Below, in pieces: positions 1-64,000 of a stretch of 64,000 nt of DNA (position 1 is its first letter; each line of letters opens with the position of its first letter). The DNA is taken from the NCBI GenBank assembly GCA_016223145.1, contig JACRPN010000011.1:124001-188000 (forward strand). The letters run 5' to 3'. Under the pieces are notes generated by a model. The model was not told the DNA's origin and ran no database searches. It worked only from the letters and a program-made list of their open reading frames with translations. Made by a program: the position numbers and the translations under genes. Origin of the DNA: Armatimonadota bacterium. Its GTDB lineage: Bacteria > Armatimonadota > Fimbriimonadia > Fimbriimonadales > Fimbriimonadaceae.

Positions 1-35
1 TCATTGACCCGAACGGTTGGGTGCTCAAACAGTAG
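1..35 (+). CDS. C-terminal end of a possible VOC/glyoxalase-fold protein (partial)
   Basis: The frame ending at the TAG of 33-35 reads IDPNGWVLKQ. A D-P-x-G-x-x-L/I tail is typical of the last strand of vicinal-oxygen-chelate (glyoxalase-like) proteins. Only about eleven codons are in the window, so family and function are guesses from this tail. It converges on the aminotransferase whose stop codon begins at 47. Confidence 0.35.
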   Translation, partial: IDPNGWVLKQ

Positions 36-46
36 GGTCCTGAGCC

Positions 47-1336
47 TTACGCGAGCCGACGCTTCAGGATCGTCACCGTCCGGTCGATATCAGCCTCAGA
101 ATTGAGCAGGTGGCAGGAGACCCGTAGACCACCATGCTTTGGCAGAGCTTTGATCACGAGATTCTCCTTCTCCAGGAGTTCGCCAATCAGCTTTCTTGGG
201 TCAAACTTGTTGTCAATCTTGAAGGCCAGCAGGGGCGACGCCATGGGCCCATTGCGTGGGCTGAGCAGCTTCACCGGCAGCGATTGCATGCGATCATAGG
301 CGTAGGCATGGAGCGCGAGGTTGTGCCGCTCGATCTTCTGCACTCCGATGCGGTTCACGTAGTCAATGGCCGCACCCAAGCCCTGGAAGCCCATGTGGTT
401 CATCAACCCCGTCGTGTCGTTTTGTGCCTTGGTGTCGGTCAGGCGGGTCAGGAGCTCAAGCCGGGGCGCGGCGGCCCGACTCACATACATGAAGCCGGTG
501 CCCTTCGGCCCGAGAAGCCACTTGTGGCCGGGCGCTGCATAGGCGTCGCATCCGATTCTCGCGATATCCACCGCGATGCTGCCGACCGCTTGAGCGCCAT
601 CAATGATGGAAATCACGCCTCGGCGGCGGGCCAAATCGCACAGTTCTGCGGCGGGTAGGCGCAGGCCGTTCGTATACAGCACGTGTGAGAACGAGATCGC
701 CCGGGTCTTCGGCTTGATCGCCCTCGCGAACCGGTCTACGATCGCCTGCGGGTCGCGCTCGTCGAGCCCGATCGGGATGTCCTGCACCTCGACGCCCCGG
801 GAGCGCGCGTGGAACTTCCAGCAGTCGTGGCCGCCCTCGTGCTCCTGGTCGGTGCTGAGAATGTGGTCGCCAGGTTGCAGGTTCAGCGCGAACGACAGAC
901 GGTTCATCGCGTCCGACGTGCAACCCGTGAAGACGAGGTCCTCTTTGTCGCAGTTGAGAAGGCCTCCGATCTTCTGGCGGACCTCCTCGAGGTGTTCGGC
1001 GCCTCTTGCGTAGGATTCCACAACCGGCGAACGCTCGATCCGGTGCCAGGTCGCCACCATTCGATCGAGCACCGCCTTCGGGCTAGGTCCGACGGAGGCC
1101 GTGTTCAGGTAGGTCATGTTCGCCGGAAAGGCGAAGTCGCTGCGAGGCACCAGCCCAGCGCTGCGTTTGCCCAGACCCGCGCGATCTTCGTCTTGTTGTG
1201 CGTGATCCTCGGTTAGGAGGGCACGATCCTCGGATCGGGATACTCGACCCGCAGACGCAGGCGCGATCCCGGCGACTCCTGCCGCTGCGGCCGAGGCAAG
1301 CACATCCCGGCGCGAAGGATTGGATTCCGGCAACAT
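47..1336 (-). CDS. Exported class V aminotransferase (cysteine desulfurase/isopenicillin N epimerase-like)
   Basis: This is a PLP-dependent fold-type I enzyme of the class V aminotransferase family. The N-terminus carries a twin-arginine style signal (SRRDVLASAAAAG, residues 8-20), so export is likely. The core shows TGCTSDAMN (about 137-145) for phosphate binding, the aspartate of IIDGAQA (about 244-250), and the PLP lysine K272 in PGHKWLLG. The substrate cannot be read from sequence; Tat-exported relatives are often annotated as isopenicillin N epimerase-like or selenocysteine lyase-like. Residues 36-55 form a charged, EDRA-rich linker that looks like repeat-derived filler between signal and enzyme. 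The ATG at 1336 lies 6 nt after a TAGAAT box (1343-1348) with no Shine-Dalgarno sequence, so the mRNA may be leaderless. Confidence 0.85.
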   Translation of the reverse strand: MLPESNPSRRDVLASAAAAGVAGIAPASAGRVSRSEDRALLTEDHAQQDEDRAGLGKRSAGLVPRSDFAFPANMTYLNTASVGPSPKAVLDRMVATWHRIERSPVVESYARGAEHLEEVRQKIGGLLNCDKEDLVFTGCTSDAMNRLSFALNLQPGDHILSTDQEHEGGHDCWKFHARSRGVEVQDIPIGLDERDPQAIVDRFARAIKPKTRAISFSHVLYTNGLRLPAAELCDLARRRGVISIIDGAQAVGSIAVDIARIGCDAYAAPGHKWLLGPKGTGFMYVSRAAAPRLELLTRLTDTKAQNDTTGLMNHMGFQGLGAAIDYVNRIGVQKIERHNLALHAYAYDRMQSLPVKLLSPRNGPMASPLLAFKIDNKFDPRKLIGELLEKENLVIKALPKHGGLRVSCHLLNSEADIDRTVTILKRRLA

Positions 1337-1342
1337 CGCGCC

Positions 1343-1348
1343 ATTCTA
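1343..1348 (-). promoter_or_regulatory. -10 box (TAGAAT) for the aminotransferase gene
   Basis: On the minus strand TAGAAT ends 6 nt before the ATG at 1336. A transcript from this box would start at or next to the start codon. It belongs to the recurring TANNNT-start pattern of this window. Confidence 0.5.
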
Positions 1349-1448
1349 CACAAACGCGGTGGGAGGGTCTTGGTGCCGTCTTGCTCCCACCGCTCCGATC
1401 GACCCGAACGCATCATAGAGTCTCGACATGCTCGATAACGTGATGGCA

Positions 1449-1454
1449 TATACT
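1449..1454 (+). promoter_or_regulatory. -10 box (TATACT) upstream of the 1471 cassette
   Basis: TATACT lies 16 nt before the ATG at 1471. TCGACA at 1423-1428 could act as a weak -35, but the 20-nt spacer is long. This suggests that the two-gene cassette has its own promoter. Confidence 0.35.
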
Positions 1455-1470
1455 TGATGCTGAGGTTCCG

Positions 1471-1857
1471 ATGGCAGGCATTAGGGAAACTTGGGATCGA
1501 GCTACCGGCAAGAGGCTGGAAGATCAACTGAAGCAGTACACCGACGAGACAGATGAGCTGTTGTCGGCATTTGCAGGTAGGGTGCGCGCCATAGAAGCGG
1601 CCCTTGCCGGATTGGCAGAAACGCAGAAAAGGACGCGTCGAGAACTTGCGGCTCTCTCCAGCGCCGCCTCGAATGCATACCTAAACTCTGAACTGTCGTA
1701 CAAGAATGCGCTGTTCTCAGGCCAAGCGCGGGACGAGGCGACTAGGGTCGCCGTGTCGTGTTTGAAGGCAGAACGAAGGTCTCGAATGGCAATCATTGTC
1801 GCCATCCTGAGTCTGGGCGCATGCACTCTGATGGCCGCCAACCTCCTCTCCAGATGA
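1471..1857 (+). CDS. Coiled-coil protein with C-terminal membrane anchor (unrecognised)
   Basis: I do not recognise this 128-residue protein. Residues about 10-70 are rich in charged and Leu/Ala heptads (KRLEDQLKQYTDETDELL onward) and should form a coiled coil. Residues about 105-126 (MAIIVAILSLGACTLMAANLL) form one hydrophobic helix, so the protein is probably tail-anchored with the coiled coil in the cytoplasm. Its TGA overlaps the ATG of the next gene (ATGA, 1854-1857), which indicates translational coupling and a shared job. Composition here is visibly less GC-rich than in the neighbours, which could reflect horizontal acquisition. Confidence 0.65.
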   Translation: MAGIRETWDRATGKRLEDQLKQYTDETDELLSAFAGRVRAIEAALAGLAETQKRTRRELAALSSAASNAYLNSELSYKNALFSGQARDEATRVAVSCLKAERRSRMAIIVAILSLGACTLMAANLLSR

Positions 1858-2825
1858 ATACCTTCCTTCGGCAATTCGTACATGAATCAGGTGCGACTGG
1901 ACCCAGGGGCGTTGGAGCCTCGCAGTTACGAGGCGAACTGAGCAAGCGGGTCCCTGCACATGTCTGGCTCGAAGGGGCAGTCCTGAGCAGCGACCTCGCC
2001 GTACACGACATCCTGGATGGCGCAATCGTCGAGCAAAGTGTGCCCCACGAAATCAAGGCGGCATTCGCACTTCAATATCCGCGTGTGGCTTCCCAGCACC
2101 ACTTCGTCGATTGGGTCCGAACGCTCCATGATCCCGAGCAGTTGCAGGGCGCGATTTCGGGCGTGAAAGGCAAGCTGTTTGAGATGCGGTTTGTCGACTA
2201 CTTGAACGATGGCCACCTTCCGGCAGGTCAAGTGGCCTCGCTCGCACGCGTCGCGACCCAGCCGGGCTACGACATCTTGGTGCACGACTCGCACGGCCAC
2301 TTAGTAGACCTACTGAGCGCCAAGGCTTCCAAGACAAGCCATCTTGTGAACGTGGCGATTGATCACTACCCAGACATTGATGTCGTTGCCACGTCTGAGG
2401 CGGTTTCGCATGTTGCCCACCATAATGCCGACCTCGTGGAGTTTGGTTCAAACGCTGCACTCTCACACGAGGTGGGTGAAGCCGTTGCGCACGCCCAAGA
2501 TCACATACTGCCGGACCTGCCGTATTTGACAGCGTTTTTGTTGCTGGGATTCGCCACCTGGGAACTCAGGAAGGGCAGTGACCCCTCGCAAGTTCTCGGC
2601 CGGTACAAGTCCCGTGCGATCGATTCAGGAATAACTTGGGGCATCGTTGAACTCGCATCCTGGGCTACGGACACGCACTTGGTTGGACTCTCGATTCCTA
2701 TTCGTGCAATGGTGCATCGATTTCGCGCGTCGAAGAGAATCGACGAATGGATGGAGTTCGTTCACGAGCGTCGTTCGTCAATGAAAGCCATCGTTTGTCA
2801 GCGACAGCTTTCTCTACCTTGTTAG
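1854..2825 (+). CDS. Membrane protein with possible PD-(D/E)xK-like nuclease core
   Basis: This is a 323-residue protein of no family I can name. The start is set at the ATG that overlaps the upstream stop; the frame is open further 5' but would run through the first gene. Residues 105-160 contain KGKLFEMRF (E110), then GYDILVHD (D140), then LLSAKAS (K157). This E...D...xxK spacing resembles Mrr-type restriction-endonuclease folds, though the usual Glu/Gln two before the lysine is Ser. After it come HYPDIDVVATSE and a region with alternating His. Residues about 222-236 and 263-282 are hydrophobic and probably membrane-embedded. The C-terminus is basic. Translational coupling to the coiled-coil membrane protein suggests one complex, perhaps defence- or toxin-related; this is inference. 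Confidence 0.6.
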   Translation: MNTFLRQFVHESGATGPRGVGASQLRGELSKRVPAHVWLEGAVLSSDLAVHDILDGAIVEQSVPHEIKAAFALQYPRVASQHHFVDWVRTLHDPEQLQGAISGVKGKLFEMRFVDYLNDGHLPAGQVASLARVATQPGYDILVHDSHGHLVDLLSAKASKTSHLVNVAIDHYPDIDVVATSEAVSHVAHHNADLVEFGSNAALSHEVGEAVAHAQDHILPDLPYLTAFLLLGFATWELRKGSDPSQVLGRYKSRAIDSGITWGIVELASWATDTHLVGLSIPIRAMVHRFRASKRIDEWMEFVHERRSSMKAIVCQRQLSLPC

Positions 2826-3225
2826 CCAGCGGCCATTCTGATCCCGGAGGCGCTCACGGCACTGCGATCTTGGTAGGTCCCCAATCCCTACACATGCTCT
2901 GTAAGTCATGTAGTCGCCAAGGTCAAAGGTGGCCCGGTAATAACGGCCCGACCCACGCCAAGAAACGTCCCATAGTCTGCGAGCGCGGTAACCTCGGAAC
3001 CAGGCTGTGCCGTCCTCAAAACTAATGGCGCGCAAAAGATCTGTGTCCATCTGCACTGTTCTACGTTCCTGACCCAGCTCGCTCTACGACTGAGGCTATT
3101 ACCTTAGCAAAACCCCGTTCCAAGCCCACCCGAGCAGCAAATGCACCCAACCCTCGTACTCAATCGGCAGTTCGCACGTGTCCTTTGGGCAGAAGCTGTG
3201 GAAGGACGCACATCATCCTCTCACC
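2826..3225. other. Region without a convincing gene
   Basis: About 400 bases lie between the cassette and the peptidase gene. A minus-strand frame of 80 codons (2814-3056) has plausible amino-acid use (aromatic and Arg-rich, with WFRGYRARRLWDVSW) but overlaps the end of the 1854 gene and has no recognised match, so it may be a gene remnant. The end of the region (about 3200-3235) is a CT-rich tract resembling the short tandem repeats seen elsewhere. Confidence 0.3.
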
Positions 3226-4533
3226 TCACCCCCTCACCACCTTCATCCCCAACCACTTCTCCAGCGCTGAATAGATCTGCTCCTGCTGGTCCGGGGAGGC
3301 CAGGCGCACGCTCGCGTTGTGCCAAGCGCCCTTGACCACGACCTTCACCGCGTTCGTGCGCCCGATCAGGTGCATCTGCGTCGCCGACCAAGCATCGGTT
3401 TCTCCATAGATAAAGATAATGTTGTGGGCCTCATATTGGAGCGTTCGATAGACAAAAGCCAACGGTTTGGGGTCGTAGACGATCTTGTCCTTGGTCCCCG
3501 GGGGGCATAGGTCCATGTTCGTCGGGTTCGGGTTCGCCTTCAGGTAGGGCTTGAAGTCGCTGATGTCGTAGTTGTAGTAGCCGACCTCGGTGAACGCCTG
3601 GTACTGAAACGCCTCGAACTGCTTGATGCCGGCGTCCGAGTAGTAGTACATCGCGTTGACCCGCCTGTAGGCGTCGACGAGGGCCTGGGCGGGGGCGTCG
3701 GGCAGTGGGATCGAGTCGGCGCGCACGTTCGAGCCGTACTGCCAGAAGGCGTAGGGAAACTCCAACACGCCGTACTCGTAGGCCTTCGCCACGCCCATCG
3801 AATACGCCTTGGGGTCGGCCTTGAGCAGCGCCAGCACCTCGTCCTCCCGCTTGAGCAGGGCGATCTGGAAGTCCTTGATCCGCTTGCGCGTCGCCTCGTC
3901 ACCGACCTTGTCCATCCACTCGTTGATGCGCGGGTCCTCAGCGTTCAGGTTGATCGGCGCGACGTAAGCGACCACCGCGTCCACGTCGTTCGGGTAATAG
4001 CACTTGAAATAGAGCGCCGTTTGGCCGCTCTTGCTGGCGCCGGTGCTGACCCATTTGCCCGTATAGAGCTTCTTGAACGAGCGAACAATCTCGTGCAGGT
4101 CGTCCGAGGCGTTCTTGATGGTGAGGTGCTCCCAGACGCAGGGGCTCGGGATCGACCGCCCGAAGTAGCGGTGCTCGACCGTAATCAGGTTCGGCGTGCC
4201 GAGCATTCGGCGCAGCTCGCCGCCGACGGGCCGATTCGCGGAGTACCCCTCCGTGCCAAGTACGACGGGGTTCTCAAATCCCGTATGTTGGAGAAACACG
4301 TGCTGCTCAAACTTGGGTTTGCCTGGCGCCACCACTTCGGGCAGGCTATGGTTCACTGGCTGTTCGAAGGTGATGTCGAGCCATTGGTTGTTGGCTTGGC
4401 CGGCGATCTTGACCTCTTTCACATGGGGCAGGGCTTTGACCTTCGCCGCAAGCTCATCGATCGTTTGGGCCGACGAAAGCGCGGCCAAGAGCGTTAGTGC
4501 GGAGGCGAGGGCGAGTCGCAGACGACGGTACAT
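3226..4533 (-). CDS. Secreted serine peptidase, S37 (PS-10)/tripeptidyl-aminopeptidase-like
   Basis: This 435-residue alpha/beta-hydrolase-fold peptidase resembles family S37 of Streptomyces. The N-terminal signal peptide (about 1-22, ending SSA) indicates export. The mature part begins with strand-rich HVFLQHTGF, then ITVEHRYFGRS (about 117-127), which is typical of S28/S37 enzymes. The nucleophile is S167 in GASKSGQT. The acid is probably the Asp in YGETDAWSA and the histidine is in GAWHNASVRL near the C-terminus. The likely role is removal of N-terminal tripeptides or digestion of external peptides. The ATG lies 9 nt after a TAGACT box (4543-4548). It is divergent from the secreted protein gene at 4639. 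Confidence 0.85.
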   Translation of the reverse strand: MYRRLRLALASALTLLAALSSAQTIDELAAKVKALPHVKEVKIAGQANNQWLDITFEQPVNHSLPEVVAPGKPKFEQHVFLQHTGFENPVVLGTEGYSANRPVGGELRRMLGTPNLITVEHRYFGRSIPSPCVWEHLTIKNASDDLHEIVRSFKKLYTGKWVSTGASKSGQTALYFKCYYPNDVDAVVAYVAPINLNAEDPRINEWMDKVGDEATRKRIKDFQIALLKREDEVLALLKADPKAYSMGVAKAYEYGVLEFPYAFWQYGSNVRADSIPLPDAPAQALVDAYRRVNAMYYYSDAGIKQFEAFQYQAFTEVGYYNYDISDFKPYLKANPNPTNMDLCPPGTKDKIVYDPKPLAFVYRTLQYEAHNIIFIYGETDAWSATQMHLIGRTNAVKVVVKGAWHNASVRLASPDQQEQIYSALEKWLGMKVVRG

Positions 4534-4542
4534 GATGGGGTG

Positions 4543-4548
4543 AGTCTA
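4543..4548 (-). promoter_or_regulatory. -10 box (TAGACT) for the S37 peptidase gene
   Basis: TAGACT on the minus strand stands 9 nt before the ATG at 4533. No Shine-Dalgarno sequence lies between them. Confidence 0.4.
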
Positions 4549-4626
4549 CTTGTGAATGGGTGACGAAGGGCGGGTTCGCACCACGGGATTACGGTGATCC
4601 GGCCCAGCCCTATACCAGTCCGCCGG

Positions 4627-4632
4627 TACACT
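4627..4632 (+). promoter_or_regulatory. -10 box (TACACT), leaderless-type
   Basis: TACACT ends 6 nt before the ATG at 4639. This favours 4639 over the upstream in-frame ATG at 4594, because the mRNA would begin at or near 4639. Confidence 0.5.
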
Positions 4633-4638
4633 CCGCGC

Positions 4639-7245
4639 ATGATCACCGGACTGCTGCTCAGCCTTGCCCTGATGCCCCAAGAGACCTCGAACTTGACGTT
4701 GTCTCGGGGCTGCGGCGTGCCTGGGCTCAGCACGCGGTATTGGGCCGTGGAGGACACGGTGCTCTCTTCCAGAGCCCCCAATCGAAACCTGGGCGGAGCG
4801 CTCTTCTTGGAGCCGGATGACCGCGCAAACCTCCTGATCCGGTTTGGCGATCTGAACCGAGCCATCGGCCATCGGAAAGTGCGCTCGGCTTCACTTCGAC
4901 TGACGTTGGGAGGCACGGGAATGCCGATCTTGCGGCGGGTCTCCAGGGTGCTGGCGTCTTGGGGAGAGGGCCCGATCGTGACCTCCGTGGCGATCTTTCA
5001 GCCTGCGGCGGCCGAGAAGTCGGAAGCGGAGGCTTTTGGCTCCGCGACTTGGTCCATGCGCCATCTTGGGGTGCCAGGGGCGAAATGGCAGATGGGTGGA
5101 GCTGCAGGAAGGTCGGACGCCTCTCCCATCGCCGACGCGAAGCTCTCGCCAGGCGGTAGCGGCCAGGTGCTCATCGAGGGGCTCGGCGAGGCAATCCAGT
5201 ACCAACTCGATCGTCCCGCCGAGAACTTCGGGTTCCTTCTGGAATTCGACGGCCCGACGCAGTTCTTTTCCAGCCAGTCCAATTCCGATCGCCCGGCCCT
5301 CGAACTGGTTCTTGAGAATGCCCCGAGAAAGCTGGGGCCCGACCTGAGCGTTCAACTGATCACCCAGTCACCCTCGTATGAGCGGTTCGCCAAACCGGAG
5401 AGCGCCACCGCCCAACAGGACGGGGTCAGCGTGGATGTGCCGCGCTCCATCGCGAATTTGGCGGCGCAGCACTGGCCCAAAGATGATGAGCCAGTCACCT
5501 ACACCGCCACGATCCGAAACATCGGCTCGGCGCCGGTCTCGCGGTTCTCGGTGCGCTGGTCAGCGCTCGGCGTCCCGGGCTCTGAATCGGAAACGCAGAA
5601 GAGCCTCGCGCCCGGAGAGGCAACGGCCGTCACGCTCACGAGGCCCTACCGAATGGCGCCGTTTGACCACCGTGTGAGGACGGTTGCCTGCCAAGTTTCC
5701 ACCCCCGATGACGTCGACCTTGGCAACAATTGCCTGACGATCCCTGAGAACGGGCTCAGCCTGGGGTTCGTGGTGGCCGAGAGCTTTGCGAAGTCCTTTG
5801 GCGGTCCCGATGCGCCGATGGGTTTGGCTTGCGTGGAGGACTGGGTCCAGGCGCATGCGCAGTTCCTGAATGAGTCCGCGTTTCCCCAGAGCCGCTTTTC
5901 GTTTGCGCGTACGGGAATCAGGGAGGCTGTCCGTGTGCAGGAAATTGAGATCGTCTCCGACTCCCAGTTTGACTCGGCCCATTTGGCCATGCGGAACAAC
6001 CTGAAGCTCGATGGCGCCATTGGAATCGGCCCTGCGGATCGGGTCGATGCCCGCGACGTGGACCGAGCAGTGCTCAAAAGGATCGGCGCTTCGGTGGGGC
6101 TGGTTCCCGATCTGACGGCGTTTCCCAACAGCGGCGTCACCCCTGGATGGCTTGCGGCGATGGGGCCGGACGGGCCGCTCGTTCGGGGAACGAAGGACCT
6201 TTATCCCGGGCTGATGGGCTACGGCGACACCCGCAACGAGGCGCTGCTCTCCGACAAGTTGGTGTTGCCCTACGACCCGGTCCAAGATCCCCTGATCGCC
6301 TTCGTGACGATGGAGGTAACGGACCTTTTTTGCGCCACTGACGCCGCAGCTTTGAATGCCATGCTTGGCCAGCGAAGGGGTGAGGGATCGACCTGGCTCC
6401 ACAAGGCGCCCAGCCTGATGTTCATCTCATCGCGGAGCCTCTCCGATGAACCGGTGGCTCCGGCAAAGCTCGACTTCTTCCAGTTGGCCGGGGGCAAGGT
6501 GTCTGACCAGACTCCCGCTTTTTCAACTCAGGTGGATGCCAGCGGCCTCGCCCTCCTTCCCAAGCGCGCTACCGGCCTTGCGGAGGGCGCCAAGTCTCCG
6601 GGTGGGCAGTCGCTGAGCGCGTCTCCCTTTGGCAGGATTGCGCTCGACGGGGGCAATGCGATGTTTCTGGTGCGCGCCACCAAGGACGGCAGCGTCGGGT
6701 ACGGGATTCTCAAGCTCTGGCAGGTGCTGGATTGCGTGTCCAGAAATCCCGTCGCGCCGGTGGTACTGCCGATCCGGTTCGACATGGGCACCCAGGCGGC
6801 CGACCTTGGGGTCGAGCTTGCTAAAGGAAAGATCATCACCGATTCCGGCGGATCGTTGCCTGCCAGACTTTCCGCGGCGCTCGATGGGGATCCCTCGACC
6901 TCCACGCAGCTTACGGGCAAGAAGGACGCCTGGATTGAGATCGACCTGGGGCGGGACCGCCTGATCGCGGAGATTGGCATCACGGCTAGGGGAGACTTCT
7001 GGAGGTCGTTCGAGATCTCCGGCTATGCCACTGGCCAGACGCCTTCGGAGGGCGAGGTCTTTGCACGAGAGCTGGACTTTCGCTGGAGCTCCGAGAATAG
7101 AGGGATGGGTGGGGGTTCAGGAGTTCAAACCGTCCCATATCGGTTCAAGACTCGTCGGGCCCGGTATCTTAGGATCAGGTGCCAGAAAGAAACGGAATTG
7201 TGTGCCCTCTATGAAGTCCGCGTCCATCCGCCGAAAGCTCCGTAG
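4639..7245 (+). CDS. Large secreted multidomain protein (DNRLRE-like, CARDB-like, F5/8-type-C-like)
   Basis: This is an 868-residue exported protein. The hydrophobic N-terminus (MITGLLLSLALM) acts as a signal. Residues about 20-210 resemble a DNRLRE/disaggregatase-type domain (ALFLEPDDRANLLIRF, SASLRLTL, AENFGFLLEF). Residues about 275-365 resemble a CARDB/APHP adhesion domain (VTYTATIRNIGSAPVSRFSV, LGNNCLTI). The middle (about 370-690) is unrecognised; with its WVQAHAQFLNES region and 'GPDGPLVRGTKDLYPGLMGYG' it may be a degenerate enzyme domain. The C-terminus (about 740-866) looks like a discoidin/F5-8 type C carbohydrate-binding module (LDGDPSTSTQ, WIEIDLG, RARYLRIRC). The likely role is binding of surface or environmental polysaccharide. 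The start was chosen by the signal peptide and the -10 box at 4627. Confidence 0.75.
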   Translation: MITGLLLSLALMPQETSNLTLSRGCGVPGLSTRYWAVEDTVLSSRAPNRNLGGALFLEPDDRANLLIRFGDLNRAIGHRKVRSASLRLTLGGTGMPILRRVSRVLASWGEGPIVTSVAIFQPAAAEKSEAEAFGSATWSMRHLGVPGAKWQMGGAAGRSDASPIADAKLSPGGSGQVLIEGLGEAIQYQLDRPAENFGFLLEFDGPTQFFSSQSNSDRPALELVLENAPRKLGPDLSVQLITQSPSYERFAKPESATAQQDGVSVDVPRSIANLAAQHWPKDDEPVTYTATIRNIGSAPVSRFSVRWSALGVPGSESETQKSLAPGEATAVTLTRPYRMAPFDHRVRTVACQVSTPDDVDLGNNCLTIPENGLSLGFVVAESFAKSFGGPDAPMGLACVEDWVQAHAQFLNESAFPQSRFSFARTGIREAVRVQEIEIVSDSQFDSAHLAMRNNLKLDGAIGIGPADRVDARDVDRAVLKRIGASVGLVPDLTAFPNSGVTPGWLAAMGPDGPLVRGTKDLYPGLMGYGDTRNEALLSDKLVLPYDPVQDPLIAFVTMEVTDLFCATDAAALNAMLGQRRGEGSTWLHKAPSLMFISSRSLSDEPVAPAKLDFFQLAGGKVSDQTPAFSTQVDASGLALLPKRATGLAEGAKSPGGQSLSASPFGRIALDGGNAMFLVRATKDGSVGYGILKLWQVLDCVSRNPVAPVVLPIRFDMGTQAADLGVELAKGKIITDSGGSLPARLSAALDGDPSTSTQLTGKKDAWIEIDLGRDRLIAEIGITARGDFWRSFEISGYATGQTPSEGEVFARELDFRWSSENRGMGGGSGVQTVPYRFKTRRARYLRIRCQKETELCALYEVRVHPPKAP

Positions 7246-7255
7246 TTACTTATAG

Positions 7256-9781
7256 ATGAGTCCGCGCGCAAAGGTCAAAGCAGTCGTGATGGCGGGGGGC
7301 GAGGGCTCCCGGCTTCGGCCCGTCACGGCGCAGCGCCCCAAACCCCTGGCGCCGGTCGGCAATCGGCCGATCATGGAGCACATTCTGGGGCTCCTGAGCC
7401 GGCATGGGATCACCGAAGTCGTCTCGACGCTGCACTACTTGGCCGACGAGGTTCAGAACTACTTCGGAGACGGGTCCGAGTTCGACGTGCGGATGACCTA
7501 CGCCATCGAGGACACGCCCCTGGGCACGGCGGGCAGCGTGAATATGGCGCGCGAGCGGCTGAAAGACGGTTCGTTCGTGATCGTGTCCGGGGACTGTTTG
7601 ACCGATTGCGATCTGACCAAAGCCATAGAATTCCACCGAACCAAGGGAAGCGTGGCGACGCTGGTACTGGCGCGCGTCCCGAATCCTCTGGAATTTGGCG
7701 TCGTGATCACCGACGACGAGGGCCGCGTGGTTCGGTTCCTTGAGAAGCCGGGCTGGTCGGAGGTGTTCAGCGACACGGTGAACACGGGCATGTACATCCT
7801 GGAGCCCGAGGTGTTCGAGCTCATGGAGCCTGGGAAGATCTACGACTGGAGCAGGGACATTTTCCCAGAGCTGCTTCAGGCGGGCAAGCCCATGTTCGGG
7901 TTCATCATGGAGGGTTACTGGGCGGACTTGGGGTCGCTCACACAGTATCGCGAGGCTCAGCGCCACCTTCTTGCGCGAGAGGTGGACCTTCCCGTGCCCG
8001 GCAACGAGGTGACGCCGGGCGTGTTCCTCGGGCCCGGATGCATGATCGATGAAACCGCACAGCTCATTCCGCCGCTGGCCCTGGGAGCGAACTGCAAAAT
8101 CCGGGCGGGCGCGGTGATCGGGCCCCACACGGTGATCGGCGACAACGCCCTGGTGGAGGAGGGCGCGACCATCGAGCGCTCCGTGATCTGGGACAGCGCC
8201 TATGTGGGCCCAAACGTGGGAATCCACTCGGCGATCTGCTGTTCCCGGGTGACGATCAAGAAGGACGCGACCGTCGGCGAGGACGCGGTCGTTGGCGACC
8301 GCTGCCTGCTCGACGTCGGCGCCTCGATCCGGCCGAAGGTCAAGCTTTGGCCCGACAAGATCATCGAGCGCGGGGCGACGGTAACGATGTCGCTGGTCTG
8401 GGGCCACCAGTGGCGCGTCAGCCTGTTCCGGGACCTGGGCGTCGCCGGCATCAGCAACATTGAGATCACGCCGGACCTCGCAGTGCGGCTGGGCGCGGCG
8501 TATGGCTCAAGCCTCCCGCCCTCCAGCCGTGTCGTCACGGCCCGGGACAGCACGCGCAGCTCGCGCATGATCAAGCGCGCCATGATTGCGGCGTTCTTGG
8601 GTGTGGGCTGCGATGTCTCGGACATGCGTTCGGCGGCGGCGCCGATCGTGCGACATCACACGAAGGCAATGGGGGCGGCGGGGGCGGCGTATGTGCGCAA
8701 GCTGCCGGGGAATACCCGCGTGACGCTCATCGAGCTTTTCGACAGCCGCGGGGCCTACCTCTCGCGAAATATGGAGCGAAAGGTAGAGAACGCCCATTTC
8801 CGAGAGGACTTCAAGCGCACCGACCCCGAGGACCTGGGGGTGATTGACTACACGAGCAGGGCCATCGAGGGCTATCAGGAGGACTTCTTCCGGCTGCTCG
8901 ATATGCCGGAGCCGCAGCGCGCGATGCGCGTGGTCTGCGATTACGGCTATAGCCCTGTGGCGTCGCTCTACCCGGCGATGCTGGCGCGGATGGGCATTGA
9001 ATCGGTCAGCCTGAACGCCTTCAACGACGCCAAGTTGGCACCCCGGCATCGAGAGGATGTGGAGCGCCACGTAGAGCACCTGAGGCGCATCGTCGACTCG
9101 CTGAACTACCACCTGGGGGTGCTCTTCACCGAGGAGGGCGAGCGCCTCACGGTGGTGGACGACCGGGGACGGGTGCTAGAGGGAAACAAGCTTTTGGCGG
9201 CTATGGGGATGCTGCAATCCAAGGCAGAGCCCAACAGCTCGATCGCGCTGAGCGTGGCCGCACCGGACCGTTTGGTGAGGCTCTTGGAGGGGTCCGGGTC
9301 TCAGGTGATTCGCACCAAGGCGGACGTCCGCTCGCTGATGAGCGCGGCGCTCGATGCGGGTGTTTCGTTTGCAGGGGATGACCGCGGCGGGTTCATCCAC
9401 CCGGCGCTGCATCCCGGCTACGACGCCATGTTTGGGTTCGCGAGACTGGTCGGATTGCTCAAAAAGACTGGTCTGCGACTAGGCGAAGTGATCGACGAGG
9501 TGCCCGCTTTCATGATGGGCTACGCCCAGGTGAAGTGCCCGTGGGAGGCCAAGGGATCGGTGATGCGCAGCCTGACGGAGTTCAGCCGTGAGAAGGAGCG
9601 CGTGGATACGCTGGACGGCATCAAGATCTACGACGGAGAGAGCTGGGTGCTGGTGCTGCCGGACGCGGTGGAGCCGCTGTTCCACGTGTTTGCCGAGAGC
9701 CCGGAGCAGACGCAGACGGATGCGTATTTGGACGACTATGTGCGGCGGATTGAGGCGATTCGGGCGGCGAGCTTGGCCTGA
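7256..9781 (+). CDS. Sugar-1-phosphate nucleotidyltransferase fused to a degenerate phosphomannomutase-like domain
   Basis: The 841-residue protein starts with a nucleotidyltransferase domain (about 1-235; GGEGSRLRPVTAQRPKPLAPV, the signature of NDP-sugar pyrophosphorylases). A left-handed beta-helix with hexapeptide repeats follows (about 250-370). From about 375 it aligns by eye to phosphomannomutase/phosphoglucomutase, starting at TARDSTRSSRM. The serine loop TASHNP is replaced by VRKLPGNTR (about 479-487) and the metal loop DGDGDR by TEEGER (about 624-629), so mutase chemistry is doubtful. Homologous fusions are annotated as mannose-1-phosphate guanylyltransferase in actinobacteria and cyanobacteria. 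The likely role is GDP- or UDP-sugar supply for cell-surface glycans. The ATG comes 10 nt after the upstream stop, suggesting a transcriptional unit with the secreted protein. Confidence 0.85.
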   Translation: MSPRAKVKAVVMAGGEGSRLRPVTAQRPKPLAPVGNRPIMEHILGLLSRHGITEVVSTLHYLADEVQNYFGDGSEFDVRMTYAIEDTPLGTAGSVNMARERLKDGSFVIVSGDCLTDCDLTKAIEFHRTKGSVATLVLARVPNPLEFGVVITDDEGRVVRFLEKPGWSEVFSDTVNTGMYILEPEVFELMEPGKIYDWSRDIFPELLQAGKPMFGFIMEGYWADLGSLTQYREAQRHLLAREVDLPVPGNEVTPGVFLGPGCMIDETAQLIPPLALGANCKIRAGAVIGPHTVIGDNALVEEGATIERSVIWDSAYVGPNVGIHSAICCSRVTIKKDATVGEDAVVGDRCLLDVGASIRPKVKLWPDKIIERGATVTMSLVWGHQWRVSLFRDLGVAGISNIEITPDLAVRLGAAYGSSLPPSSRVVTARDSTRSSRMIKRAMIAAFLGVGCDVSDMRSAAAPIVRHHTKAMGAAGAAYVRKLPGNTRVTLIELFDSRGAYLSRNMERKVENAHFREDFKRTDPEDLGVIDYTSRAIEGYQEDFFRLLDMPEPQRAMRVVCDYGYSPVASLYPAMLARMGIESVSLNAFNDAKLAPRHREDVERHVEHLRRIVDSLNYHLGVLFTEEGERLTVVDDRGRVLEGNKLLAAMGMLQSKAEPNSSIALSVAAPDRLVRLLEGSGSQVIRTKADVRSLMSAALDAGVSFAGDDRGGFIHPALHPGYDAMFGFARLVGLLKKTGLRLGEVIDEVPAFMMGYAQVKCPWEAKGSVMRSLTEFSREKERVDTLDGIKIYDGESWVLVLPDAVEPLFHVFAESPEQTQTDAYLDDYVRRIEAIRAASLA

Positions 9782-9885
9782 CCCTCATTCAGCACCCTGA
9801 GCTTGATCCGAAAGCTGCCGATGGGATACGGTAGAGCGCATAGCCACACCCGCGCCGATCACCTTGCCCGCTGAGCGAGATGTCC

Positions 9886-9937
9886 GCTTCTCCCCGTGTG
9901 GGAGGGGCCGGTGAACGAAGTGCACCGGGTGAGAGGT
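9886..9937. repeat. Palindromic repeat family A, copy 1
   Basis: The sequence contains CTCCCCGTGTGGGAGGGG followed by GGTGAACGAAGTGCACCGGGTGAG. The same layout (CTCTCCCC-GGGAGAGG stem, then a GTGAnCGnAGnGAACCGGGTGAG block) recurs at 11755, 38439 (inverted), 51078 (inverted) and 52294. Here it lies between the nucleotidyltransferase and DnaJ-like genes. Confidence 0.7.
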
Positions 9938-9979
9938 TCCGATGAGCTTGGGAACTGCGGCTGAGACGGACGATCATCG

Positions 9980-11110
9980 TTGGCCAACGTTAACCGGACC
10001 CATTATGAAGTGCTAGGCGTTCCAAAGAACGCCTCTCAAGGCGACATTAAGTCGGCCTACCGCAAGCTTGCGCTCAAGTATCACCCGGACCGGGCGCCCG
10101 GGGAAGGCGAGAAGTTCCTGGAAGCGTCCTCAGCCTACGAGGTGCTGAGCGACACCGCACGGCGACAGGACTACGATCGTCTGCTCAATCTTGAGGCTCA
10201 AGGGGTGGCGCAGGGCAGAGCTTCAAGGCGTCCGACCTCGCGCCCATCGCCCAGGCCTGATCCGCCGCGCCGCGCGGCCCCGCCCAAGGCCGCGCCGAAG
10301 GGGCCCGGCAAGCCGACTCCCTCCGAGGTGGCGCAGCTCAAGACTCTCTTTGAAAAGCGTCGGTTTCGCGAGGCTGAGACGCTTGCCCAGAGCATCCTCG
10401 ACCGCGACCCCAGGCAGGCCGTGGCCTATGGTGTGCTCGGCGAGATCGTCCGACAGCGCGGCGACCTGAGGAAGGCGGCCAAGCTCTTTGCGCTGGCGGT
10501 CCAGATGGACACGGGAAACCCCTACTATCTGCGGCGCTACGAAGAGGTCTTCAAGATGGCGCAGATGGGCATCGGCAAGCCCGAAGAACGGCAGGCAAAG
10601 CCCCGCGCGACCATCGCACCGTTTGTGGGATTCCTGGTTCTGGCTGCCGCATCGGCTTATGTCGTGCTGAGCAAGGAGCCGGCGGTGTTCCCGGAGATTG
10701 CGCTGATCTCAACCTGGACGCTGGGCCTGATGGTGATGCTCCTCATTTCGGGGGTGGCGATCGGGGCGGCCATGAGCCTCGGCAACATGGTGGACAGCCT
10801 GGAATCCGCCACGCCCTATGGCTCAAGCCGGGCTGCTCCCGCGGTGGGGCTGCTCTTCGTGGCGGTGGTCAACTTCTGGCTGGCGGCGGTGCTGTTCGCT
10901 CAGTCGTGCCTGGTGAACAAGTCGTTCGATTACTCCACGGGGAGGATGCTCGGCGCCGTAGGGTTCGCGGCGGCTTCGCTCTCGGCGGCTTCGATGCTGT
11001 CGCCCGTCGCCATCGATCCTCTGCAGACCCTGCTTTGGGGTGGGAACCTGGCCTACCTGGGGGCGATCATCGGCTGGGTGGGGGCCGATTCGCTAAGGGA
11101 AGCGCGCTGA
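9980..11110 (+). CDS. DnaJ-domain membrane protein with TPR-like segment
   Basis: This 376-residue protein has an N-terminal J domain (about 5-68) with the essential HPD motif in LKYHPDRAP, so it should stimulate an Hsp70/DnaK. A Pro/Ala/Arg-rich linker (about 78-112) follows. Residues about 115-190 look like TPR helices ([37 protein letters not shown]). The C-terminal half has about five hydrophobic segments (around 213-235, 240-265, 285-310, 320-340 and 348-370). It is not a classical DnaJ because it lacks the zinc domain, so it is best called a membrane-tethered J-protein. The start codon is TTG at 9980, chosen because the J domain begins at once; no strong Shine-Dalgarno sequence is visible. 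alaS follows 36 nt downstream. Confidence 0.8.
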
Positions 11111-11130
11111 GGGAGTTGCCGCTCAAGAGG

Positions 11131-11136
11131 TACCCT
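11131..11136 (+). promoter_or_regulatory. -10 box (TACCCT) before alaS
   Basis: TACCCT ends 10 nt before the alaS ATG at 11147. It may give alaS its own start-proximal promoter independent of the DnaJ-like gene. Confidence 0.4.
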
Positions 11137-11146
11137 CCTACCTCGA

Positions 11147-14110
11147 ATGACGGCGCGTGAACTGAGAGAGAAGTACCTAGCGTTTTTTGAGTCGAAGGGC
11201 CACCAGGTCTACCCTTCGGCCTCCTTGGTGCCGTATGACGCCACCGGGCGGCTCGACGAGTCGCTGATGTTCACCGGCGCCGGCATGGTGCAGTTCAAGC
11301 CGTTCTTTCGTGGTGTGGCGCAGCCACCCAGCAAGTGCCTGACCGACGTGCAGAAGTGCCTCAGGACGACCGACATCGAAGAGGTCGGCGACCCGACGCA
11401 CCTGACCTTCTTCGAGATGCTCGGCAACTTCAGCTTTGGCGACTACTTCAAGAAGGACGCCATTGCCTATAGCTGGGAGTTCTTGACGTCGCCGCAGTGG
11501 CTAGGTTTGGATCCTAAGCGGCTTTCGTTCACCGTGTTTGAGGAGGACGACGAGGCCTATGGCTTCTGGGCGGAGCACCTGAGGGCGGCGGGCATCGACC
11601 CCGAGACGCGGATATTCCGGCTGGGAGAGGAAACCAACTACTGGCCCGCGGGCGCCTTTTCCAAGGGACCTCCTGGCCCCTGCGGCCCGAATTCGGAGAT
11701 GTTCTACTGGACTCCGAACGACGAGGACCCGCCCTCGACATCCTCATCAGGAATCACCTCTCCCCTCGCGGGAGAGGTCGGTGAGCGCAGCGAACCGGGT
11801 GAGGAGGGATCGACAATGACGGAACCGCCACCCACAACCCCCTCCTCCTCTCGCTCCGCTCCAAGAGGAGGGGGCTATTCCCGAGAGGATTATCTCCGCG
11901 ACGAGAAGGCCGGCAAGTGGCTGGAGATCTGGAACGACGTGTTCATCCAGTACGAATGGAAGGGCCGGCTGAAGAATCCGGAGCGGCCCTCGGACGGATG
12001 GGTGAAGGAGGGAATGGACCCGCTGCCGTTCCAATCGGTAGACACGGGCATGGGCCTTGAGCGCACGATCACTGTCCTGAACGGCACGAAGTCGGTGTAT
12101 GACAACGACCTCTTTGAGCCGGTGTTTAGGGCGATCAGGTCCGAGGTTCGAGGTCCGAGGTCTGGCGCCGGAACGGAGCGAGACGTCTCGGGACTTGCTT
12201 CTGCCGAGCGCATCATCGCCGACCACCTGCGGGCGGCGTGCTTCTGCATCGCCGACGGCATCCTGCCCTCGAATACGGGCCGCGGGTATGTGCTGCGGCG
12301 GCTGATCCGGCGGGCGGTGCTGAAGGGGCAGCGGGTGCTGGGGATCGAAGAGCCGTTCCTGCACAATGTGTATGAGGGTGTGGCGGAGGCGCTGGGCGGG
12401 CATTACACGGAGCTGGCCGAACGGCGCGAGATGATCGTCGAGACGCTGAGGAATGAGGAGGGGCTGTTTAGGAGAACACTGAAGGAAGGCTTTGGGGTCT
12501 TTCTCGAGACCCTGACTGACCATGTAATTCCAGAGATCGCAAAGCGCTTGCACGAAGAAACTGGGACGCGGCATGTGCTTTTCAACCCTCTTGAGCAAGC
12601 CGTTTTTCAAACGCAATCCCTCAAGCCGTGGACACTGCAGCTTCATTCAATGGTAGCGTTTCCGGGCCGCTTCGCCTTCCAGCTCTATGACACCTACGGT
12701 TTTCCCCTCGAAGTCACCCAAGAGCTCTGCCAAGAAGCCGGGATTGAGGTGGACCTCGAAGGCTTTGAGGCCGCCATGAAAGAGGCGCAGGAGCGCTCGA
12801 AGGCCGCGCACTCGGGCGACACGGTGTATGGCGGCGTGACGGTACGCATCGACCTGTACGCGCTTCACGATCACTTGGAAGTGTCGGACGGGTCAGACCC
12901 GTCAGACAAGTCCGACGTGACAGACAGAACAGGGAAAGCCATAGGCCCAACACCCACCCTCTTCACCGGCTACCAGGAGACCACCACCCAGGCCAGGATT
13001 GTGGGCGCTCTGCCTTTCGTCGATGAGGAACCGACGCCTGGTGCTCGGCTGGTCATCGCCCTCGACCGCACTCCGTTCTATGCCGAATCCGGGGGCCAGG
13101 TCTCCGACACCGGGACCATCGAGGGGAGCACTTTCAAGCTCAAAGTGGTGGACCTCATCAAACAGGACGGCGTGATCGTCCACCTCGTCGAGGTGCTTGA
13201 GGGCCAGGACTTCGACCTCTCCGGAAAGACCCCCGAGGAAGCCAAGGGCTACCTTCAGGGACTCCTATATGGTCAGCCCGTGATCGCCCGCGTGGACGCC
13301 CCACGACGACGCGACATCGCCCGGAACCACACCGCGACCCACCTGCTCCACGCGGCGCTTCGCAGCGTTCTCGGCAAGCATGTGACCCAGGCGGGGTCGC
13401 TGGTCAGTCCCGAGCACCTTCGGTTCGACTTCACCCACGGCAAGGCGATGACGGCGGAGGAGCTGGCCCTTGTCGAGCGGATGGTGAACGACCAGATCCT
13501 TCAGGCCGACGCGGTAAACATCCACATGGACGTGCCCATCGCGGAAGCCAAGGCGAAGGGCGCTATGGCGCTGTTCGGGGAAAAGTACGGCGACAAGGTG
13601 CGCGTCGTGGAGATCTCGGGGAGTCTCCCTCCCCCTGCCCCTCCCTCATTTTCGCAAAGCGAAAACAAGGGAGTGGCGGGCGCCATCGCGCGGCTACAAG
13701 AGCAGCTCCGAGAAGAGAAGAAGCGCGTGGAGCGCCTGCGCGCTCAAGGGACGGACAGCCAGCAGGCCGCGACGCTCGACGTGAAAGGCGTCGAATTGGC
13801 CATTCAAAAACTGGATGACGGCGACATGAAGGAAGCGACGGCGGTGGCTGACCGATTGGCCGACGCGCAACCCAACCGCGTTGTTGTAGTGGCGTTGGCG
13901 GCAGATGGCAAGGTGAGTCTGGCCGTCAAGGTCGGCGCAGAGGCCCAGGCCAAGGGCGCGCACGCGGGCAACCTGGTGCGCGAGTTGGCGAAGCGGGTGG
14001 GCGGCGGAGGGGGCGGACGTCCGGACTTCGCGACCGCCGGCGGGAAGGACGTGGCGGCCCTCGAGGGGGCACTGAGGGATGCGTCAGGGCTGTTGGCGGC
14101 TCAGCTCTAG
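11147..14110 (+). CDS. alaS: Alanyl-tRNA synthetase, interrupted by repeats and lacking the CxxxH editing motif
   Basis: The enzyme charges tRNA-Ala with alanine. The class II catalytic core is intact: MFTGAGMVQFKPFF, FFEMLGNFSFGDYF and motif 3 GMGLERT. The editing domain keeps its first zinc pair HTATH (728-732). The protein is 987 residues against about 870 for most bacterial AlaS. Extra segments are: residues about 197-245 (family A repeat plus a hairpin), 331-340 (four heptamers), about 447-502 (an unexplained insert before FQLYDTYGFP) and about 579-594 (octamers). After VRVVEISGS (about 825) the expected ELCGGTH zinc/editing motif and about 60 following residues are missing; a Pro/Ser-rich hairpin-encoded stretch leads straight into the coiled coil (RLQEQLREEKKRVERL). 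The C-Ala domain ends normally (GGGGGGRPDFATAGG). Aminoacylation should work; clearance of mischarged tRNA is probably impaired. Confidence 0.93.
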   Translation: MTARELREKYLAFFESKGHQVYPSASLVPYDATGRLDESLMFTGAGMVQFKPFFRGVAQPPSKCLTDVQKCLRTTDIEEVGDPTHLTFFEMLGNFSFGDYFKKDAIAYSWEFLTSPQWLGLDPKRLSFTVFEEDDEAYGFWAEHLRAAGIDPETRIFRLGEETNYWPAGAFSKGPPGPCGPNSEMFYWTPNDEDPPSTSSSGITSPLAGEVGERSEPGEEGSTMTEPPPTTPSSSRSAPRGGGYSREDYLRDEKAGKWLEIWNDVFIQYEWKGRLKNPERPSDGWVKEGMDPLPFQSVDTGMGLERTITVLNGTKSVYDNDLFEPVFRAIRSEVRGPRSGAGTERDVSGLASAERIIADHLRAACFCIADGILPSNTGRGYVLRRLIRRAVLKGQRVLGIEEPFLHNVYEGVAEALGGHYTELAERREMIVETLRNEEGLFRRTLKEGFGVFLETLTDHVIPEIAKRLHEETGTRHVLFNPLEQAVFQTQSLKPWTLQLHSMVAFPGRFAFQLYDTYGFPLEVTQELCQEAGIEVDLEGFEAAMKEAQERSKAAHSGDTVYGGVTVRIDLYALHDHLEVSDGSDPSDKSDVTDRTGKAIGPTPTLFTGYQETTTQARIVGALPFVDEEPTPGARLVIALDRTPFYAESGGQVSDTGTIEGSTFKLKVVDLIKQDGVIVHLVEVLEGQDFDLSGKTPEEAKGYLQGLLYGQPVIARVDAPRRRDIARNHTATHLLHAALRSVLGKHVTQAGSLVSPEHLRFDFTHGKAMTAEELALVERMVNDQILQADAVNIHMDVPIAEAKAKGAMALFGEKYGDKVRVVEISGSLPPPAPPSFSQSENKGVAGAIARLQEQLREEKKRVERLRAQGTDSQQAATLDVKGVELAIQKLDDGDMKEATAVADRLADAQPNRVVVVALAADGKVSLAVKVGAEAQAKGAHAGNLVRELAKRVGGGGGGRPDFATAGGKDVAALEGALRDASGLLAAQL
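11755..11809 (+). repeat. Palindromic repeat family A, copy 2, inside alaS
   Basis: This in-frame copy encodes SPLAGEVGERSEPGE within AlaS (about residues 204-219). The DNA shows the CTCTCCCCTCGCGGGAGAG stem and the GTGAGCGCAGCGAACCGGGT block of the family. It lies between the catalytic segment GPCGPNSEMFYW and the KWLEIWNDVF region, a spot where AlaS proteins tolerate a loop. Confidence 0.85.
11838..11874. repeat. Ten-bp stem hairpin inside alaS
   Basis: CCCCCTCCTC (11838-11847) pairs perfectly with GAGGAGGGGG (11865-11874) around a 17-nt loop. It sits just downstream of the family A repeat and together they make up the extra segment of about 50 residues. Confidence 0.75.
12137..12164. repeat. 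Four heptamers inside alaS
   Basis: Four 7-nt units, AGGTCCG, AGGTTCG, AGGTCCG and AGGTCTG, encode SEVRGPRSG in AlaS. This is a short in-frame tract of the heptamer family. Confidence 0.75.
12881..12928. repeat. Octamer-like tract inside alaS
   Basis: Degenerate 8-nt units related to GTGTCGGA/CGGGTCAG encode SDGSDPSDKSDVTD in AlaS. A closely similar tract, in reversed sense, lies in the GH172-like gene at 31595-31630. Confidence 0.65.
13629..13675. repeat. Hairpin repeat replacing the AlaS CxxxH segment
   Basis: The stretch has a CTCCCTC...CAAGGGAG outer pair and TTTTCGC-AAA-GCGAAAA inner arms, giving a long hairpin. It encodes a Pro/Ser-rich peptide (SLPPPAPPSFSQSENKG) at the position where AlaS proteins carry the ELCGGTH zinc motif. 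Confidence 0.75.
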
Positions 14111-14150
14111 CATTCTGCCTACTTGATGGTGGCGCTTGGCGGTGGCGCAA

Positions 14151-14200
14151 GTTGAAGCTTGCTCGCCCTGAAAAGGCGGGCTGAAGCGCACCCTCCATCC
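14151..14200. repeat. Dispersed repeat family B, copy 1
   Basis: This sequence and 16816-16866 share an identical 20-nt core (14161-14180 and 16827-16846) flanked by TTGAAGC/CTGAAGC and ending in CCCTCCATCC/CCCTTCATCC. It lies just downstream of alaS and could form a hairpin through GCCC and GGGC arms. Confidence 0.65.
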
Positions 14201-14253
14201 GGATCGATCTAGGGGACGCCCGGTCTCAGACCAGTCGGCGACCGGTTCGCCGC

Positions 14254-14472
14254 TTATTCTTCGGCGTCGTCGATCGCCAGGTCTTCGTCTTCCAGGACCT
14301 CATCGAGCCCGCCCGTGGGCGTGGCTGCAGCCGGAGTCGTCGGCTCAAGGGAAATGAAGGCGATGTTTTTGGTCTTGCGGTCCGGGCAGTTGTTGCAGAC
14401 GAACTCCGCCTTCACCCCCTGTAGCCACGAAGGCACTTTGTCCATCACCCTGCCGCACGAACATTTGACCAT
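14254..14472 (-). CDS. Small CxC/CxxC protein with acidic tail
   Basis: This 72-residue protein has a CSCGRV pair near the N-terminus and CNNC at about 26-29, which together could bind one zinc ion. A Pro/Thr/Ala linker and a strongly acidic tail (LEDEDLAIDDAEE) follow. It starts 4 nt after the stop of the upstream small membrane protein gene, with GGAG about 9 nt before the ATG, so the two form an operon. The function is unknown; the layout resembles small transcription- or RNA-related zinc ribbons. Confidence 0.65.
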   Translation of the reverse strand: MVKCSCGRVMDKVPSWLQGVKAEFVCNNCPDRKTKNIAFISLEPTTPAAATPTGGLDEVLEDEDLAIDDAEE

Positions 14473-14476
14473 ATTA

Positions 14477-14731
14477 TTAAGACTCCACTTCTTCGAGATA
14501 CTCGTTGTAATGCTGAACCGTTTGCTTGTGGCTCAGCCAGCCGTTGACGAACATGACCACGGCGCTGCCCAGGTAGATGAGGACCAGACCGCCCTCACGC
14601 TTCTGGCCCGGATCGCGAACGGCGTTCTCGCCGACGGCTAGGCCGTACGCTGCCACCAGCACCAGGATGCCCGTGATCCAAAAGTAGGTGTTCTTCCACC
14701 AGACGGGCTTGGGGGGCGGCTTCTCGCTCAT
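14477..14731 (-). CDS. Small two-helix membrane protein
   Basis: This 84-residue protein has two hydrophobic segments (about 16-32 and 49-66, YFWITGILVLVAAYGLAV and LVLIYLGSAVVMFVNGWL) and a charged tail. It is the first gene of a two-gene unit with the small zinc-type protein. The ATG lies 9 nt after a TACAAT box. No known family was recognised. Confidence 0.6.
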   Translation of the reverse strand: MSEKPPPKPVWWKNTYFWITGILVLVAAYGLAVGENAVRDPGQKREGGLVLIYLGSAVVMFVNGWLSHKQTVQHYNEYLEEVES

Positions 14732-14740
14732 CGGCGCGTG

Positions 14741-14746
14741 ATTGTA
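14741..14746 (-). promoter_or_regulatory. -10 box (TACAAT) for the small membrane protein operon
   Basis: TACAAT on the minus strand stands 9 nt before the ATG at 14731. It is among the best -10 matches of the window. Confidence 0.55.
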
Positions 14747-14756
14747 CCCGGGCGCC

Positions 14757-14889
14757 GGGAGAGGAGGAGGATGGAAGGGTTGAGGGAAGGGGGTGTGGAT
14801 GAAGAGATGAGGAGATGAAGGGATGAGGGGCGGTGCGTTCTCCGGCCCCCTGGTCCCTCTGTCCTTCGGTTCCTCGGTCCTGCGCGGGC
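14757..14889. repeat. G-rich and C/T-rich 7-8-mer tandem tract
   Basis: The first part is built of units such as GATGAAG, AGATGAG and GGGATGA, the second of TGGTCCCT/TGTCCTTC-type units. It is intergenic between 14731 and 14928. Confidence 0.6.
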
Positions 14890-14927
14890 ACGGAACCCGC
14901 GGCTACGGGATTCCCGTCCCTCCGCAC

Positions 14928-15128
14928 CTATACTCGGATATCCAGAAGCTGCCCTACGCCTTCCGACCGGTTGGACTGGGCCTCGGCTTCCTTCCTCTGG
15001 GCTTCCATCAATCGGCGGAGGAGCTGCGCCTGGGGAGATTCGACAGCGTCGGACTTGGGCGTCGTCGCGGGCTGCGCGCCGCCGATATTCAGGTGTGGGT
15101 TGGTGGAGCCGGTGCTTCCGACGTTCAT
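14928..15128 (-). CDS. Small hypothetical protein (YjfB motility-protein-like tail)
   Basis: This 66-residue protein has a polar N-terminus, a single helix (QAQLLRRLMEAQRKEAEAQ) and a C-terminal GQLLDIRV. The helix plus G-x-x-(I/L)-D-(I/V)-x-V ending recalls the short YjfB 'putative motility protein' family, but the match is weak. It lies 32 nt downstream of the prmC stop on the same strand. fliS and a FliT-like gene elsewhere in the window show that the organism carries flagellar genes. Confidence 0.45.
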   Translation of the reverse strand: MNVGSTGSTNPHLNIGGAQPATTPKSDAVESPQAQLLRRLMEAQRKEAEAQSNRSEGVGQLLDIRV

Positions 15129-15160
15129 CGATATTCGTATCGGAAGGAACCGCGATTTCC

Positions 15161-15991
15161 TCAGTTTTGCAGCTCAAACGCGAGCACTCGGACAATGCCG
15201 GAGAGGTCTCTGGTCGCCTCGACGAGCCGCCAGCCCGCCTCTTGAAAGAGGCCTTGAACTCTCAGTTCCTGGCCAACCCCGATCTCGACGATCAGCCGGC
15301 CACGGGAGTTCAAATGGTCCGGCGCCTCGGCCGCCATCCGCGCGTACACCTCGACACCCGTGGGCCCGGCGAAAAGGGCCTCTCTTGGCTCGTGCAGGCC
15401 GACCTCTGGCATCAAAGACTCCCCGTGGGCGACATAGGGCGGGTTGGAGACGATGAGGTCGAATTTCAGCCTCTCGAACCTCCCGAAGAGGTCGGATTGG
15501 ACGAACTGCACGCTGCCCGTTCCGAGTCGCTTCGCGTTTTGCTGAGCGATCGCGAGCGCCTCTTGAGAGATGTCGGCTGCCCAGACCTTCCAGTCGGGCC
15601 GTTCGAGCTGGAGGGTGATCGCGATGCAGCCGCTGCCCGTGCCGATGTCCAGAACCCGGATTTCGTGCGCTTCGGAAGTCAACCGCAGGCATGCTTCGAC
15701 GAGTACCTCGGTCTCCTGGCGCGGGATCAGGACGGCGGGCGAGACCTCAAAATCACGCCCAAAGAACTCGCGAAACCCGATGATGTAGGCGAGCGGCTCG
15801 CGTCTTTCACGCCTGCCCAAGAGGCTGTCGAGAGCTTCCGCTTCAAGCGAAGTTTCAGGGTGGGCGAGCACCCAAGAGCGGTTTTTGCCCAGAGCGTGCG
15901 CGGCCAGGAGTTGGGCCTCGAATCGCGCCGATTCGATACCGCTCGCCGCGAGGCGGCGCTCGGCCTCGCTCAGCCACTCCTGGAGGGTCAT
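15161..15991 (-). CDS. prmC: Peptide chain release factor N5-glutamine methyltransferase
   Basis: PrmC (HemK) methylates the glutamine of the GGQ motif in release factors with S-adenosylmethionine. The 276 residues match the usual length. An N-terminal helical domain (about 1-75) precedes the Rossmann domain: VLDIGTGSGCIAI binds SAM and the catalytic NPPY motif is in DLIVSNPPYVAHGE. The prmC ATG (15989-15991) overlaps the first possible start of the divergent methyltransferase gene. The substrate RF2 gene is in this window (prfB, 34377), but prfA is not beside prmC as it often is. Confidence 0.93.
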   Translation of the reverse strand: MTLQEWLSEAERRLAASGIESARFEAQLLAAHALGKNRSWVLAHPETSLEAEALDSLLGRRERREPLAYIIGFREFFGRDFEVSPAVLIPRQETEVLVEACLRLTSEAHEIRVLDIGTGSGCIAITLQLERPDWKVWAADISQEALAIAQQNAKRLGTGSVQFVQSDLFGRFERLKFDLIVSNPPYVAHGESLMPEVGLHEPREALFAGPTGVEVYARMAAEAPDHLNSRGRLIVEIGVGQELRVQGLFQEAGWRLVEATRDLSGIVRVLAFELQN

Positions 15992-16016
15992 GGTGCGATT
16001 GTGGCAAAGTAGGAGG

Positions 16017-16748
16017 GTGTCCGGTTTCGACCCTGTAGCGCCGTTCTACGATGAGCTGATGCGCGTCGTGCCGTATGGCATGTGGGCCGACTACTACAAG
16101 CTCCTCCTCGCGCGGCAGGACGTTTATCCCGAGCATCTGCTCGAGGTCTGCTGCGGGACGGGCAAGGTCGCCGAGGAACTGGTGAAGGAGGGCTTTCAGG
16201 TCAGCGGGTTTGACCTCAGCGCTCCGATGGTGGATGAAGCGCGGCGCAAGGCGGCCTCGAAAGGTCTTGACATCCGCTATGAGGTGATGGACGCTGCGAC
16301 CTTCGACATGGGGCGGACCTACGACGCGGCGTTCTCGTTTTTCGATAGCCTGAACTACATCACTGACCCGTTCGCGTTCGCCAAGGCGATCAAGCGGGTT
16401 GGCGCGCACCTGCCGAGCGGGGCCTCGTTCATCTTCGACCTGAATACCGCCTACGCTTTTGAAGAGCGGATGTTCGACCAGCGCCAAATGCACCCCGCTG
16501 CAAAGCTGCGCTACCAGTGGAGGGGCGACTGGGACCCCGAGACCCGGCTGATCCACGTGACGATGAAGTTTTGGCGAAAGGGGGAGGAGTTGGAGATCGT
16601 GCACGTGCAGCGGGCGCATTCCGACGAGGAGGTCCGGGGGTCTTTGGAGGCGGCAGGATTCGGGTCGGTCGAGGTGTTTCACAGCTACACGCTGGACCGG
16701 CCGAGGAAGAACAGCGATCGGGTTCATTACGCGGCGGTGAAGCGGTAG
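16017..16748 (+). CDS. SAM-dependent class I methyltransferase
   Basis: This protein of about 243 residues has a SAM-binding fold: motif I LEVCCGTGKVAEEL, then SGFDLSAPMVDEAR (acidic loop) and FSFFDSLNYI. It resembles small-molecule methyltransferases of the UbiE/Methyltransf_25 group; the substrate is unknown. The start is uncertain. GTG at 16017 puts the conserved GFDPVAPFYDEL at the N-terminus, but AGGAGG (16011-16016) touches it. The ATG at 15990 is the alternative and would overlap the divergent prmC start. Confidence 0.8.
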   Translation: MSGFDPVAPFYDELMRVVPYGMWADYYKLLLARQDVYPEHLLEVCCGTGKVAEELVKEGFQVSGFDLSAPMVDEARRKAASKGLDIRYEVMDAATFDMGRTYDAAFSFFDSLNYITDPFAFAKAIKRVGAHLPSGASFIFDLNTAYAFEERMFDQRQMHPAAKLRYQWRGDWDPETRLIHVTMKFWRKGEELEIVHVQRAHSDEEVRGSLEAAGFGSVEVFHSYTLDRPRKNSDRVHYAAVKR

Positions 16749-16815
16749 AGGTTAGGGAGGGGGCCAGCCGGGAGATAATGGGGTGAAGAGAGGATAGGGG
16801 GCCGAGCGAGATGCG

Positions 16816-16866
16816 GGCTGAAGCCCGCTCGCCCTGAAAAGGCGGGGTGAACCCCGCCCTTCATCC
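16816..16866. repeat. Dispersed repeat family B, copy 2
   Basis: This is the second copy of the element at 14151. Here GGGCTGAAGCCC and GGGGTGAACCCC each form short inverted repeats around the shared 20-nt core. It lies between convergent genes, in a 237-base gap that otherwise holds CT-rich tandem units (about 16910-16985). Confidence 0.65.
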
Positions 16867-16985
16867 ACACCGCCAACCGCTATCCGCTCACGACCCCCGC
16901 CCACTATCTCCTGCGCGAGCTGTAGCCCGCTCTCCGTTTCCCCTTCTCCCCGGTTCTCCTACTCCCCGACTCTCCCTCTCCCCGC

Positions 16986-17900
16986 CTACCGGATCTCCCC
17001 AATCAGATCGCCGTCGGCTTGGACCTCGCCGCTCAAGACGCAGTGCCGAATAGCGCCGGAAATCCGCACGCTGGCCCCTGGGAGCACCGTCGTGTCCTCG
17101 ATCAGGGAGCTTTGAACGGTGGCCCCTGCCCCTACCACCACATCCTTCCCAATCGTGCTCTCAACCTGCGCGAAGGCGTCGATCAAGTGCCCGCCCTGGG
17201 TGATCGAGCGAGATGTCTCCAGAAATGAATCCAGCGTGCCCGTGTCGAACCAGTGCCCCTCGTTCTTTCCGGCCAGCACGGTCTTGCCCCGATCGATGAG
17301 CATCTGGATCGCGTCGGTGATCTCGTATTCCCCCCGCGCGCTCGGCTTCAGGTCGGGAAGCACCTCCCAGATGTCGGGCCGGAAGAAGTAGAGGCCCGCC
17401 ATCGCGTAGTTCGATTCCGGCTCCTGCGGCTTCTCCACGAGCTTGACGATGCGCTCGCCGTCGAGGTTGGCCACACCGAATCGGCGTGGGTCCTCGACCC
17501 ACTGCACCAAGTTCAGGTTCGCTGCGCCGCTGTCGAGAAACCTGGCGGCATGTCCGGCAAGGCTTTTGTCATACACCGCGTCGCCCAGATACATCGTGAA
17601 CGGCTCCTCCCCGCAAAACTCACGGGCAAATCCGAGCGCGTGCGCCAGCCCTTTAGCCTCCACCTGCCGCACATACTCCAATCGAAGCCCAAACGCCCGC
17701 CCCGAACCCAGCGCGGCCCTGAGCTGCGGCTCGTTCTCGCCGACGACGATGGCCGCCTCTTCAACCCCCATTTCGCGAAGGCGGTCGAATGCATAGGCGA
17801 GCGTGATGCGGTTGCAGATCGGGAGCAGAGGCTTCGCCACGCTGAGGGTTGCCGGATAGAGCCGCGTTCCTTTTCCGGCGGCAAGTACGACGGCTTTCAT
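16986..17900 (-). CDS. Sugar-1-phosphate nucleotidyltransferase (RmlA/GalU-like)
   Basis: The 304-residue enzyme forms an NDP-sugar from a sugar 1-phosphate and NTP. The N-terminal signature AAGKGTRLYPATLSVAKPLLPI (positions about 7-28, key residues G, R and K) and YLGDAVYD with the metal aspartate are present. It ends with VEKP, GHWFDTGT and a short left-handed beta-helix (about 235-300) typical of the long RmlA/StrD type. Base specificity (dTTP or UTP) cannot be decided. A TATCCT box lies 8 nt before the ATG. Confidence 0.85.
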   Translation of the reverse strand: MKAVVLAAGKGTRLYPATLSVAKPLLPICNRITLAYAFDRLREMGVEEAAIVVGENEPQLRAALGSGRAFGLRLEYVRQVEAKGLAHALGFAREFCGEEPFTMYLGDAVYDKSLAGHAARFLDSGAANLNLVQWVEDPRRFGVANLDGERIVKLVEKPQEPESNYAMAGLYFFRPDIWEVLPDLKPSARGEYEITDAIQMLIDRGKTVLAGKNEGHWFDTGTLDSFLETSRSITQGGHLIDAFAQVESTIGKDVVVGAGATVQSSLIEDTTVLPGASVRISGAIRHCVLSGEVQADGDLIGEIR

Positions 17901-17908
17901 GAGCCTAA

Positions 17909-17914
17909 AGGATA
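17909..17914 (-). promoter_or_regulatory. -10 box (TATCCT) for the nucleotidyltransferase gene
   Basis: TATCCT on the minus strand stands 8 nt before the ATG at 17900. The same hexamer precedes prfB, the M48 gene and cysS. Confidence 0.45.
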
Positions 17915-18021
17915 TCCCAGGCGCCCCTGCTCTCGGGCGGAGCGCCCTGTTGCGCTAAGGCTTATCCGACCAAAAAGTCGCAATTTCCGATCGGCCCCCC
18001 AAGGTTCGCCCAAAGGAGGGC

Positions 18022-18027
18022 TAAAAT
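18022..18027 (+). promoter_or_regulatory. -10 box (TAAAAT) for the lipoprotein gene
   Basis: TAAAAT ends 6 nt before the ATG at 18034. A possible Shine-Dalgarno sequence (GGAGG) lies upstream of the box and so could not be in a transcript starting there. Confidence 0.5.
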
Positions 18028-18033
18028 GGCCCT

Positions 18034-19254
18034 ATGCCCCGCGCCATGGATGGCCTTCGGGTTGGTCTCGTTACTCTGCTTGCTTGGATAGCGGCCGGGT
18101 GCGGCTCGTCTCCTCCCCCTCCCTATCCCCAGTGGTCTCCCGCGCCTTCGGCCGAGGGTGCGACCGGGCGCTTCGCCGAGTACCAGCGCGCGGCCGAAGA
18201 AGCGGAGAGAGCCGCAGGCAAGCTCGGCGGCAGAGTCAACTTCACACCCGGAATGAAGCGCGAGCTGCGAAACCGTCTGGCGCCGTCGATGGCGCGGGTC
18301 ACTCAGACGGCATCGGACGGTTCCTTCGGGTTTGTCGCACGAGGCCCCTTTGAGTCGGCACCCCACCAGAAAGGTTGGTGGCTGCTCGGGCAGGCTTTCT
18401 CCTGGCGAATCGAGGCGGCCGTTGCTCGCGAAGACTATGAACGGGCGGTACAGGACGCCCTGGCGGCAACCCGATTCGGTTTTTCGCTCTCAGCGGGATC
18501 GGCTACCGACGCCGGCCTGGGCTTCACCATTGTCGACCGGGCCCGGCGGGCCCTCGCGCCGGCGCTTCCCCGAATGGGCGCCGGGCAACTGCAGTCTCTG
18601 GCAGCCGGTCTGGGCGCGATTCTGGAGCAGCGGCCCTCGATGGCTGCGACGGCGGCCAACGAACGGCTGAACATGCTTGCGGCGGTGCAGACGGTTCAGG
18701 ACCTCTATCGCGATCAAAACCTGAAGGCGTTGACACGCTCGCTCGGGCCCGACGTCTCCGACGCCGTCACCTATCTGGAGCAGCTTCGGCCGAAGGACGC
18801 CTCGAAGCGGCCCGCTTACTTTGAGGGGTTCGCCGCCGAGGCGGAGCAGGTTAGCGCCTGGAACGCCAAAATCGCCCCCCTCGACGCCGCCGCGCGCAAG
18901 GAGCAGGGGGATCCGCCTTTGGGAGAGCACCGGCCTTGGAGGCGGCTTGCGCGGCACTTTTTCGGCGCGATGAAGCCTCTCTTCTCCATGCGGGATGCCA
19001 CGCTGGCACGTACAAGGATGCTCGCGCTGGAGGCCCTCATCCACAAGTCACTGAAGGTGACGGGCACCGCGCCGAAGGACCTCAGTGGATTCCCCGAGTC
19101 GATCGTCGAGGACCCTTACACCGGGCGCACCCTGGCTTACCGTGCAGAGGGCGCCGACTACCGGCTGTATTCGGTGGGAGAAGACCTGAAGGACGACGGC
19201 GGCGAAACCAACGACACGTATTCCTCGCCGGACCTCAGGGTCGAGGCGGACTGA
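18034..19254 (+). CDS. Lipoprotein of unknown function
   Basis: The 406-residue protein begins with a lipoprotein signal and lipobox (LLAWIAAGCG, Cys about 27). The middle is helical and Ala/Arg-rich (EYQRAAEEAERAAGKLG; AAVAREDYERAVQDALAATR). The C-terminal EDPYTGRTLAYRAEGADYRLYSVGEDLKDDGGE region (about 365-400) resembles the ending of proteins that carry a 'DPFTGKPLRY...YSVGPDGKDDGG' motif, known from pseudopilin-like and planctomycete-type secreted proteins. The function is unknown. Confidence 0.75.
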   Translation: MPRAMDGLRVGLVTLLAWIAAGCGSSPPPPYPQWSPAPSAEGATGRFAEYQRAAEEAERAAGKLGGRVNFTPGMKRELRNRLAPSMARVTQTASDGSFGFVARGPFESAPHQKGWWLLGQAFSWRIEAAVAREDYERAVQDALAATRFGFSLSAGSATDAGLGFTIVDRARRALAPALPRMGAGQLQSLAAGLGAILEQRPSMAATAANERLNMLAAVQTVQDLYRDQNLKALTRSLGPDVSDAVTYLEQLRPKDASKRPAYFEGFAAEAEQVSAWNAKIAPLDAAARKEQGDPPLGEHRPWRRLARHFFGAMKPLFSMRDATLARTRMLALEALIHKSLKVTGTAPKDLSGFPESIVEDPYTGRTLAYRAEGADYRLYSVGEDLKDDGGETNDTYSSPDLRVEAD

Positions 19255-19312
19255 ACCCAAATAGGCCGAAGCCCGCCTCTCGAAGCAGGCTGCGTCACAG
19301 TGTGTCTGAATT

Positions 19313-19390
19313 GCCTCCGCCTCTTCCGAGGCGGAGGCTTTGAGCCCGGTGATGCGCTGTTGAAGCCTCCACCTCGGAAGAGGCGGAGGC
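19313..19390. repeat. Two related 26-nt inverted repeats
   Basis: At 19313-19338 the sequence is a near-perfect palindrome (GCCTCCGCCTC, TTCC, GAGGCGGAGGC). At 19365-19390 a close copy (GCCTCCACCTC, GGAA, GAGGCGGAGGC) has the central four bases inverted. They lie between convergent genes and could act as a bidirectional terminator without a T-run, or as a mobile repeat. Confidence 0.7.
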
Positions 19391-19468
19391 ATCCAGGCCC
19401 GCTACCGTCACGAACGCTGAGTCAGCTTCGAATCCGAGGGGCGGGCAACGCTTTTCCCTTGCGGGGCG

Positions 19469-20821
19469 CTATTTCCTTAGCGAGATGAGCACCGTTCGTT
19501 CGATGCCGTCTCCCATATCCACCCGGAGCCGCCAAGTGCCTTTGGAAAGGTGGCGCGTGCCCAGATTAAAGATGTACTTGCCGTCGTCGTAGCGGAAGGT
19601 ATTGCCGTCGTCCTCGCATGAGGTGGAATCGGCTTCTTCCTCAGTCCCGACGATGCCGTCAATAACCTTGGCGACGTAGAGGTGCGCCTCAAGGTCCGTG
19701 ATCCCCGCGCTCGCGCCAGTCAAACGGAACTTCACTGGAATCGTTCGCCCAAGCTTGAAGACCGACGTGCCGTCCATGTTGATGGGCTGAAGGAAACCGG
19801 ACCACGAGTAGCCCGCTTTGACCCACATCAGGGCCTCATACCTGCCCAACACCGAGTTGTATCCGGTTCCGGAAACGTAGGTGTTGGGGCCGTCATGCCA
19901 GATGCCCGTCGCGGTGGACCAGGTGTAGTCCGCGGACAGGAAGCTGCCGAGGTTCGTGTACGACGCGGCTGTTCCCGACCAGAGCGCCGCAGACTGAACG
20001 CCGCCGATCACGGCATAGCCCACCTGCTGGCCCGCATCCACGGCTGAAGCAGAGGAATAATCGGCGCCGGCCGGATTGAGGTCGACCCAGGACGCGGCAG
20101 ATCCGGACCAGAGGCCCGCATGCGGCACGCCAGAGAAGGAGCCAAAGCCGACCTGCTGTGCGCCGTCGGTCCCAAAGGCCTGCGAGAAATCCGACCCGGC
20201 TGGGCTCAAGTCGACCCATGAGGCTGCGCTGCCTGTCCAAAGGCTAGCGCCAAGGAACCCGGCGAACTCGGAGAAGCCGACCTGTTGGCCGCCGCCTGCG
20301 CCAAGCGCGTAGGACATCTCGGTCGGCAGTCCAGGGTTCAGATCGACCCAGGACGCAGCCGTGCCGCTCCAAAAACTCGCGTGGGCAACACCTCCAGCGT
20401 CGGCGACTCCGGCTTGGGTCGATCCGTCCGCCGCCAAGGCTTGAGACCAGGCTGAGGCGAACGGGTGCAGGTCCATCCAGGAGGCCGCTGTGCCACCCCA
20501 GAAGCTGGCATGCTCGGATCCGGCGACTTCGGCGGAGCCGACCTGCATGCCTGCGTTCACGCCAAGAACAGCGGAATAGAGGGAGCCCGCAGGATTGAGG
20601 TCCACCCAACTAGCCGCAGAACCGTTCCAGAGGCTGGCGTGGGGATAGCCGGCGAAGGCCGCGTACCCTCCCTGCTGTCCTGAGTTCGTGGCCAGCGCCT
20701 CCGAGAAATCTGCCGAGGCTGGGTGCAGGTTCACCACCGTCCATTGAGCTTGCGCGCGTCCGGCCAGACACGCTGCGGCCACCGCAAGCGGCGCCAAGAT
20801 GAGCTTCTGAGTAAGTCGCAT
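19469..20821 (-). CDS. Secreted six-repeat protein with PxKF-type C-terminal domain
   Basis: This 450-residue exported protein has a signal peptide of about 25 residues (LILAPLAVAAACLAGRAQA). Six repeats of about 43 residues follow (about 30-310), each with a G-x-(A/H)A-(S/A)-(L/F)W-(S/N/T)G-(S/T)AASW-(V/M)DL core and a QQVG/TQAG strand, probably a beta-propeller. The C-terminal domain (about 345-450) has FKLGRTIPVKFRLT, FNLGTRHLSKGTWRLRVDMGDG and RTVLISLR, the well-known PxKF domain. The start at 20821 was chosen by the signal peptide and by GGAGG 13 nt upstream; the open frame extends 23 codons further 5'. Confidence 0.85.
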   Translation of the reverse strand: MRLTQKLILAPLAVAAACLAGRAQAQWTVVNLHPASADFSEALATNSGQQGGYAAFAGYPHASLWNGSAASWVDLNPAGSLYSAVLGVNAGMQVGSAEVAGSEHASFWGGTAASWMDLHPFASAWSQALAADGSTQAGVADAGGVAHASFWSGTAASWVDLNPGLPTEMSYALGAGGGQQVGFSEFAGFLGASLWTGSAASWVDLSPAGSDFSQAFGTDGAQQVGFGSFSGVPHAGLWSGSAASWVDLNPAGADYSSASAVDAGQQVGYAVIGGVQSAALWSGTAASYTNLGSFLSADYTWSTATGIWHDGPNTYVSGTGYNSVLGRYEALMWVKAGYSWSGFLQPINMDGTSVFKLGRTIPVKFRLTGASAGITDLEAHLYVAKVIDGIVGTEEEADSTSCEDDGNTFRYDDGKYIFNLGTRHLSKGTWRLRVDMGDGIERTVLISLRK

Positions 20822-20962
20822 TGGTCTCTTTCCCTCCAGGTTGTGCGGCCCACATGCCAGGTACCAGGCACTCCTTGCAGGGCGCAGCAACCCTTTTATT
20901 CTTGCCCAGGTTCACCGCAATCCTTACGGGGAAGCCACTTCCTGGTATTTCTGCTATGGTTT

Positions 20963-21220
20963 CTACTCAGGAAGCACCCAGGGCTCCCGCTGCGGCTGGC
21001 GGCGTGTGGGCCTGGTGGCGCGTGGGGCGCCTGGAACTCTGGACAGGGCATCGATTCTTGAGCGCACCAGGCGTTCCCGGAAGTCGTTGAAGGAGCAGAT
21101 CGCCCGAACGCCCATCACGTTGGCGACCGTGATCGCGCCTCCCCAATCGGCGGGGTTCAGCTTGTCGTCGAGGCAGCGGTCGGCCTCAGCGTCGTATCGG
21201 GCGCAGTCTTTGCACAGCAC
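20963..21220 (-). CDS. Small conserved Cys-rich protein
   Basis: The 85-residue protein begins with MLCKDCARYDAEADRC and has a later RAICSFNDFRERL, giving a CxxC...C...C set that could hold a metal. The YDxxxxxCxDxKxNPxxW pattern looks conserved, but I cannot name the family. The start is GTG at 21220 with AGGAG about 7 nt upstream. The C-terminus is Arg/Pro-rich and may be unstructured. Confidence 0.65.
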   Translation of the reverse strand: MLCKDCARYDAEADRCLDDKLNPADWGGAITVANVMGVRAICSFNDFRERLVRSRIDALSRVPGAPRATRPTRRQPQREPWVLPE

Positions 21221-21249
21221 GGGTAGGCTCCTCAGAATGGTGACTGGCG

Positions 21250-22377
21250 ATGGAGGGTAGGCAGGACAAGGGCCAACGGCGGGCGGCAGCCGCGCTGGCG
21301 GCTGCCCTTCTGGTTGCTTCAGCCTGGGCGTCTCCCATACAGACCTCCACGATTTCGTTTCGCAAGGGGACCTTCACCGTGCGCACGCCGATCGGATCCA
21401 CGTCGGTTCCCATCGCGGAATCGAAACGCCAGGCTACCCAACCCACCTCGACGAATGTCAACCGTATCCTCTTTCGAAAGGACGACGCCTATGCGGTATG
21501 GGATAGCCGCGGGCTGAGCATCCGGAAGGGAAAACAGGCGCTGACGACTCGTCTGCAGGGCCTCAGCGTGACGCCAAAGCTCTTCACGACCGACGAGATT
21601 CTGGCCAACCGGGCTTGTTTCGCACTTGGTCTGAGGTCGCCGTTCGCCAGCAAGATCTCCGGCGCAAAGAGGGTCGGCGCGGCCGTGACCTTGTTGGCCC
21701 GGTGGGAAGACTTCTCCGGCGCGCCGTGGCTCGAGGCCCTGATCGAGGTGGACCTTGCCGAGCCGAAACCGCACGTGCAGCTTCTTGGGGCGTTTGAGGG
21801 GCTATCCGTGGGTCCCGAGGGCGAACGTCTGCGGCTCGACGGGACGATGTTGGCGGCGCTGACGCGGCGAGCCGACGGATCCTGGGGAAAGGCTACGTGG
21901 GACCCCAGGCTAGCCAGATTCGACTTTCAAGCGATGGGGGAGAACTTGGCCGACTTTGCCTTTCTCGGGCCCCAATCCGGCTACGCGTACGAGCGGACCG
22001 GATACGGTTCGACGCTGCTGTCCCGGTTCCACTTTCCAACCGCCGCCAAGCGTACGTTGATGGAGTCGCGTGGTGAGATCAAGCTGCTCGACCCCAAGGA
22101 GCCTTGGCTTGCCCTGGCGCGTGAGGAGAACGGCTTATGGCTGCACAATCTTGATTCAGGTTCCAAAGTGCTATTGCCTTCGGGCGGCCTGGTCCGGCGC
22201 ACAAGCCTCGGGCTCTTTGTGGCCTCGCCGCTGCCGAAGCCGGAATCGGCGGCGCTTTACTCACTGGACCGGTTCGAGCGTGTGGCGCTGTGGTCTCCGG
22301 ACATCCAAAAGCAGCAAGACGCCGCCGCCCGCAAAGGCAAGCACACGCCCTCGAAGCGCAAGCGAAAGAGGCACTAG
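21250..22377 (+). CDS. Secreted protein of unknown function
   Basis: This 375-residue protein has a hydrophobic signal (AAAALAAALLVASAWASP, about 11-28). The body has a beta-rich pattern (FRKGTFTVRTPIGSTSVPI, repeated DG/DP turns), suggesting a beta-propeller or lipoprotein-carrier-type fold. The tail is strongly basic (KRKRKRH). No family was recognised. Its stop overlaps the 3' end of the convergent lipoprotein gene. Confidence 0.7.
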   Translation: MEGRQDKGQRRAAAALAAALLVASAWASPIQTSTISFRKGTFTVRTPIGSTSVPIAESKRQATQPTSTNVNRILFRKDDAYAVWDSRGLSIRKGKQALTTRLQGLSVTPKLFTTDEILANRACFALGLRSPFASKISGAKRVGAAVTLLARWEDFSGAPWLEALIEVDLAEPKPHVQLLGAFEGLSVGPEGERLRLDGTMLAALTRRADGSWGKATWDPRLARFDFQAMGENLADFAFLGPQSGYAYERTGYGSTLLSRFHFPTAAKRTLMESRGEIKLLDPKEPWLALAREENGLWLHNLDSGSKVLLPSGGLVRRTSLGLFVASPLPKPESAALYSLDRFERVALWSPDIQKQQDAAARKGKHTPSKRKRKRH

Positions 22378-22937
22378 CCTCCTTTCGCCAAGGAACCGCC
22401 CAGCGCCTCGACTGCACCTGACACGTCCTCGATCGCAAGCGTGATCTCGTCGAAGAGCTCCTGAAACTCGTCCTTTGCCGACCCCTCCGCCGCTAGCCGC
22501 AGGCTGTCCGCGATTTCCTGGGCCTCGTCGAGGTCGCGCCTGGCGTTGCTGGCGAGCTCGATCATCGCCTTGACCTGGTTCTCATAGTTTTTCAGGTTCT
22601 CTCTCACGGACTGGACCGATTCCGGCATGTCGTCGTAGTCCGAAACGCTAGCCCCGGCGCTGTCCAGAAAATCCACAAGGTCGTCGAGTGCGGCGCGCAG
22701 ATCGGTTTTGTTCGGCGCGCGATCCCGAAGCTTCAGCGCGTGCTCATAGGCCCCTTGAATGGTCTCGGAGGCGGCGCCAAGCTGAAAGTCCCCGCTCCTC
22801 AGCTTCTCATAGACCGCTGTCTCGCGCGTGACCTCCCCGCCCTTGCCCTGGCGTTCGAGCTTGCCGCCATCTTTGGGACCCTGCGCGCACCCGAGCAGGC
22901 CAAGCACCGCCAACAGACCTAGCCCCCATGCTCTCAC
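22374..22937 (-). CDS. Helical lipoprotein of unknown function
   Basis: This 187-residue protein starts at GTG 22937 and shows a lipoprotein signal (LLAVLGLLGC, Cys about 16). The rest is acidic and mostly helical (VRENLKNYENQVKAMIELASNARRDLDEAQEIAD; positions about 105-140), so a coiled-coil periplasmic protein is likely. The frame is open for 62 codons further 5', but that part has no signal peptide. A TAGCAT box lies 8 nt before the chosen GTG. The gene is divergent from the ChaN-like gene. Confidence 0.7.
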   Translation of the reverse strand: MRAWGLGLLAVLGLLGCAQGPKDGGKLERQGKGGEVTRETAVYEKLRSGDFQLGAASETIQGAYEHALKLRDRAPNKTDLRAALDDLVDFLDSAGASVSDYDDMPESVQSVRENLKNYENQVKAMIELASNARRDLDEAQEIADSLRLAAEGSAKDEFQELFDEITLAIEDVSGAVEALGGSLAKGG

Positions 22938-22945
22938 GATGCTGG

Positions 22946-22951
22946 ATGCTA
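22946..22951 (-). promoter_or_regulatory. -10 box (TAGCAT) for the 22937 lipoprotein gene
   Basis: TAGCAT on the minus strand stands 8 nt before the GTG at 22937. It supports that start. Confidence 0.4.
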
Positions 22952-22982
22952 CCCCGCTTGACACGGCGGCATCCCAGATGGC

Positions 22983-22988
22983 GACAAT
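22983..22988 (+). promoter_or_regulatory. -10 box (GACAAT) with TTGACA upstream
   Basis: GACAAT ends 6 nt before the ATG at 22995. A consensus -35 TTGACA lies about 19-20 nt upstream of it, so this is one of the clearest promoters here and its transcript would be nearly leaderless. Confidence 0.5.
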
Positions 22989-22994
22989 GCATCT

Positions 22995-23924
22995 ATGCTT
23001 TCTCTCGCAACGCTTTCTGCCGGCGCCGCTTTGGCGCTTGGGGTTCCCCAGCAGCCGGGGGCGGCGGCCCAACAAAAGGAAGCCCCAAACCCGCTCACCC
23101 TCGCCATCGGCCGGCCCGGACAATTGGTGGTGAAACCGGGCGAGATCATGGACACACGCTCCAGTCGCTCAGCCACGATCGCCGACATCGTGAAGGCGGC
23201 GGAGGGCAAGAGGTTTGTTTATCTGGGTGAAAGCCATACCAACGCCCAGCACCACCAGATGCAGGCCGATGTCATCGTCGCGCTGGCGAAGTCGGGACGC
23301 CAGGTGATCGTCGGCTTCGAGCAGTTCACCCGGCCCGTCCAGCTTCAGCTCAACCCATGGACCCTGGGCTGGTGGAGCGAGGAGCAATTCATCAAGAACG
23401 CCGACTGGAAGGGGCAGTGGGGCTATGACTACGCGTTCTATCGCCCGATCTTCGAGGCTACCAAGCAGTACCGCCTGCCGATGGTGGCGCTGAATGTGCC
23501 GCGAGACTGGGTGCGCGCCGTGGGCCGTGGCGGACCGAACGGGCTTCCCGCGGATGCCAAAAGCCAAGTGCCTGAACTCGACGTGACGAACAAGGACCAC
23601 CGCGAGGTGTTCTTCGCCATGATCGGCGGCCACCCGCCCGGAAGCAGCACCCAAATGGACAACATGTACTCCGCGCAGGTGCTCTGGGACACCGCGATGG
23701 CCGATTCGGCGCTGAAGTACCTGGCCCAGCATCCCACGACCTCGAACACGGTGTTCGTGGTGATTGCGGGCTCCGGGCACGTGATGTACGAGCAGGCGAT
23801 CAACTACCGGATCTTCAAGCGCACGGGCGAGAAAGGCGTGACGGTGGTGATGGTCGGCGGCAAGGAGCCGGTCACCGTCTCCCGGGGAATCGGCGATTTT
23901 GTGTTCTGCGGAGGGAGTGAGTAG
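22995..23924 (+). CDS. ChaN-family haem/iron-associated exported protein
   Basis: The 309-residue protein has an N-terminal signal region (LATLSAGAALALGVPQQPGAAA). The core is the ChaN-type (DUF399, Tiki/EreA-like) fold, with VYLGESHTNAQHHQMQADVI (about 75-94) carrying the GESH motif and VIVGFEQFTRPVQ. Some ChaN proteins bind haem; related domains are metalloproteases. The later IAGSGHVMYEQAI is a further conserved His region. It probably acts in the periplasm or at the surface. It is divergent from a lipoprotein gene, with overlapping promoter DNA between them. Confidence 0.8.
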   Translation: MLSLATLSAGAALALGVPQQPGAAAQQKEAPNPLTLAIGRPGQLVVKPGEIMDTRSSRSATIADIVKAAEGKRFVYLGESHTNAQHHQMQADVIVALAKSGRQVIVGFEQFTRPVQLQLNPWTLGWWSEEQFIKNADWKGQWGYDYAFYRPIFEATKQYRLPMVALNVPRDWVRAVGRGGPNGLPADAKSQVPELDVTNKDHREVFFAMIGGHPPGSSTQMDNMYSAQVLWDTAMADSALKYLAQHPTTSNTVFVVIAGSGHVMYEQAINYRIFKRTGEKGVTVVMVGGKEPVTVSRGIGDFVFCGGSE

Positions 23925-23931
23925 GGATAAG

Positions 23932-23961
23932 TTGCCGGATCGTGCCGATTTAGGCCATAAT
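23932..23961 (+). promoter_or_regulatory. Promoter of rpsU
   Basis: TTGCCG (23932-23937), an 18-nt spacer and CATAAT (23956-23961) precede the gene. The predicted start of transcription is about 20 nt before the TTG start codon, so this mRNA has a leader that includes GGAGGA. Confidence 0.6.
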
Positions 23962-23988
23962 AGACCCTTGTCGGAGGAATCCTAAGGT

Positions 23989-24159
23989 TTGGTCTACGTT
24001 CACGTTCAATCCAACGAGTCGATCGACGCGGCGCTGAAGCGCTTCAACCTCAAGCTTCAGCAGAGTGGCGTGCTTCGCGATTTGAAGGAGCATTCGCACT
24101 TCGAGAAGCCCAGCGAGAAGAAGCGCCGCATGCGCCGTCGCCGCGTTTCCCGGCAGTAG
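23989..24159 (+). CDS. rpsU: 30S ribosomal protein S21
   Basis: This 56-codon gene starts at TTG and reads VYVHVQSNESIDAALKRFNL, then a KEHSHFEKPSEKKRRMRRR tail, the S21 signature. S21 is a late-assembling protein of the small subunit near the anti-Shine-Dalgarno end of 16S rRNA. GGAGGA lies 10 nt before the TTG, making this one of the clear SD-led genes of the window. It has its own promoter and a terminator-like hairpin downstream. Confidence 0.95.
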   Translation: MVYVHVQSNESIDAALKRFNLKLQQSGVLRDLKEHSHFEKPSEKKRRMRRRRVSRQ

Positions 24160-24212
24160 ACTCCCTCCAGTCGGATCGCCTTGTGCCGACGATTGAGAGC
24201 AATGGAACCGGA

Positions 24213-24245
24213 AAAAGCCGAGCCTCCCTCCTCGTGCCGGCTTTT
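24213..24245 (+). terminator. Probable terminator after rpsU
   Basis: AAAAGCCG (24213-24220) pairs with CGGCTTTT (24238-24245) around a 17-nt loop, and the right arm ends in TTTT. It is consistent with a modest intrinsic terminator. Confidence 0.5.
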
Positions 24246-24360
24246 GTCATCCCAAGATGTTGGACGCCCCGCGTGGTGGGCGGCCCCCCGAATTGGCTAC
24301 GCATGCGCATTCCGGTTTGGCGCGCACCCCGGCGAGTGATCGCCCACGCGCCCCCTTCCT

Positions 24361-24849
24361 ATGGAACCCCCCAGTAGCCCTTCGATAGACGTGTTGAACC
24401 GATCCGGCCTTGAGCCTCCCCTCGAAGCCCTGCTCGCCGGGGCGCGCACGGCCTTGAGCCTCCACGGGATGAGCCTAGGCGAGCTCTGCATCGTCCTTAC
24501 AACGGATGAGGAGATCCGCGACTTGAACGCCAAGCACCGAGGCATCGATGAGGCCACCGACGTGCTCACCTTTCCCCCAAGCGAGCCCGCCAGGCTGGCA
24601 GGCGCCCTGGGTGACCTGGTGATCGCCGTGCCCTTCGCTGGCCGGCAGGCAGAGCACAGGGGGGTTGCCCTCGACGTCGAACTCGGCTATCTCGCCATCC
24701 ACGGTGCGCTGCACCTGGCGGGCTTCGATGATGAGTCCGATGTCGATCGGAGGGCAATGCAACTGGAGATGGCGCGCATCGCGGGATTGGCGGGGCTGCC
24801 GCAAGACCCCGATTGGACGACCCTCACGGTCTCGGAGGCCATGGCGTGA
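24361..24849 (+). CDS. ybeY: Endoribonuclease YbeY with substituted third zinc ligand
   Basis: YbeY is a zinc enzyme needed for 16S rRNA 3' maturation and ribosome quality control. The 162 residues match the family. The region LNAKHRGIDEATDVLTFP is typical. The zinc motif is normally HGxLHLxGYDH; here it is HGALHLAGFDD. H114 and H118 are kept, but the third ligand (position 124) is Asp, not His. Asp can bind zinc, so activity may remain. The next gene starts inside its stop codon (GTGA), giving an operon with the DgkA-like and CorC-like genes, a common order in bacteria (ybeY-dgkA-corC). Confidence 0.92.
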   Translation: MEPPSSPSIDVLNRSGLEPPLEALLAGARTALSLHGMSLGELCIVLTTDEEIRDLNAKHRGIDEATDVLTFPPSEPARLAGALGDLVIAVPFAGRQAEHRGVALDVELGYLAIHGALHLAGFDDESDVDRRAMQLEMARIAGLAGLPQDPDWTTLTVSEAMA

Positions 24850-25568
24850 GCCTCGAACAGAAAAAGAGCGCTCTCGAGCCGCTCCGCGTGGCCATGCGCG
24901 GCCTGATTTACACCTTTCGCACTCAGCGCCACATGCGCATCCACATCTACGTGGTGCTGACGGTCACACTGCTTGGCCTCTTTTTGGGTCTGCGCCTGAA
25001 CCAGTTGATGGTGCTTCTGTTCGTCATTTCGCTGGTGCTTGTCGCCGAGATGTTCAACAGCGCGATCGAGGCGACCGTGGACCTCGTTCAGCCGCAATAC
25101 GACCCCAAAGCAAAGTTCGCCAAGGACATCTCCGCGGGCGCGGTGCTCATCACGACCCTGATCGCCATCGTCATCGGCACGCTGATGCTGCTTGAAGAGC
25201 GCCGCTGGGAAAGGCTGAAGATGATCTTCAGCTCACCTGAAGGCTTTGGCACGACGGTGACCGTGCGCGCAATCCTCGGCATCTTCCTCACGGTGATTTG
25301 TGTGGTTATCGGCAAGGGCCTCGGCAAGCGGGGCCAGGTGCTCAAGGGTGGCCTGGTCAGCGGGCATACCGCACTGGGCTTCTTTGGCGCGGTGACGGTC
25401 ATCTTTGTGGCGGACAACGCGCTGGTCTCGGCGCTGGCCATTTTCCTCGCGCTACTCATCGCGCAGAGCCGGTGGGAGGCCAAGATCCACTCGATGTTCG
25501 AGATCACCCTTGGCGCAGCGGTGGGCACGATCCTCGCCCTCATTCTCTACGGGCTCATCCCCAAGTGA
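24846..25568 (+). CDS. Undecaprenol/diacylglycerol kinase fused to a PAP2-like domain
   Basis: The 240-residue membrane protein joins two parts. Residues about 1-125 are DgkA-like, with three hydrophobic helices and the AEMFNSAIEATVD motif; in Gram-positive and related bacteria this enzyme phosphorylates undecaprenol. Residues about 140-240 look like a PAP2 phosphatase, with KGGLVSGHTALGF and SRWEAKIHSMFEITLGA in place of PSGH and SRxxxxxHxxxD; the last acid is Glu. One protein could therefore both make and remove the lipid phosphate. The GTG at 24846 overlaps the ybeY stop; a 5' open frame also starts at 24813 but lies inside ybeY. Confidence 0.85.
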   Translation: MSLEQKKSALEPLRVAMRGLIYTFRTQRHMRIHIYVVLTVTLLGLFLGLRLNQLMVLLFVISLVLVAEMFNSAIEATVDLVQPQYDPKAKFAKDISAGAVLITTLIAIVIGTLMLLEERRWERLKMIFSSPEGFGTTVTVRAILGIFLTVICVVIGKGLGKRGQVLKGGLVSGHTALGFFGAVTVIFVADNALVSALAIFLALLIAQSRWEAKIHSMFEITLGAAVGTILALILYGLIPK

Positions 25569-25572
25569 CGTG

Positions 25573-27078
25573 ATGAAAGAGCCTAGACCGCCCAAAGACG
25601 TCGCGCGCAATCGCACTCAGAGGCCATCCCCCATGAGGCTGCTCCCCATGGCGGCGGCAGTTGCCGTCGCGGTCCTCTGGATCTCTGAGGGACCCAACTC
25701 TTCCGGCGCCGTGCAGGCTGCGGCGCCGCCCTGGCCCGCGACTCCCGGCGCGCTGGGCGCGGCTCTCATCGGCATCGCGGCCCTGATGCTCCTCAATGCG
25801 ATCCTCATTGCAGCCGAAGCCGCCCTGGAACTCCTCAGGCCGGGGCACGTTCGGCACATCCGCGAGACCAACGAGCGGCGCGCCGACCGGCTTCAAGCCC
25901 TGATCGACGCGCGGGCCAGGCATCTGGCGGCCTGCTCTCTTGGCAGCCACATCATCCGGCTCGTGATCGCGTTCATCACCTTCTGCTGCGTCGCTCCGTG
26001 GGTTCAAGCATGGGGCATCGAGCGCTTCGGATGGGCCGACGACGCGGCCTCCTTCTTTTGGTCGTTCACCCTCGCCATGGCCCCGATCGGGTTCATCCAT
26101 CTCATCTTTGGCGAGCTGCTGCCCAAGAGCTACGCGGTGCTCCACCCACACCGTCTGGCATCGGTCCTGAGCACGCCGATCGTTCTGGCCTCGGCTCTGC
26201 TTTCTCCCTTCGCGATGGCGCTGACCGCCATTGCCGGGCTGATCACTTCTAGATTTGGCGGCAAGGCCAGCTTCAGCATCCCCAACCAGGCCGAGGAGGA
26301 GATCCTCAACCTGGTCGAGGAGGCTCAAGAACAGGGCGAGATCGAATCTGAGGAGCGTGAGCTGCTGCGCTCCGTTTTCGATTTCACCGACACCGTCGCG
26401 CGCGAAGTGATGACGCCCCGCGTGGACTTGGACGCGCTGCCCGTGAGGACCGACCCGATGGAGGTAGTGCGCCTGATCCAGGAATCGGGGCACTCGCGCA
26501 TCCCCCTCTTCGAGGAGACCGACGACCAGATCGTCGGCATCATCCACGCCAAGGACCTCCTGCTGGCGATGCTCGGCGGCAAGGCCCCCAATCTGCGATC
26601 GCTGATGCGCCCGGCACTGTTCGTCCCTGAAAACAAGAACCTGTATGACCTGATCACCGAGATGCGCCAGCAGCGCACCCAGCTCGCCATCGTCCAGGAC
26701 GAATTCGGCGGCACCGCCGGCATCGTGACGGTGGAGGACATCGTCGAGGAGCTTGTCGGCGAAATCGTGGACGAATACGACGTAGAGGAACCCGAAATTC
26801 AGCCTTGCAGCGAGGGCGGCTGGCTGATCGACGGCAAAACGCATGTCGATGACGTTTCCGAAACGATCGGCGTCGAGCTCTCAAGCGATGAGTTCGACAC
26901 CTTGGGCGGGTATGTTTTCGGCCTGTTTGGCAGGCAGCCTCAGCTTGGAGAGGAGATCGAGGAAGCTGGAGTGCGGTTCCTGGTGGACCAGACCGATGGG
27001 CGGCGGATTTCGCGGCTCAAAGTGCAGCTTGCGTCTCTCGGTGAGGACAGTGGCGCGATGGCCGAAGAAGCCATGTAG
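25573..27078 (+). CDS. HlyC/CorC-family membrane protein with CBS pair
   Basis: The 501-residue protein has an N-terminal DUF21/CNNM transmembrane domain (about 30-215, with segments around 55-80, 110-135, 155-180 and 190-215). A CBS pair follows (about 275-390; VMTPRVDLDALP, HSRIPLFEETDDQIVGIIHAKDLL) and then a CorC_HlyC C-terminal domain (about 420-490; GGYVFGLFGRQPQLGE). The CNNM group is linked to Mg/Co transport. It starts 4 nt after the upstream stop and completes the ybeY operon. Confidence 0.88.
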   Translation: MKEPRPPKDVARNRTQRPSPMRLLPMAAAVAVAVLWISEGPNSSGAVQAAAPPWPATPGALGAALIGIAALMLLNAILIAAEAALELLRPGHVRHIRETNERRADRLQALIDARARHLAACSLGSHIIRLVIAFITFCCVAPWVQAWGIERFGWADDAASFFWSFTLAMAPIGFIHLIFGELLPKSYAVLHPHRLASVLSTPIVLASALLSPFAMALTAIAGLITSRFGGKASFSIPNQAEEEILNLVEEAQEQGEIESEERELLRSVFDFTDTVAREVMTPRVDLDALPVRTDPMEVVRLIQESGHSRIPLFEETDDQIVGIIHAKDLLLAMLGGKAPNLRSLMRPALFVPENKNLYDLITEMRQQRTQLAIVQDEFGGTAGIVTVEDIVEELVGEIVDEYDVEEPEIQPCSEGGWLIDGKTHVDDVSETIGVELSSDEFDTLGGYVFGLFGRQPQLGEEIEEAGVRFLVDQTDGRRISRLKVQLASLGEDSGAMAEEAM

Positions 27079-27266
27079 CGCTTCGGCTCGTATACCGCGC
27101 AATCAAAGGCTCGCATTGCCAAGCCCAGCGGGCCGAATGGTGAAAGCAAAGGGCAACGCCCTGGAGCTTGGGAGCCAAACCCACCTTCTCTATCACCAAC
27201 AGGCCCAAGGGAATACACTGGGCCCGAAGGGCCGCACTAGCGGGACTCTGGGAGGCAACCACCGCC

Positions 27267-27644
27267 GTGGCAACACTGGACCATGTACGGGCAATCGCAA
27301 AAAAGCTCACCGGAACCGAAGTCTCCGAGGGGGAGCGGTTCGGGCTCTCGGTGCCGGTCAAGGGGAAGCTCAAAGGCTACGTCTGGGCCTGGATGGAGCG
27401 TGCGGACCCGAAGAAGCCCAAGGTCGCAAACAACGCTGTGCTGGCGATCGTGGTGCCGAACCTGACCGCCAAGGAACTGGTCATCGCAGCGAGCCCGGAA
27501 AAGTTCGTCGACGATCCGCACTACAACGGTTTTCCGGCGGTGCTTGCGCGCATTGAAGCGTTTGAGCCTGAGGAGCTCGAAGACCTGATCCTGGAAGCCT
27601 GGAAGGCAAGAGCGCCTAAGAAACAGCGAAGGGAGTTGGAGTAA
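27267..27644 (+). CDS. MmcQ/YjbR-family protein
   Basis: The 125-residue protein begins VATLDHVRAIAKKLTGTE and has KGKLKGYVWAWMERADPK, ASPEKFVDDPHYNGFPAVLARIE and a C-terminal helix (EELEDLILEAWKARAP), as in MmcQ/YjbR (CyaY-like fold) proteins. The GTG at 27267 was chosen because the family starts here and GGGAGG lies about 12 nt upstream; the open frame extends further 5' without similarity. Biochemical function is unknown. Confidence 0.85.
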   Translation: MATLDHVRAIAKKLTGTEVSEGERFGLSVPVKGKLKGYVWAWMERADPKKPKVANNAVLAIVVPNLTAKELVIAASPEKFVDDPHYNGFPAVLARIEAFEPEELEDLILEAWKARAPKKQRRELE

Positions 27645-27702
27645 GTTGACCACGCTGTCTTTGCGCCTGATCTGCCTCAACGCCTGAAGAGACGAACTGC
27701 CA

Positions 27703-28293
27703 ATGCGATACAGCGATCTGACCCGTTTGCCTACCCCGAACATCCCGGCGGACCTGGTGCCGCATCCTCGTTACGAAGTTGGAATGAAGAAAGGCAAGCA
27801 GGACATACCACCCGATGCATGGGGCCACTGGAGATACAACTCCAGCAAGGTCTTTCCCCAAAGCGCGATTCGTGCAAACCCCGAGAAGCAAAGAGGCTAC
27901 GCTGTCGACGTCGGCTATTACGTTGACTGCTTGCAGGGCTGTCGTGTCTGCGGCCGCCCGTTCGTCTTCTTCGCCGAAGAGCAGCGCTACCTGTATGAGG
28001 TCCTTGGGCTTCCGGTGGACCGATGGTGCCTGCGATGTGTCGAGTGTCGAAAGGCTTACAAGCATGTCCAGGGGAGGTTTCAGCGGTACTCGCGGCTCGT
28101 GGCGATGGAGAAGCTCAGTGACAAGGATCTGGCCACGCTCGCGCTGGACACGCTATTCCTCTGGGAGCAGGGTCTGATTCAGAACCGAGATACCCTCAAT
28201 CGGGTGAAGAACCAAGCGCTGAAGCGCATACCGAACCGTCGGATTGCGAAGGAAATAGTGGAAGCGGCCAATCGAGCAAAAGCTCTTGAGTGA
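27703..28293 (+). CDS. Probable zinc-ribbon protein
   Basis: The 196-residue protein has GYYVDCLQGCRVCGRPFVFFAEEQRYLYE (about 73-101) and CLRCVECRKAY (about 110-120), giving CxxC pairs of the 'probable zinc-ribbon' (zf-trcl) type. The sequence around them is mostly helical and basic. Many such small proteins are adjacent to regulatory or metal genes, but no clear partner is visible here. It begins 58 nt after the MmcQ-like gene. Confidence 0.75.
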   Translation: MRYSDLTRLPTPNIPADLVPHPRYEVGMKKGKQDIPPDAWGHWRYNSSKVFPQSAIRANPEKQRGYAVDVGYYVDCLQGCRVCGRPFVFFAEEQRYLYEVLGLPVDRWCLRCVECRKAYKHVQGRFQRYSRLVAMEKLSDKDLATLALDTLFLWEQGLIQNRDTLNRVKNQALKRIPNRRIAKEIVEAANRAKALE

Positions 28294-28416
28294 GACCCGG
28301 CCACGTGGGTTGTGACGTTCGTTCCCAGATACTCAGGCGCTCTCAGGAAGTTTCATCCGTGATGCAAAGGTCTCTCCGTTCAAAGACAGCCAGGAGGCTG
28401 CGAGCGCGCTGCCAGC

Positions 28417-28422
28417 CATAAT
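28417..28422 (+). promoter_or_regulatory. -10 box (CATAAT) before the 28429 gene
   Basis: CATAAT ends 6 nt before the ATG at 28429, the same spacing as at 4639, 18034 and 22995. Confidence 0.5.
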
Positions 28423-28428
28423 CGCACC

Positions 28429-28839
28429 ATGGCGTCGAAGTGGGCCATGCGGTTTATGTGGACGGTCTTGGCGGCCACCGGCATGTTCGCAGCGTTTGTC
28501 GTTGGAGATTATCGCGGGCGGAGCATCCAGATTCAAAAGGAGGCGCGCCGCGACGTGGATCGGCTTTACAGGTATTTGCGAAACGGAGACATCGAGGGTG
28601 CGTACCGGGATGGGCTGCTGCACTCCGAGTCCAAGGAGTCCGCCTCGGAAGTGCAGGCAAAGTGGGGGAAAGCCCTTGAATCTCATGTAGATTGGCAGCG
28701 TGTCGGGCCGTTTGGCCTGCCGGTGTTCTTCAGCCTTTCCGTGAAACGGGAGAAGGGGCTTACCACGGAGTTCGTCACGCGCCATTGGGCAGGTGGACCG
28801 GCGCTGGATCTTGGAGCCGAGGTCAGAGAGGATAAGTGA
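28429..28839 (+). CDS. Small membrane-anchored protein
   Basis: This 136-residue protein has one N-terminal hydrophobic helix (WAMRFMWTVLAATGMFAAFVVGD) and a small extracytoplasmic part with a KEARRDVDRLYRYLRNGDIEGAYRDGLL region like DUF4878-type NTF2 proteins. No known family was identified with confidence. Confidence 0.6.
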   Translation: MASKWAMRFMWTVLAATGMFAAFVVGDYRGRSIQIQKEARRDVDRLYRYLRNGDIEGAYRDGLLHSESKESASEVQAKWGKALESHVDWQRVGPFGLPVFFSLSVKREKGLTTEFVTRHWAGGPALDLGAEVREDK

Positions 28840-28893
28840 AGCAGGTTGGCCCTGCTTACCGGATAAGCTCCCGTTTACCGAAGGAAATCAACC

Positions 28894-30411
28894 GTGACCC
28901 GACGAACCCTTATCCAGACTGCAGCTTCGGCAACCGGCATCGCCAAAGTCCTCCCGGCCCTGGCAGTTGATTGTCCCGACCCTCGACTTTCGACCTTCGA
29001 CCTTCCGTCCCCGACCCTCGTCCCCCAACCCTCCCCCCTCGACGGCCGCCGGATCCTCACCTTCAACTCCGTCATCCGCGTCAACCAAATCGAGGTCACG
29101 CGGACCCAGAACGAGGGCTTCGACGAATACGACCGCCACACCCCCGAGAACATCATGGCCCTGCGCGAGGCCTTCGCCGAGGGCTGGCCGGGCGCGGCGA
29201 TGACCTGGGCGCTGAGTTGGCGCGCCCTGCACGATCAGCGCCCTAACTACGTCGCCGCCAGGAGGCTGGTCCGCCAGTTCCACGACGAGTACGGCGACGA
29301 CGTCACCTTCATCCCCGGCGCCTACTTCGCGAACATGTACAACACGCGCGAGCAGGTGAACCGCGACATCCACGAGGCGCTGGCCAAGCTGCCCGAGTTC
29401 ATGGGCAAGGGCTACCGGCCCAAGAGCCTGCTTGCCGGGTTCCTTGCGGCGGAGAACCAGAAATACCTGGCCGAGCAGGAGGGCATTCACGTCTGCCAGG
29501 GCAACATTTGGAGCCAATTCGGCATCGACAATGGCGACGGGGACGGGGCTCCGAGCTACCCCTTTTATCCCTCGACCGAGCACTTTTGCAAGCCGGCGCA
29601 GAGCAAGAAGGACCTCATCGACTGCGTCAACCTCGACGGCTGGACCGTGGATTTCCTCTCCGCCCGGCGGCTGGGCCTGGGAGAGTACACCGTGGACGGT
29701 AAAAAGAAGGGCTACAACAGCCGCTTCGGCGTCGGTCCGATCGAGACCATCGGCTGGTATGGGCCGGACAAGGGCCTCGAGGCGATGCTCGCCTGCACGG
29801 GCGTGCACTTCGACACCGGTTTCAAGCTGAACCAGTGGGCGTGGGTGACCAACTGCTGGGAAGTCTCGCTGGTGCCGCAAGTGAAGAACCTGAAGGTGCT
29901 CACGAAGTGGCTGCGGGGGATCCGCGAGCGCTGGCCGAACGCGGAATGCCTGACGCAAGGCGACTTCGGTGCAGCGTGGCGGAAGCAGTACAAGGACAAC
30001 TCTGGCCTCGACTATCGCTTCATGGAACGAGGGTCTGGCCTTGGCTGCAGCGACGCGAACCTGGAGATCAAGTGGTATATGAACCCCACCTTCCGGTTGG
30101 CGCTGTTGAGGGATTGGAAGGAGGGTTTGTCGGTAGCCGCGGGTTCCGTGCCTGCGTCCGGTGCGCTTGGACCCTGGCGCGTCATCGACTTTACGCGCTA
30201 CGACATCCCTGCCCACGAACCCAAAGACCTCGGCCGCAACTGGAGCCTGATGGGCGAGATCAACCAGAAACAAACCCGACCACAGGATAAGCCGCGTTTG
30301 TTGGAGGAGCTCTCGACGCAAGATCGGGAGTTGATAAGGAAGGTGGTGGGGGATTCGCTGAGGATTAGCCTGATCAATGGTCAGTCGTCGCGCTGTCGAT
30401 CATCGCGATGA
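28894..30411 (+). CDS. Exported DUF3863-like protein
   Basis: The 505-residue protein starts at GTG (28894) with a Tat-like signal (TRRTLIQTAASATG). The body resembles the DUF3863/DUF3864 proteins of Bacteroides (RVNQIEVTRTQNEGFDEYDRH, CQGNIWSQFGIDNGDGDGAPSYPFYPS, GWTVDFLSARRLG). These are candidate carbohydrate-active proteins of unproven activity. Residues about 29-49 are encoded by nine heptamers and look foreign to the fold. The C-terminus overlaps a convergent gene by 38 nt. Confidence 0.75.
   Translation: MTRRTLIQTAASATGIAKVLPALAVDCPDPRLSTFDLPSPTLVPQPSPLDGRRILTFNSVIRVNQIEVTRTQNEGFDEYDRHTPENIMALREAFAEGWPGAAMTWALSWRALHDQRPNYVAARRLVRQFHDEYGDDVTFIPGAYFANMYNTREQVNRDIHEALAKLPEFMGKGYRPKSLLAGFLAAENQKYLAEQEGIHVCQGNIWSQFGIDNGDGDGAPSYPFYPSTEHFCKPAQSKKDLIDCVNLDGWTVDFLSARRLGLGEYTVDGKKKGYNSRFGVGPIETIGWYGPDKGLEAMLACTGVHFDTGFKLNQWAWVTNCWEVSLVPQVKNLKVLTKWLRGIRERWPNAECLTQGDFGAAWRKQYKDNSGLDYRFMERGSGLGCSDANLEIKWYMNPTFRLALLRDWKEGLSVAAGSVPASGALGPWRVIDFTRYDIPAHEPKDLGRNWSLMGEINQKQTRPQDKPRLLEELSTQDRELIRKVVGDSLRISLINGQSSRCRSSR
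28978..29040. repeat. Nine tandem heptamers inside the DUF3863-like gene
   Basis: The stretch reads as nine consecutive 7-nt units (GACCCTC, GACTTTC, GACCTTC, GACCTTC, CGTCCCC, GACCCTC, GTCCCCC, AACCCTC, CCCCCTC). The total of 63 nt is divisible by three, so it adds 21 codons without breaking the frame. It lies just after the Tat-like signal. Confidence 0.85.
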
Positions 30412-30823
30412 AGTCGACAAAGGTCGTGTGCTCCTCGATCAGCCGGGCAGCAAGGTCGTCGTCCACTTTGAACCCAAGCTGACTCTCGATCGCCAGCAGA
30501 ATCTCCACCTCGTTGAGATCGCCGTACCTGAGCACGAACATCAGCTCGACCGGATCGAGCGGGTGAAAGGTGCTCCCCTTGGGATAGGCGTGGTCGACGA
30601 CAATCGCCTCGATCTTGCGCCGAATCGCCACATCGTAGGGGTAAGGAGACCAGGTGGACTCGGGCACGGGACCGCGATCAATCGCTTGCTCGACCAACGC
30701 CTTCTCGACCTTGACTTGCTGAGCGTATCCGGCAATCCACCCAACGATCGGGATCTTGAAGAACCACCTAGATCGTTGATCGGGGCCTGGCGGATCGTGC
30801 AGCAAGGGGAAAGACTCGACCAA
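30374..30823 (-). CDS. Small protein with acyl-carrier-like C-terminus
   Basis: The 149-residue protein starts at TTG 30823. Its C-terminal half (GDLNEVEILLAIESQLGFKVDDD ... TTFVDFIAMID) has the E-x-x-x-x-x-IE-x-x-(L/F)G-(F/V)-x-(V/I)-x-D pattern of DUF1493/acyl-carrier-like folds but lacks the DSL serine for a phosphopantetheine arm. An N-terminal segment is hydrophobic (WFFKIPIVGWIAGY). It is a possible regulatory or structural mimic; its role is unknown. Confidence 0.6.
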   Translation of the reverse strand: MVESFPLLHDPPGPDQRSRWFFKIPIVGWIAGYAQQVKVEKALVEQAIDRGPVPESTWSPYPYDVAIRRKIEAIVVDHAYPKGSTFHPLDPVELMFVLRYGDLNEVEILLAIESQLGFKVDDDLAARLIEEHTTFVDFIAMIDSATTDH

Positions 30824-30911
30824 GGGTTGTATCGAAGTTTACGCGATCGGATCGCACTCCCAAGAGCGAAGCCTTAACACTTGCGGTTGCGAAATCAGAC
30901 CACCCCCGCCC

Positions 30912-32090
30912 CTACTCCCTCTCATTTCCCCAGAGTTTGCCGCCGCCGCGGGATTTGCGCCAGGCGTCGCGCCAGCGGTGCACGTCGACCGTTGAAATCT
31001 CCGGCATCGGCTTGCGGTCCTCTACGCTCGGTAGCGGCGGGAACGGTTTGGAGGGCAGCGTCTGGTACCAGTACGCCACGCTGGCAAGCTCCATGCTCAG
31101 CACGTTTCCGTGGCCGTGCTCGATGCTCGCGCGCAGCGACTTGCTGAACCGGATCGGGTCTTCGATATGGAAGCGGTACACGTGCGTGCGGCCGAGCCAC
31201 CCAAAGAGCGGGCTGTCGTTGTGCCGGCCGGGCGCGCGCGCCGTGCCGAAATAGGGGTGCAGATAGTGCTCGTCTGGACTCCACGACTGGTTGAAATAGT
31301 CCTCCGTGCCGGTGCCGTGGGCGCTGCCGGGCCAGGGCTCGCCGTCCACCAGGAACATGTCGTCGCCTTCGCCGTACCAGATGGGAGTGGGGCAGTGGAT
31401 GTAGTAGTTGACCCCGACGAAGTGGCCCTTTCCCTCGGGATCGCAAAACCGAAAATTGGACTCATCGGTCGGGTTTTTGGGGGGCTTGCCGAAGATGCCC
31501 CATTCATTCTCGATGTCGCCCTGCTCGGATTCGGGCCAGGTCACGGCCTGGTTGTATTGGGCGTGGAAACGTCCCATGTTGTTCGGGTGGTTGGGGTCGG
31601 ACGTGTCGGACCCGTCGGGTAGGTCGGATTCGTAGGTTTCATAGTCCACGTAATAGTAGAAGCAGCCCACGTCCTCGGGTCCCTGGTTCTCCACCTCGAT
31701 GCGCGCGCCGTTGCCAAAGGGCATCGGGAAGTAGCAGACCAGCGCGTTGCCCTCCTTTGGCGCGGCGGCCAGCGGCAGGCTGACGAAGTTATATTTCATC
31801 CCCCAGCCCTGGCCGAAAAAATCCCCTATCGGCGATTCGACGCTGGGGTGCTCTTGGCCATCCCAGAAGCACCGGAAGACCAGGTTCTTGCGTACGAGCG
31901 GGTCGTTCGAGGCGATCGTGATCCAGATGTGCTTGACGATGCCCGCGCCCTGCATCTCGGCCATCGTGAACGTCGAGCCTTTGGGGATCGGCACGTAGTC
32001 GCCGTTTCCGCCGGTGCGATCGTAGCTGGAGATGCGCTTGGAGCGGGCGTCGACGAGTTTGGCGAGGTTGGAAAGGGGGCCTTGGCTCAT
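30912..32090 (-). CDS. GH172 (DUF2961) family protein
   Basis: The 392-residue protein has the DUF2961 signature: RISSYDRTGGNGDYVPIPKG, IVKHIWITIASNDPLVRKN and ESPIGDFFGQGWG. The family, now GH172, includes difructose-dianhydride and alpha-D-arabinofuranose/fructofuranose-acting enzymes. The N-terminal signal is not obvious, so secretion is uncertain. A short repeat-encoded patch, SDLPDGSDTSDP (about 155-166), matches a tract in alaS. A GH32 gene elsewhere in the window (52384) suggests an interest in fructans. Confidence 0.85.
   Translation of the reverse strand: MSQGPLSNLAKLVDARSKRISSYDRTGGNGDYVPIPKGSTFTMAEMQGAGIVKHIWITIASNDPLVRKNLVFRCFWDGQEHPSVESPIGDFFGQGWGMKYNFVSLPLAAAPKEGNALVCYFPMPFGNGARIEVENQGPEDVGCFYYYVDYETYESDLPDGSDTSDPNHPNNMGRFHAQYNQAVTWPESEQGDIENEWGIFGKPPKNPTDESNFRFCDPEGKGHFVGVNYYIHCPTPIWYGEGDDMFLVDGEPWPGSAHGTGTEDYFNQSWSPDEHYLHPYFGTARAPGRHNDSPLFGWLGRTHVYRFHIEDPIRFSKSLRASIEHGHGNVLSMELASVAYWYQTLPSKPFPPLPSVEDRKPMPEISTVDVHRWRDAWRKSRGGGKLWGNERE
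31595..31630. repeat. Octamer-like tract in the GH172-like gene
   Basis: GGTCGGAC, GTGTCGGA, CCCGTCGG and GTAGGTCGG-type units lie inside the coding region (minus-strand gene). The same unit sequence is found in alaS at 12881-12928. Confidence 0.6.
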
Positions 32091-32319
32091 GGCTGGTTTG
32101 AGATTCGCCGCGAGGGGCTCCCGTCCTGCCAGTTACCTTGAGGTTTGTCTCAAGGGGCTGCTCGGTCGAGCGAGCGGTCGTTTCCGGCGGAGCCAGCGGC
32201 AGCGAAATTGACTGAAACGACAGATACAATTGCACGTTTGACCCCGAGGCCGGGCATCATTGTTTATGCCTTTGGCCATCGCCGCAAGTGGGGTGCGGCT
32301 GTCCTCAATAGTCCTTGCC

Positions 32320-32868
32320 ATGAATACGCTCAAACTCGTCCTGCTCGTCGGTTCCGCCTTGATTGCCTTCGGTGCGATTGCGCAACAGTCTCAGCGCAAC
32401 CAGAACCTCAAGGCGCCCGAACTCGTGGGCTCCACTTGGATCAATGCCGCAGCCGACAAGGCGCCGACCCTGGCCTCGCGCAAAGGCAAGGTCACCGTCG
32501 TGCACTTTTGGACCTTCGCCTGCTCAAACTGCAAGGCCAACCTTCCGGCTTATGGCCGCATCTATGCGAAGTTCAAAGCGCAAGGCGTCGAGGTCATCGG
32601 GGTGCACACACCCGAGCTTGAGATTGAGAAGAGCACCGCCAACGTGAAGGACGCGGTTGCCAAATACGGCATCAAGTACCCCGTGCTTGTCGACACCGAC
32701 GCCCGCAACTGGAACAATTGGCGCCAGCAGATGTGGCCGACGGTCTTTGTGATCGACGCCGACGGCTACGCGACATTCCGGTGGGAAGGCGAGCTGGCAT
32801 GGCGCGGCGCCAACGGCGAACAGCAACTAGATCGTGCCATCAAAGCGGCGCTGAACGTCAAGCGCTGA
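32320..32868 (+). CDS. Exported thioredoxin/TlpA-like redox protein
   Basis: The 182-residue protein has a signal peptide (LKLVLLVGSALIAFGAIAQ) and a thioredoxin fold with FWTFACSNCKANLP; the redox pair is CSNC (about 71-74). The later VLVDTDARNWNNWRQQMWPTVFVID region includes the cis-proline. It is likely a periplasmic disulfide reductase or bacterioredoxin-type protein. The start at 32320 was chosen by the signal peptide. It is divergent from the GH172-like gene. Confidence 0.85.
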   Translation: MNTLKLVLLVGSALIAFGAIAQQSQRNQNLKAPELVGSTWINAAADKAPTLASRKGKVTVVHFWTFACSNCKANLPAYGRIYAKFKAQGVEVIGVHTPELEIEKSTANVKDAVAKYGIKYPVLVDTDARNWNNWRQQMWPTVFVIDADGYATFRWEGELAWRGANGEQQLDRAIKAALNVKR

Positions 32869-33260
32869 ACGCGTCTCGATTGCCCTAGGTCGCCCTTACA
32901 GGGCTCGTTTGGTTGGGCTGCCGATTCCAGGGCTCCGCCCTTCGCTGAGTTAGGTTGGCCCTTTGGGCCAAGCGGGAAGTTTGGGTGGAGGGGTGGGTGG
33001 CGACCCGTCCAGGGGTGTCGCTGCGCTCAACCCCTGGCTACTCTCTTCTGACCCCGTTGGGGTCACCTCTAACAACACAGGTCCAGCAACCCACAGTCAC
33101 GCCCACACACACATCCACCACAGGGTCACGCAAGACGTCAGCCGATGACCCATCACCGACTCACTCCTCTCACCGACTCACCCGTTCTCCGTCTCTCCTC
33201 ACCACCGTTTCACCCACTCTCCCTCTCCCCGTCTCCCACTCGAAGTCGCCAACGCAGAAC
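32869..33260. other. Gene-free stretch with hairpins and tandem tracts
   Basis: No gene is apparent in this 392-base region. It holds a hairpin with CCAGGGGT (33009-33016) pairing with ACCCCTGG (33030-33037), a second one TGACCCC-GTT-GGGGTCA (33049-33065), and from 33147 to 33241 octamer-type units such as ATCACCGA, CTCACTCC and CTCCCTCT. Confidence 0.65.
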
Positions 33261-34377
<1,117 letters not shown>

Positions 34378-34384
34378 GCCGGGG

Positions 34385-34390
34385 AGGATA
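34385..34390 (-). promoter_or_regulatory. -10 box (TATCCT) for prfB
   Basis: TATCCT on the minus strand stands 7 nt before the prfB ATG at 34377 and supports that start. Confidence 0.5.
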
Positions 34391-34410
34391 CCTTTTGGGG
34401 AAGGTGCTAG

Positions 34411-34536
34411 AGGGAAAGGGAGAGAGGGAGAAACGGAGAAACGGGGAAACGGGGAAGGGGGAAACGGAGAAACGGGGAAGGGGGAAAGGGAGAAACGGAG
34501 AAACGGGGAAGGGGCGACACGGGGAAAAGGGGATGA
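34411..34536. repeat. Long octamer tract between prfB and the 34567 gene
   Basis: About 126 bases are built of GGAGAAAC, GGGGAAAC and GGGGAAGG units with some 7-nt variants. These are the reverse complement of the TTTCCCCG/GTTTCTCC units in the hydrolase gene and elsewhere. Confidence 0.85.
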
Positions 34537-34566
34537 CCAGAGGAGAGTGTGTTATCATCATGTGTT

Positions 34567-35199
34567 ATGGCAAGATCGTGGCCAGAGGGCTTCTGGGTAT
34601 CGAAGTTTCGCTTGAAGGACGGGCGTACGCGAGCAGTGCTGGGATGGAAGGACCCAACTGGCAGGCCACAAAGAAAGGAGTTTTCGGCGAACGATCCCGA
34701 CGAACTGGATGGGCGTATCGAGGCTTACATCGCCTCATTGTCCATACCGGAGTCCGTTCTTGAATATGCACCTGACACCCCCAGTTCTTTTGGAGCGAGA
34801 GAGCGGCAATCGGATTATGTGGCGACACACCGGGACCTAAGGGTCTATCAGCGCGCTATCGAGCTTTCTCAGGAAGTTAGGAAGGTCGTCGGTTCGTTTC
34901 CGGCCGATGAGCGATTCAGCCTCTCGGATCAGTTCCTTCGTTCCTCCCGATCGGTGTGTGCCAATCTCGCGGAGGCTTGGCGTAAGCGGCGATATCGGGC
35001 TGCCTTTGTCAGCAAGTTGTCGGACGTGGAAGGCGAATGCGCGGAAACCCAAGTTTGGGCCGAGATCGCATGGCTTAACCACTATTGCTCTGAAGAGCAG
35101 TTCAGAGCATTGTTCGTTGGCTACGAGGAGTTGATCCGCTCTGTCGTGAACATGATCTCCCACTCAGACAAGTGGACGACTTTGCCAAAACCGCGATAG
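34567..35199 (+). CDS. Four-helix-bundle protein (23S rRNA intervening-sequence type) with extra N-terminal domain
   Basis: The C-terminal part (about 85-205; DLRVYQRAIELSQEVRKVV, SLSDQFLRSSRSVCANLAEAW, KLSDVEGECAETQVWAEIA) matches the four-helix-bundle proteins often encoded in 23S rRNA intervening sequences and related to Avd of diversity-generating retroelements. No rRNA or reverse transcriptase is nearby. The N-terminal 80 residues (SKFRLKDGRTRAVLGWKDPTGR ... PESVLEYAP) are basic and unusual for this family. A TTATCAT box lies about 7 nt upstream of the chosen ATG. Confidence 0.75.
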   Translation: MARSWPEGFWVSKFRLKDGRTRAVLGWKDPTGRPQRKEFSANDPDELDGRIEAYIASLSIPESVLEYAPDTPSSFGARERQSDYVATHRDLRVYQRAIELSQEVRKVVGSFPADERFSLSDQFLRSSRSVCANLAEAWRKRRYRAAFVSKLSDVEGECAETQVWAEIAWLNHYCSEEQFRALFVGYEELIRSVVNMISHSDKWTTLPKPR

Positions 35200-35206
35200 C
35201 TTCAGT

Positions 35207-35260
35207 GCTCACCCACTCACCGTCTCACCTTTTCTCCCACTCACCGTTTCTCCGTCTCCT
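35207..35260. repeat. C/T-rich octamer tract
   Basis: Units such as ACTCACCG, TCTCACC and TTTCTCCG repeat for about 54 bases between the four-helix-bundle gene and the FliT-like gene. Confidence 0.7.
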
Positions 35261-35619
35261 CAATGCCTGCCGTCCATCGAGTTGGCAAAGCCCACGGCAG
35301 ACTTCAGGTAGCTGGTGGTGGCGGTCTTGCCGCGTCGGCCGGATTCGAATTCGTTCATCGCAAGCGTACGCCAGTCGGAAAGGAAGCCGACGATGCGGCT
35401 CTCCACCTGCTGGATGCGCTCAACCGCCGTTCGGTTCTTGGCGGAAAGAGAGAGACGTCGGAGTTCGGCGATGATCGCGTCCCTCTCGGCCAGGAGCGCC
35501 GATGACTCCGGAAACTGCTCGTTGCGTAGAGCCTCTTCGAGGGTCAGGGTGACCAAGAGCAGGCGTTCCACCGCCGCGGTGGCGGCGCGATCGTCGGCCT
35601 CAGGCGGCAAGCCGCTCAA
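35260..35619 (-). CDS. FliT-like flagellar chaperone
   Basis: The 119-residue protein is helical, with two long heptad-rich stretches (AVERLLLVTLTLEEALRNEQF and LLAERDAIIAELRRLSLSAKNRTAVERIQQVESRIVG). Such small helical proteins next to fliS are commonly FliT-type export chaperones. The TTG start at 35619 overlaps the end of fliS by 20 nt, so the two are translationally coupled. The assignment rests mainly on context. Confidence 0.6.
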   Translation of the reverse strand: MSGLPPEADDRAATAAVERLLLVTLTLEEALRNEQFPESSALLAERDAIIAELRRLSLSAKNRTAVERIQQVESRIVGFLSDWRTLAMNEFESGRRGKTATTSYLKSAVGFANSMDGRH

Positions 35620-36013
35620 TTTGCTGCTCCTCGCCGAATTTCAGCGATGCCTGAAGGTGCGACCAACTCTCTCTCAGGTCGCTCATCACGCGGATGCTGC
35701 GCTCGATCGCGGCGACGTCGTCGGACATGTTGGCCTTGACCAACTCATCCACAACGTAGCTGTAGAGGGAGAACAGGTTCTTCGCCACTTCGCCGCCGGC
35801 CTTCATGTCCAGGCAGCTCATGAGCTCCAAGACGATGCGCTGGGCCTTCTGCAGGCTCGCGTTCTGCTTTTCGAGATCGCGCTTGGCCATGGCGTGCCTT
35901 CCGGCCTCCATAAAGCGCAGCGCGCCGTCATACATCATCACGATCAGTTGAAGAGGCGAGGCGCCGGTCACGGCGCTCTTTTGGTACTCGTGTGTGAACC
36001 TTGCGTGAGCCAA
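35600..36013 (-). CDS. fliS: Flagellar export chaperone FliS
   Basis: FliS binds flagellin in the cytoplasm and delivers it for export. The 137-residue protein has the family pattern EYQKSAVTGASPLQLIVMMYDGALRFMEAGRHAM, then AQRIVLELMSCLDMKAGGEVAKNLFSLYSYVVDELVKAN. The start is TTG at 36013 with GGGGGAG about 9 nt upstream. No flagellin gene is in the window, so this is a small isolated flagellar unit. Confidence 0.92.
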   Translation of the reverse strand: MAHARFTHEYQKSAVTGASPLQLIVMMYDGALRFMEAGRHAMAKRDLEKQNASLQKAQRIVLELMSCLDMKAGGEVAKNLFSLYSYVVDELVKANMSDDVAAIERSIRVMSDLRESWSHLQASLKFGEEQQIERLAA

Positions 36014-36122
36014 GTTTTCGATCTCCCCCGGAAGGCAGTCAAGACAGGCTTGATTATTGGCGGCGGCAATTGGATTTGCAGGGAGAGGAGTTCAATCGAA
36101 GCCAAACGGGACAACGGCCATA

Positions 36123-36602
36123 TCAGGAACCGGATTGTTCCTTCCCGTCGATCGCGTATTCCGAGGGCTTCATGAAGACCGCGATCACGATCAAGGTCAG
36201 CAACACCCACGCCACAGGGATCATCCAGCCCCAACTCGCCGGATAGTCGGGCTGCGGGGCGTCCGGCACGCCGACGAACGCCATCACCTGCTGAATCCGT
36301 AGATACAGGAACACGCCCGAGCACACCGACCCGGCCAAGAACCCCGCTGCAGCCGGGAGGCCATAGATCCGGGTCGTCACCGCACCCATGATTGTCGCGG
36401 GCGCCAGCCCGATCGCAAGGCAAAGCTCCAGGGTCTTAAGCACAAAGGTGTCTTGGAACAGGAAGAACGGCCAGACCACCAGCGCCCAGTTCACGAGCGA
36501 CACCACGACGAAGCTCGAACAGCCAAACAGCATGACCGTGTCCAGGTCGTGCCCGCGCTTGACCGGTTTTTCCAGCTTTTCGTCCGTGCCCGAAGTGTGC
36601 AT
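36123..36602 (-). CDS. Four-helix membrane protein of unknown function
   Basis: This 159-residue protein has about four hydrophobic segments (TVMLFGCSSFVVVSLVNWALVV, LKTLELCLAIGLAPATIMG, GLPAAAGFLAGSVCSGVFLYL, MIPVAWVLLTLIVIAVFM). The open frame extends 91 codons further 5', but that part is basic and unlike a protein N-terminus; ATG 36602 was chosen. A TAAGAT box lies 14 nt upstream. No family was recognised. Confidence 0.65.
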   Translation of the reverse strand: MHTSGTDEKLEKPVKRGHDLDTVMLFGCSSFVVVSLVNWALVVWPFFLFQDTFVLKTLELCLAIGLAPATIMGAVTTRIYGLPAAAGFLAGSVCSGVFLYLRIQQVMAFVGVPDAPQPDYPASWGWMIPVAWVLLTLIVIAVFMKPSEYAIDGKEQSGS

Positions 36603-36751
36603 GCCGCTCCAGGTCCATCTTACTTGAGGCGTTCGCCCGCTTCTGAGGGAACAGGGATTTGGGCTCAGAACGAAAGCACGCAAGGATGGGGTCACAAGCA
36701 CTGGGCCGCATCCCTGCGGCCACTGGCTCCGTAAAATCCTGCAACACTGGC

Positions 36752-37843
36752 ATGAATGCAAAGCACCGATGGAGGAAGCGATTGATCTGGATGCTCGCCA
36801 TTGTCTGCGTGTACCTTCTGGCCTGCTTTGGTCTCGCCTATCGTTACGTTCACCCCTCCAGAACGCTTTCGACAAAGCCTCCTAACGCCGAATCGCTCTC
36901 CATACCTGGCCCCGTTGCTGACATCCCGATCTACTGCACGTCCGGGCTTGCTGCAGGCCGGCCCAAGAGCCAGGTTGTTTACATCCTGGTTCATGGTTAC
37001 GGTGGGAATCGTGATAGTTGGGCGCAGACCCTTGAAGACCTTGAGGCCAAGGGGTTCGAGGTCGTCGCTCCGGAGATGCCCGGTCACGGCTCGAATCCGG
37101 ACGGGACCGTGGGGTTTGGGCTGAAAGAGGCGCGATGCGTGGTTGCGACGGCCCGGTGGGTGCGGTCGCGGTTCGCCTCCGAACTGTCCGAAGAAGGCCA
37201 GATAGCCGAGTCGAAGGGGCCGAGTGAAGGGATGAAGAGATTAAGGGATGAGGGGCAAGGGACCCCCTCACCGACTCACCCTATCACCGACTCACCGACT
37301 CACCCTCTCTCCCATTCCCCGACTCCCCGTTTCCCCGTTTCCCCGTCTCATCCCGGCGCCCCCTCATCTCCCAAAGAGCCCCGCATAGTCCTCGTAGGGG
37401 TCTCGATGGGCGGCGCGGCGTGCTGGATCGCCTCGGGTCTTGAGCCTGATTGGTTTCAGGCGGTCGTCACCGAGGGCGCCTTTGCCCGCCTCGACTGGGC
37501 CTCGGACCGCTGGTTCGCCATGCTGCTTCCTGCCGGGCATGTGATCCTGCGGCCCGTCCGGTGGTTCGCGGAAGCGATGTCCGGCGTTAGGACGTCGTCG
37601 ATCGCTCCCGTCACCGATGCGGCGAAATGGAGGGGCCGTCCAGCGCTAATAATCCAGTGCGAGTTCGACTCCTTGATCGAAGCGCGGCACGCCGAAGCCC
37701 TGGCGCAGGCCACCGCAGCGCCGGTGTGGACCGTTCCTGCGACGGGCCATGCGCAGGGCTATTCGGCCGCACCTCAGGACTACCTGAAGCGCTTGATTGC
37801 CCTCGGCGAGGGGGTTTCGCCCAATCTCGAATCCGGCCCATAG
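36752..37843 (+). CDS. Membrane-anchored alpha/beta hydrolase with repeat-derived insert
   Basis: The 363-residue protein begins with one hydrophobic anchor (RLIWMLAIVCVYLLACFGLAYRY). The alpha/beta-hydrolase core shows YILVHGYGGNRDSW (oxyanion region), VAPEMPGHGSN, the nucleophile in GVSMGGAACW, the acid in QCEFDSLIE and the histidine in PATGHAQGY. Between about residues 150 and 205 a Pro/Ser/Thr-rich stretch interrupts the cap, encoded by tandem octamers. The enzyme class (esterase, lipase or other) cannot be told. A TAAAAT box lies 14 nt upstream of the ATG. Confidence 0.85.
   Translation: MNAKHRWRKRLIWMLAIVCVYLLACFGLAYRYVHPSRTLSTKPPNAESLSIPGPVADIPIYCTSGLAAGRPKSQVVYILVHGYGGNRDSWAQTLEDLEAKGFEVVAPEMPGHGSNPDGTVGFGLKEARCVVATARWVRSRFASELSEEGQIAESKGPSEGMKRLRDEGQGTPSPTHPITDSPTHPLSHSPTPRFPVSPSHPGAPSSPKEPRIVLVGVSMGGAACWIASGLEPDWFQAVVTEGAFARLDWASDRWFAMLLPAGHVILRPVRWFAEAMSGVRTSSIAPVTDAAKWRGRPALIIQCEFDSLIEARHAEALAQATAAPVWTVPATGHAQGYSAAPQDYLKRLIALGEGVSPNLESGP
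37225..37366. repeat. In-frame octamer tract in the hydrolase gene
   Basis: From 37266 to 37353 the DNA is a run of 8-nt units (ACTCACCC, TATCACCG, ACTCACCG, ACTCACCC, TCTCTCCC, ATTCCCCG, ACTCCCCG, TTTCCCCG twice). It is preceded by G-rich GATGAAG/GGGATGAG units. It encodes a Pro/Ser/Thr-rich loop just before the nucleophile strand. Confidence 0.85.
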
Positions 37844-37979
37844 GCCCGGTTCCATCGAGCGAGTACGGGAACCTCTGGTATCCTTCCTGTGTTTTGCGGT
37901 TTGAGGGAATTCAAGAGCCCCTCGAACGAGCAAGCCCGGCTTGCCCGAAACACACTCAACTTGGAGGTTGAAACAACAA

Positions 37980-38267
37980 ATGAAGAAGTTCATGGCCCTG
38001 CTGTTTGCAGGCATTCTGTTCGGCGGCATTCTTGCCGGCTGCGGTGGCGGCGACACGGCACCTGAAGGCGGCGCTGGCGCGGGCGAAACCCCGAAGGCCG
38101 GTGAAGGCGCTACGGGCGGCGATGCTGCCGGTGGCGGCGAAGCTCCCAAGACCGACGCTCCTGCCGATGGCGGCGCGGCTGGCGAAGCTCCCAAGACCGA
38201 GGCTCCTGCGGGCGACGCCGGTGCGACTCCTCCGGCTGGCGATGCCAAGGCCGGCGAAGCGAAGTAA
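37980..38267 (+). CDS. Small Gly/Ala/Pro-rich lipoprotein
   Basis: The 95-residue protein has a lipoprotein signal (LLFAGILFGGILAGC, Cys about 21) and then an almost pure Gly/Ala/Glu/Pro/Asp tail with repeated GEAPKT(D/E)AP motifs. It is probably an unstructured surface linker. GGAGG lies about 13 nt before the ATG. A strong terminator follows. Confidence 0.8.
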   Translation: MKKFMALLFAGILFGGILAGCGGGDTAPEGGAGAGETPKAGEGATGGDAAGGGEAPKTDAPADGGAAGEAPKTEAPAGDAGATPPAGDAKAGEAK

Positions 38268-38290
38268 TCCGAACCCTCGGATGACGACAG

Positions 38291-38321
38291 GCCCCGACGC
38301 CAATGGCGCCGGGGCTTTTTT
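38291..38321 (+). terminator. Intrinsic terminator after the small lipoprotein gene
   Basis: GCCCCGACGCC and GGCGCCGGGGC pair around AAT, followed by TTTTTT. It is the clearest rho-independent terminator in the window. Confidence 0.9.
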
Positions 38322-38324
38322 GTG

Positions 38325-38556
38325 GACAGAGGGACTGAGGGACGGGGAGTGGGGAGGTGAAGGGATGAGGGAATTAGGGGGGTGTGGGAATTGAGGCGTT
38401 GGAGCATCGCGTATTGCCCATCGCGCATCGCGGTCTCGCCCCTCACCCGGTTCGCTGCGCTTACCGACCTCTCCCCCTCGGGGGCGAGGAGATATGCCCT
38501 TCGCGTATCGTCCATCGCGCATCGCGGTCTCGCCCTTCGCCTGTCGCGCTTCGCCA
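38325..38556. repeat. Composite repeat region with family A copy 3
   Basis: G-rich 7-8-mers (about 38325-38396) are followed by GCATCGCG/CCATCGCG-type units, an inverted copy of family A (38439-38491; CTCACCCGGTTCGCTGCGCTTACC then CTCTCCCCCTCGGGGGCGAG), and then more CATCGCGG and CCCTTCGCC units up to the next promoter. Confidence 0.8.
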
Positions 38557-38558
38557 GG

Positions 38559-38564
38559 TACCCT
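38559..38564 (+). promoter_or_regulatory. -10 box (TACCCT) for the M29 aminopeptidase gene
   Basis: TACCCT ends 7 nt before the ATG at 38572. It favours that ATG over the upstream in-frame one at 38494, which lies in repeat DNA. Confidence 0.45.
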
Positions 38565-38571
38565 CTCGTCC

Positions 38572-39693
38572 ATGATCGATCCGCGCGTCACCAAGCTGGC
38601 GAAGCTGCTGGCCACCCATTCCACGGACCTTTCCGCGAGGGACTCCGTGCTGATCCATGCCTTCGACATTCCAAGCGAGGCGTTGGCGGAGATGGTCCGC
38701 GTGGCGCAGGAAACGGGCGCGAAGGTGGCTGTTCGAATCGAGGACAACCGGGTCAAACGCCAGCTCATGCTGGGCATGACCGAACCCAACGCCTCGCTCA
38801 TCGCGGACATCGAGAAGCACGAGATGGAGCAAATGACCGCCTACATCTCCATGCGCGGCGCGGCGAACTCGATGGAAATGGGGGACGTTCCGAGCGACAC
38901 GACGGCCATGTGGAGCCGCGTCTACGCCACGCCCGTGGTTTTCGAAACGAGAGTCCCCAAGACCAAATGGGTCGCGCTTCGGTGGCCCAACGGCGGCATG
39001 GCGCAGCAGGCCGGACTCTCCACACAGGCTTTTGAGGACTTCTATTTCGACGTCTGTACGCTCGACTACAAGAAGATGGAGCGCGCCTGTGAACCCCTCA
39101 AGGAGCTGATGGACAAGACAGACCACGTCAAGATCGTGGGTCCAGGCACGGACTTTGAGTTCTCGATCAAAGGCATCGGCTCTGTGCCCTGCGTTGGCCA
39201 TCGGAACATCCCGGACGGCGAGTGCTTCTCCTGCCCGACCCCCGATTCGGCCAACGGCGTCGTTCAATACAACACCTCCTCGCTCTATCAAGGAAGCGTC
39301 TTCAAAGACGTTCGCTATGTGGTCAAGAACGGCAAGATCGTCGAGGCCACGGCGGGACCCATGACCGATAAGCTCAACCAGATCCTCGACACCGATGAGG
39401 GGGCGCGCCGTTTTGGCGAGTGGTCGCTGGGCTTCAACCCTTACGTGTTACACCCCATGCTGGACACGCTCTTCGACGAAAAGATCGCGGGCTCGTTCCA
39501 CCTGACTCCCGGCAACTCCTATCCCCCTCCCGGCGGAAACGGCAATAAGTCGGCGATACACTGGGACAAGGTGGTCATTCAGCGGTCCGAGTACGGCGGC
39601 GGCGAAATCTGGTTCGACGGCAGACTCGTCCGCAAGGACGGCCTGTTCGTGTTGCCGGAGCTGGAGGGCCTGAACCCCAAAAACTTGGGATAG
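38572..39693 (+). CDS. M29-family metallo-aminopeptidase
   Basis: The 373-residue protein matches thermophilic aminopeptidases of family M29 (AmpS/AmpT type): PGTDFEFSIKG, HRNIPDGECFSCPT, GEWSLGFNP and GSFHLTPGNSYP, where Glu, His and Tyr residues form a two-metal site. These enzymes remove N-terminal residues in the cytoplasm. The ATG at 38572 was chosen because it follows the -10 box. Confidence 0.88.
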   Translation: MIDPRVTKLAKLLATHSTDLSARDSVLIHAFDIPSEALAEMVRVAQETGAKVAVRIEDNRVKRQLMLGMTEPNASLIADIEKHEMEQMTAYISMRGAANSMEMGDVPSDTTAMWSRVYATPVVFETRVPKTKWVALRWPNGGMAQQAGLSTQAFEDFYFDVCTLDYKKMERACEPLKELMDKTDHVKIVGPGTDFEFSIKGIGSVPCVGHRNIPDGECFSCPTPDSANGVVQYNTSSLYQGSVFKDVRYVVKNGKIVEATAGPMTDKLNQILDTDEGARRFGEWSLGFNPYVLHPMLDTLFDEKIAGSFHLTPGNSYPPPGGNGNKSAIHWDKVVIQRSEYGGGEIWFDGRLVRKDGLFVLPELEGLNPKNLG

Positions 39694-39735
39694 GCCCAAC
39701 GTTTTCGTCTGGCGCACGTAATAAGTTCCAACACG

Positions 39736-40440
39736 ATGGAATGGCTTCAGCAGTTGCTCGATTATGCGCTCCACTTGGACCGCCACCTTCTGGAGGCGAT
39801 CCAGCAGTACGGGCCGTGGGTCTACGGCATCCTGTTCCTGATCGTCTTCTGCGAGACGGGGCTGGTGATTACGCCATTCCTGCCTGGTGATACATTACTC
39901 TTCGCTGCCGGAATCCTCGCCAATTCAAAAGGAGATGGGCTCAACTTCTGGCTACTTTGGGTCGTGTTCATTGGGGCAGCTCTCGCCGGGGACAACGTCA
40001 ACTATCAGCTGGGAAGGCTCATAGGCAAGAAGCTCTTCAACAACGAAAAGTCCAAAATATTCAAGAAATCCAATTTGGATCAGACACATGCTTTCTTCGA
40101 AAAGCACGGCGGGAAGACCATCATCCTCGCCCGCTTCGTGCCTATTGTGCGGACCTTCGCGCCGTTCGTCGCCGGCATGGGCGCGATGACCTACATGCGG
40201 TTCTTGGGTTACAGCATCTTCGCCGCGTTTCTTTGGGTTGCCGTCTGTATGGGCGCGGGATACCTCTTCGGCGGCATCGAGGCGGTCCGCGAGAACTTCG
40301 CTTTGGCCGTTCTCGGGCTTGTGGGTTTTTCGCTGATCCCCTACGCCATCGAGTTCATCAAGTGGCGGGCGCGCAAAAAGCAGAACAGGGCCGCGTCCTC
40401 CAATCCAATCGTTGAGGCCGCACCTCCGGTGGGAGAGTAG
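39736..40440 (+). CDS. DedA-family membrane protein
   Basis: The 234-residue protein shows the DedA (SNARE-associated Golgi, VTT) pattern: GLVITPFLPGDTLLFAAGILA (the E and D of this region are functionally important in E. coli YqjA/YghB) and FEKHGGKTIILARFVPIVRTFAPFVAGMG with its conserved arginines. Four or five membrane helices. DedA proteins flip lipids such as undecaprenyl phosphate and support membrane homeostasis. It starts 42 nt after the aminopeptidase gene. Confidence 0.92.
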   Translation: MEWLQQLLDYALHLDRHLLEAIQQYGPWVYGILFLIVFCETGLVITPFLPGDTLLFAAGILANSKGDGLNFWLLWVVFIGAALAGDNVNYQLGRLIGKKLFNNEKSKIFKKSNLDQTHAFFEKHGGKTIILARFVPIVRTFAPFVAGMGAMTYMRFLGYSIFAAFLWVAVCMGAGYLFGGIEAVRENFALAVLGLVGFSLIPYAIEFIKWRARKKQNRAASSNPIVEAAPPVGE

Positions 40441-40512
40441 AGGGACGAAGGGACCCTTGGACAAAGGGATTTCCAACCTACCAACCTTCGAGCCTGCCAA
40501 CTTACGAACTGC
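40441..40512. repeat. Short tandem 7-mers downstream of dedA
   Basis: GGGACGAA/GGGACCC units followed by AACCTAC, CAACCTT, CGAGCCT, GCCAACT and TACGAAC-type heptamers lie between the DedA and comM-like genes. Confidence 0.6.
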
Positions 40513-40566
40513 ACCGTCTCCCGGCCTCAGGCAGGAATTCTGCGCCTCTGCCTGGTACTGATTAGC

Positions 40567-42084
40567 ATGATCGCGAAGGTTCACACAGCCGCCGTCGTCG
40601 GCATCGATGCGGCGCACGTGGTGGCCGAAATCGACCTTCGCGGGGCCCAAGACGCAAAGTTCATCATCGTCGGCCTCCCCGATCAGGCGGTCAAGGAGAG
40701 CCAGTTTCGGGTTCGCGCCGCCATCAAGAACAGCGACCTGGACTTTCCGGGACTGTTGGCCGTGGTCAACTTGGCGCCAGGCGACGTGCGCAAAGAAGGC
40801 ACCGGCATGGACCTTCCCATCGCCATCTCGCTTCTCGCCGCGACGGAGCAGGTACCCAAGTCGGAACTCGAGGACACCCTGGTCCTCGGCGAGCTTGGGC
40901 TGGATGGCGTCGTCCGCCACGTGGACGGGGCCGTGAACTGTGCGCTGATGGCGGCGGAAATGGGCTTCAAGCGAATGATCGTCCCGGTGGATTGTGCTGC
41001 CGAAGCTGCGGTCGCGCCGGGCATCGAAGTGTTTGGCGTCAAGTCCCTTCTCGACGCGGTCCACCTGCTGAACGGGAGCCTTGAGTTCCGCCCCACCCGG
41101 TTCGAGATGCTCGATCCGAGCAACTCGCCCGCTTACGCGGTGGACTTTTCCGACGTGAAGGGTCAGAAGCACGCCACGCGTGCGCTAGAGATCGCCGCCG
41201 CGGGTGGCCACAACATGCTGATGGTGGGCCCTCCGGGCTCGGGCAAGACCATGCTGGCGCGACGCCTGCCCACGATCCTCCCTCCTCTCACCCTTGAGGA
41301 GAGCATCGAATGTACGCGGGTTTACAGCGCCTCGGGCCAAAAGGGCGGCAAGAGCGGCCTGATCTGGGAGCGCCCGTTCCGCTCACCGCACCATTCCGCA
41401 AGCTATGCGTCGCTGGTGGGGGGCGGCAAGTTTCCCAAACCTGGGGAGGTGAGCCTAGCCCACAAGGGCGTTCTGTTCCTAGATGAAATGCCCGAGTTCG
41501 ACCGTTCCGTGCTCGAAGCGCTCCGAGAGCCGTTGGAGGACGGCAAGGTCACGGTCTCACGCGTCCAGGCGACACTGACCTTTCCAGCGGAGTGCATTCT
41601 GATCGGCGCGATGAACCCCTGCCCGTGCGGGTTCAAGGGCTTGCCAGAGCAGAAGTGCATCAGCAGCCCGGCGACGTGCTCAAGGTATTCCGGGCGCATC
41701 AGTGGTCCATTGCTGGACCGCATTGACTTGCATATCGAAGTGCCGCGCCTGAAGCCGGATGAACTGGTCGAGATGCCCGCCGGAGAGAAGAGCGAGGCGA
41801 TCCGGGCAAGGGTCATGGCGGCCAGGGAGCGCCAGCACAACCGGCTCGGCAAGCCCAGATTGAACGCCCAGATGACGCCGCGTGAGCTTCAGGAGGATCT
41901 GCCGCTCGATGACGCCTGCAAACAGTTCCTGCGCAATGTGATGTCGCGGATGAACCTCTCGGCGCGGGTGTATGATCGGATCCTCAAGGTCGGGCGCACG
42001 ATCGCCGACCTGGCCGGAGACCCCGACCTAACGGTCAACCACCTGGCCGAAGCGGTGCAATATCGGGAGCGGATAGAGCTATAG
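40567..42084 (+). CDS. comM: ComM/YifB-family Mg-chelatase-like AAA+ ATPase
   Basis: The 505-residue protein has an N-terminal Lon-like ChlI domain (about 1-170; AIEHHMxx-type GLPDQAVKESQFRVRAA, PGDVRKEGTGMDLPIAI) and an AAA+ ATPase with Walker A GPPGSGKTMLARRLP and Walker B VLFLDEMPEF. The C-terminal domain has a CxxCxxxxC cluster (NPCPCGFKGLPEQKCISSPATCSRY). ComM promotes branch migration in natural transformation. It is convergent with fabF, with a 6-nt overlap. Confidence 0.9.
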   Translation: MIAKVHTAAVVGIDAAHVVAEIDLRGAQDAKFIIVGLPDQAVKESQFRVRAAIKNSDLDFPGLLAVVNLAPGDVRKEGTGMDLPIAISLLAATEQVPKSELEDTLVLGELGLDGVVRHVDGAVNCALMAAEMGFKRMIVPVDCAAEAAVAPGIEVFGVKSLLDAVHLLNGSLEFRPTRFEMLDPSNSPAYAVDFSDVKGQKHATRALEIAAAGGHNMLMVGPPGSGKTMLARRLPTILPPLTLEESIECTRVYSASGQKGGKSGLIWERPFRSPHHSASYASLVGGGKFPKPGEVSLAHKGVLFLDEMPEFDRSVLEALREPLEDGKVTVSRVQATLTFPAECILIGAMNPCPCGFKGLPEQKCISSPATCSRYSGRISGPLLDRIDLHIEVPRLKPDELVEMPAGEKSEAIRARVMAARERQHNRLGKPRLNAQMTPRELQEDLPLDDACKQFLRNVMSRMNLSARVYDRILKVGRTIADLAGDPDLTVNHLAEAVQYRERIEL

Positions 42085-43347
42085 CTTCCTGAACACCAGA
42101 GCCACGTTGTGGCCGCCAAACCCGAAGGAGTTAGAGAGGGCGACGTCGCAGTCGGCTTTTCGGGCCTTGTTGGGAATATAGTCCAGGTCGCACTCGGGGT
42201 CCGGTGTCTCGAGATTGATGGTCGGGGGAAGAACCCCATCGCGCATCGCCAAGATGCAGATCAGCGCCTCGATCGCCCCGGCAGCGCCGAGCGTGTGGCC
42301 GATCATGGACTTTGTGCTGGAAACCGGGACCTTCAGCGCATGCTCTCCGAAAACGCGCTTGATCGCCGCCGTTTCAAGCTTGTCGTTGAGCTGCGTCGAG
42401 GTTCCGTGCGCGTTGATGTAACCCACTTCTTCCGGCTTGACCCCTGCGCGGTTCAGCGCCATCTGCATGGCCCGGGTGGCGCCGCTGCCTTCAGGATCGG
42501 GCGCGGTGATGTGGTAGGCATCGCCGCTCATGCCGTAACCGACAACCTCGGCATAGATTTTTGCGCCGCGGGCTTTGGCGTGGTCGTAATCCTCCATCAC
42601 AAAGACTGCCGCGCCCTCACCCATGACGAACCCATCCCGGTTCAGGTCGAAGGGCCGCGAAGCGTGCTCAGGATCGTCGTTCCGGGTGCTCATCGCTCTC
42701 GCCGAGCAGAATCCCGCCAGACCGATCGCGTTGATCGGCGACTCGCTGCCTCCTGCGAGCATGGCGATCGCGTCGCCCCTCTTGATGATGTGGTAAGCGT
42801 CGCCAAGGGCGTTCGCGCCCGTCGAACAGGCCGTCACCACACAATGGTTTGGACCCTTAAGGCCGTGTTTGATCGACACGTAGCCACTCGCCATGTCGGG
42901 GATCATGTAAGGCACCAAGAACGGCGATACGCGGTCCGGAGACGGGTTGTCCGGCCCGTCCTTGTAAAGCCGCTTCACTTGCTCGTCCATAAAGGTCAAG
43001 CCGCCTATACCTGAACCGATCAGGACGCCAACGTGGTTCGCCATGTCGCCGGAAGTATCCAGCGACGAGTCTTCGAGCGCCATGGTGGCGGCGCCCACAG
43101 AGAAGGCGATGAAGCGGTCGACACGCCGCGCCTCCTTGGGTTCGAGCCAACGCTCTGCCTCGAAGCCCTTGACCTCGGCGGCGATGTGCGTAGCGAACGG
43201 CTCGGGATCCAGCAGCGTGATCCGGCCGATCGCGTTTTCACCGGCGACGAGTCTGGGCCAGAAGATTTCGACGCCGACGCCCAGCGGCGTGATGGCGCCG
43301 ACACCCGTGACGACGACCCGCCCGCTCGGACGGGGAGTTTCGGTCAT
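42079..43347 (-). CDS. fabF: 3-oxoacyl-[acyl-carrier-protein] synthase II
   Basis: FabF elongates the fatty acid chain by condensing malonyl-ACP with acyl-ACP. The 422-residue protein has the Cys nucleophile in [15 protein letters not shown] and the two histidines in [14 protein letters not shown] and [16 protein letters not shown]. The start overlaps the acpP stop (ATGA) on the same strand, so acpP-fabF form a coupled pair, a common bacterial arrangement. Confidence 0.96.
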
Positions 43348-43589
43348 ACGCCCTTTTTCTTGCAGATGTACTCGATGGCGTCGCCAACAGTACGGATCGC
43401 GTTGACCTCGTCATCGGGGATGTCCACTCCGAATTCCTCTTCGAGGGCCATCACCAGTTCGACCGTATCCAGCGAGTCCGCTCCCAAGTCCTCCTGGAAC
43501 GAAGCGCTCTCAACCACTTCCTCTTCCTTGCAGCCGAGCTTTTCGACAACGACCTTTTTCACACGTCCAACGATTTCTTGCTTGTCCAT
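43344..43589 (-). CDS. acpP: Acyl carrier protein
   Basis: The 81-residue acidic protein carries the growing fatty acid on a 4'-phosphopantetheine arm attached to the serine of the DSL motif ([14 protein letters not shown]). Length and sequence are standard. Upstream, a weak purine stretch (AAAGGCG) is the only Shine-Dalgarno candidate before the ATG at 43589. It is the first gene of the acpP-fabF unit. Confidence 0.97.
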
Positions 43590-43726
43590 AGTTGCAGACG
43601 CCTTTCGGCGCACCTTTCTTGGATTCGCCCTAAAGACGCATGTCTTCGAGCTTCGCTCATTATGGTCAAGATGCCCGCTTCGGGGCACGGTCTTGTGGCC
43701 CAAAACCGCGACTCGTGGAAAAAAGC

Positions 43727-44671
43727 TCAGGCGTCCAGCTTGTGTCTTTCGATCTTCACATGGGGCAGAAGTTTCTCGATCACGCCCCGCCTTCCAATCT
43801 CCGCGCCAGAGGTTGTGGCGGTGGCTGCGCCCGCAGCCATCCCCCATGCGAACGATTCCACCAGGCTGCGGCCCGACTCGATAGCCCAGAGAACCGCCGC
43901 GACCATGGAGTCGCCGCTGCCAATGGTGCTTCGCGCTTTGATCTGGGGCGGGTAGCCGTCGAACGCTCCTTCCGAACACACCATGGATGCGCCGCCCGCG
44001 CCTCGCGAGATGATGGCGATGGCGACGCCGGAATCGTAGAGCGTCTTCGCCGCATCGAGACACTGAAGCTTAGTGCGAACCGGGGTCTGCAGCAGCCGCT
44101 CAGCCTCGTGGGCGTTGGGTTTGACTAAGTCTGGACTCGCCTCAAGGCCCAGTTTGAGGGGTTCGCCATCCGCATCGAGCGCGACCCTCGCGCCCGCTGA
44201 TTTGAAGAGCTTGCAGAGAGTGGCAAATGCGTCGGCGGAGATGCCCGGGGGGATGGAGCCGCCAATTGTGCCCCACTTGGCCTGGATCGCCGCATCCTTG
44301 CAGACCGCCAGCAGAGCGTCCCATTCTTGTTCGTAGAGGATCGGGCCGCGCTCGTTGAAGGTGGTCGGCGGCACGCTGCCGTCATCGGCCTCGATGTTGA
44401 TATTAATACGCGTTTCGCCAGGAACATCAACGAACCCGTGCGGCACGCCCTCGCGGTCGAGCACCGTGCGCACGAAGCCACCGGGGCCTCCGCCGAGGAA
44501 CCCGGTGGCCCAAGTCTTGGCGCCCATCTCCTTGGCGACGCGGGCCAGGTTCACGCCTTTGCCGCCCGCGTCGGTCTCGGTCCTGAGCACGCGATTAGTG
44601 TCGCCCAACTTGAGTTGGTCGACAAAGAGTGTTCGGTCAACGCTTGGATTGAGCGTGACGGTAACGATCAT
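43727..44671 (-). CDS. 1-phosphofructokinase/PfkB-family sugar kinase
   Basis: The 314-residue PfkB-family kinase starts with [15 protein letters not shown] and contains the anion-hole/catalytic sequence [12 protein letters not shown] (GxGD, Asp as base), the second family signature. The N-terminal TLNPSxD is typical of the FruK/LacC group, so fructose 1-phosphate or tagatose 6-phosphate is the likely substrate. No PTS gene is nearby. No Shine-Dalgarno or clear -10 box was seen close to the ATG. Confidence 0.87.
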
Positions 44672-44762
44672 CGGTTCGCGCCCTCGAACAGGAAACGGGA
44701 GATTACCGAAAGGGACGGGTTCAGTCGCTTGTTCCGTTCCCGCAAATAGGTCTGAATGCAGG

Positions 44763-44860
44763 ATAGGGGATAAAGGGACGAAGGGACGGAGGGACGCAAG
44801 GGAGCGGAAAGATTAGGGGATGATGGGACGTGGGGGTGGGAAGGGTGAGAGACTTTGGGA
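44763..44860. repeat. G-rich 7-8-mer tract
   Basis: AGGGGATA, AAGGGACG and GAGGGACG-type units lie in the 227-base gap between the kinase and pyrD genes. Confidence 0.65.
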
Positions 44861-44898
44861 GCGAAGCACCGGCGAACCGGTAGAGGGGATCTGCGCGC

Positions 44899-45936
44899 TT
44901 AACTTGGCGCCGAACCCCGGATTGATGCAAGATCCTCGATCCCTTCACGATCCAGGATCCCCGAGAGCTCGCGCAGGATTCGGACCGCCGTGTCGGGCCC
45001 CCCATAAACCCATCCCGTATAAACCTGGCAAAGGTGGGCGCCCGAGCAGACCCGTTCATAGGCATCCTTGCCCGAACCGATGCCGCCGACCCCGATCAAG
45101 ATCATCTCCCGTTCACACGAAGAGAACAGGTGTCTCATAAAGTCGTTCGCTAACCTAGTAATTGGTTTTCCGGAGAGCCCTCCCTCGAGTTGGGGATCGC
45201 GCCGGAGGACGTCGCGTCGGAGCGTCGTGTTGGTGGCGATCAGTCCCGTGAGATTGGCTTCGTGTGCGACCTCGATGACCTGATCCAAAGCTGAATGCTC
45301 GAGGTCCGGCGCGACTTTGACGAAGAGCGGCCGCGTGGCATCCACCTCTTTCATAGAGGATAGGATATCTAGCAAGGGCCCCTTTTCTTGGAGGGCTCGA
45401 AGTCCTGGCGTGTTCGGTGAGGAGACGTTCACTACGAAGTAGTCGCCGAGGGTGTGGAGCCGTTTGAAGCTGCGCTGATAATCCCTGGGAGCGTCTTTGA
45501 GTTCCGTGATCTTGCTCTTTCCCAGGTTGATGCCAATGGGAATGGCAGGTTGGGAGGCGCTCAAACGCTGGGCCATCGCCTGGGCGCCCTGGTTGTTGAA
45601 CCCCATGCGGTTGATCAGCGCTTCCTCTTCTGGAATCCGGAATAGGCGGGGCCCGGGATTGCCTGGCTGCTGTAGATAAGTCACCGTGCCGAGCTCGGCG
45701 AAGCCGAACCCGAAATCCTCCCAACGGTCCGCGGCGACGGCGTTCTTGTCGAAGCCGGCCGCCAATCCGATCGGGTTTGAGAAGTGGACGCCGAACAAGG
45801 TCTGTGCGAGCCTGGGGTCCTCGTGTTTGCGAGAGCGAAACGCGCCGCTGGCGATCAGCGCCAGACCAGCCTCATGAGCAAACTCCGGATCGCACCGAAA
45901 GGCGAGCGGCTTGAGGAGCGATCCGTAAAGGTCCAT
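44899..45936 (-). CDS. pyrD: Dihydroorotate dehydrogenase (quinone), class 2
   Basis: PyrD oxidises dihydroorotate to orotate in pyrimidine synthesis and passes electrons to quinone. The 345-residue protein has the class 2 N-terminal membrane-associated helices, GLAAGFDKNA (FMN site), NRMGFNNQG, and VNVSSPNTPGLR with the catalytic serine. The C-terminal GVGGIGSGKDAYERVCSGA binds phosphate. A CATAAT box lies 11 nt before the ATG. Confidence 0.95.
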   Translation of the reverse strand: MDLYGSLLKPLAFRCDPEFAHEAGLALIASGAFRSRKHEDPRLAQTLFGVHFSNPIGLAAGFDKNAVAADRWEDFGFGFAELGTVTYLQQPGNPGPRLFRIPEEEALINRMGFNNQGAQAMAQRLSASQPAIPIGINLGKSKITELKDAPRDYQRSFKRLHTLGDYFVVNVSSPNTPGLRALQEKGPLLDILSSMKEVDATRPLFVKVAPDLEHSALDQVIEVAHEANLTGLIATNTTLRRDVLRRDPQLEGGLSGKPITRLANDFMRHLFSSCEREMILIGVGGIGSGKDAYERVCSGAHLCQVYTGWVYGGPDTAVRILRELSGILDREGIEDLASIRGSAPS

Positions 45937-45947
45937 GGTCCAAGGGG

Positions 45948-45953
45948 ATTATG
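45948..45953 (-). promoter_or_regulatory. -10 box (CATAAT) for pyrD
   Basis: CATAAT on the minus strand stands 11 nt before the pyrD ATG at 45936. Confidence 0.45.
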
Positions 45954-45954
45954 G

Positions 45955-46016
45955 CGGGAGGAGTGGGGGGGAAGGGGAGAAAGGGTGAGAGGGGAGAAAC
46001 GGTGAGTGGGAGAGGT
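45955..46016. repeat. G-rich octamer tract
   Basis: GGGAGGAGT, GGGGAGAAA, GGGTGAGA and GGGGAGAAAC-type units lie between the divergent pyrD and HExxH-protein genes. Confidence 0.65.
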
Positions 46017-46123
46017 GGCAAGCGACCTCTACGATTTCTGCGGATCACTGCGTCTCTGCGAGAAAGCACGATGCGCCTCTGCGTGATAGCATCCAAAGGA
46101 ACCGAAACTTCCGCCCATGGAAG

Positions 46124-46129
46124 TACATT
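46124..46129 (+). promoter_or_regulatory. -10 box (TACATT) for the HExxH protein gene
   Basis: TACATT ends 7 nt before the ATG at 46137. It supports the start chosen at the signal peptide. Confidence 0.45.
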
Positions 46130-46136
46130 GGCAGAG

Positions 46137-47069
46137 ATGACTCCGATTCTTGCTTTGCTCCTGCTGGCTGTGGCAAAACCGGCCGGCTACAGTCTCGATT
46201 TCCGGCTATCCGCCTTTCACGAGCTCTATTTCGCCGCGCGGTCAGGGGATACGGGCCTTCCCGAATCCGTAAGGAATGCCGGATTGGCGGTCAGCCCAGA
46301 CGGGCGCGGGCTGTTCTCCGGCATGGCCGTCGATGGCGTCGCCTCCAACGCGACCTCGCCCGAGGACTTCCACAAGCGCTGCGACTCCCTTCCCGAGACG
46401 CTCACCATTGCGGGCAGGGAGCTTAAGCCCCGTGAGGCTGCCAAGAACCTCGCGAACGCCCTCATTACCCTGAGCCCCAAAGACCGCCAGATGCCCTATG
46501 AGGCCGCGATCCAGTCGCTCACTGAAGCCAAAGAACGGCTGGAAAGGACCTTCAAGGAGCATCCCGATTTGCTCGAATTCACCCGCGCCTCGCTCGGCAT
46601 TGGGAAGAACTTGGACGCCAAGGTCCCCGTGATTCTGGTCTCCCAAATGCCGTTACCGGGCGCTGCAACCTACGAGAACGGGCCGAAAAAGGGGATCTGC
46701 GTCGTCTCCGTCTCGGCGGACCAAGGGAACCTCTTCATCGAGACCGTGCTGCACGAGTCCATCCACGCGCTTCTGGAGGCCTCCAAGGGCAAGCCGAGCC
46801 ACCTGGCTACGCTGGAGGAAGCGTTCAAGAAGGCCGGCAAGGCGGGCACCCGCGCCGCCTCGGAGGCCGAGCACGCGATCATCTTCGCCCAGGCTGCGGC
46901 GTCATTGCGCAAGGTTTTTGACCCGAGGCACAAGGGCTATGTTGTCGAGCGGGGCCTCCTCTCACGCCTTTCAGCCACCGGCAAGAAGGCGTTCGAGGTC
47001 TGGGGACAGGTGATAGAGGGAAAGCTGAAGGTCGAGGAAGCCATCAGTGGGATCGTTAGTGCAGGTTGA
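46137..47069 (+). CDS. Exported HExxH putative metallopeptidase
   Basis: The 310-residue protein begins with a signal peptide (MTPILALLLLAVAKPAGYS). The motif ETVLHESIHALLEASKG (HESIH, about 203-207) is a zinc-binding HExxH; a downstream acid, in EEAFKKAGKAG or the ASEAEHAI region, could be the third ligand. No peptidase family was recognised from memory. The earlier in-frame ATGs lie in repeat DNA and were not used. Confidence 0.65.
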   Translation: MTPILALLLLAVAKPAGYSLDFRLSAFHELYFAARSGDTGLPESVRNAGLAVSPDGRGLFSGMAVDGVASNATSPEDFHKRCDSLPETLTIAGRELKPREAAKNLANALITLSPKDRQMPYEAAIQSLTEAKERLERTFKEHPDLLEFTRASLGIGKNLDAKVPVILVSQMPLPGAATYENGPKKGICVVSVSADQGNLFIETVLHESIHALLEASKGKPSHLATLEEAFKKAGKAGTRAASEAEHAIIFAQAAASLRKVFDPRHKGYVVERGLLSRLSATGKKAFEVWGQVIEGKLKVEEAISGIVSAG

Positions 47070-47130
47070 GCGCGGTTGAACCGTTGTTCGACCAATCGCC
47101 AGTGACCGCCCCCGAAGACAATCTCGACCT

Positions 47131-47159
47131 TTCGATACAGCACCCATTTCAGGTACAAT
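47131..47159 (+). promoter_or_regulatory. Promoter of gyrB
   Basis: TTCGAT (47131-47136), a 17-nt spacer and TACAAT (47154-47159) precede gyrB. The predicted leader of about 80 nt contains the hairpin at 47176-47207, so gyrB differs from the leaderless genes around it. Confidence 0.6.
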
Positions 47160-47175
47160 TTCGTCTATTCCAAGG

Positions 47176-47207
47176 GTCAAAAACCCCATCTGAAAAGGGG
47201 GTTTGAC
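47176..47207 (+). promoter_or_regulatory. Hairpin in the gyrB leader
   Basis: GTCAAAAACCCC pairs with GGGGGTTTGAC, with one bulge or mispair, around a short AT-rich loop. A second arm, CCGGGTATTGCCCGG, follows directly at about 47207-47222. Both lie between the promoter and the ATG and may regulate gyrB expression. No standard riboswitch class was recognised. Confidence 0.6.
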
Positions 47208-47247
47208 CGGGTATTGCCCGGGCCCAGAGAACCAAGACAGAAAGCCT

Positions 47248-49359
47248 ATGCCGGAACAAGACGAGCCGATCCAGAACCCGAATCCCGAGCCTGCCGCGGA
47301 AGAGACCGAGTGGGTGGATACGCCCATGGAGGAGTACACCGAGGAAAGCATTCAGGTCCTCGAAGGGCTTGAGGCCGTCCGAAAGCGCCCCGGCATGTAT
47401 GTGGGCGACAACGCCAAAAAGGGTCTGCACCAGATGTTCCGCGAGGTGCTGGACAACAGTGTGGACGAGGCGCTGGCGGGCTTCTGCGACAAGATCGACG
47501 TCCAGCTCTATGAAGACGGCTCGATGAGCGTGCGCGACAACGGGCGCGGCATCCCCGTGGGCATCCACGAAAAGATGGGTGTCTCGACGCTCACGGTCGT
47601 CATGACCATGCTCCACGCGGGCGGCAAGTTCGACAACCAAAGCTACAAGACCTCTGGCGGCCTGCACGGCGTGGGTGTGAGCTGCACCAACGCGCTCTCC
47701 GAGTGGCTTATCGCCGAGGTCAAGCGCGACGGCAAGATCCATCGTCAGCGCTTCGAGCGTGGCAAGCCCGACGGCGACGTGAAAATGATCGGCAAAGGCG
47801 AAGGAACCGGCACGTTCGTCCACTGGAAGCCGGATGCCGAGGTTCTTACCGAAACCAACCACGACGTACACATCGTCAAGAACCGTCTGCGAGAGCTGGC
47901 GTATCTGAACCCGCAAGTCACCTTCACCTTCACCAGCGAGATAAACCACGAAGACGACGAGATCTTCCACTACGAAAAGGGCATCCCGCAACTTGTGGAG
48001 GACGTGAACGAGGCCAAGGACTCGCTTCACAAGGTCATCTATTTCAAGAAGCGCAAGGACGGCACGGAGCTCGAAGTCGCGCTGCAATACCACGACGGCT
48101 ACAACGAGACGATCCTGGCGTTCTCGAACAACATCCACCAACCCGACGGCGGAACGCACGTTTCGGGCTTCAGCCAAGCGCTCACCCGCGTGGTCAACGC
48201 CTACGCGCGCAAGATGAACTTCCTAAAGGAAAAGGACGGCAATTTCAGCGCCGACGACGTGAGCGACGGTCTGACCGCCGTCATCTCGATCCGCCTGCCC
48301 AACCCCAGCTATAACTCGCAGGACAAGGTCAAGCTGGTCACCCCCGAAGTGCAGGGTCTTGTGAACTCCCTGGTCGGCGACGGGCTCTCCACCTATTTCG
48401 ATGAGAACCCGGCCGTCGGCAAGCGCATTGTCGACAAGTCGATGCTGGCGCAGCGCGCCCGTGAAGCCGCCAAGAAGGCCGCGGAAGCCGTCAAGCGCAG
48501 CTCGGCGATGGACAGTTTCGGGCTACCCGGCAAGCTCAGCGACTGCGTGAGCAAGAACGCCGCAGACTGTGAGCTCTTTCTCGTGGAGGGCAACTCCGCA
48601 GGCGGCTCGGCCAAGGGAGCGCGCGACCGCGTGACCCAAGCGGTTCTGCCGCTTCGAGGGAAGATTTTGAACGTCGAGAAGACCCGCGTCGATAAGGCCC
48701 TCGACAACGAGGAAATCAAGTCGTTAATCGCGGCGCTCGGTGTCGGCATCGACATCAACCTTGGGCGCCATCACGACGAAGATGAGGAAGATGGCAACCT
48801 GTTCGCGGGTGGCGAAGCCCCGCTGCACGCGGTCGAAGCGGCCACCAAAACCAACGGCGCAGCGAAGAACGGCAGGGACGTCGGCCTCGACCTGGCCAAG
48901 CTCCGCTACGACAAGGTCATCATCATGACCGATGCGGACGTCGACGGCGAGCATATCCGCACGCTGCTCCTCACCTTCTTTTACCGCTATATGCGCCCGC
49001 TTATCGAGCAGGGCCACGTGTATCTGGCCCAGCCGCCGCTCTACATGCTCAAGGTGGGCGCCAACGAGCGGTACTTTGCACAAGATCAGAAGGAACTCGA
49101 CGAGCTGATCAAGACTGTGAAGAAGAAGAACTACACGGTCCAGCGGTTCAAGGGCCTGGGCGAGATGAACGCCGATGAGCTTGAGGAAACCACCATGAAC
49201 CCCGCCAACCGGAAGATGCTTCAGGTGAAGCTGGACCCCGAGTTCATGGCCGAGATCGAGCGGCTGTTTAGCGACCTGATGGGCGACAAGGTGGAGCCGC
49301 GCCGCGCGTTCATCGAGCGCCACGCCAAAGAAGCGCTGAACGTCGACTGGCACTATTGA
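47248..49359 (+). CDS. gyrB: DNA gyrase subunit B
   Basis: GyrB supplies the ATPase of gyrase. The 703-residue protein has the GHKL ATPase N-terminus (IQVLEGLEAVRKRPGMYVG, DNGRGIPVGIHEK, GGLHGVGVSCTNALS), the transducer and the TOPRIM domain (LFLVEGNSAGGSAKGARDR with the catalytic Glu; IIMTDADVDGEHIRTLLLTFFYRYM). The insertion in the TOPRIM region (HHDEDEEDGNLFAGGEAPLHAVEAATKTNGAAKNG) is acidic and unusual in length. The ATG 47248 was chosen from the homology start; an upstream in-frame start exists. Confidence 0.95.
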   Translation: MPEQDEPIQNPNPEPAAEETEWVDTPMEEYTEESIQVLEGLEAVRKRPGMYVGDNAKKGLHQMFREVLDNSVDEALAGFCDKIDVQLYEDGSMSVRDNGRGIPVGIHEKMGVSTLTVVMTMLHAGGKFDNQSYKTSGGLHGVGVSCTNALSEWLIAEVKRDGKIHRQRFERGKPDGDVKMIGKGEGTGTFVHWKPDAEVLTETNHDVHIVKNRLRELAYLNPQVTFTFTSEINHEDDEIFHYEKGIPQLVEDVNEAKDSLHKVIYFKKRKDGTELEVALQYHDGYNETILAFSNNIHQPDGGTHVSGFSQALTRVVNAYARKMNFLKEKDGNFSADDVSDGLTAVISIRLPNPSYNSQDKVKLVTPEVQGLVNSLVGDGLSTYFDENPAVGKRIVDKSMLAQRAREAAKKAAEAVKRSSAMDSFGLPGKLSDCVSKNAADCELFLVEGNSAGGSAKGARDRVTQAVLPLRGKILNVEKTRVDKALDNEEIKSLIAALGVGIDINLGRHHDEDEEDGNLFAGGEAPLHAVEAATKTNGAAKNGRDVGLDLAKLRYDKVIIMTDADVDGEHIRTLLLTFFYRYMRPLIEQGHVYLAQPPLYMLKVGANERYFAQDQKELDELIKTVKKKNYTVQRFKGLGEMNADELEETTMNPANRKMLQVKLDPEFMAEIERLFSDLMGDKVEPRRAFIERHAKEALNVDWHY

Positions 49360-49362
49360 TGC

Positions 49363-50307
49363 CTATGCTGCGGACGCCACGCGCTTGTAGTCGCCCGACA
49401 TGATCCGGTCAAAGGCGCCCGCAAGAACCCAGCGCTCAAGCTCTTGCGCGCGGTGCACGGGCATCGGGTGGGTCATCCACGAGGACATCAGCGTGAAGAT
49501 GAGAACTTTGCCGATGGCGTCCAGACCGGTCACGTCCTGATAGGCGCGCGCCTGGTCCATGAACGCGTCGCGGCTCATCTCGTTCGCCAATCGGCTCGGG
49601 CCACCGGCCAGGGCCAAGTTCGCGTCGAGCGAGACCCCCAAGTTCTGGGACACGAGCAGGCCCGCGCGGTCGGCGGTGATCTCGGCCTGGCGGGACCACT
49701 CGTAGAACGCGAGCATCAGGCCCACGCTCGCCACGTCGCCAAGGCCGAATGTGCGCCTGCCAATGGCCTCAAGCAAGGGGATCAGCACCTGGGCGACCGA
49801 TTTGTAGAGGACGTGTCCTGCCTTGATATGGCCAAGTTCGTGGCCGATGAGATGAAACAGTTGCTCATCGGTCATTGTGTCGATCATCGAAGAACGGATG
49901 GTGATGTAAGGTCTTTCGACGCCACCGGCGAAAGCGTTCGGAAACGGGTTGTTCGTGACGTAGAGTTCCGGCTCCGGCATGTCGAGCACGGCGCTCGATT
50001 CGCGCAGGATTTCGTAAAGGGTCTTGAACTGATTCGGCCCGCAGCGCACGGCCTGCGCCATGTTCCAACAGTACATCCAGCGGTCGATCCCCAGCTCATA
50101 GAACTTTTTCACGATTTGGGGCAGCAGCGGCACCTTCTTCAGGGAGTCCAGCGCCAAACGGTCGGTATCGGCGATGAACGTCTCGGCGGCGATGTCCTCA
50201 AAGCGCCTTCGCTTCGTCGAGGTCCTTTGGGTCCCCTGACCCTTCGTCCCTTGACTCTTGGTCCCTTGGGCCTTCGACCCTTCCGGCTTCTTCTTTTGCG
50301 TGGCCAT
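49363..50307 (-). CDS. M48-family membrane-type metallopeptidase
   Basis: The 314-residue protein has the zinc motif LIGHELGHIKAGH (HELGH) and a third ligand, probably the Glu in QAEITADRAG. It has the layout of HtpX/M48 peptidases. The N-terminal 30 residues (PEGSKAQGTKSQGTKGQGTQRTSTK) are encoded by tandem 7-8-mers. Cytoplasmic or membrane-attached quality control of proteins is a likely role. A TATCCT box lies 8 nt before the ATG. Confidence 0.85.
   Translation of the reverse strand: MATQKKKPEGSKAQGTKSQGTKGQGTQRTSTKRRRFEDIAAETFIADTDRLALDSLKKVPLLPQIVKKFYELGIDRWMYCWNMAQAVRCGPNQFKTLYEILRESSAVLDMPEPELYVTNNPFPNAFAGGVERPYITIRSSMIDTMTDEQLFHLIGHELGHIKAGHVLYKSVAQVLIPLLEAIGRRTFGLGDVASVGLMLAFYEWSRQAEITADRAGLLVSQNLGVSLDANLALAGGPSRLANEMSRDAFMDQARAYQDVTGLDAIGKVLIFTLMSSWMTHPMPVHRAQELERWVLAGAFDRIMSGDYKRVASAA
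50223..50286. repeat. In-frame 7-8-mer tract at the start of the M48 gene
   Basis: Units related to AAGGGTC, AAGGGACC and AAGAGTC (minus strand) repeat through the first 25 codons or so and encode repeated (S/G)QGTK. The same units occur at 14850-14889 and 40441-40460. Confidence 0.75.
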
Positions 50308-50315
50308 TTGGATTC

Positions 50316-50321
50316 AGGATA
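50316..50321 (-). promoter_or_regulatory. -10 box (TATCCT) for the M48 gene
   Basis: TATCCT on the minus strand stands 8 nt before the ATG at 50307, the same hexamer as before prfB. Confidence 0.45.
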
Positions 50322-50378
50322 CGCCGAATCGGCGCCCCGGATGCCGAGGGAGGGACCAAAGGACCCGCCTGGCCGCGG

Positions 50379-50978
50379 CTATCGCCTTACAACGAAGTCG
50401 AAAGCCCCTTTGCGTCCATCCTTGTCTGGAGCCACCTTCATGACCAGTCGACGGTCGAAGATGCCGTCGCGCGCGTTCTGGGGCTCGTCGGGAAAGTAAA
50501 GCTGCGTCGTAAGGACGCTCGCGTTCGGCGCCTGGACCTTCACATGGATGTGGCGCGTTCGACCCGGGTACACGCCAGGAACGATGGTTTCGAGCTGGAA
50601 CTTGCCCTCCGTATCAGTGAACTGATGGCCCCTCAGCTTGAAGCCATTGTTGTCATAGACGCCCTGTGCATCGCAGTGCCAGAAGTCCAGCAGCGCTTTC
50701 GCGATCGGCTTTCCGTTGGTGCCGAGCACGCGCCCACCTACCATGAGCACCGTGCCCTCGGTTGCCTTTTGCCGCAACGACTTGCGCTCGGGCGACTTGG
50801 GCTTGAAATAGGGGCCCTCGGTCTGCTCGGGAGTCGGTTCGTCGGCGTCGGGCGCCTCGGGCGTCAATTCCAACGCTTCAAAGGCAAAGAGCTTTGAAGC
50901 CAAGCCGAAGGGTGCCGCACCGATCGCCCCGATCTTCAGGATGGACCGACGGGTGGAGGAGGAAATCTGCTTTCTCAT
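50379..50978 (-). CDS. Exported intradiol-dioxygenase-like protein
   Basis: The 199-residue protein has a Tat-type signal (SSTRRSILKIGAIGAAPFGLASK) and an intradiol ring-cleavage dioxygenase fold: EGPYFKP, ALLDFWHCDAQGVYDN and GVYPGRTRHIHVKVQAP. The Tyr, Tyr, His, His iron ligands of protocatechuate/catechol dioxygenases appear to be present in these segments. The substrate is unknown. Secreted members of this family are common in soil bacteria. Confidence 0.85.
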   Translation of the reverse strand: MRKQISSSTRRSILKIGAIGAAPFGLASKLFAFEALELTPEAPDADEPTPEQTEGPYFKPKSPERKSLRQKATEGTVLMVGGRVLGTNGKPIAKALLDFWHCDAQGVYDNNGFKLRGHQFTDTEGKFQLETIVPGVYPGRTRHIHVKVQAPNASVLTTQLYFPDEPQNARDGIFDRRLVMKVAPDKDGRKGAFDFVVRR

Positions 50979-51077
50979 GATGGGTTTCCTATTGGATGCA
51001 AATGCGGGTCGCTGAGGATACTACGGACCTCCGCCCTGGATGAAGGCCCGTAGCAGTCTGGTTGAAGCTCCGCCGTA

Positions 51078-51130
51078 CCCCTCACCCGGTTCGCCAGGGC
51101 TCACCGACCTCTCCCTCAAGGGGCGAGGTG
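51078..51130. repeat. Palindromic repeat family A, copy 4 (inverted)
   Basis: CCCTCACCCGGTTCGCC, then CTCACCGACCTCTCC and a GGGGCGAGG end match the family in reverse orientation. It lies between the dioxygenase-like and Gly-rich protein genes. Confidence 0.75.
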
Positions 51131-51173
51131 GACCTCTAAAAAGCGGAGGCGGGCCGTAGGGTGAGGTCGTGAG

Positions 51174-52094
51174 TTACAGGCCGCCCGGACTTCCCGGTGG
51201 CGGACCCATCCGCATCTCCTCGAAATTGAACTCCTTGCCCAGCATCGCCTTCCACTTGGATTTCTCCGCGTCGGAGAGCGCGGCCAGGATCTTGGCGTTC
51301 ATGTCCTTGCGCGACTTCTCCATCTTCGCGCGCATCTCTTCCATGCGCCGACGCATCTCATCGGGGTCGCCGAGGCCGCCGCGCTGGCCGCCGAAGTCGG
51401 GCCGGTTCGCTTCCATCGACTTACGCACGATCTCGGCGATCTGTTCGCGCTTCTCTTGGCTCAGGCCAACCTTGTCGGCGACGTCCTTTCGCTGAAGCGC
51501 CTGCGCGCCGTCGAGCTGAAGGGCCAATTCATGAAACCGCGTGTACTGGCTCTCGCTGAGGATCGCCTTGACCTTCTGGTCGAGCTCCTTCTCGCGCTTC
51601 TCCATTTGCTGAGGGTCGAAACCTCCCGGACCGCCCGGTCCGAATCCGCCGCCAGGACCGCCCTGCGGGGGACCTCCCTGAGGAGGACCTCCCTGGCCAC
51701 CGCTGAAGCCACCACCTTGGCCGCGTCCAGGAGGGCCGCCTTGCCCACCGCCAAACCCGCCACCTTGCCTGCCTCCCGGGGGACCGCCGAAGTCGCCTCC
51801 GCCGCCTCGTCCGCCAAACCCTTGGCCTCCGGGGCGCAGCAGCGCGTCGATCTTATCGGCCTGGTCTTCCGAGAGCTTGAGCTCCTTTCGCACGTCCGGC
51901 CGCATCAGGATTCCCGCGCCCCCGGCGCCGGGACCCATCATCATCCCGCCGCGAAAACCGCCGGGGCCCTGCGGGGGACCACCGAAGCCGCCCTGGCCAA
52001 AGCCGCCTCTTCCCGGAGGGCCGCCTTGGGCGAAGGCATAACCGCTTGCGAGCACCATCGCCGCCAAAACTGCATGGATTGTCTTTGCTTTCAT
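51174..52094 (-). CDS. Secreted Gly/Pro-rich protein with Spy/LTXXQ-like helices
   Basis: The protein of about 306 residues has a signal peptide (TIHAVLAAMVLASGYAFA). Residues about 25-170 are Gly/Pro/Gln-rich repeats (GGPPGRGGFGQGG-type). One LKLSEDQADKIDAL segment precedes them partly, and the C-terminal 130 residues are helical with LSESQYTRFHELAL, VGLSQEKREQIAEI and ILAALSDAEKSKW, similar to Spy/CpxP LTXXQ proteins that act as periplasmic chaperones. AAGGAG lies 7 nt before ATG 52094; ATG 52100 is an alternative. Confidence 0.75.
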   Translation of the reverse strand: MKAKTIHAVLAAMVLASGYAFAQGGPPGRGGFGQGGFGGPPQGPGGFRGGMMMGPGAGGAGILMRPDVRKELKLSEDQADKIDALLRPGGQGFGGRGGGGDFGGPPGGRQGGGFGGGQGGPPGRGQGGGFSGGQGGPPQGGPPQGGPGGGFGPGGPGGFDPQQMEKREKELDQKVKAILSESQYTRFHELALQLDGAQALQRKDVADKVGLSQEKREQIAEIVRKSMEANRPDFGGQRGGLGDPDEMRRRMEEMRAKMEKSRKDMNAKILAALSDAEKSKWKAMLGKEFNFEEMRMGPPPGSPGGL

Positions 52095-52192
52095 CTTCAT
52101 TCTCCTTGAGGCTCCGAGAAACGAGCGATCTCGGGATTCCTGGCCCATTCAACGCGCCGGTTGTGAAAGGGCAATGAAAATGGGGAGGGATC

Positions 52193-52234
52193 GCGATAGG
52201 CGATAGGCGATAGGCGAAGGGCGAAGGGCGAGGG
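52193..52234. repeat. Six perfect-register heptamers
   Basis: GCGATAG occurs three times, then GCGAAGG twice, then GCGAGGG: six consecutive 7-nt units. It is the cleanest heptamer tract in the window. Confidence 0.9.
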
Positions 52235-52293
52235 GCATTGGGGAATTGGATCAGCAGAGAGTCGAGGTGGGCCATCCGAGGAGTCCGGTAACT

Positions 52294-52346
52294 CCCTCTC
52301 CCCTCGTGGGAGAGGGACCGTGAACGCAGTGAACGGGGGTGAGGGG
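52294..52346. repeat. Palindromic repeat family A, copy 5
   Basis: CTCTCCCCTCGTGGGAGAGG is followed by GTGAACGCAGTGAACGGGGG. It lies between the Gly-rich and GH32 genes. Confidence 0.8.
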
Positions 52347-52383
52347 GACTGGGTCCGGAAGGTGAAACAGGAGTCCAGGTCCC

Positions 52384-53865
52384 TCAGTGCCAGATCGACT
52401 TCAGTATCCAAGAGTCCAGCCTTGGAAGCTTGAAGCTGGCCCCGGTTGCCTCCAGCCGCAGGACGGGGCTCGATTGGGGCTGTCCATTCGGAACAAAACA
52501 CCCGGCCAACGTCACCATTCCCCCGCAAGCGAAGGCCTCTACGCTGGTCCTGTCGAAGATAATGGCCAAGTCGATGGGATCATCGCCTTTTGGCAATGGC
52601 GCCTCTCGGCCCTGGCAGGTCAGAACCCCCTTTGCAAAGTCGAGGGACACCACTGCCGAGCCCAGAGTCAACCTCAGCGAACCGGTCTTCGACCGGTCGA
52701 CGACCAGTCGAACCTCTAGCAGGTCCCCAGCCCCGAAAGCAAGAGCTTCTGCAGCCTTTAGGACCTGATTCCTCTTGGAAACGGCCGCGGATCGGAGCCT
52801 GGAGAGCTCGCGAATGGGGGCCATGCAGACCCTTGGGCCTTCCGGCGTTTCCCGCAGGGCCATCTCACGCGGAATGCTCATCTGCTGGTTGAAGGGCATA
52901 CCGGGGTACTTGCCGCCCTGCATCCAGGAGATCTGGATCCGGCGGCCCTTTGGCTCGTCGCTGTAGGTCTGCGCGGCGTAGCTATTGGGGCCCCAGTCGG
53001 CCTGCAATACCTCAGTTTCGGGCTTGAACGACTTGCCGTCGAAGCTCCCGATCTGGTACCTGCCGTTCGCGGCCCAGAAGACCCATTTGGAGGAGGGTGG
53101 AGGTGTGGAAGTGTGGAAGGGTGGGAGTTCGGCGGTCGAAGGCTCTGCGTAGTCTCCTGCGTGCTTCCTACCCGCCACACCTCCACCCTTCCACCCATCC
53201 ACCCCCAGAGGAAAGAAGTCTGGGCATTCGCCACAGCCGGGCATCTGGACGTCGCAGAGCTTGGTCCAGGACTTCAGGTCGGGAGAGGAGAAGAGCGCAT
53301 AGTCGCTGGCATCCAAATACAGCGCCATCACCCATCGCTTGCTCGGAGCATGCCAGATCACCTTTGGGTCGCGGTTCTCGGCTCGGACGTGGGAGAGAAC
53401 CGGGTTGCTGTCAAACTTCGTGAAGGTACGGCCATTGGTTGAATAGGCCAGGCACTGCGTGAATGGCTGGCCCTTGGATTCGGGGTTCGTACCTCCCGCA
53501 GCGGTGTAAATGCAGACCAGCGGTGGCTTTCCCTTGCTCCCAAACCCGGTGGTGTTGGCGCGGTCTACGACCGCCGAGCCGGAGAAAATCGTGCCGAGGG
53601 CGTCGGGCCGGATCGCTTCGTCGAGCTGGGTCCAGTGGACCAGGTCCTTGCTGACGGCATGCCCCCAGGTCATGTTGCCCCACGCGGTGCCGAAGGGGTT
53701 GTGCTGGAAGAAGAGGTGGTATTCGCCCTTGAAGTAGGCCAAACCGTTCGGGTCGTTGGTCCAACCGGTCTTGGGAGTGAAGTGAAACTGGGGGCGAAGG
53801 GATTCTTGGTAGATCGGAGTTTGCATGAGGTGGAGGGCGGTTGCCAGGAGGAACGGCAGGAGCAT
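52384..53865 (-). CDS. GH32 glycoside hydrolase (levanase/inulinase/invertase type)
   Basis: The 493-residue protein has a short signal-like N-terminus (LLPFLLATALHLM). The nucleophile is Asp in GWTNDPNGL (the WMNDPNG motif of GH32), followed by the RDP motif in ENRDPKVIWH and the acid/base Glu in GCGECPDFF. The C-terminal part is the beta-sandwich of GH32. It hydrolyses fructosyl units of sucrose or fructans. A repeat-encoded insert (about residues 222-260; ADGYAEPSTAEL-like, Gly/Pro-rich) lies between blades before SKWVFWAANGRY. Confidence 0.9.
   Translation of the reverse strand: MLLPFLLATALHLMQTPIYQESLRPQFHFTPKTGWTNDPNGLAYFKGEYHLFFQHNPFGTAWGNMTWGHAVSKDLVHWTQLDEAIRPDALGTIFSGSAVVDRANTTGFGSKGKPPLVCIYTAAGGTNPESKGQPFTQCLAYSTNGRTFTKFDSNPVLSHVRAENRDPKVIWHAPSKRWVMALYLDASDYALFSSPDLKSWTKLCDVQMPGCGECPDFFPLGVDGWKGGGVAGRKHAGDYAEPSTAELPPFHTSTPPPSSKWVFWAANGRYQIGSFDGKSFKPETEVLQADWGPNSYAAQTYSDEPKGRRIQISWMQGGKYPGMPFNQQMSIPREMALRETPEGPRVCMAPIRELSRLRSAAVSKRNQVLKAAEALAFGAGDLLEVRLVVDRSKTGSLRLTLGSAVVSLDFAKGVLTCQGREAPLPKGDDPIDLAIIFDRTSVEAFACGGMVTLAGCFVPNGQPQSSPVLRLEATGASFKLPRLDSWILKSIWH
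53089..53206. repeat. Inverted octamer tract inside the GH32 gene
   Basis: GGAGGGT, GGAGGTGT, GGAAGTGT and GGAAGGGT units (53089-53125) are mirrored by CCACACCT, CCACCCTT, CCACCCAT and CCACCCCC units (53171-53206). The two arms can pair across about 45 bases of non-repeat DNA. The frame stays open. Confidence 0.8.
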
Positions 53866-53920
53866 GATATGGGATTCGGAACTAATCAGAGCAGACCTGC
53901 CAAGACCGAGCGGAAGAAGC

Positions 53921-54463
53921 CTAACAATCGTCCGAAATGGTTCGACTGGACTTGCCGTTCTGACGAACTTTCCACTTCACCGTGTAGCTACCGCCGGCGT
54001 CAGAACCCTTCATTGAAATGTTAAGTGTCCTGCCGTCCTTTGAAATCGACGCCGTGACGTATTCTTGGCCCAAGTTAGGATTGATGAGGTCGTTGTAAAG
54101 GAACTTCGAAACACTCCACATCTTTCCATTGACTGAAACTTCAAGGGAGACCAACTCGGATGCAGTCTTGAGGGTATGCAGCGCGGACTTGACAGCGATT
54201 TCTTCGCGGCTGTAGCCGTCATAGCCGAAAAACAGCCGCTTCTTTTTGCCGTCGAGGAACCCAGGGAGATAGAGTCCATCTGTTCCTTGCAAAGGCACCC
54301 AAAGGACCTTTCGTCCCCTCAACTTGAAGTCCTCGACGTGAAACTTGACGGAGTAGGTGTGCCCGTTCTGCTTCCCAGAGCACGTGTAATCGTACGGCCC
54401 GTTCCAGTTGTGCTGAAAACCAACCAAGGCCAACAGGGTGGCAACCAGCGAAACACTGCTCAT
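53921..54463 (-). CDS. Secreted protein of unknown function
   Basis: The 180-residue protein has a signal peptide (SLVATLLALVGFQ) and a beta-rich body (GPYDYTCSGKQNGHTYSVKFHVEDFKLRGRK; DGRTLNISMKGSDAGGSYTVKWKVRQNGK). It has few recognisable motifs and lower GC than the rest of the window. It lies 55 nt downstream of the GH32 start on the same strand, but in the wrong order for a shared promoter. Confidence 0.65.
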   Translation of the reverse strand: MSSVSLVATLLALVGFQHNWNGPYDYTCSGKQNGHTYSVKFHVEDFKLRGRKVLWVPLQGTDGLYLPGFLDGKKKRLFFGYDGYSREEIAVKSALHTLKTASELVSLEVSVNGKMWSVSKFLYNDLINPNLGQEYVTASISKDGRTLNISMKGSDAGGSYTVKWKVRQNGKSSRTISDDC

Positions 54464-54559
54464 TCCACTGGTTCAGACGGTCGCTTGTCTAGCTTGGTTA
54501 CTTGCCACTTAGGCACGCCTAAGCTGGATCATTCTGGTGCAGACAGCGAAATGATGGTC

Positions 54560-54632
54560 GATCGGTCGTCAAGGTGCATCCGTCTTCTTCATCACCCCAT
54601 CATCTCCTCATTCCATCATCCCCACCCTCCGG
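54560..54632. repeat. C/T-rich octamer tract upstream of cysS
   Basis: TCATCACC, CCATCATC, TCCTCATT and CCATCATC units repeat just upstream of the cysS -10 box. Confidence 0.65.
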
Positions 54633-54638
54633 TATCCT
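54633..54638 (+). promoter_or_regulatory. -10 box (TATCCT) for cysS
   Basis: TATCCT ends 10 nt before the ATG at 54649. The same hexamer precedes prfB, the M48 gene and the nucleotidyltransferase gene. Confidence 0.45.
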
Positions 54639-54648
54639 ATTGGCTCCC

Positions 54649-56151
54649 ATGAGCGAGCGCCAATTCAAGCTGACGGACACACTGTCCCGGACCAAGCGCC
54701 CGCTTGAGTGTCTGGAGCCCGGGCACCTCAAGTTCTATACCTGCGGACCGACCGTCTACTCCTTTGCCCACATCGGCAACTTCCGGAGCTTTCTCACGGC
54801 CGACCTGGTCGTACGCACGGCGAAGGCGCTGGGCTGGAAGGTCACCTGGGTGAGCAACATCACCGACGTCGGCCATCTGACCGACGACGACGTCGCCGAC
54901 GCCACGGGCGAAGACAAGATGGCAAAGGCGCTACACAGCAAGGATGGCCAGCGCTTCCACAACGCCTTTGAACTGGCCGAGTACTACACCGAGGCCTTCA
55001 GGGAGGACTGGGACCGACTGAACCTGAACGAGCCGGATGTGCGTCCCAAAGCGACCCAGCACGTGCGCGAGCAGATCCTGCATACCGAGGAACTGGTCCG
55101 CCTTGGCCATGCTTACGAGACCCCGAGCGCGGTTTATTTCAACGTCGGCAGCTTCCCTGGCTACGGCAAGCTGAGCGGCAACACCCAAGACAAGCTGATG
55201 GAGGCTGTGCGCGAGGTGGTCCAGGACACCAACAAGCGCACTCAGGCCGATTTCGCGCTTTGGAAAAAGGACGACAAACATCTGATGCAGTGGTTCAGCC
55301 CCTGGGGCTGGGGGTTCCCGGGATGGCACATCGAGTGCTCTGCCATGGCGCGCGCCTACCTCGGCGACCAGATCGACCTGCACTCGGGCGGCGAGGACAA
55401 CATCTTCCCGCACCACGAATGCGAGATCGCACAGACCGAGGCGCTGACCGGAAAGGCGTTTTCGAGGTACTGGCTCCACACGCGGTTCCTTTTTGTCGAG
55501 GGGCAGAAGATGTCCAAGAGCCTTGGGAACTTTTACACGGTCCGCGACCTCGTGGACGGCAAGGGCGCGAGCCCCTTGGCGCTGCGGTATGCGCTGATCA
55601 GCCAGAACTATGGAACTCCGCACAACTTCACTCTCGACCTGCTGAAAGATGCGACGCAGAAGGTGGAGCGCTACCGGCTCTGCGAGCAGGCCGCGGAGAC
55701 CGCGCTGAAGGCGGGTCGAGAGGGCGAGGATGCCTTGGGCAATGAGCTGGATGCCCTCTATGGCGAGGCGCTCGACGCGATGTGCGACGATCTGAACACG
55801 TCGGTCGCACTCGCCAAAGCGCTGGAAGGCACGCGCGTTATCCTTCGCGAGGCAGACACGATGAGCAAGGCATCGGCCGGGTCCGCAAAGCGGTTCCTGG
55901 AGAGCATCAACGGGCTGCTGGGGATCGTGCGGCATGACCGCGCCGTGGCCGAGTTTGAGTTTGGCGGCTCTGCCGCGGCTTCGAGGCCAGATGAGGCGCA
56001 CATTCAGGCCAAGATCGTGGAGCGCGCCGAGGCCAAGAAAGCCAAAGACTTCGCCAGGGCCGACGCCATCCGCAAAGAGTTGGACGAGCAGGGAATTGAA
56101 CTGCGAGACAGCCCCGAGGGCACCACTTGGCGGTGGAAGGGGCAGTTCTAG
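54649..56151 (+). CDS. cysS: Cysteinyl-tRNA synthetase
   Basis: CysS charges tRNA-Cys. The 500-residue class I enzyme has the zinc/active-site FYTCGPTVYSFAHIGNFRSF (HIGN variant of HIGH), WHIECSAMA and NIFPHHECEIAQTEA with the zinc Cys and His, and KMSKSLGNFYTV (KMSKS). The C-terminal part is helical and ends with the usual IRKELDEQGIELRDSPEGTTWR. It follows repeat DNA and a start-proximal -10 box. Confidence 0.96.
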   Translation: MSERQFKLTDTLSRTKRPLECLEPGHLKFYTCGPTVYSFAHIGNFRSFLTADLVVRTAKALGWKVTWVSNITDVGHLTDDDVADATGEDKMAKALHSKDGQRFHNAFELAEYYTEAFREDWDRLNLNEPDVRPKATQHVREQILHTEELVRLGHAYETPSAVYFNVGSFPGYGKLSGNTQDKLMEAVREVVQDTNKRTQADFALWKKDDKHLMQWFSPWGWGFPGWHIECSAMARAYLGDQIDLHSGGEDNIFPHHECEIAQTEALTGKAFSRYWLHTRFLFVEGQKMSKSLGNFYTVRDLVDGKGASPLALRYALISQNYGTPHNFTLDLLKDATQKVERYRLCEQAAETALKAGREGEDALGNELDALYGEALDAMCDDLNTSVALAKALEGTRVILREADTMSKASAGSAKRFLESINGLLGIVRHDRAVAEFEFGGSAAASRPDEAHIQAKIVERAEAKKAKDFARADAIRKELDEQGIELRDSPEGTTWRWKGQF

Positions 56152-56222
56152 GGAGCGATGCGTGATGGGCGACGGGCGAAGAGCGAAAAATCTGGACTGG
56201 CGCATCGCGTATCGCATGTTCC
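56152..56222. repeat. GCGAT/CGAAG heptamer-like tract
   Basis: GCGATGC, GTGATGG, GCGACGG, GCGAAGA and GCGAAAA units are followed by CGCATCG/CGTATCG units. It lies between cysS and dapB. Confidence 0.65.
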
Positions 56223-56273
56223 GTCAGGCGTTGGTGCCTTAAGCAGCACAGGAGTAAAACCGGGCAAACGGCA

Positions 56274-57071
56274 ATGATCAAAGTCGCTATTTCGGGAGCG
56301 GGGGGGCGCATGGGACGGGAAGCCGTACGCGCGGTTGCGGGAGCCGAGGACATGGAGCTGGTGCTGTGCGCCGATCCGTTCTATGCAGGACAAAGCGTCC
56401 ACGATCTGTGCGGCGGCGGTCCGGAAGGGCTTATTGTGGCCGCCTCGATCGAAGAGACGCTTCAGCCCGGCCAGGCCGACGTGCTGGTCGACCTATCTGT
56501 GACAGCATCGGCCGTGCCCAACGCCATCCACGCCATGAACTGTGGCGCGGCGCCGGTCATCGGCACGACTGGCATTTCCTCTGACGGACTGCAAACCCTA
56601 AGGGAAACCTCAGATCGAACCGGCATCCCGGCGATGGTGATCCCCAACTTCAGCATCGGCGCGGTGCTCATGATGAAGTTTGCCGAGGAGGCCGCGCGGT
56701 GGCTCCCCGACGCCGAGATTATCGAACTCCACCACAACAAGAAGGCCGACGCGCCGAGCGGCACCGCGATGCTCACAGCCGACCGCATCGCCGCCGCTAG
56801 AAACGCGTCGCCGGCGGCGGATCCCACGAAGACCGAAAAGGTGGCCGGCGCGCGTGGGGGCAAGCATCACGAGATTGCGATGCACTCCGTACGGCTGCCC
56901 GGGCTCCTGGCGCACCAGATGGTGCTCTTCGGCGGGCAAGGCGAGGTGCTCACGATCAAACACGACTCGATGGACCGGTCCAGCTTCATGCCGGGAGTGC
57001 TGCTGGCGGTGAGAGGCGTTCGTGGGCTCTCGGGGCTGACCGTCGGGCTGGACGTTCTGCTGTTCGGTTAG
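56274..57071 (+). CDS. dapB: 4-hydroxy-tetrahydrodipicolinate reductase
   Basis: DapB reduces the cyclic intermediate of lysine and diaminopimelate synthesis with NAD(P)H. The 265-residue protein has the dinucleotide motif SGAGGRMGREAV, the catalytic histidine region ELHHNKKADAPSGTA and the FMPGVLLAVRGV C-terminus. It is convergent with the CDF transporter, with stop codons overlapping by 4 nt. Confidence 0.95.
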   Translation: MIKVAISGAGGRMGREAVRAVAGAEDMELVLCADPFYAGQSVHDLCGGGPEGLIVAASIEETLQPGQADVLVDLSVTASAVPNAIHAMNCGAAPVIGTTGISSDGLQTLRETSDRTGIPAMVIPNFSIGAVLMMKFAEEAARWLPDAEIIELHHNKKADAPSGTAMLTADRIAAARNASPAADPTKTEKVAGARGGKHHEIAMHSVRLPGLLAHQMVLFGGQGEVLTIKHDSMDRSSFMPGVLLAVRGVRGLSGLTVGLDVLLFG

Positions 57072-57970
57072 CCTCCGTGCTCTCTCTTTCGGTGCTCGAC
57101 CTCGGCCTCGAATGGCTCATAGTGGATGCTGACCGTGGCGCCACCAAGCGCTGATTTCAGTTCTGCCTCGATTTCTTCGGCCAGCTCGTGCGCCCGGACA
57201 AATGGCAGGGCATCGTCGAGCATCACGTGCAGATCGACGAACCGCAGGTTTCCCACCATGCGCGAGCGCAGGTTGTGATATCCCCGCACCTCGGGGTGTT
57301 CGGCGAGTATCTGCTTCAGCATCTCGGTCTCGTCGATGGGAAGCGCTCCATCCATCAGCGGGTGCACCAGCCCGCGGAGCCTCTTGATGGCGCCGGCCAT
57401 CGCCAAGAGCGTGAAGACCGCAGCAGCCACAGGGTCCAGGATCGACTCTTTGGTCAATCCCACCAACAGCATCCCCACAAGCACCCCAAATGCGGCGGCC
57501 GTGTCCGCCTTGAGGTGAAGGGCTTCAGACTCCAGCGACGCCGACGGGTGCTTTCTGGCTACCCGAAGAAGGTGAGATGCCACCAGGAAGTTAGCCGCCA
57601 TGGCATAGAGCATTGAGGCCGCGCCCCAATCCCAGCGGATCTCCTGAGGCTGGACGACGCGTGTATAGGCAGCCCAGAGGATGAAGATGCTGGAGCCCAG
57701 AATGACCACCATCTGCACGGCGCTCGCCAGCAATTCGGCTTTGCCGTGGCCATAGGGGTGGCCCTCGTCGGGAGGCTTTGCCGCATAGCGCACGGTCGCC
57801 AGCGCGACACCAGACATGGCGATGTCCATGATGGATTGAAGGCCCTCAGCCAGGACGCTGATCGAGCCGCTCAGCCATGCGGCGGCAAGCTTGACGACGA
57901 CGACCACCACGGTCGAAACCAGGGAAACCGTGGCGGCCCGCTGCACCGCTCGCAACGCTTGCTCGGCCAT
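57068..57970 (-). CDS. Cation diffusion facilitator transporter
   Basis: The 300-residue protein has six hydrophobic segments and the CDF pattern: GSISVLAEGLQSIMDIAMSGVAL with the metal-binding Asp residues in helix II, DEGHPYGHGKAELLAS, and a second HLKADTAAAFGVLVG. The C-terminal cytoplasmic domain is present. It probably exports zinc or another divalent metal. A CACAAT box lies 10 nt before the ATG. Confidence 0.92.
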   Translation of the reverse strand: MAEQALRAVQRAATVSLVSTVVVVVVKLAAAWLSGSISVLAEGLQSIMDIAMSGVALATVRYAAKPPDEGHPYGHGKAELLASAVQMVVILGSSIFILWAAYTRVVQPQEIRWDWGAASMLYAMAANFLVASHLLRVARKHPSASLESEALHLKADTAAAFGVLVGMLLVGLTKESILDPVAAAVFTLLAMAGAIKRLRGLVHPLMDGALPIDETEMLKQILAEHPEVRGYHNLRSRMVGNLRFVDLHVMLDDALPFVRAHELAEEIEAELKSALGGATVSIHYEPFEAEVEHRKREHGG

Positions 57971-57980
57971 CGCAGTCTGG

Positions 57981-57986
57981 ATTGTG
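57981..57986 (-). promoter_or_regulatory. -10 box (CACAAT) for the CDF transporter
   Basis: CACAAT on the minus strand stands 10 nt before the ATG at 57970. Confidence 0.4.
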
Positions 57987-58049
57987 GCAGGTCTATGGCG
58001 CGGCGTTTTGCCCCTGCTGTCGAGGGTCCTGGCCCGCTAGCCAACCGTC

Positions 58050-58055
58050 CATAAT
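58050..58055 (+). promoter_or_regulatory. -10 box (CATAAT) for recN
   Basis: CATAAT ends 11 nt before the recN ATG at 58067. It is divergent from the CDF promoter. Confidence 0.45.
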
Positions 58056-58066
58056 CCTGAGACCGA

Positions 58067-59737
58067 ATGATCGTCGAACTCTCCGCCGAGAACGTGGCCA
58101 TCCTGGACAAGGCGCTCCTCAGCCTTGGGCCGGGGTTCACCGTGCTCACCGGCGAGACCGGCGCGGGCAAATCGCTGCTGATCGACGCGATCGAATTGGC
58201 CCTCGGCGCCCGTGGCGATTCGGACCTCGTTCGGTCGGGCTGCAGCAGGGCTACCGTCAATTTGACGGTTGATCTCTCGGCCCGTCCTGACCTTGTAAAG
58301 GCTCTGGCGGACCTCGGCCATCACCTCGAGGACAGCCTCCTCTTCATCCAGCGGGAAGTCTTCGCCGAAGGCCGATCCCAAGGGCGCATTCAGGGAAAGC
58401 TGTCGCCAGTATCGGCCTTAAAGCAGGTTGGGCAGCTTCTGGTCGACCTGCACGGGCAGCACGACCACCAGAGCCTTTTGCACCCCGAACGGCACGTCGA
58501 ATTCCTGGATGCTTGGGTCGGCGAACCGGCTCAAGCGGCTCTGAGCCAAGTTGCCGATTCTTGGCAAGCGTTCAGCCAGTTGGAGCGTCGTCTCGCCGCC
58601 CTCAGAACGGGACGGCGCGAACGCGAGCAGCGCGCCGATATGCTGCGCTATCAGGTCGCCGAGATCGAGGAGGCTGCCCCGGCCATCGGCGAATCGGCGG
58701 AGACCGAAGCGCTCTTGAGCCGCCTGACCCACGCCCAGCGCTTGCGCACCTCTGTCGAAGAGGCCCTGGAAGCGCTCTCCCGCCGCGAAGGATCCGCGCA
58801 GGAGGCGATCGGCAGCGCGACGCGACAGCTTGGCGAGCTTGTGGCGCTCGACGCCGAGATCGACGCTTGCCTTTTGCCTTTGCGCGAAGCGGGCTTTTTG
58901 CTCGACGAAGCGCTTGAAAGGCTGCGCGCCTACGCCGAAGGAATCGAGGCGGACCCCAAGCGCCTCCAAGATTTGGCGGATCGGCTGGAGACGCTCAAAC
59001 GGCTTCGGCGCAAGTACGGCGAGACAGACGAGGAAGTCCTTGCGTTCTTGGCTCGGGCGAAAGAGGAGCTTGGGATGCTTGAGGACGACTCGGAGGGCGA
59101 AGAAGCGCTTAGAGAACGAACCGCCGAGGCACGAGAAGCGCACCGCGCCGCTTGCGTAAGCCTAACCTCATTGCGGATGGAGGGCTCGACGACCTTCTGC
59201 ACTCGTGTCGCTGACGAACTGCGCGATCTGGCGATGGTTCGGGCCCAATTCGGAGTTTCGGTCACCCCGAAAGAGCCTGACGCCACCGGCGCCGACGCGA
59301 TCGAATTTGCCTTCTCGGCCAACCTTGGAGAGCCGATGCGTCCTCTCGCCAAGATCGCCAGCGGCGGCGAAATGGCGCGCCTGATGCTCGCGCTGAAGAC
59401 GGCGCTCGCAGGCAAGGCCGGCGTGCCGACCCTGATCTTCGACGAGGTGGAGGCGGGGCTCGGCGGTCCCACCGCGTCCGTGGTCGGCAAGAAGCTCGAG
59501 GAGCTTGGGCGGCAATATCAGGTGATCGTCATCAGCCACCTGCCGCAGATTGCGGGGCGGGCCGGGGCTCACTACCGCATTGAGAAGACTGAGTCCGGTG
59601 GGCGCGTCGCCACGTCGTTGCGGGCGCTGAGCCCGTCGGATCGCGTGGAAGAGATCGCCCGCATGCTGGCGGGCGAAGAGATCGGCGAGACCGCCCGCGC
59701 GCATGCGGTGGAGCTGCTGGCAGCAATACCGGATTGA
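58067..59737 (+). CDS. recN: DNA repair protein RecN
   Basis: RecN is an SMC-like ATPase in double-strand break repair. The 556-residue protein has the Walker A GETGAGKSLLIDAIELALG, the Q-loop region VDLHGQHDHQSLL, a long coiled-coil middle and the C-terminal ABC signature LAKIASGGEMARLMLALK and Walker B TLIFDEVEAGLGG. Length and order fit the family. Confidence 0.95.
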   Translation: MIVELSAENVAILDKALLSLGPGFTVLTGETGAGKSLLIDAIELALGARGDSDLVRSGCSRATVNLTVDLSARPDLVKALADLGHHLEDSLLFIQREVFAEGRSQGRIQGKLSPVSALKQVGQLLVDLHGQHDHQSLLHPERHVEFLDAWVGEPAQAALSQVADSWQAFSQLERRLAALRTGRREREQRADMLRYQVAEIEEAAPAIGESAETEALLSRLTHAQRLRTSVEEALEALSRREGSAQEAIGSATRQLGELVALDAEIDACLLPLREAGFLLDEALERLRAYAEGIEADPKRLQDLADRLETLKRLRRKYGETDEEVLAFLARAKEELGMLEDDSEGEEALRERTAEAREAHRAACVSLTSLRMEGSTTFCTRVADELRDLAMVRAQFGVSVTPKEPDATGADAIEFAFSANLGEPMRPLAKIASGGEMARLMLALKTALAGKAGVPTLIFDEVEAGLGGPTASVVGKKLEELGRQYQVIVISHLPQIAGRAGAHYRIEKTESGGRVATSLRALSPSDRVEEIARMLAGEEIGETARAHAVELLAAIPD

Positions 59738-59894
59738 GAGTTCTCTCTGCGTTCAGTTGCCAACAGCAGAGGCCGTCTCGCTGCAGCCAGCACTCGACTT
59801 TGCGCTTGTTTGCGCCTTCGCGCCTTGGCGAGAGATCATAGCTGTTCCTCCGATTGCAGACTTGAGCTCGCAATCCCAATCATCAGCAGGCAAG

Positions 59895-60092
59895 CTAGTC
59901 ACACTTGATGGCCTTTCTGAGGCACCAGAAGGCCCCAGCCGCGCACGATAGGCTCAGCGAATAGAGACCCATAGAGTTCCAAATCCCGAACTTGGGATTG
60001 CACACGCGCGGATCGAAGGTCATGGACAGGCAGACGCCTGCCAGGATCAGCAGCAACCCCGAAAGAGCCCATGCATCGCGCCGGGACTTCAC
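59895..60092 (-). CDS. Small two-helix membrane protein
   Basis: This 65-residue protein has two hydrophobic segments (about 9-25 ALSGLLLILAGVCLSMTF and 41-58 MGLYSLSLSCAAGAFWCL) and basic ends. No family was recognised. It lies alone on the minus strand between recN and the Gfo/Idh-like gene. Upstream of recN's end, 59738-59894 holds nothing that I can assign. Confidence 0.5.
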   Translation of the reverse strand: MKSRRDAWALSGLLLILAGVCLSMTFDPRVCNPKFGIWNSMGLYSLSLSCAAGAFWCLRKAIKCD

Positions 60093-60171
60093 GGGTCGAG
60101 ATTACCGAAGTCCTCCCCAACCCCATTCCCTTGGCCAATCGTCAATAATGGAACCTAAGGGGTGCCCAAAG

Positions 60172-61551
60172 ATGGGAACGAAGAAAAACCAAACCTCGCG
60201 ACGACAGTTTTTGCAGACCACCGGTGGCCTCGCCGCCGCCTCCCTCCTTCCGAATATCGCCAAAGCCGGCGTCCATACCCAAGGCTCGGGTGAGATTCGC
60301 GTCGCCCTCATCGGCTGCGGTGGACGCGGCAGCGGCGCGGCGATTAACGCGCTCAGCGTGAAGAACGGTCCGGTGAAGCTCTGGGCCATGGCCGACGTCT
60401 TCGAGGATCGCCTCAACGGAAGCTGGGACAACATCAAGAACCAACTTGGCGACAAGGTGGACGTGCCCAAGGACCGGCGGTTCCTCGGCTTCGACGCCTA
60501 CAAGAAGGCCATGGACAGCCTCAGGCCCGGCGACGTGGCGATTCTGACCACGCCGCCCGGATTCCGTTGGCTCCACTACCAGTACGCAATCTCCAAGAAG
60601 CTGAACGTGTTCATGGAGAAGCCGATCACGGTCGATGGCCCTCAGAGCAAGAAGATGATCGAGCTCAACGTGCTCGCCAAGGCGGCGGGGCTCAAGGTCG
60701 GCGTGGGCCTCATGTCGCGCCACACCATCGGCATGCAGGAGCTCGCCAAGCGCATCCAGGACGGCGAACTCGGCGAGATATTGCTGATGCGCGGCTACCG
60801 GATGCACGGGCCGGCGGCCTCCTCGCAGTCCACACCGAAGCCGGACAACATGTCGGACATCGAGTACCAGATCCGCCGGTTCCACAGCTTCCTCTGGGCA
60901 AGCGGCGGCTGCTACAACGACTTCTACATCCACCATATCGACCACCTCTGCTGGATGAAGGGCGCCTACCCGGTCAAGGCGCAGGGCGTAGGCGGCCGGC
61001 ACTACAAGGTCAACCGTGAGGGCGTGCCGTTCATCGACCAGAACTTCGACGCCTATTCCGTGGAATACACCTTCGCCGATGGAAGCAAGTTCTTCTTCGA
61101 CGGCAGATGCATGGACGGCGCGGCGGGGATCTACTCAAGCTATGTGCACGGCACCAAGGGCGTGGGAATCGTGGCGCGCTCGGGCGACTTCGGGGGTCCG
61201 CAAGCCATCTTCAAGAACCAGAACATGGAAGCGTCCAGCTTGGCGTGGCAATCCACCGACCGCAGCAACCCTTACCAGAACGAATGGGAAGTGTTGATCG
61301 ACCGGATCCGTGCCAACCAGGAGCACAACGAGGTCGAGACGGGGATCCGGACCTGCGCGGTGACGAGCATGGGCCGCATGGCGGCGCACACGGGCCAGGA
61401 GATCACGTACGAGCAGTTCCTGAACTGCCCGCACGAGTTTGTCCCGAACGTCGCTGAACTTGACTACGCCAAGCCCGCGCCCGTGATGCCGGGAGCTGAT
61501 GGGAAGTATCCGATCCCGCAGCCAGGCGTCAAGAAAGATAGAGAGTACTGA
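60172..61551 (+). CDS. Exported Gfo/Idh/MocA-family oxidoreductase
   Basis: The 459-residue protein has a Tat signal (TSRRQFLQTTGGLAAASLL). The NAD-binding motif is VALIGCGGRGSG, and FMEKPITVDG (with the conserved EKP) and YNDFYIHHIDHLCWMKG follow. Members oxidise sugars or inositols; Tat-exported ones in planctomycetes and Armatimonadota act on external glycans. ATG 60172 was chosen: AAGGGG lies 10 nt upstream, and an alternative ATG is at 60148. It is the first gene of a cluster with a formylglycine-generating-enzyme-like gene and a ThuA-like gene. Confidence 0.9.
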   Translation: MGTKKNQTSRRQFLQTTGGLAAASLLPNIAKAGVHTQGSGEIRVALIGCGGRGSGAAINALSVKNGPVKLWAMADVFEDRLNGSWDNIKNQLGDKVDVPKDRRFLGFDAYKKAMDSLRPGDVAILTTPPGFRWLHYQYAISKKLNVFMEKPITVDGPQSKKMIELNVLAKAAGLKVGVGLMSRHTIGMQELAKRIQDGELGEILLMRGYRMHGPAASSQSTPKPDNMSDIEYQIRRFHSFLWASGGCYNDFYIHHIDHLCWMKGAYPVKAQGVGGRHYKVNREGVPFIDQNFDAYSVEYTFADGSKFFFDGRCMDGAAGIYSSYVHGTKGVGIVARSGDFGGPQAIFKNQNMEASSLAWQSTDRSNPYQNEWEVLIDRIRANQEHNEVETGIRTCAVTSMGRMAAHTGQEITYEQFLNCPHEFVPNVAELDYAKPAPVMPGADGKYPIPQPGVKKDREY

Positions 61552-61557
61552 CGATTA

Positions 61558-61722
61558 CGGATTTCGGATTGCGGATGGCGGATTGCCGAACACGGAATTC
61601 GGAAGTCCGTCCGTCGAATGCATTTTGCGTGATAGAAGTTGACGTGGGACGCCTTGTTCCCAACGCGTCTTGCATTCCGTAATCTGCAATCCGCAATCTG
61701 CAGTCCGAGATCCGCAATCCGT
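61558..61722. repeat. Two inverted heptamer tracts between cluster genes
   Basis: Eight units related to CGGATTG (61558-61613) are mirrored, after about 60 bases, by seven related AATCCGC/AATCTGC units (61674-61722). The arms can pair into a long hairpin between the Gfo/Idh-like and FGE-like genes. Confidence 0.85.
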
Positions 61723-61731
61723 TGAACGACC

Positions 61732-62514
61732 ATGATCACCAGCATTCTGTTTGCCGTCGCAGGGCCGATGTCGGTCCCGCAAGACCTCAAGGCTTACTCT
61801 GAGAAGCTCCCCAAATCCACCATCGAGATCAAGATGGTGCCGATCCCCGGCGGGAAGGTGAAGGTCGGGGAAAAGACGGTCGACGTCGCTCCGTTCTATA
61901 TGGCCACCACGGAAACGCCGTGGGAGGTGTTCGACCAGTACCTGCTGAGCGGCGAGCCCTCGAAGCCCTATGATCAGACCGTCTTCGGTCCCGATGTGAT
62001 CGCGCGGCCAAGCTACAGCTACATCCTCCCGGACCTCGGCTGGGGCCACGAGGGGTATCCGGTGATCAACGTCACGTCCACGACGGTCGAGATGTTCTTC
62101 CGCTGGCTCCGCACCACAACCAAGAAGAAGTATCGTCTGCCAACCGAAGCCGAGTGGCAATGGGCCTGTCAAGCCGGCGTCGACGGTGAGTTGAAGTTGA
62201 GCAGCGAGGAATTGGACAAATCTGCCTGGCACAAAGGAAACAGCGCAGGCATGACGCACCCCGTGGGAGAGAAGGCCGCGAACAAGCTGGGGCTCTTCGA
62301 CATCCTGGGCAATGTGGGCGAGTGGGCGACGGATGCCGACGGCAAGCCCGTGCTCTGCGGCGGCGACTTCCTCCTCGAGGCCGAAAAACAGAACTCCACC
62401 CTGCGGCGGCGCTATCAGCCCAACTGGCAAGAGACCGATCCTCAATTACCCAAAAGCCGCTGGTGGCTGGCCGACGCGCCCTTCGCAGGATTTCGCATCG
62501 TCTGCGAGAAGTAG
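61732..62514 (+). CDS. Exported formylglycine-generating-enzyme/SUMF1-like protein
   Basis: The 260-residue protein has a short signal-like N-terminus (ITSILFAVAG). The SUMF1/FGE-type fold is seen in MVPIPGGKVKVGEK, VAPFYMATTETPWEVF, YRLPTEAEWQWACQAG, GLFDILGNVGEWATD and RWWLADAPFAGFRI. The two catalytic Cys residues of true FGE are not clearly present, so it is probably a binding or other FGE-sulfatase-domain protein and not a cysteine modifier. Confidence 0.85.
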   Translation: MITSILFAVAGPMSVPQDLKAYSEKLPKSTIEIKMVPIPGGKVKVGEKTVDVAPFYMATTETPWEVFDQYLLSGEPSKPYDQTVFGPDVIARPSYSYILPDLGWGHEGYPVINVTSTTVEMFFRWLRTTTKKKYRLPTEAEWQWACQAGVDGELKLSSEELDKSAWHKGNSAGMTHPVGEKAANKLGLFDILGNVGEWATDADGKPVLCGGDFLLEAEKQNSTLRRRYQPNWQETDPQLPKSRWWLADAPFAGFRIVCEK

Positions 62515-62520
62515 CGTTCT

Positions 62521-63507
62521 ATGGGGCTCATGGCATTGGCAGTTCTGGCCTCCTCGCTTTCGCAGGCGCCGGAAGACCGCCTGATCTTCGAAGGGGAACG
62601 AGGGCCCGGCAAAGGCACTCATGTGGTGCTTCTTGCCGGTGATGAGGAATACCGCTCCGAAGAGGGGCTGCCCCAACTCGCCAAGATCCTCTCTCATCGC
62701 CACGGCTTCCGCTGCACGGTGCTGTTTTCACTTGGGAAGGACGGCACGATCGATCCGGACCGTCACGACAACCAGCCCGGCCTCGAGGCGCTGAAGACCG
62801 CCGACCTCTGCATCCTGCTGCTTCGGTTCCGCGAATGGCCCGAGGATCAGATGAAGCACTTTGCCGACTACTACCTCGCCGGCAAGCCCTTCCTGGCGCT
62901 AAGGACCAGCACCCACGCCTTCGACCTGAAATCGGGCCCCTATGCCCGCTACGGCTGGAAGAGCTCGGACTGGCCAGGCGGATTCGGCAAGCAGGTGCTG
63001 GGTGAGAACTGGGTCAGCCATTGGGGCATCCATGGGCAGCAGGCAACGCGAGCCATCGCGGTCAAAGAGCACCCCATGCTAAAGGGCGTTTCGGATATCT
63101 TTGGAACGACAGACGTCTACGAAGCGCATCCGCCCGCGGCCGCCGAAATCCTTATGCGTGGCCAGGTGGTGGCGGGCATGGCGGCGGCCGATCCGGCGGC
63201 ATCTGGCAGAAAGAAGACCGCCTATGGCGTCGAGCAAGACCTGAACGACCCGATGATGCCGATCGTGTGGACGCGCTCAGTCAAAAACGAAACGGGAAAG
63301 ACCAATCGCATCCTGACATGCACCATGGGCGCGGCCACCGACCTCCTGAACGAGGGGTTTCGGCGTCTGGTGGTGAACGGGACCTACTGGTTGACGGGGC
63401 TCCCCGTCCCGTCCAAAGCCAACGTGGAGCTGGTGGGCGAATATCACCCGAGCGCGTTTGGGTTTGGGGGCTACAAGAAGGGCTTGAAGCCGAAGGACTT
63501 ACGGTAA
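62521..63507 (+). CDS. ThuA-like domain protein
   Basis: The 328-residue protein begins with a weak signal (LMALAVLASSLSQA) and has the ThuA-type (glutamine amidotransferase-like) fold: VVLLAGDEEYRSEEGLPQLAKILSHRHGF, LLLRFREWPEDQM and LRTSTHAFDLKSG. ThuA-type proteins accompany sugar oxidoreductases. The ATG comes 6 nt after the FGE-like stop, so they are cotranscribed with the Gfo/Idh-like gene, probably in glycan or disaccharide use. Confidence 0.88.
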   Translation: MGLMALAVLASSLSQAPEDRLIFEGERGPGKGTHVVLLAGDEEYRSEEGLPQLAKILSHRHGFRCTVLFSLGKDGTIDPDRHDNQPGLEALKTADLCILLLRFREWPEDQMKHFADYYLAGKPFLALRTSTHAFDLKSGPYARYGWKSSDWPGGFGKQVLGENWVSHWGIHGQQATRAIAVKEHPMLKGVSDIFGTTDVYEAHPPAAAEILMRGQVVAGMAAADPAASGRKKTAYGVEQDLNDPMMPIVWTRSVKNETGKTNRILTCTMGAATDLLNEGFRRLVVNGTYWLTGLPVPSKANVELVGEYHPSAFGFGGYKKGLKPKDLR

Positions 63508-63672
63508 CTCAGGCAAGGCTCTGTCTCCACCCCTCCCGACTTCGTTCCCCTCACTACGCTCGGCGGGATCTGCGACAACCCCCTCCTTCCCGACAAGCCG
63601 GGACTCGGAAGCATTTACGGACCAAAGCGAGGAAGGGGCTGCCTCGCCTTTCATTCCTCGCTCCTCTCTCCT

Positions 63673-63714
63673 CGCCCTTCGCCCATCGCCCTTCGCTCTT
63701 CGCAATTCGTCAGT
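63673..63714. repeat. Six tandem heptamers
   Basis: CGCCCTT, CGCCCAT, CGCCCTT, CGCTCTT, CGCAATT and CGTCAGT follow each other in register. It lies in the 241-base gap between the ThuA-like and GMC oxidoreductase genes; the earlier part of that gap (63520-63670) holds CT-rich sequence and no gene that I can support. Confidence 0.85.
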
Positions 63715-63748
63715 GAATAGATGCCTCAACGCCTCAACGCCATAGTGC

Positions 63749-64000
63749 CTAGTTCGCCCCAAACCTCCCTGCCGACCGCATCGCCGTCGCCAGCACCGTG
63801 AGCACCGGATTGAACCCACCGTTCGTGACGTGAACGGAGGCGTCGCAGACGAGCAGGTTCTCATGCCCGAACACCCGGCCCTGGTGATCGACCACGCCCC
63901 GTTCCGGCGAGGCCGCCATCCGGCACGTCCCCGCCTGGTGCTGTCCGGCGCTCATGCCCAAACCGACAGGCCGCGGATAGACCTCCTTTGCTCCCGCTTC
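63749..64000 (-). CDS. GMC-family oxidoreductase (C-terminal part, gene continues beyond the window)
   Basis: The last 83 residues match glucose-methanol-choline oxidoreductases: the open frame runs to the window edge through EVYPRPVGLGMSAGQHQAGTCRM, then VVDHQGRVFGHENLLVCDASV and NPVLTVLATAMRSA. The HQAGTCRM histidine and the NP near the C-terminus are the catalytic/FAD-site residues of the family. These FAD enzymes oxidise alcohols or sugars, fitting the adjacent Gfo/Idh-ThuA cluster though on the opposite strand. Confidence 0.9.
   Translation of the reverse strand, partial: EAGAKEVYPRPVGLGMSAGQHQAGTCRMAASPERGVVDHQGRVFGHENLLVCDASVHVTNGGFNPVLTVLATAMRSAGRFGAN

Follow-up and report, generated by a model that had tools for sequence, protein, structure and literature searches.

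How does a bacterium come to carry an alanyl-tRNA synthetase (AlaRS) gene that specifies one half of the zinc-binding editing site and, in place of the other, a peptide encoded by a palindromic repeat, and is the gene real in this form? The question is posed by alaS in the window (the whole 64,000-nucleotide stretch of DNA that was analysed), which lies on a 353-kb contig of a 3.87-Mb assembly that is 97% complete. AlaRS editing is, to our knowledge, close to universal.

The alaS gene as assembled

The 987-codon alaS frame runs without a stop or frameshift. Its principal features are:

11147..14110, + strand: alaS (alanyl-tRNA synthetase), 987 aa, the sole alaS of the assembly
13289..13612, + strand: editing-core remnant, aa 715-822, with HTATH, HVTQAGS, FDFTH and MALFGEKYG, from the 29-member family alignment
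13328..13342, + strand: HTATH, the first zinc-site half, aa 728-732
13793..14089, + strand: C-Ala/DHHA1 domain, intact, from Pfam

Pfam places the protein among the AlaRSs, with matches to PF01411 (tRNA-synt_2c, E 4e-144) and PF02272 (DHHA1, E 2.4e-14). Of the attributes of an editing-competent AlaRS (HxxxH, CxxxH and the tRNA_SAD domain), the window protein has HTATH only: no C-x-G-x-H is encoded in the alaS ORF, as the earlier note had read from the bare sequence, and there is no Pfam match to tRNA_SAD in the AlaS protein (11147-14110). Of the four zinc ligands AlaS, as assembled, has two, and roughly half of its editing core is gone. The further statement of that note, that the enzyme cannot edit in cis, follows from this if the sequence is real. 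At the junction the protein reads VRVVEISG-SLPPPAPPSFSQSENKGVA-GAIARLQEQ and then enters the coiled coil; GAIARLQEQLREEKKRVERLRAQ, directly after SLPPPAPPSFSQSENKGVA, corresponds in the alignment to the point where the coiled coil of the relatives begins.

A structure model of aa 498-987 has a mean pLDDT of 68.7 (low confidence), with about 93 in C-Ala and moderate values in the editing remnant. The stretch with the repeat peptide (model residues 329-351) falls below 50, which is consistent with a floppy linker. That this peptide replaces the lost motif, or forms a new editing or metal site, is scarcely credible: it has neither Cys nor His, it lies in that stretch of pLDDT below 50, and a similar peptide occurs in unrelated enzymes.

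Upstream of the editing core, AlaS has other in-frame inserts:

11743..11804, + strand: second palindromic repeat, unrelated to the junction hairpin, in frame as SPLAGEVGERSEPGEEG; relatives are without the insert
12878..12938, + strand: repeat-type insert SDGSDPSDKSDVTDRTGK, in frame, not in relatives

The first of these is contained in an insert of ~44 aa (window 11733-11870) that relatives do not have; its palindrome family (SPLAGEVGERSEPGEEG) has more copies at window positions 38441 and 51080 and at several other loci of the genome. SDLSDKSD-type stretches like that at 12878-12938 are also present in the 6PGDH (L035), M14 peptidase (L041) and GH2 (L188) genes. Elsewhere in the window, an alpha/beta hydrolase-like ORF (36659-37843) has an in-frame low-complexity insert, SPTHPITDSPTHPLSHSPTPRFPVSPSHPG.

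The missing segment in related genomes

Comparison with related AlaS proteins, which the earlier note had proposed, defines what is gone:

13618..13682, + strand: replacement junction; 69 sibling residues (ending KAQAAELP) are gone and 19 others stand in their place, in frame

The segment of 69 residues (F to P) is present in one genome of the same genus (G001) and nearly identical in another (G002). CxGxH is kept in both, and in every family AlaS that was translated whole. The earlier note had spoken of a lost CGGTH-like motif: the motif is indeed gone, its form in the sibling is CGGCH instead, and the loss, at about 69 residues, is larger than the motif. Against the solved AlaRS structure 3wqy, the window protein aligns to residue 698, whereas the sibling continues through the CGGTH strand to residue 788. 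The loop at the left junction varies naturally in length among relatives (for example, QIGGMSPSEPSFSRELCRG), so that simple insertion of a repeat there would have been tolerable.

The sibling segment is not found elsewhere in the 3.87-Mb assembly: a search with it returned the start of the same gene's coiled coil, a weak match on contig C3 and one match at chance level. The C3 locus is also that of the assembly's only tRNA_SAD match, a 628-aa open frame that, from its length and the range of the profile matched, is read as ThrS. A second complete alaS was also looked for; the PF01411 search of the assembly gives one match, to the alaS of the window.

Among relatives this state is rare. Each of 24 relatives has two tRNA_SAD matches, and in a comparison set of 87 further genomes from the order, all at least 90% complete, at least 83 have two or more (ThrS and AlaS), against one, ThrS-like, in the genome studied here. 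In full, two matches are found in 81 of the 87, three in 2 (G091 and G051) and one in 4. For three of these last (G021, G047 and G059) the single listed match lies in a frame of AlaS length, and it is ThrS that is missed or absent. The fourth, G078 (92% complete), has a ThrS-like sole match (C4:912569-912718); its AlaS may be missing or may be without the domain.

The hairpin at the junction and its family

The junction is occupied by a palindrome:

13623..13677, + strand: REP-like hairpin element, 55 bp, encoding (S)LPPPAPPSFSQSENKGV in frame

The earlier note's hairpin-encoded stretch is borne out: as DNA, 13623-13677 folds better than 200 of 200 dinucleotide shuffles (z = -4.21). A repeat-finding scan did not return this hairpin, which is shown by its fold and by the alignment of its family. 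Membership in a dispersed family goes beyond what had been noticed before. The 91-bp junction stretch matches 40-odd places in the genome, the family numbers ~45 copies, and an exact pattern taken from the 5' half of the hairpin occurs 38 times (the reversed pattern, as control, 0 times). Alignment of 42 distinct copies, 50-64 bp as matched, shows a conserved 5' GTCTCCC[A/T]CCCC and 3' AAGGGAGGGGC, with the consensus GTCTCCC[A/T]CCCC-AACCCCTCCCTCA[T/G]TTTCGC...GCAAAA[A/C]CAAGGGAGGGGC. Between copies there are several substitutions as well as differences in length. The copy in alaS has GTGGC for GGGGC at an otherwise conserved 3' position and a different loop, which suggests that insertion of the repeat may be older than the alaS deletion; the existence of subfamilies makes this soft.

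Short palindromes, many dispersed copies and conserved ends are the marks of REP elements, and the family has all three. Its conserved end is GTCT, which sets it apart from the super-families tagged GTAG or CGTC. REPtrons have, in addition, a tyrosine transposase of their own with copies on its flanks; a link of the present family to a Y1 (RAYT-like) transposase was considered and dropped. The genome has 12 matches to such transposases, 11 of them above the family cut-off; no copy of the repeat lies in the flanking stretches examined for the best 8 of the 12. A 61-base query finds the family nearly absent from 12 relatives (G001 has one match, G040 has four, all weak, and G002 has none), so it is chiefly in this lineage that the repeat spread or was retained. 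It is a selfish-looking element.

The repeat in other genes

Counting as hosts those open frames with a Pfam match that flanks or adjoins a copy (ORFs with no Pfam match were left aside), at least 10 other genes contain the repeat in frame, 11 including AlaS; many of these insertions are in essential genes. Named from Pfam families and sequence, not from annotation, these are TrmD, GlnRS, IleRS, PheT, 6PGDH, an M14 carboxypeptidase, an Amidohydro_3 protein, GH2, GH20 and a beta-helix/PKD protein. In GlnRS and GH20 the repeat is inside the match to the catalytic domain (the GH20 copy is partial), and the Amidohydro_3 gene has two copies. The AlaS, TrmD, IleRS, PheT and amidohydrolase copies share the PPS[FV]S-type frame. 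The reverse-strand copies (6PGDH, M14, GlnRS, GH2, PKD and GH20) are mostly read as E[GNT]EGGxGxG or close to it, although in five examples that were translated none of the three forward frames is closed. The element is RPE-like in that it is found in frame in numerous genes unrelated to one another and favours one way of being read.

For five hosts (IleRS, TrmD, amidohydrolase, M14 and PheT; GlnRS and 6PGDH have no usable sibling match) the flanks were compared, as one chimeric query, with G001, G002 and G014. Gaps in the query and the sibling are, respectively, 41 against 2 residues in IleRS, 59 against about 1 in TrmD and 63 against 8 in the amidohydrolase; M14 and PheT each give a single continuous match in which the query is longer than the sibling. 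From these alignments, the repeat in the five genes is an addition, at the cost of few residues or none. Among the six genes compared with siblings, AlaS alone shows loss of a domain.

Coding palindromes have precedents. RPEs are dispersed palindromes in frame in many unrelated Rickettsia protein genes, as described in those parts of PMC10969869 and PMC3733652 that cite Ogata et al. (2000, 2002). That is the likeness, one of description; RPEs measure ~150 bp, whereas the element here, in a Fimbriimonadaceae-type genome, measures ~50-64 bp. Intragenic REPs, known from several bacteria, are single-hairpin elements in tens of copies, some of them inside coding regions, with many hosts that serve the replication and repair of DNA (PMC3733652). 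The GTAG- and CGTC-tagged REPs resemble the present family as short single hairpins in tens of copies, some within coding regions; the family differs in its 5' end, GTCTCCC[A/T]CCCC, and in that several of its hosts are tRNA-related genes. REP and RPE insertions in proteins are thus already known, and loss of the AlaRS editing half at one of them would be new: in the literature searched, no bacterial AlaRS with its editing half lost this way was found, a result that is weak evidence that none exists.

Age of the apparent loss

An editing domain that has long been without its function might be expected to show it in what remains. The remnant does not. In aa 715-822, none of the 36 columns that are invariant in 29 other family members is changed in the window AlaS (for the aminoacylation domain the figure is 3 of 132). 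Against four outgroups, unique changes in the remnant number 6-10 for the window and 5-9 for the sibling. By the NG86 method and relative to the sibling, dN is 0.178 for the remnant and 0.189 for the aminoacylation domain; dS is near 1. The remnant is without relaxed selection and evolves like the rest of the enzyme. Either, then, the loss happened very recently, or it is not real, or the fold by itself keeps the remnant as it is. A rough estimate of drift, which assumes 0.5 synonymous changes per site on the branch, ~2.3 nonsynonymous sites per codon and a remnant otherwise free to change, would allow at most about 7% of the branch as unconstrained time. A remnant under undiminished constraint speaks against an established loss; the readings left are a deletion of very recent date and a collapse in the assembly.

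Would the loss be covered?

The earlier note had looked to AlaX or to a D-aminoacyl-tRNA deacylase (DTD) for compensation. AlaX finds no support: in the 97% complete assembly, no AlaX-type gene was found, the one tRNA_SAD match being the ThrS-like one. The DTD suggestion holds in part. A gene (L145 1192-1719, on contig C14) matches Tyr_Deacylase (PF02580, E 1.3e-46) in two separate stretches and has NFTVYGD...RRPSF and NDGPVT-type motifs; domain and motifs are those of a bacterial DTD, and the product is predicted to be a deacylase. Between the two Pfam stretches this gene has an in-frame GS-rich insert, GGSGGSSGKSGENGENGEGGPVQLSQLSQLSPSP. We know of no action of DTD on Ser-tRNA(Ala). Bacterial DTD does deacylate Gly-tRNA(Ala) (reviewed in PMC11295145). 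If the loss is true, Gly-tRNA(Ala) may be cleared by DTD, and Ser-tRNA(Ala) would be left uncovered.

Two known systems bear on whether a cell could live in this way. Loss of the CxxxH cysteine in E. coli AlaRS C666A ends editing, and the mutant is viable, with a growth defect and sensitivity to serine (PMC6918089); that is a point mutation made in the laboratory, whereas here 69 residues are lost in an assembly. Editing should fail, if the deletion is real, since C666A alone is already editing-defective, and charging should survive, since the catalytic and C-Ala domains are intact. Mycoplasma has lost synthetase editing naturally in ThrRS, PheRS and LeuRS, AlaRS not being among those listed (PMC7373986); its editing domains are degenerate, whereas in the present case a repeat has taken the place of the lost part.

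An old and established loss of AlaRS editing, tolerated through DTD or another factor that deals with Gly- and Ser-tRNA(Ala), could appeal to the DTD gene with its usual motifs and to the viability of C666A. It is improbable: 36 of 36 invariant residues are kept in a remnant that is not accelerated, neutral drift over ~7% of a branch with dS near 1 should, by our own estimate, have altered some of them, and neither a known DTD activity nor an AlaX takes care of the serine product. The alaS loss is either a deletion of very recent date or an error of assembly, not an old and settled state.

Deletion or assembly artefact

A recent and real deletion of ~207 bp, with one end at the REP-like hairpin, is given slightly better than an even chance of having removed the CxxxH half of the AlaS editing site. 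The element would have inserted into the loop of alaS that comes directly before the CGGCH strand, and a deletion with one end at the element would then have taken the CxxxH half with the frame kept. The simplest route would start from two copies, this one and another formerly situated ahead of the coiled coil, between which recombination or slippage took place. Two copies within one gene are seen elsewhere, as in the amidohydrolase, which favours such a route; at the right junction of alaS neither a second REP copy nor a scar is visible, and this makes the route a guess. Alternatively, a single event may have both inserted the repeat and removed the segment. The resulting enzyme would still charge tRNA(Ala), without editing Ser-tRNA(Ala), and DTD may clear Gly-tRNA(Ala).

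The competing explanation, to which we give a substantial chance though short of an even one, is that the true alaS has one or two REP copies and an intact CGGCH, and that an assembler jump has lost ~200 bp in frame. Recombination and an assembler jump between two copies would each leave one copy at the junction. The junction falls exactly at a member of a 40-odd-copy family; the unrelaxed remnant (0 of 36, dN like the rest) is equally expected from collapse; only AlaS of the six genes has lost a domain; and no AlaX was found that would cover the loss. Against an artefact, the copies have diverged, so that there is no sign of exact overlaps long enough to mislead an assembler; the deletion preserves the reading frame (by chance, one time in three); and the junction lies in a contig of 353 kb.

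Implications

Protein-coding palindromes of RPE/REP type occur in a Fimbriimonadaceae-type bacterium and favour certain frames, and the repeat hits four tRNA synthetase genes and trmD. As a caution, where a draft assembly shows a domain 'lost' at such a repeat, the loss needs to be backed by reads. The boldest reading, that a spreading coding hairpin very recently ended AlaRS proofreading with charging intact and no AlaX, in a lineage that misreads Ala codons as Ser, is tentative and somewhat doubtful. If true, a natural loss of AlaRS editing would be a direct test of Ser-for-Ala mistranslation as tolerated by a wild bacterium.
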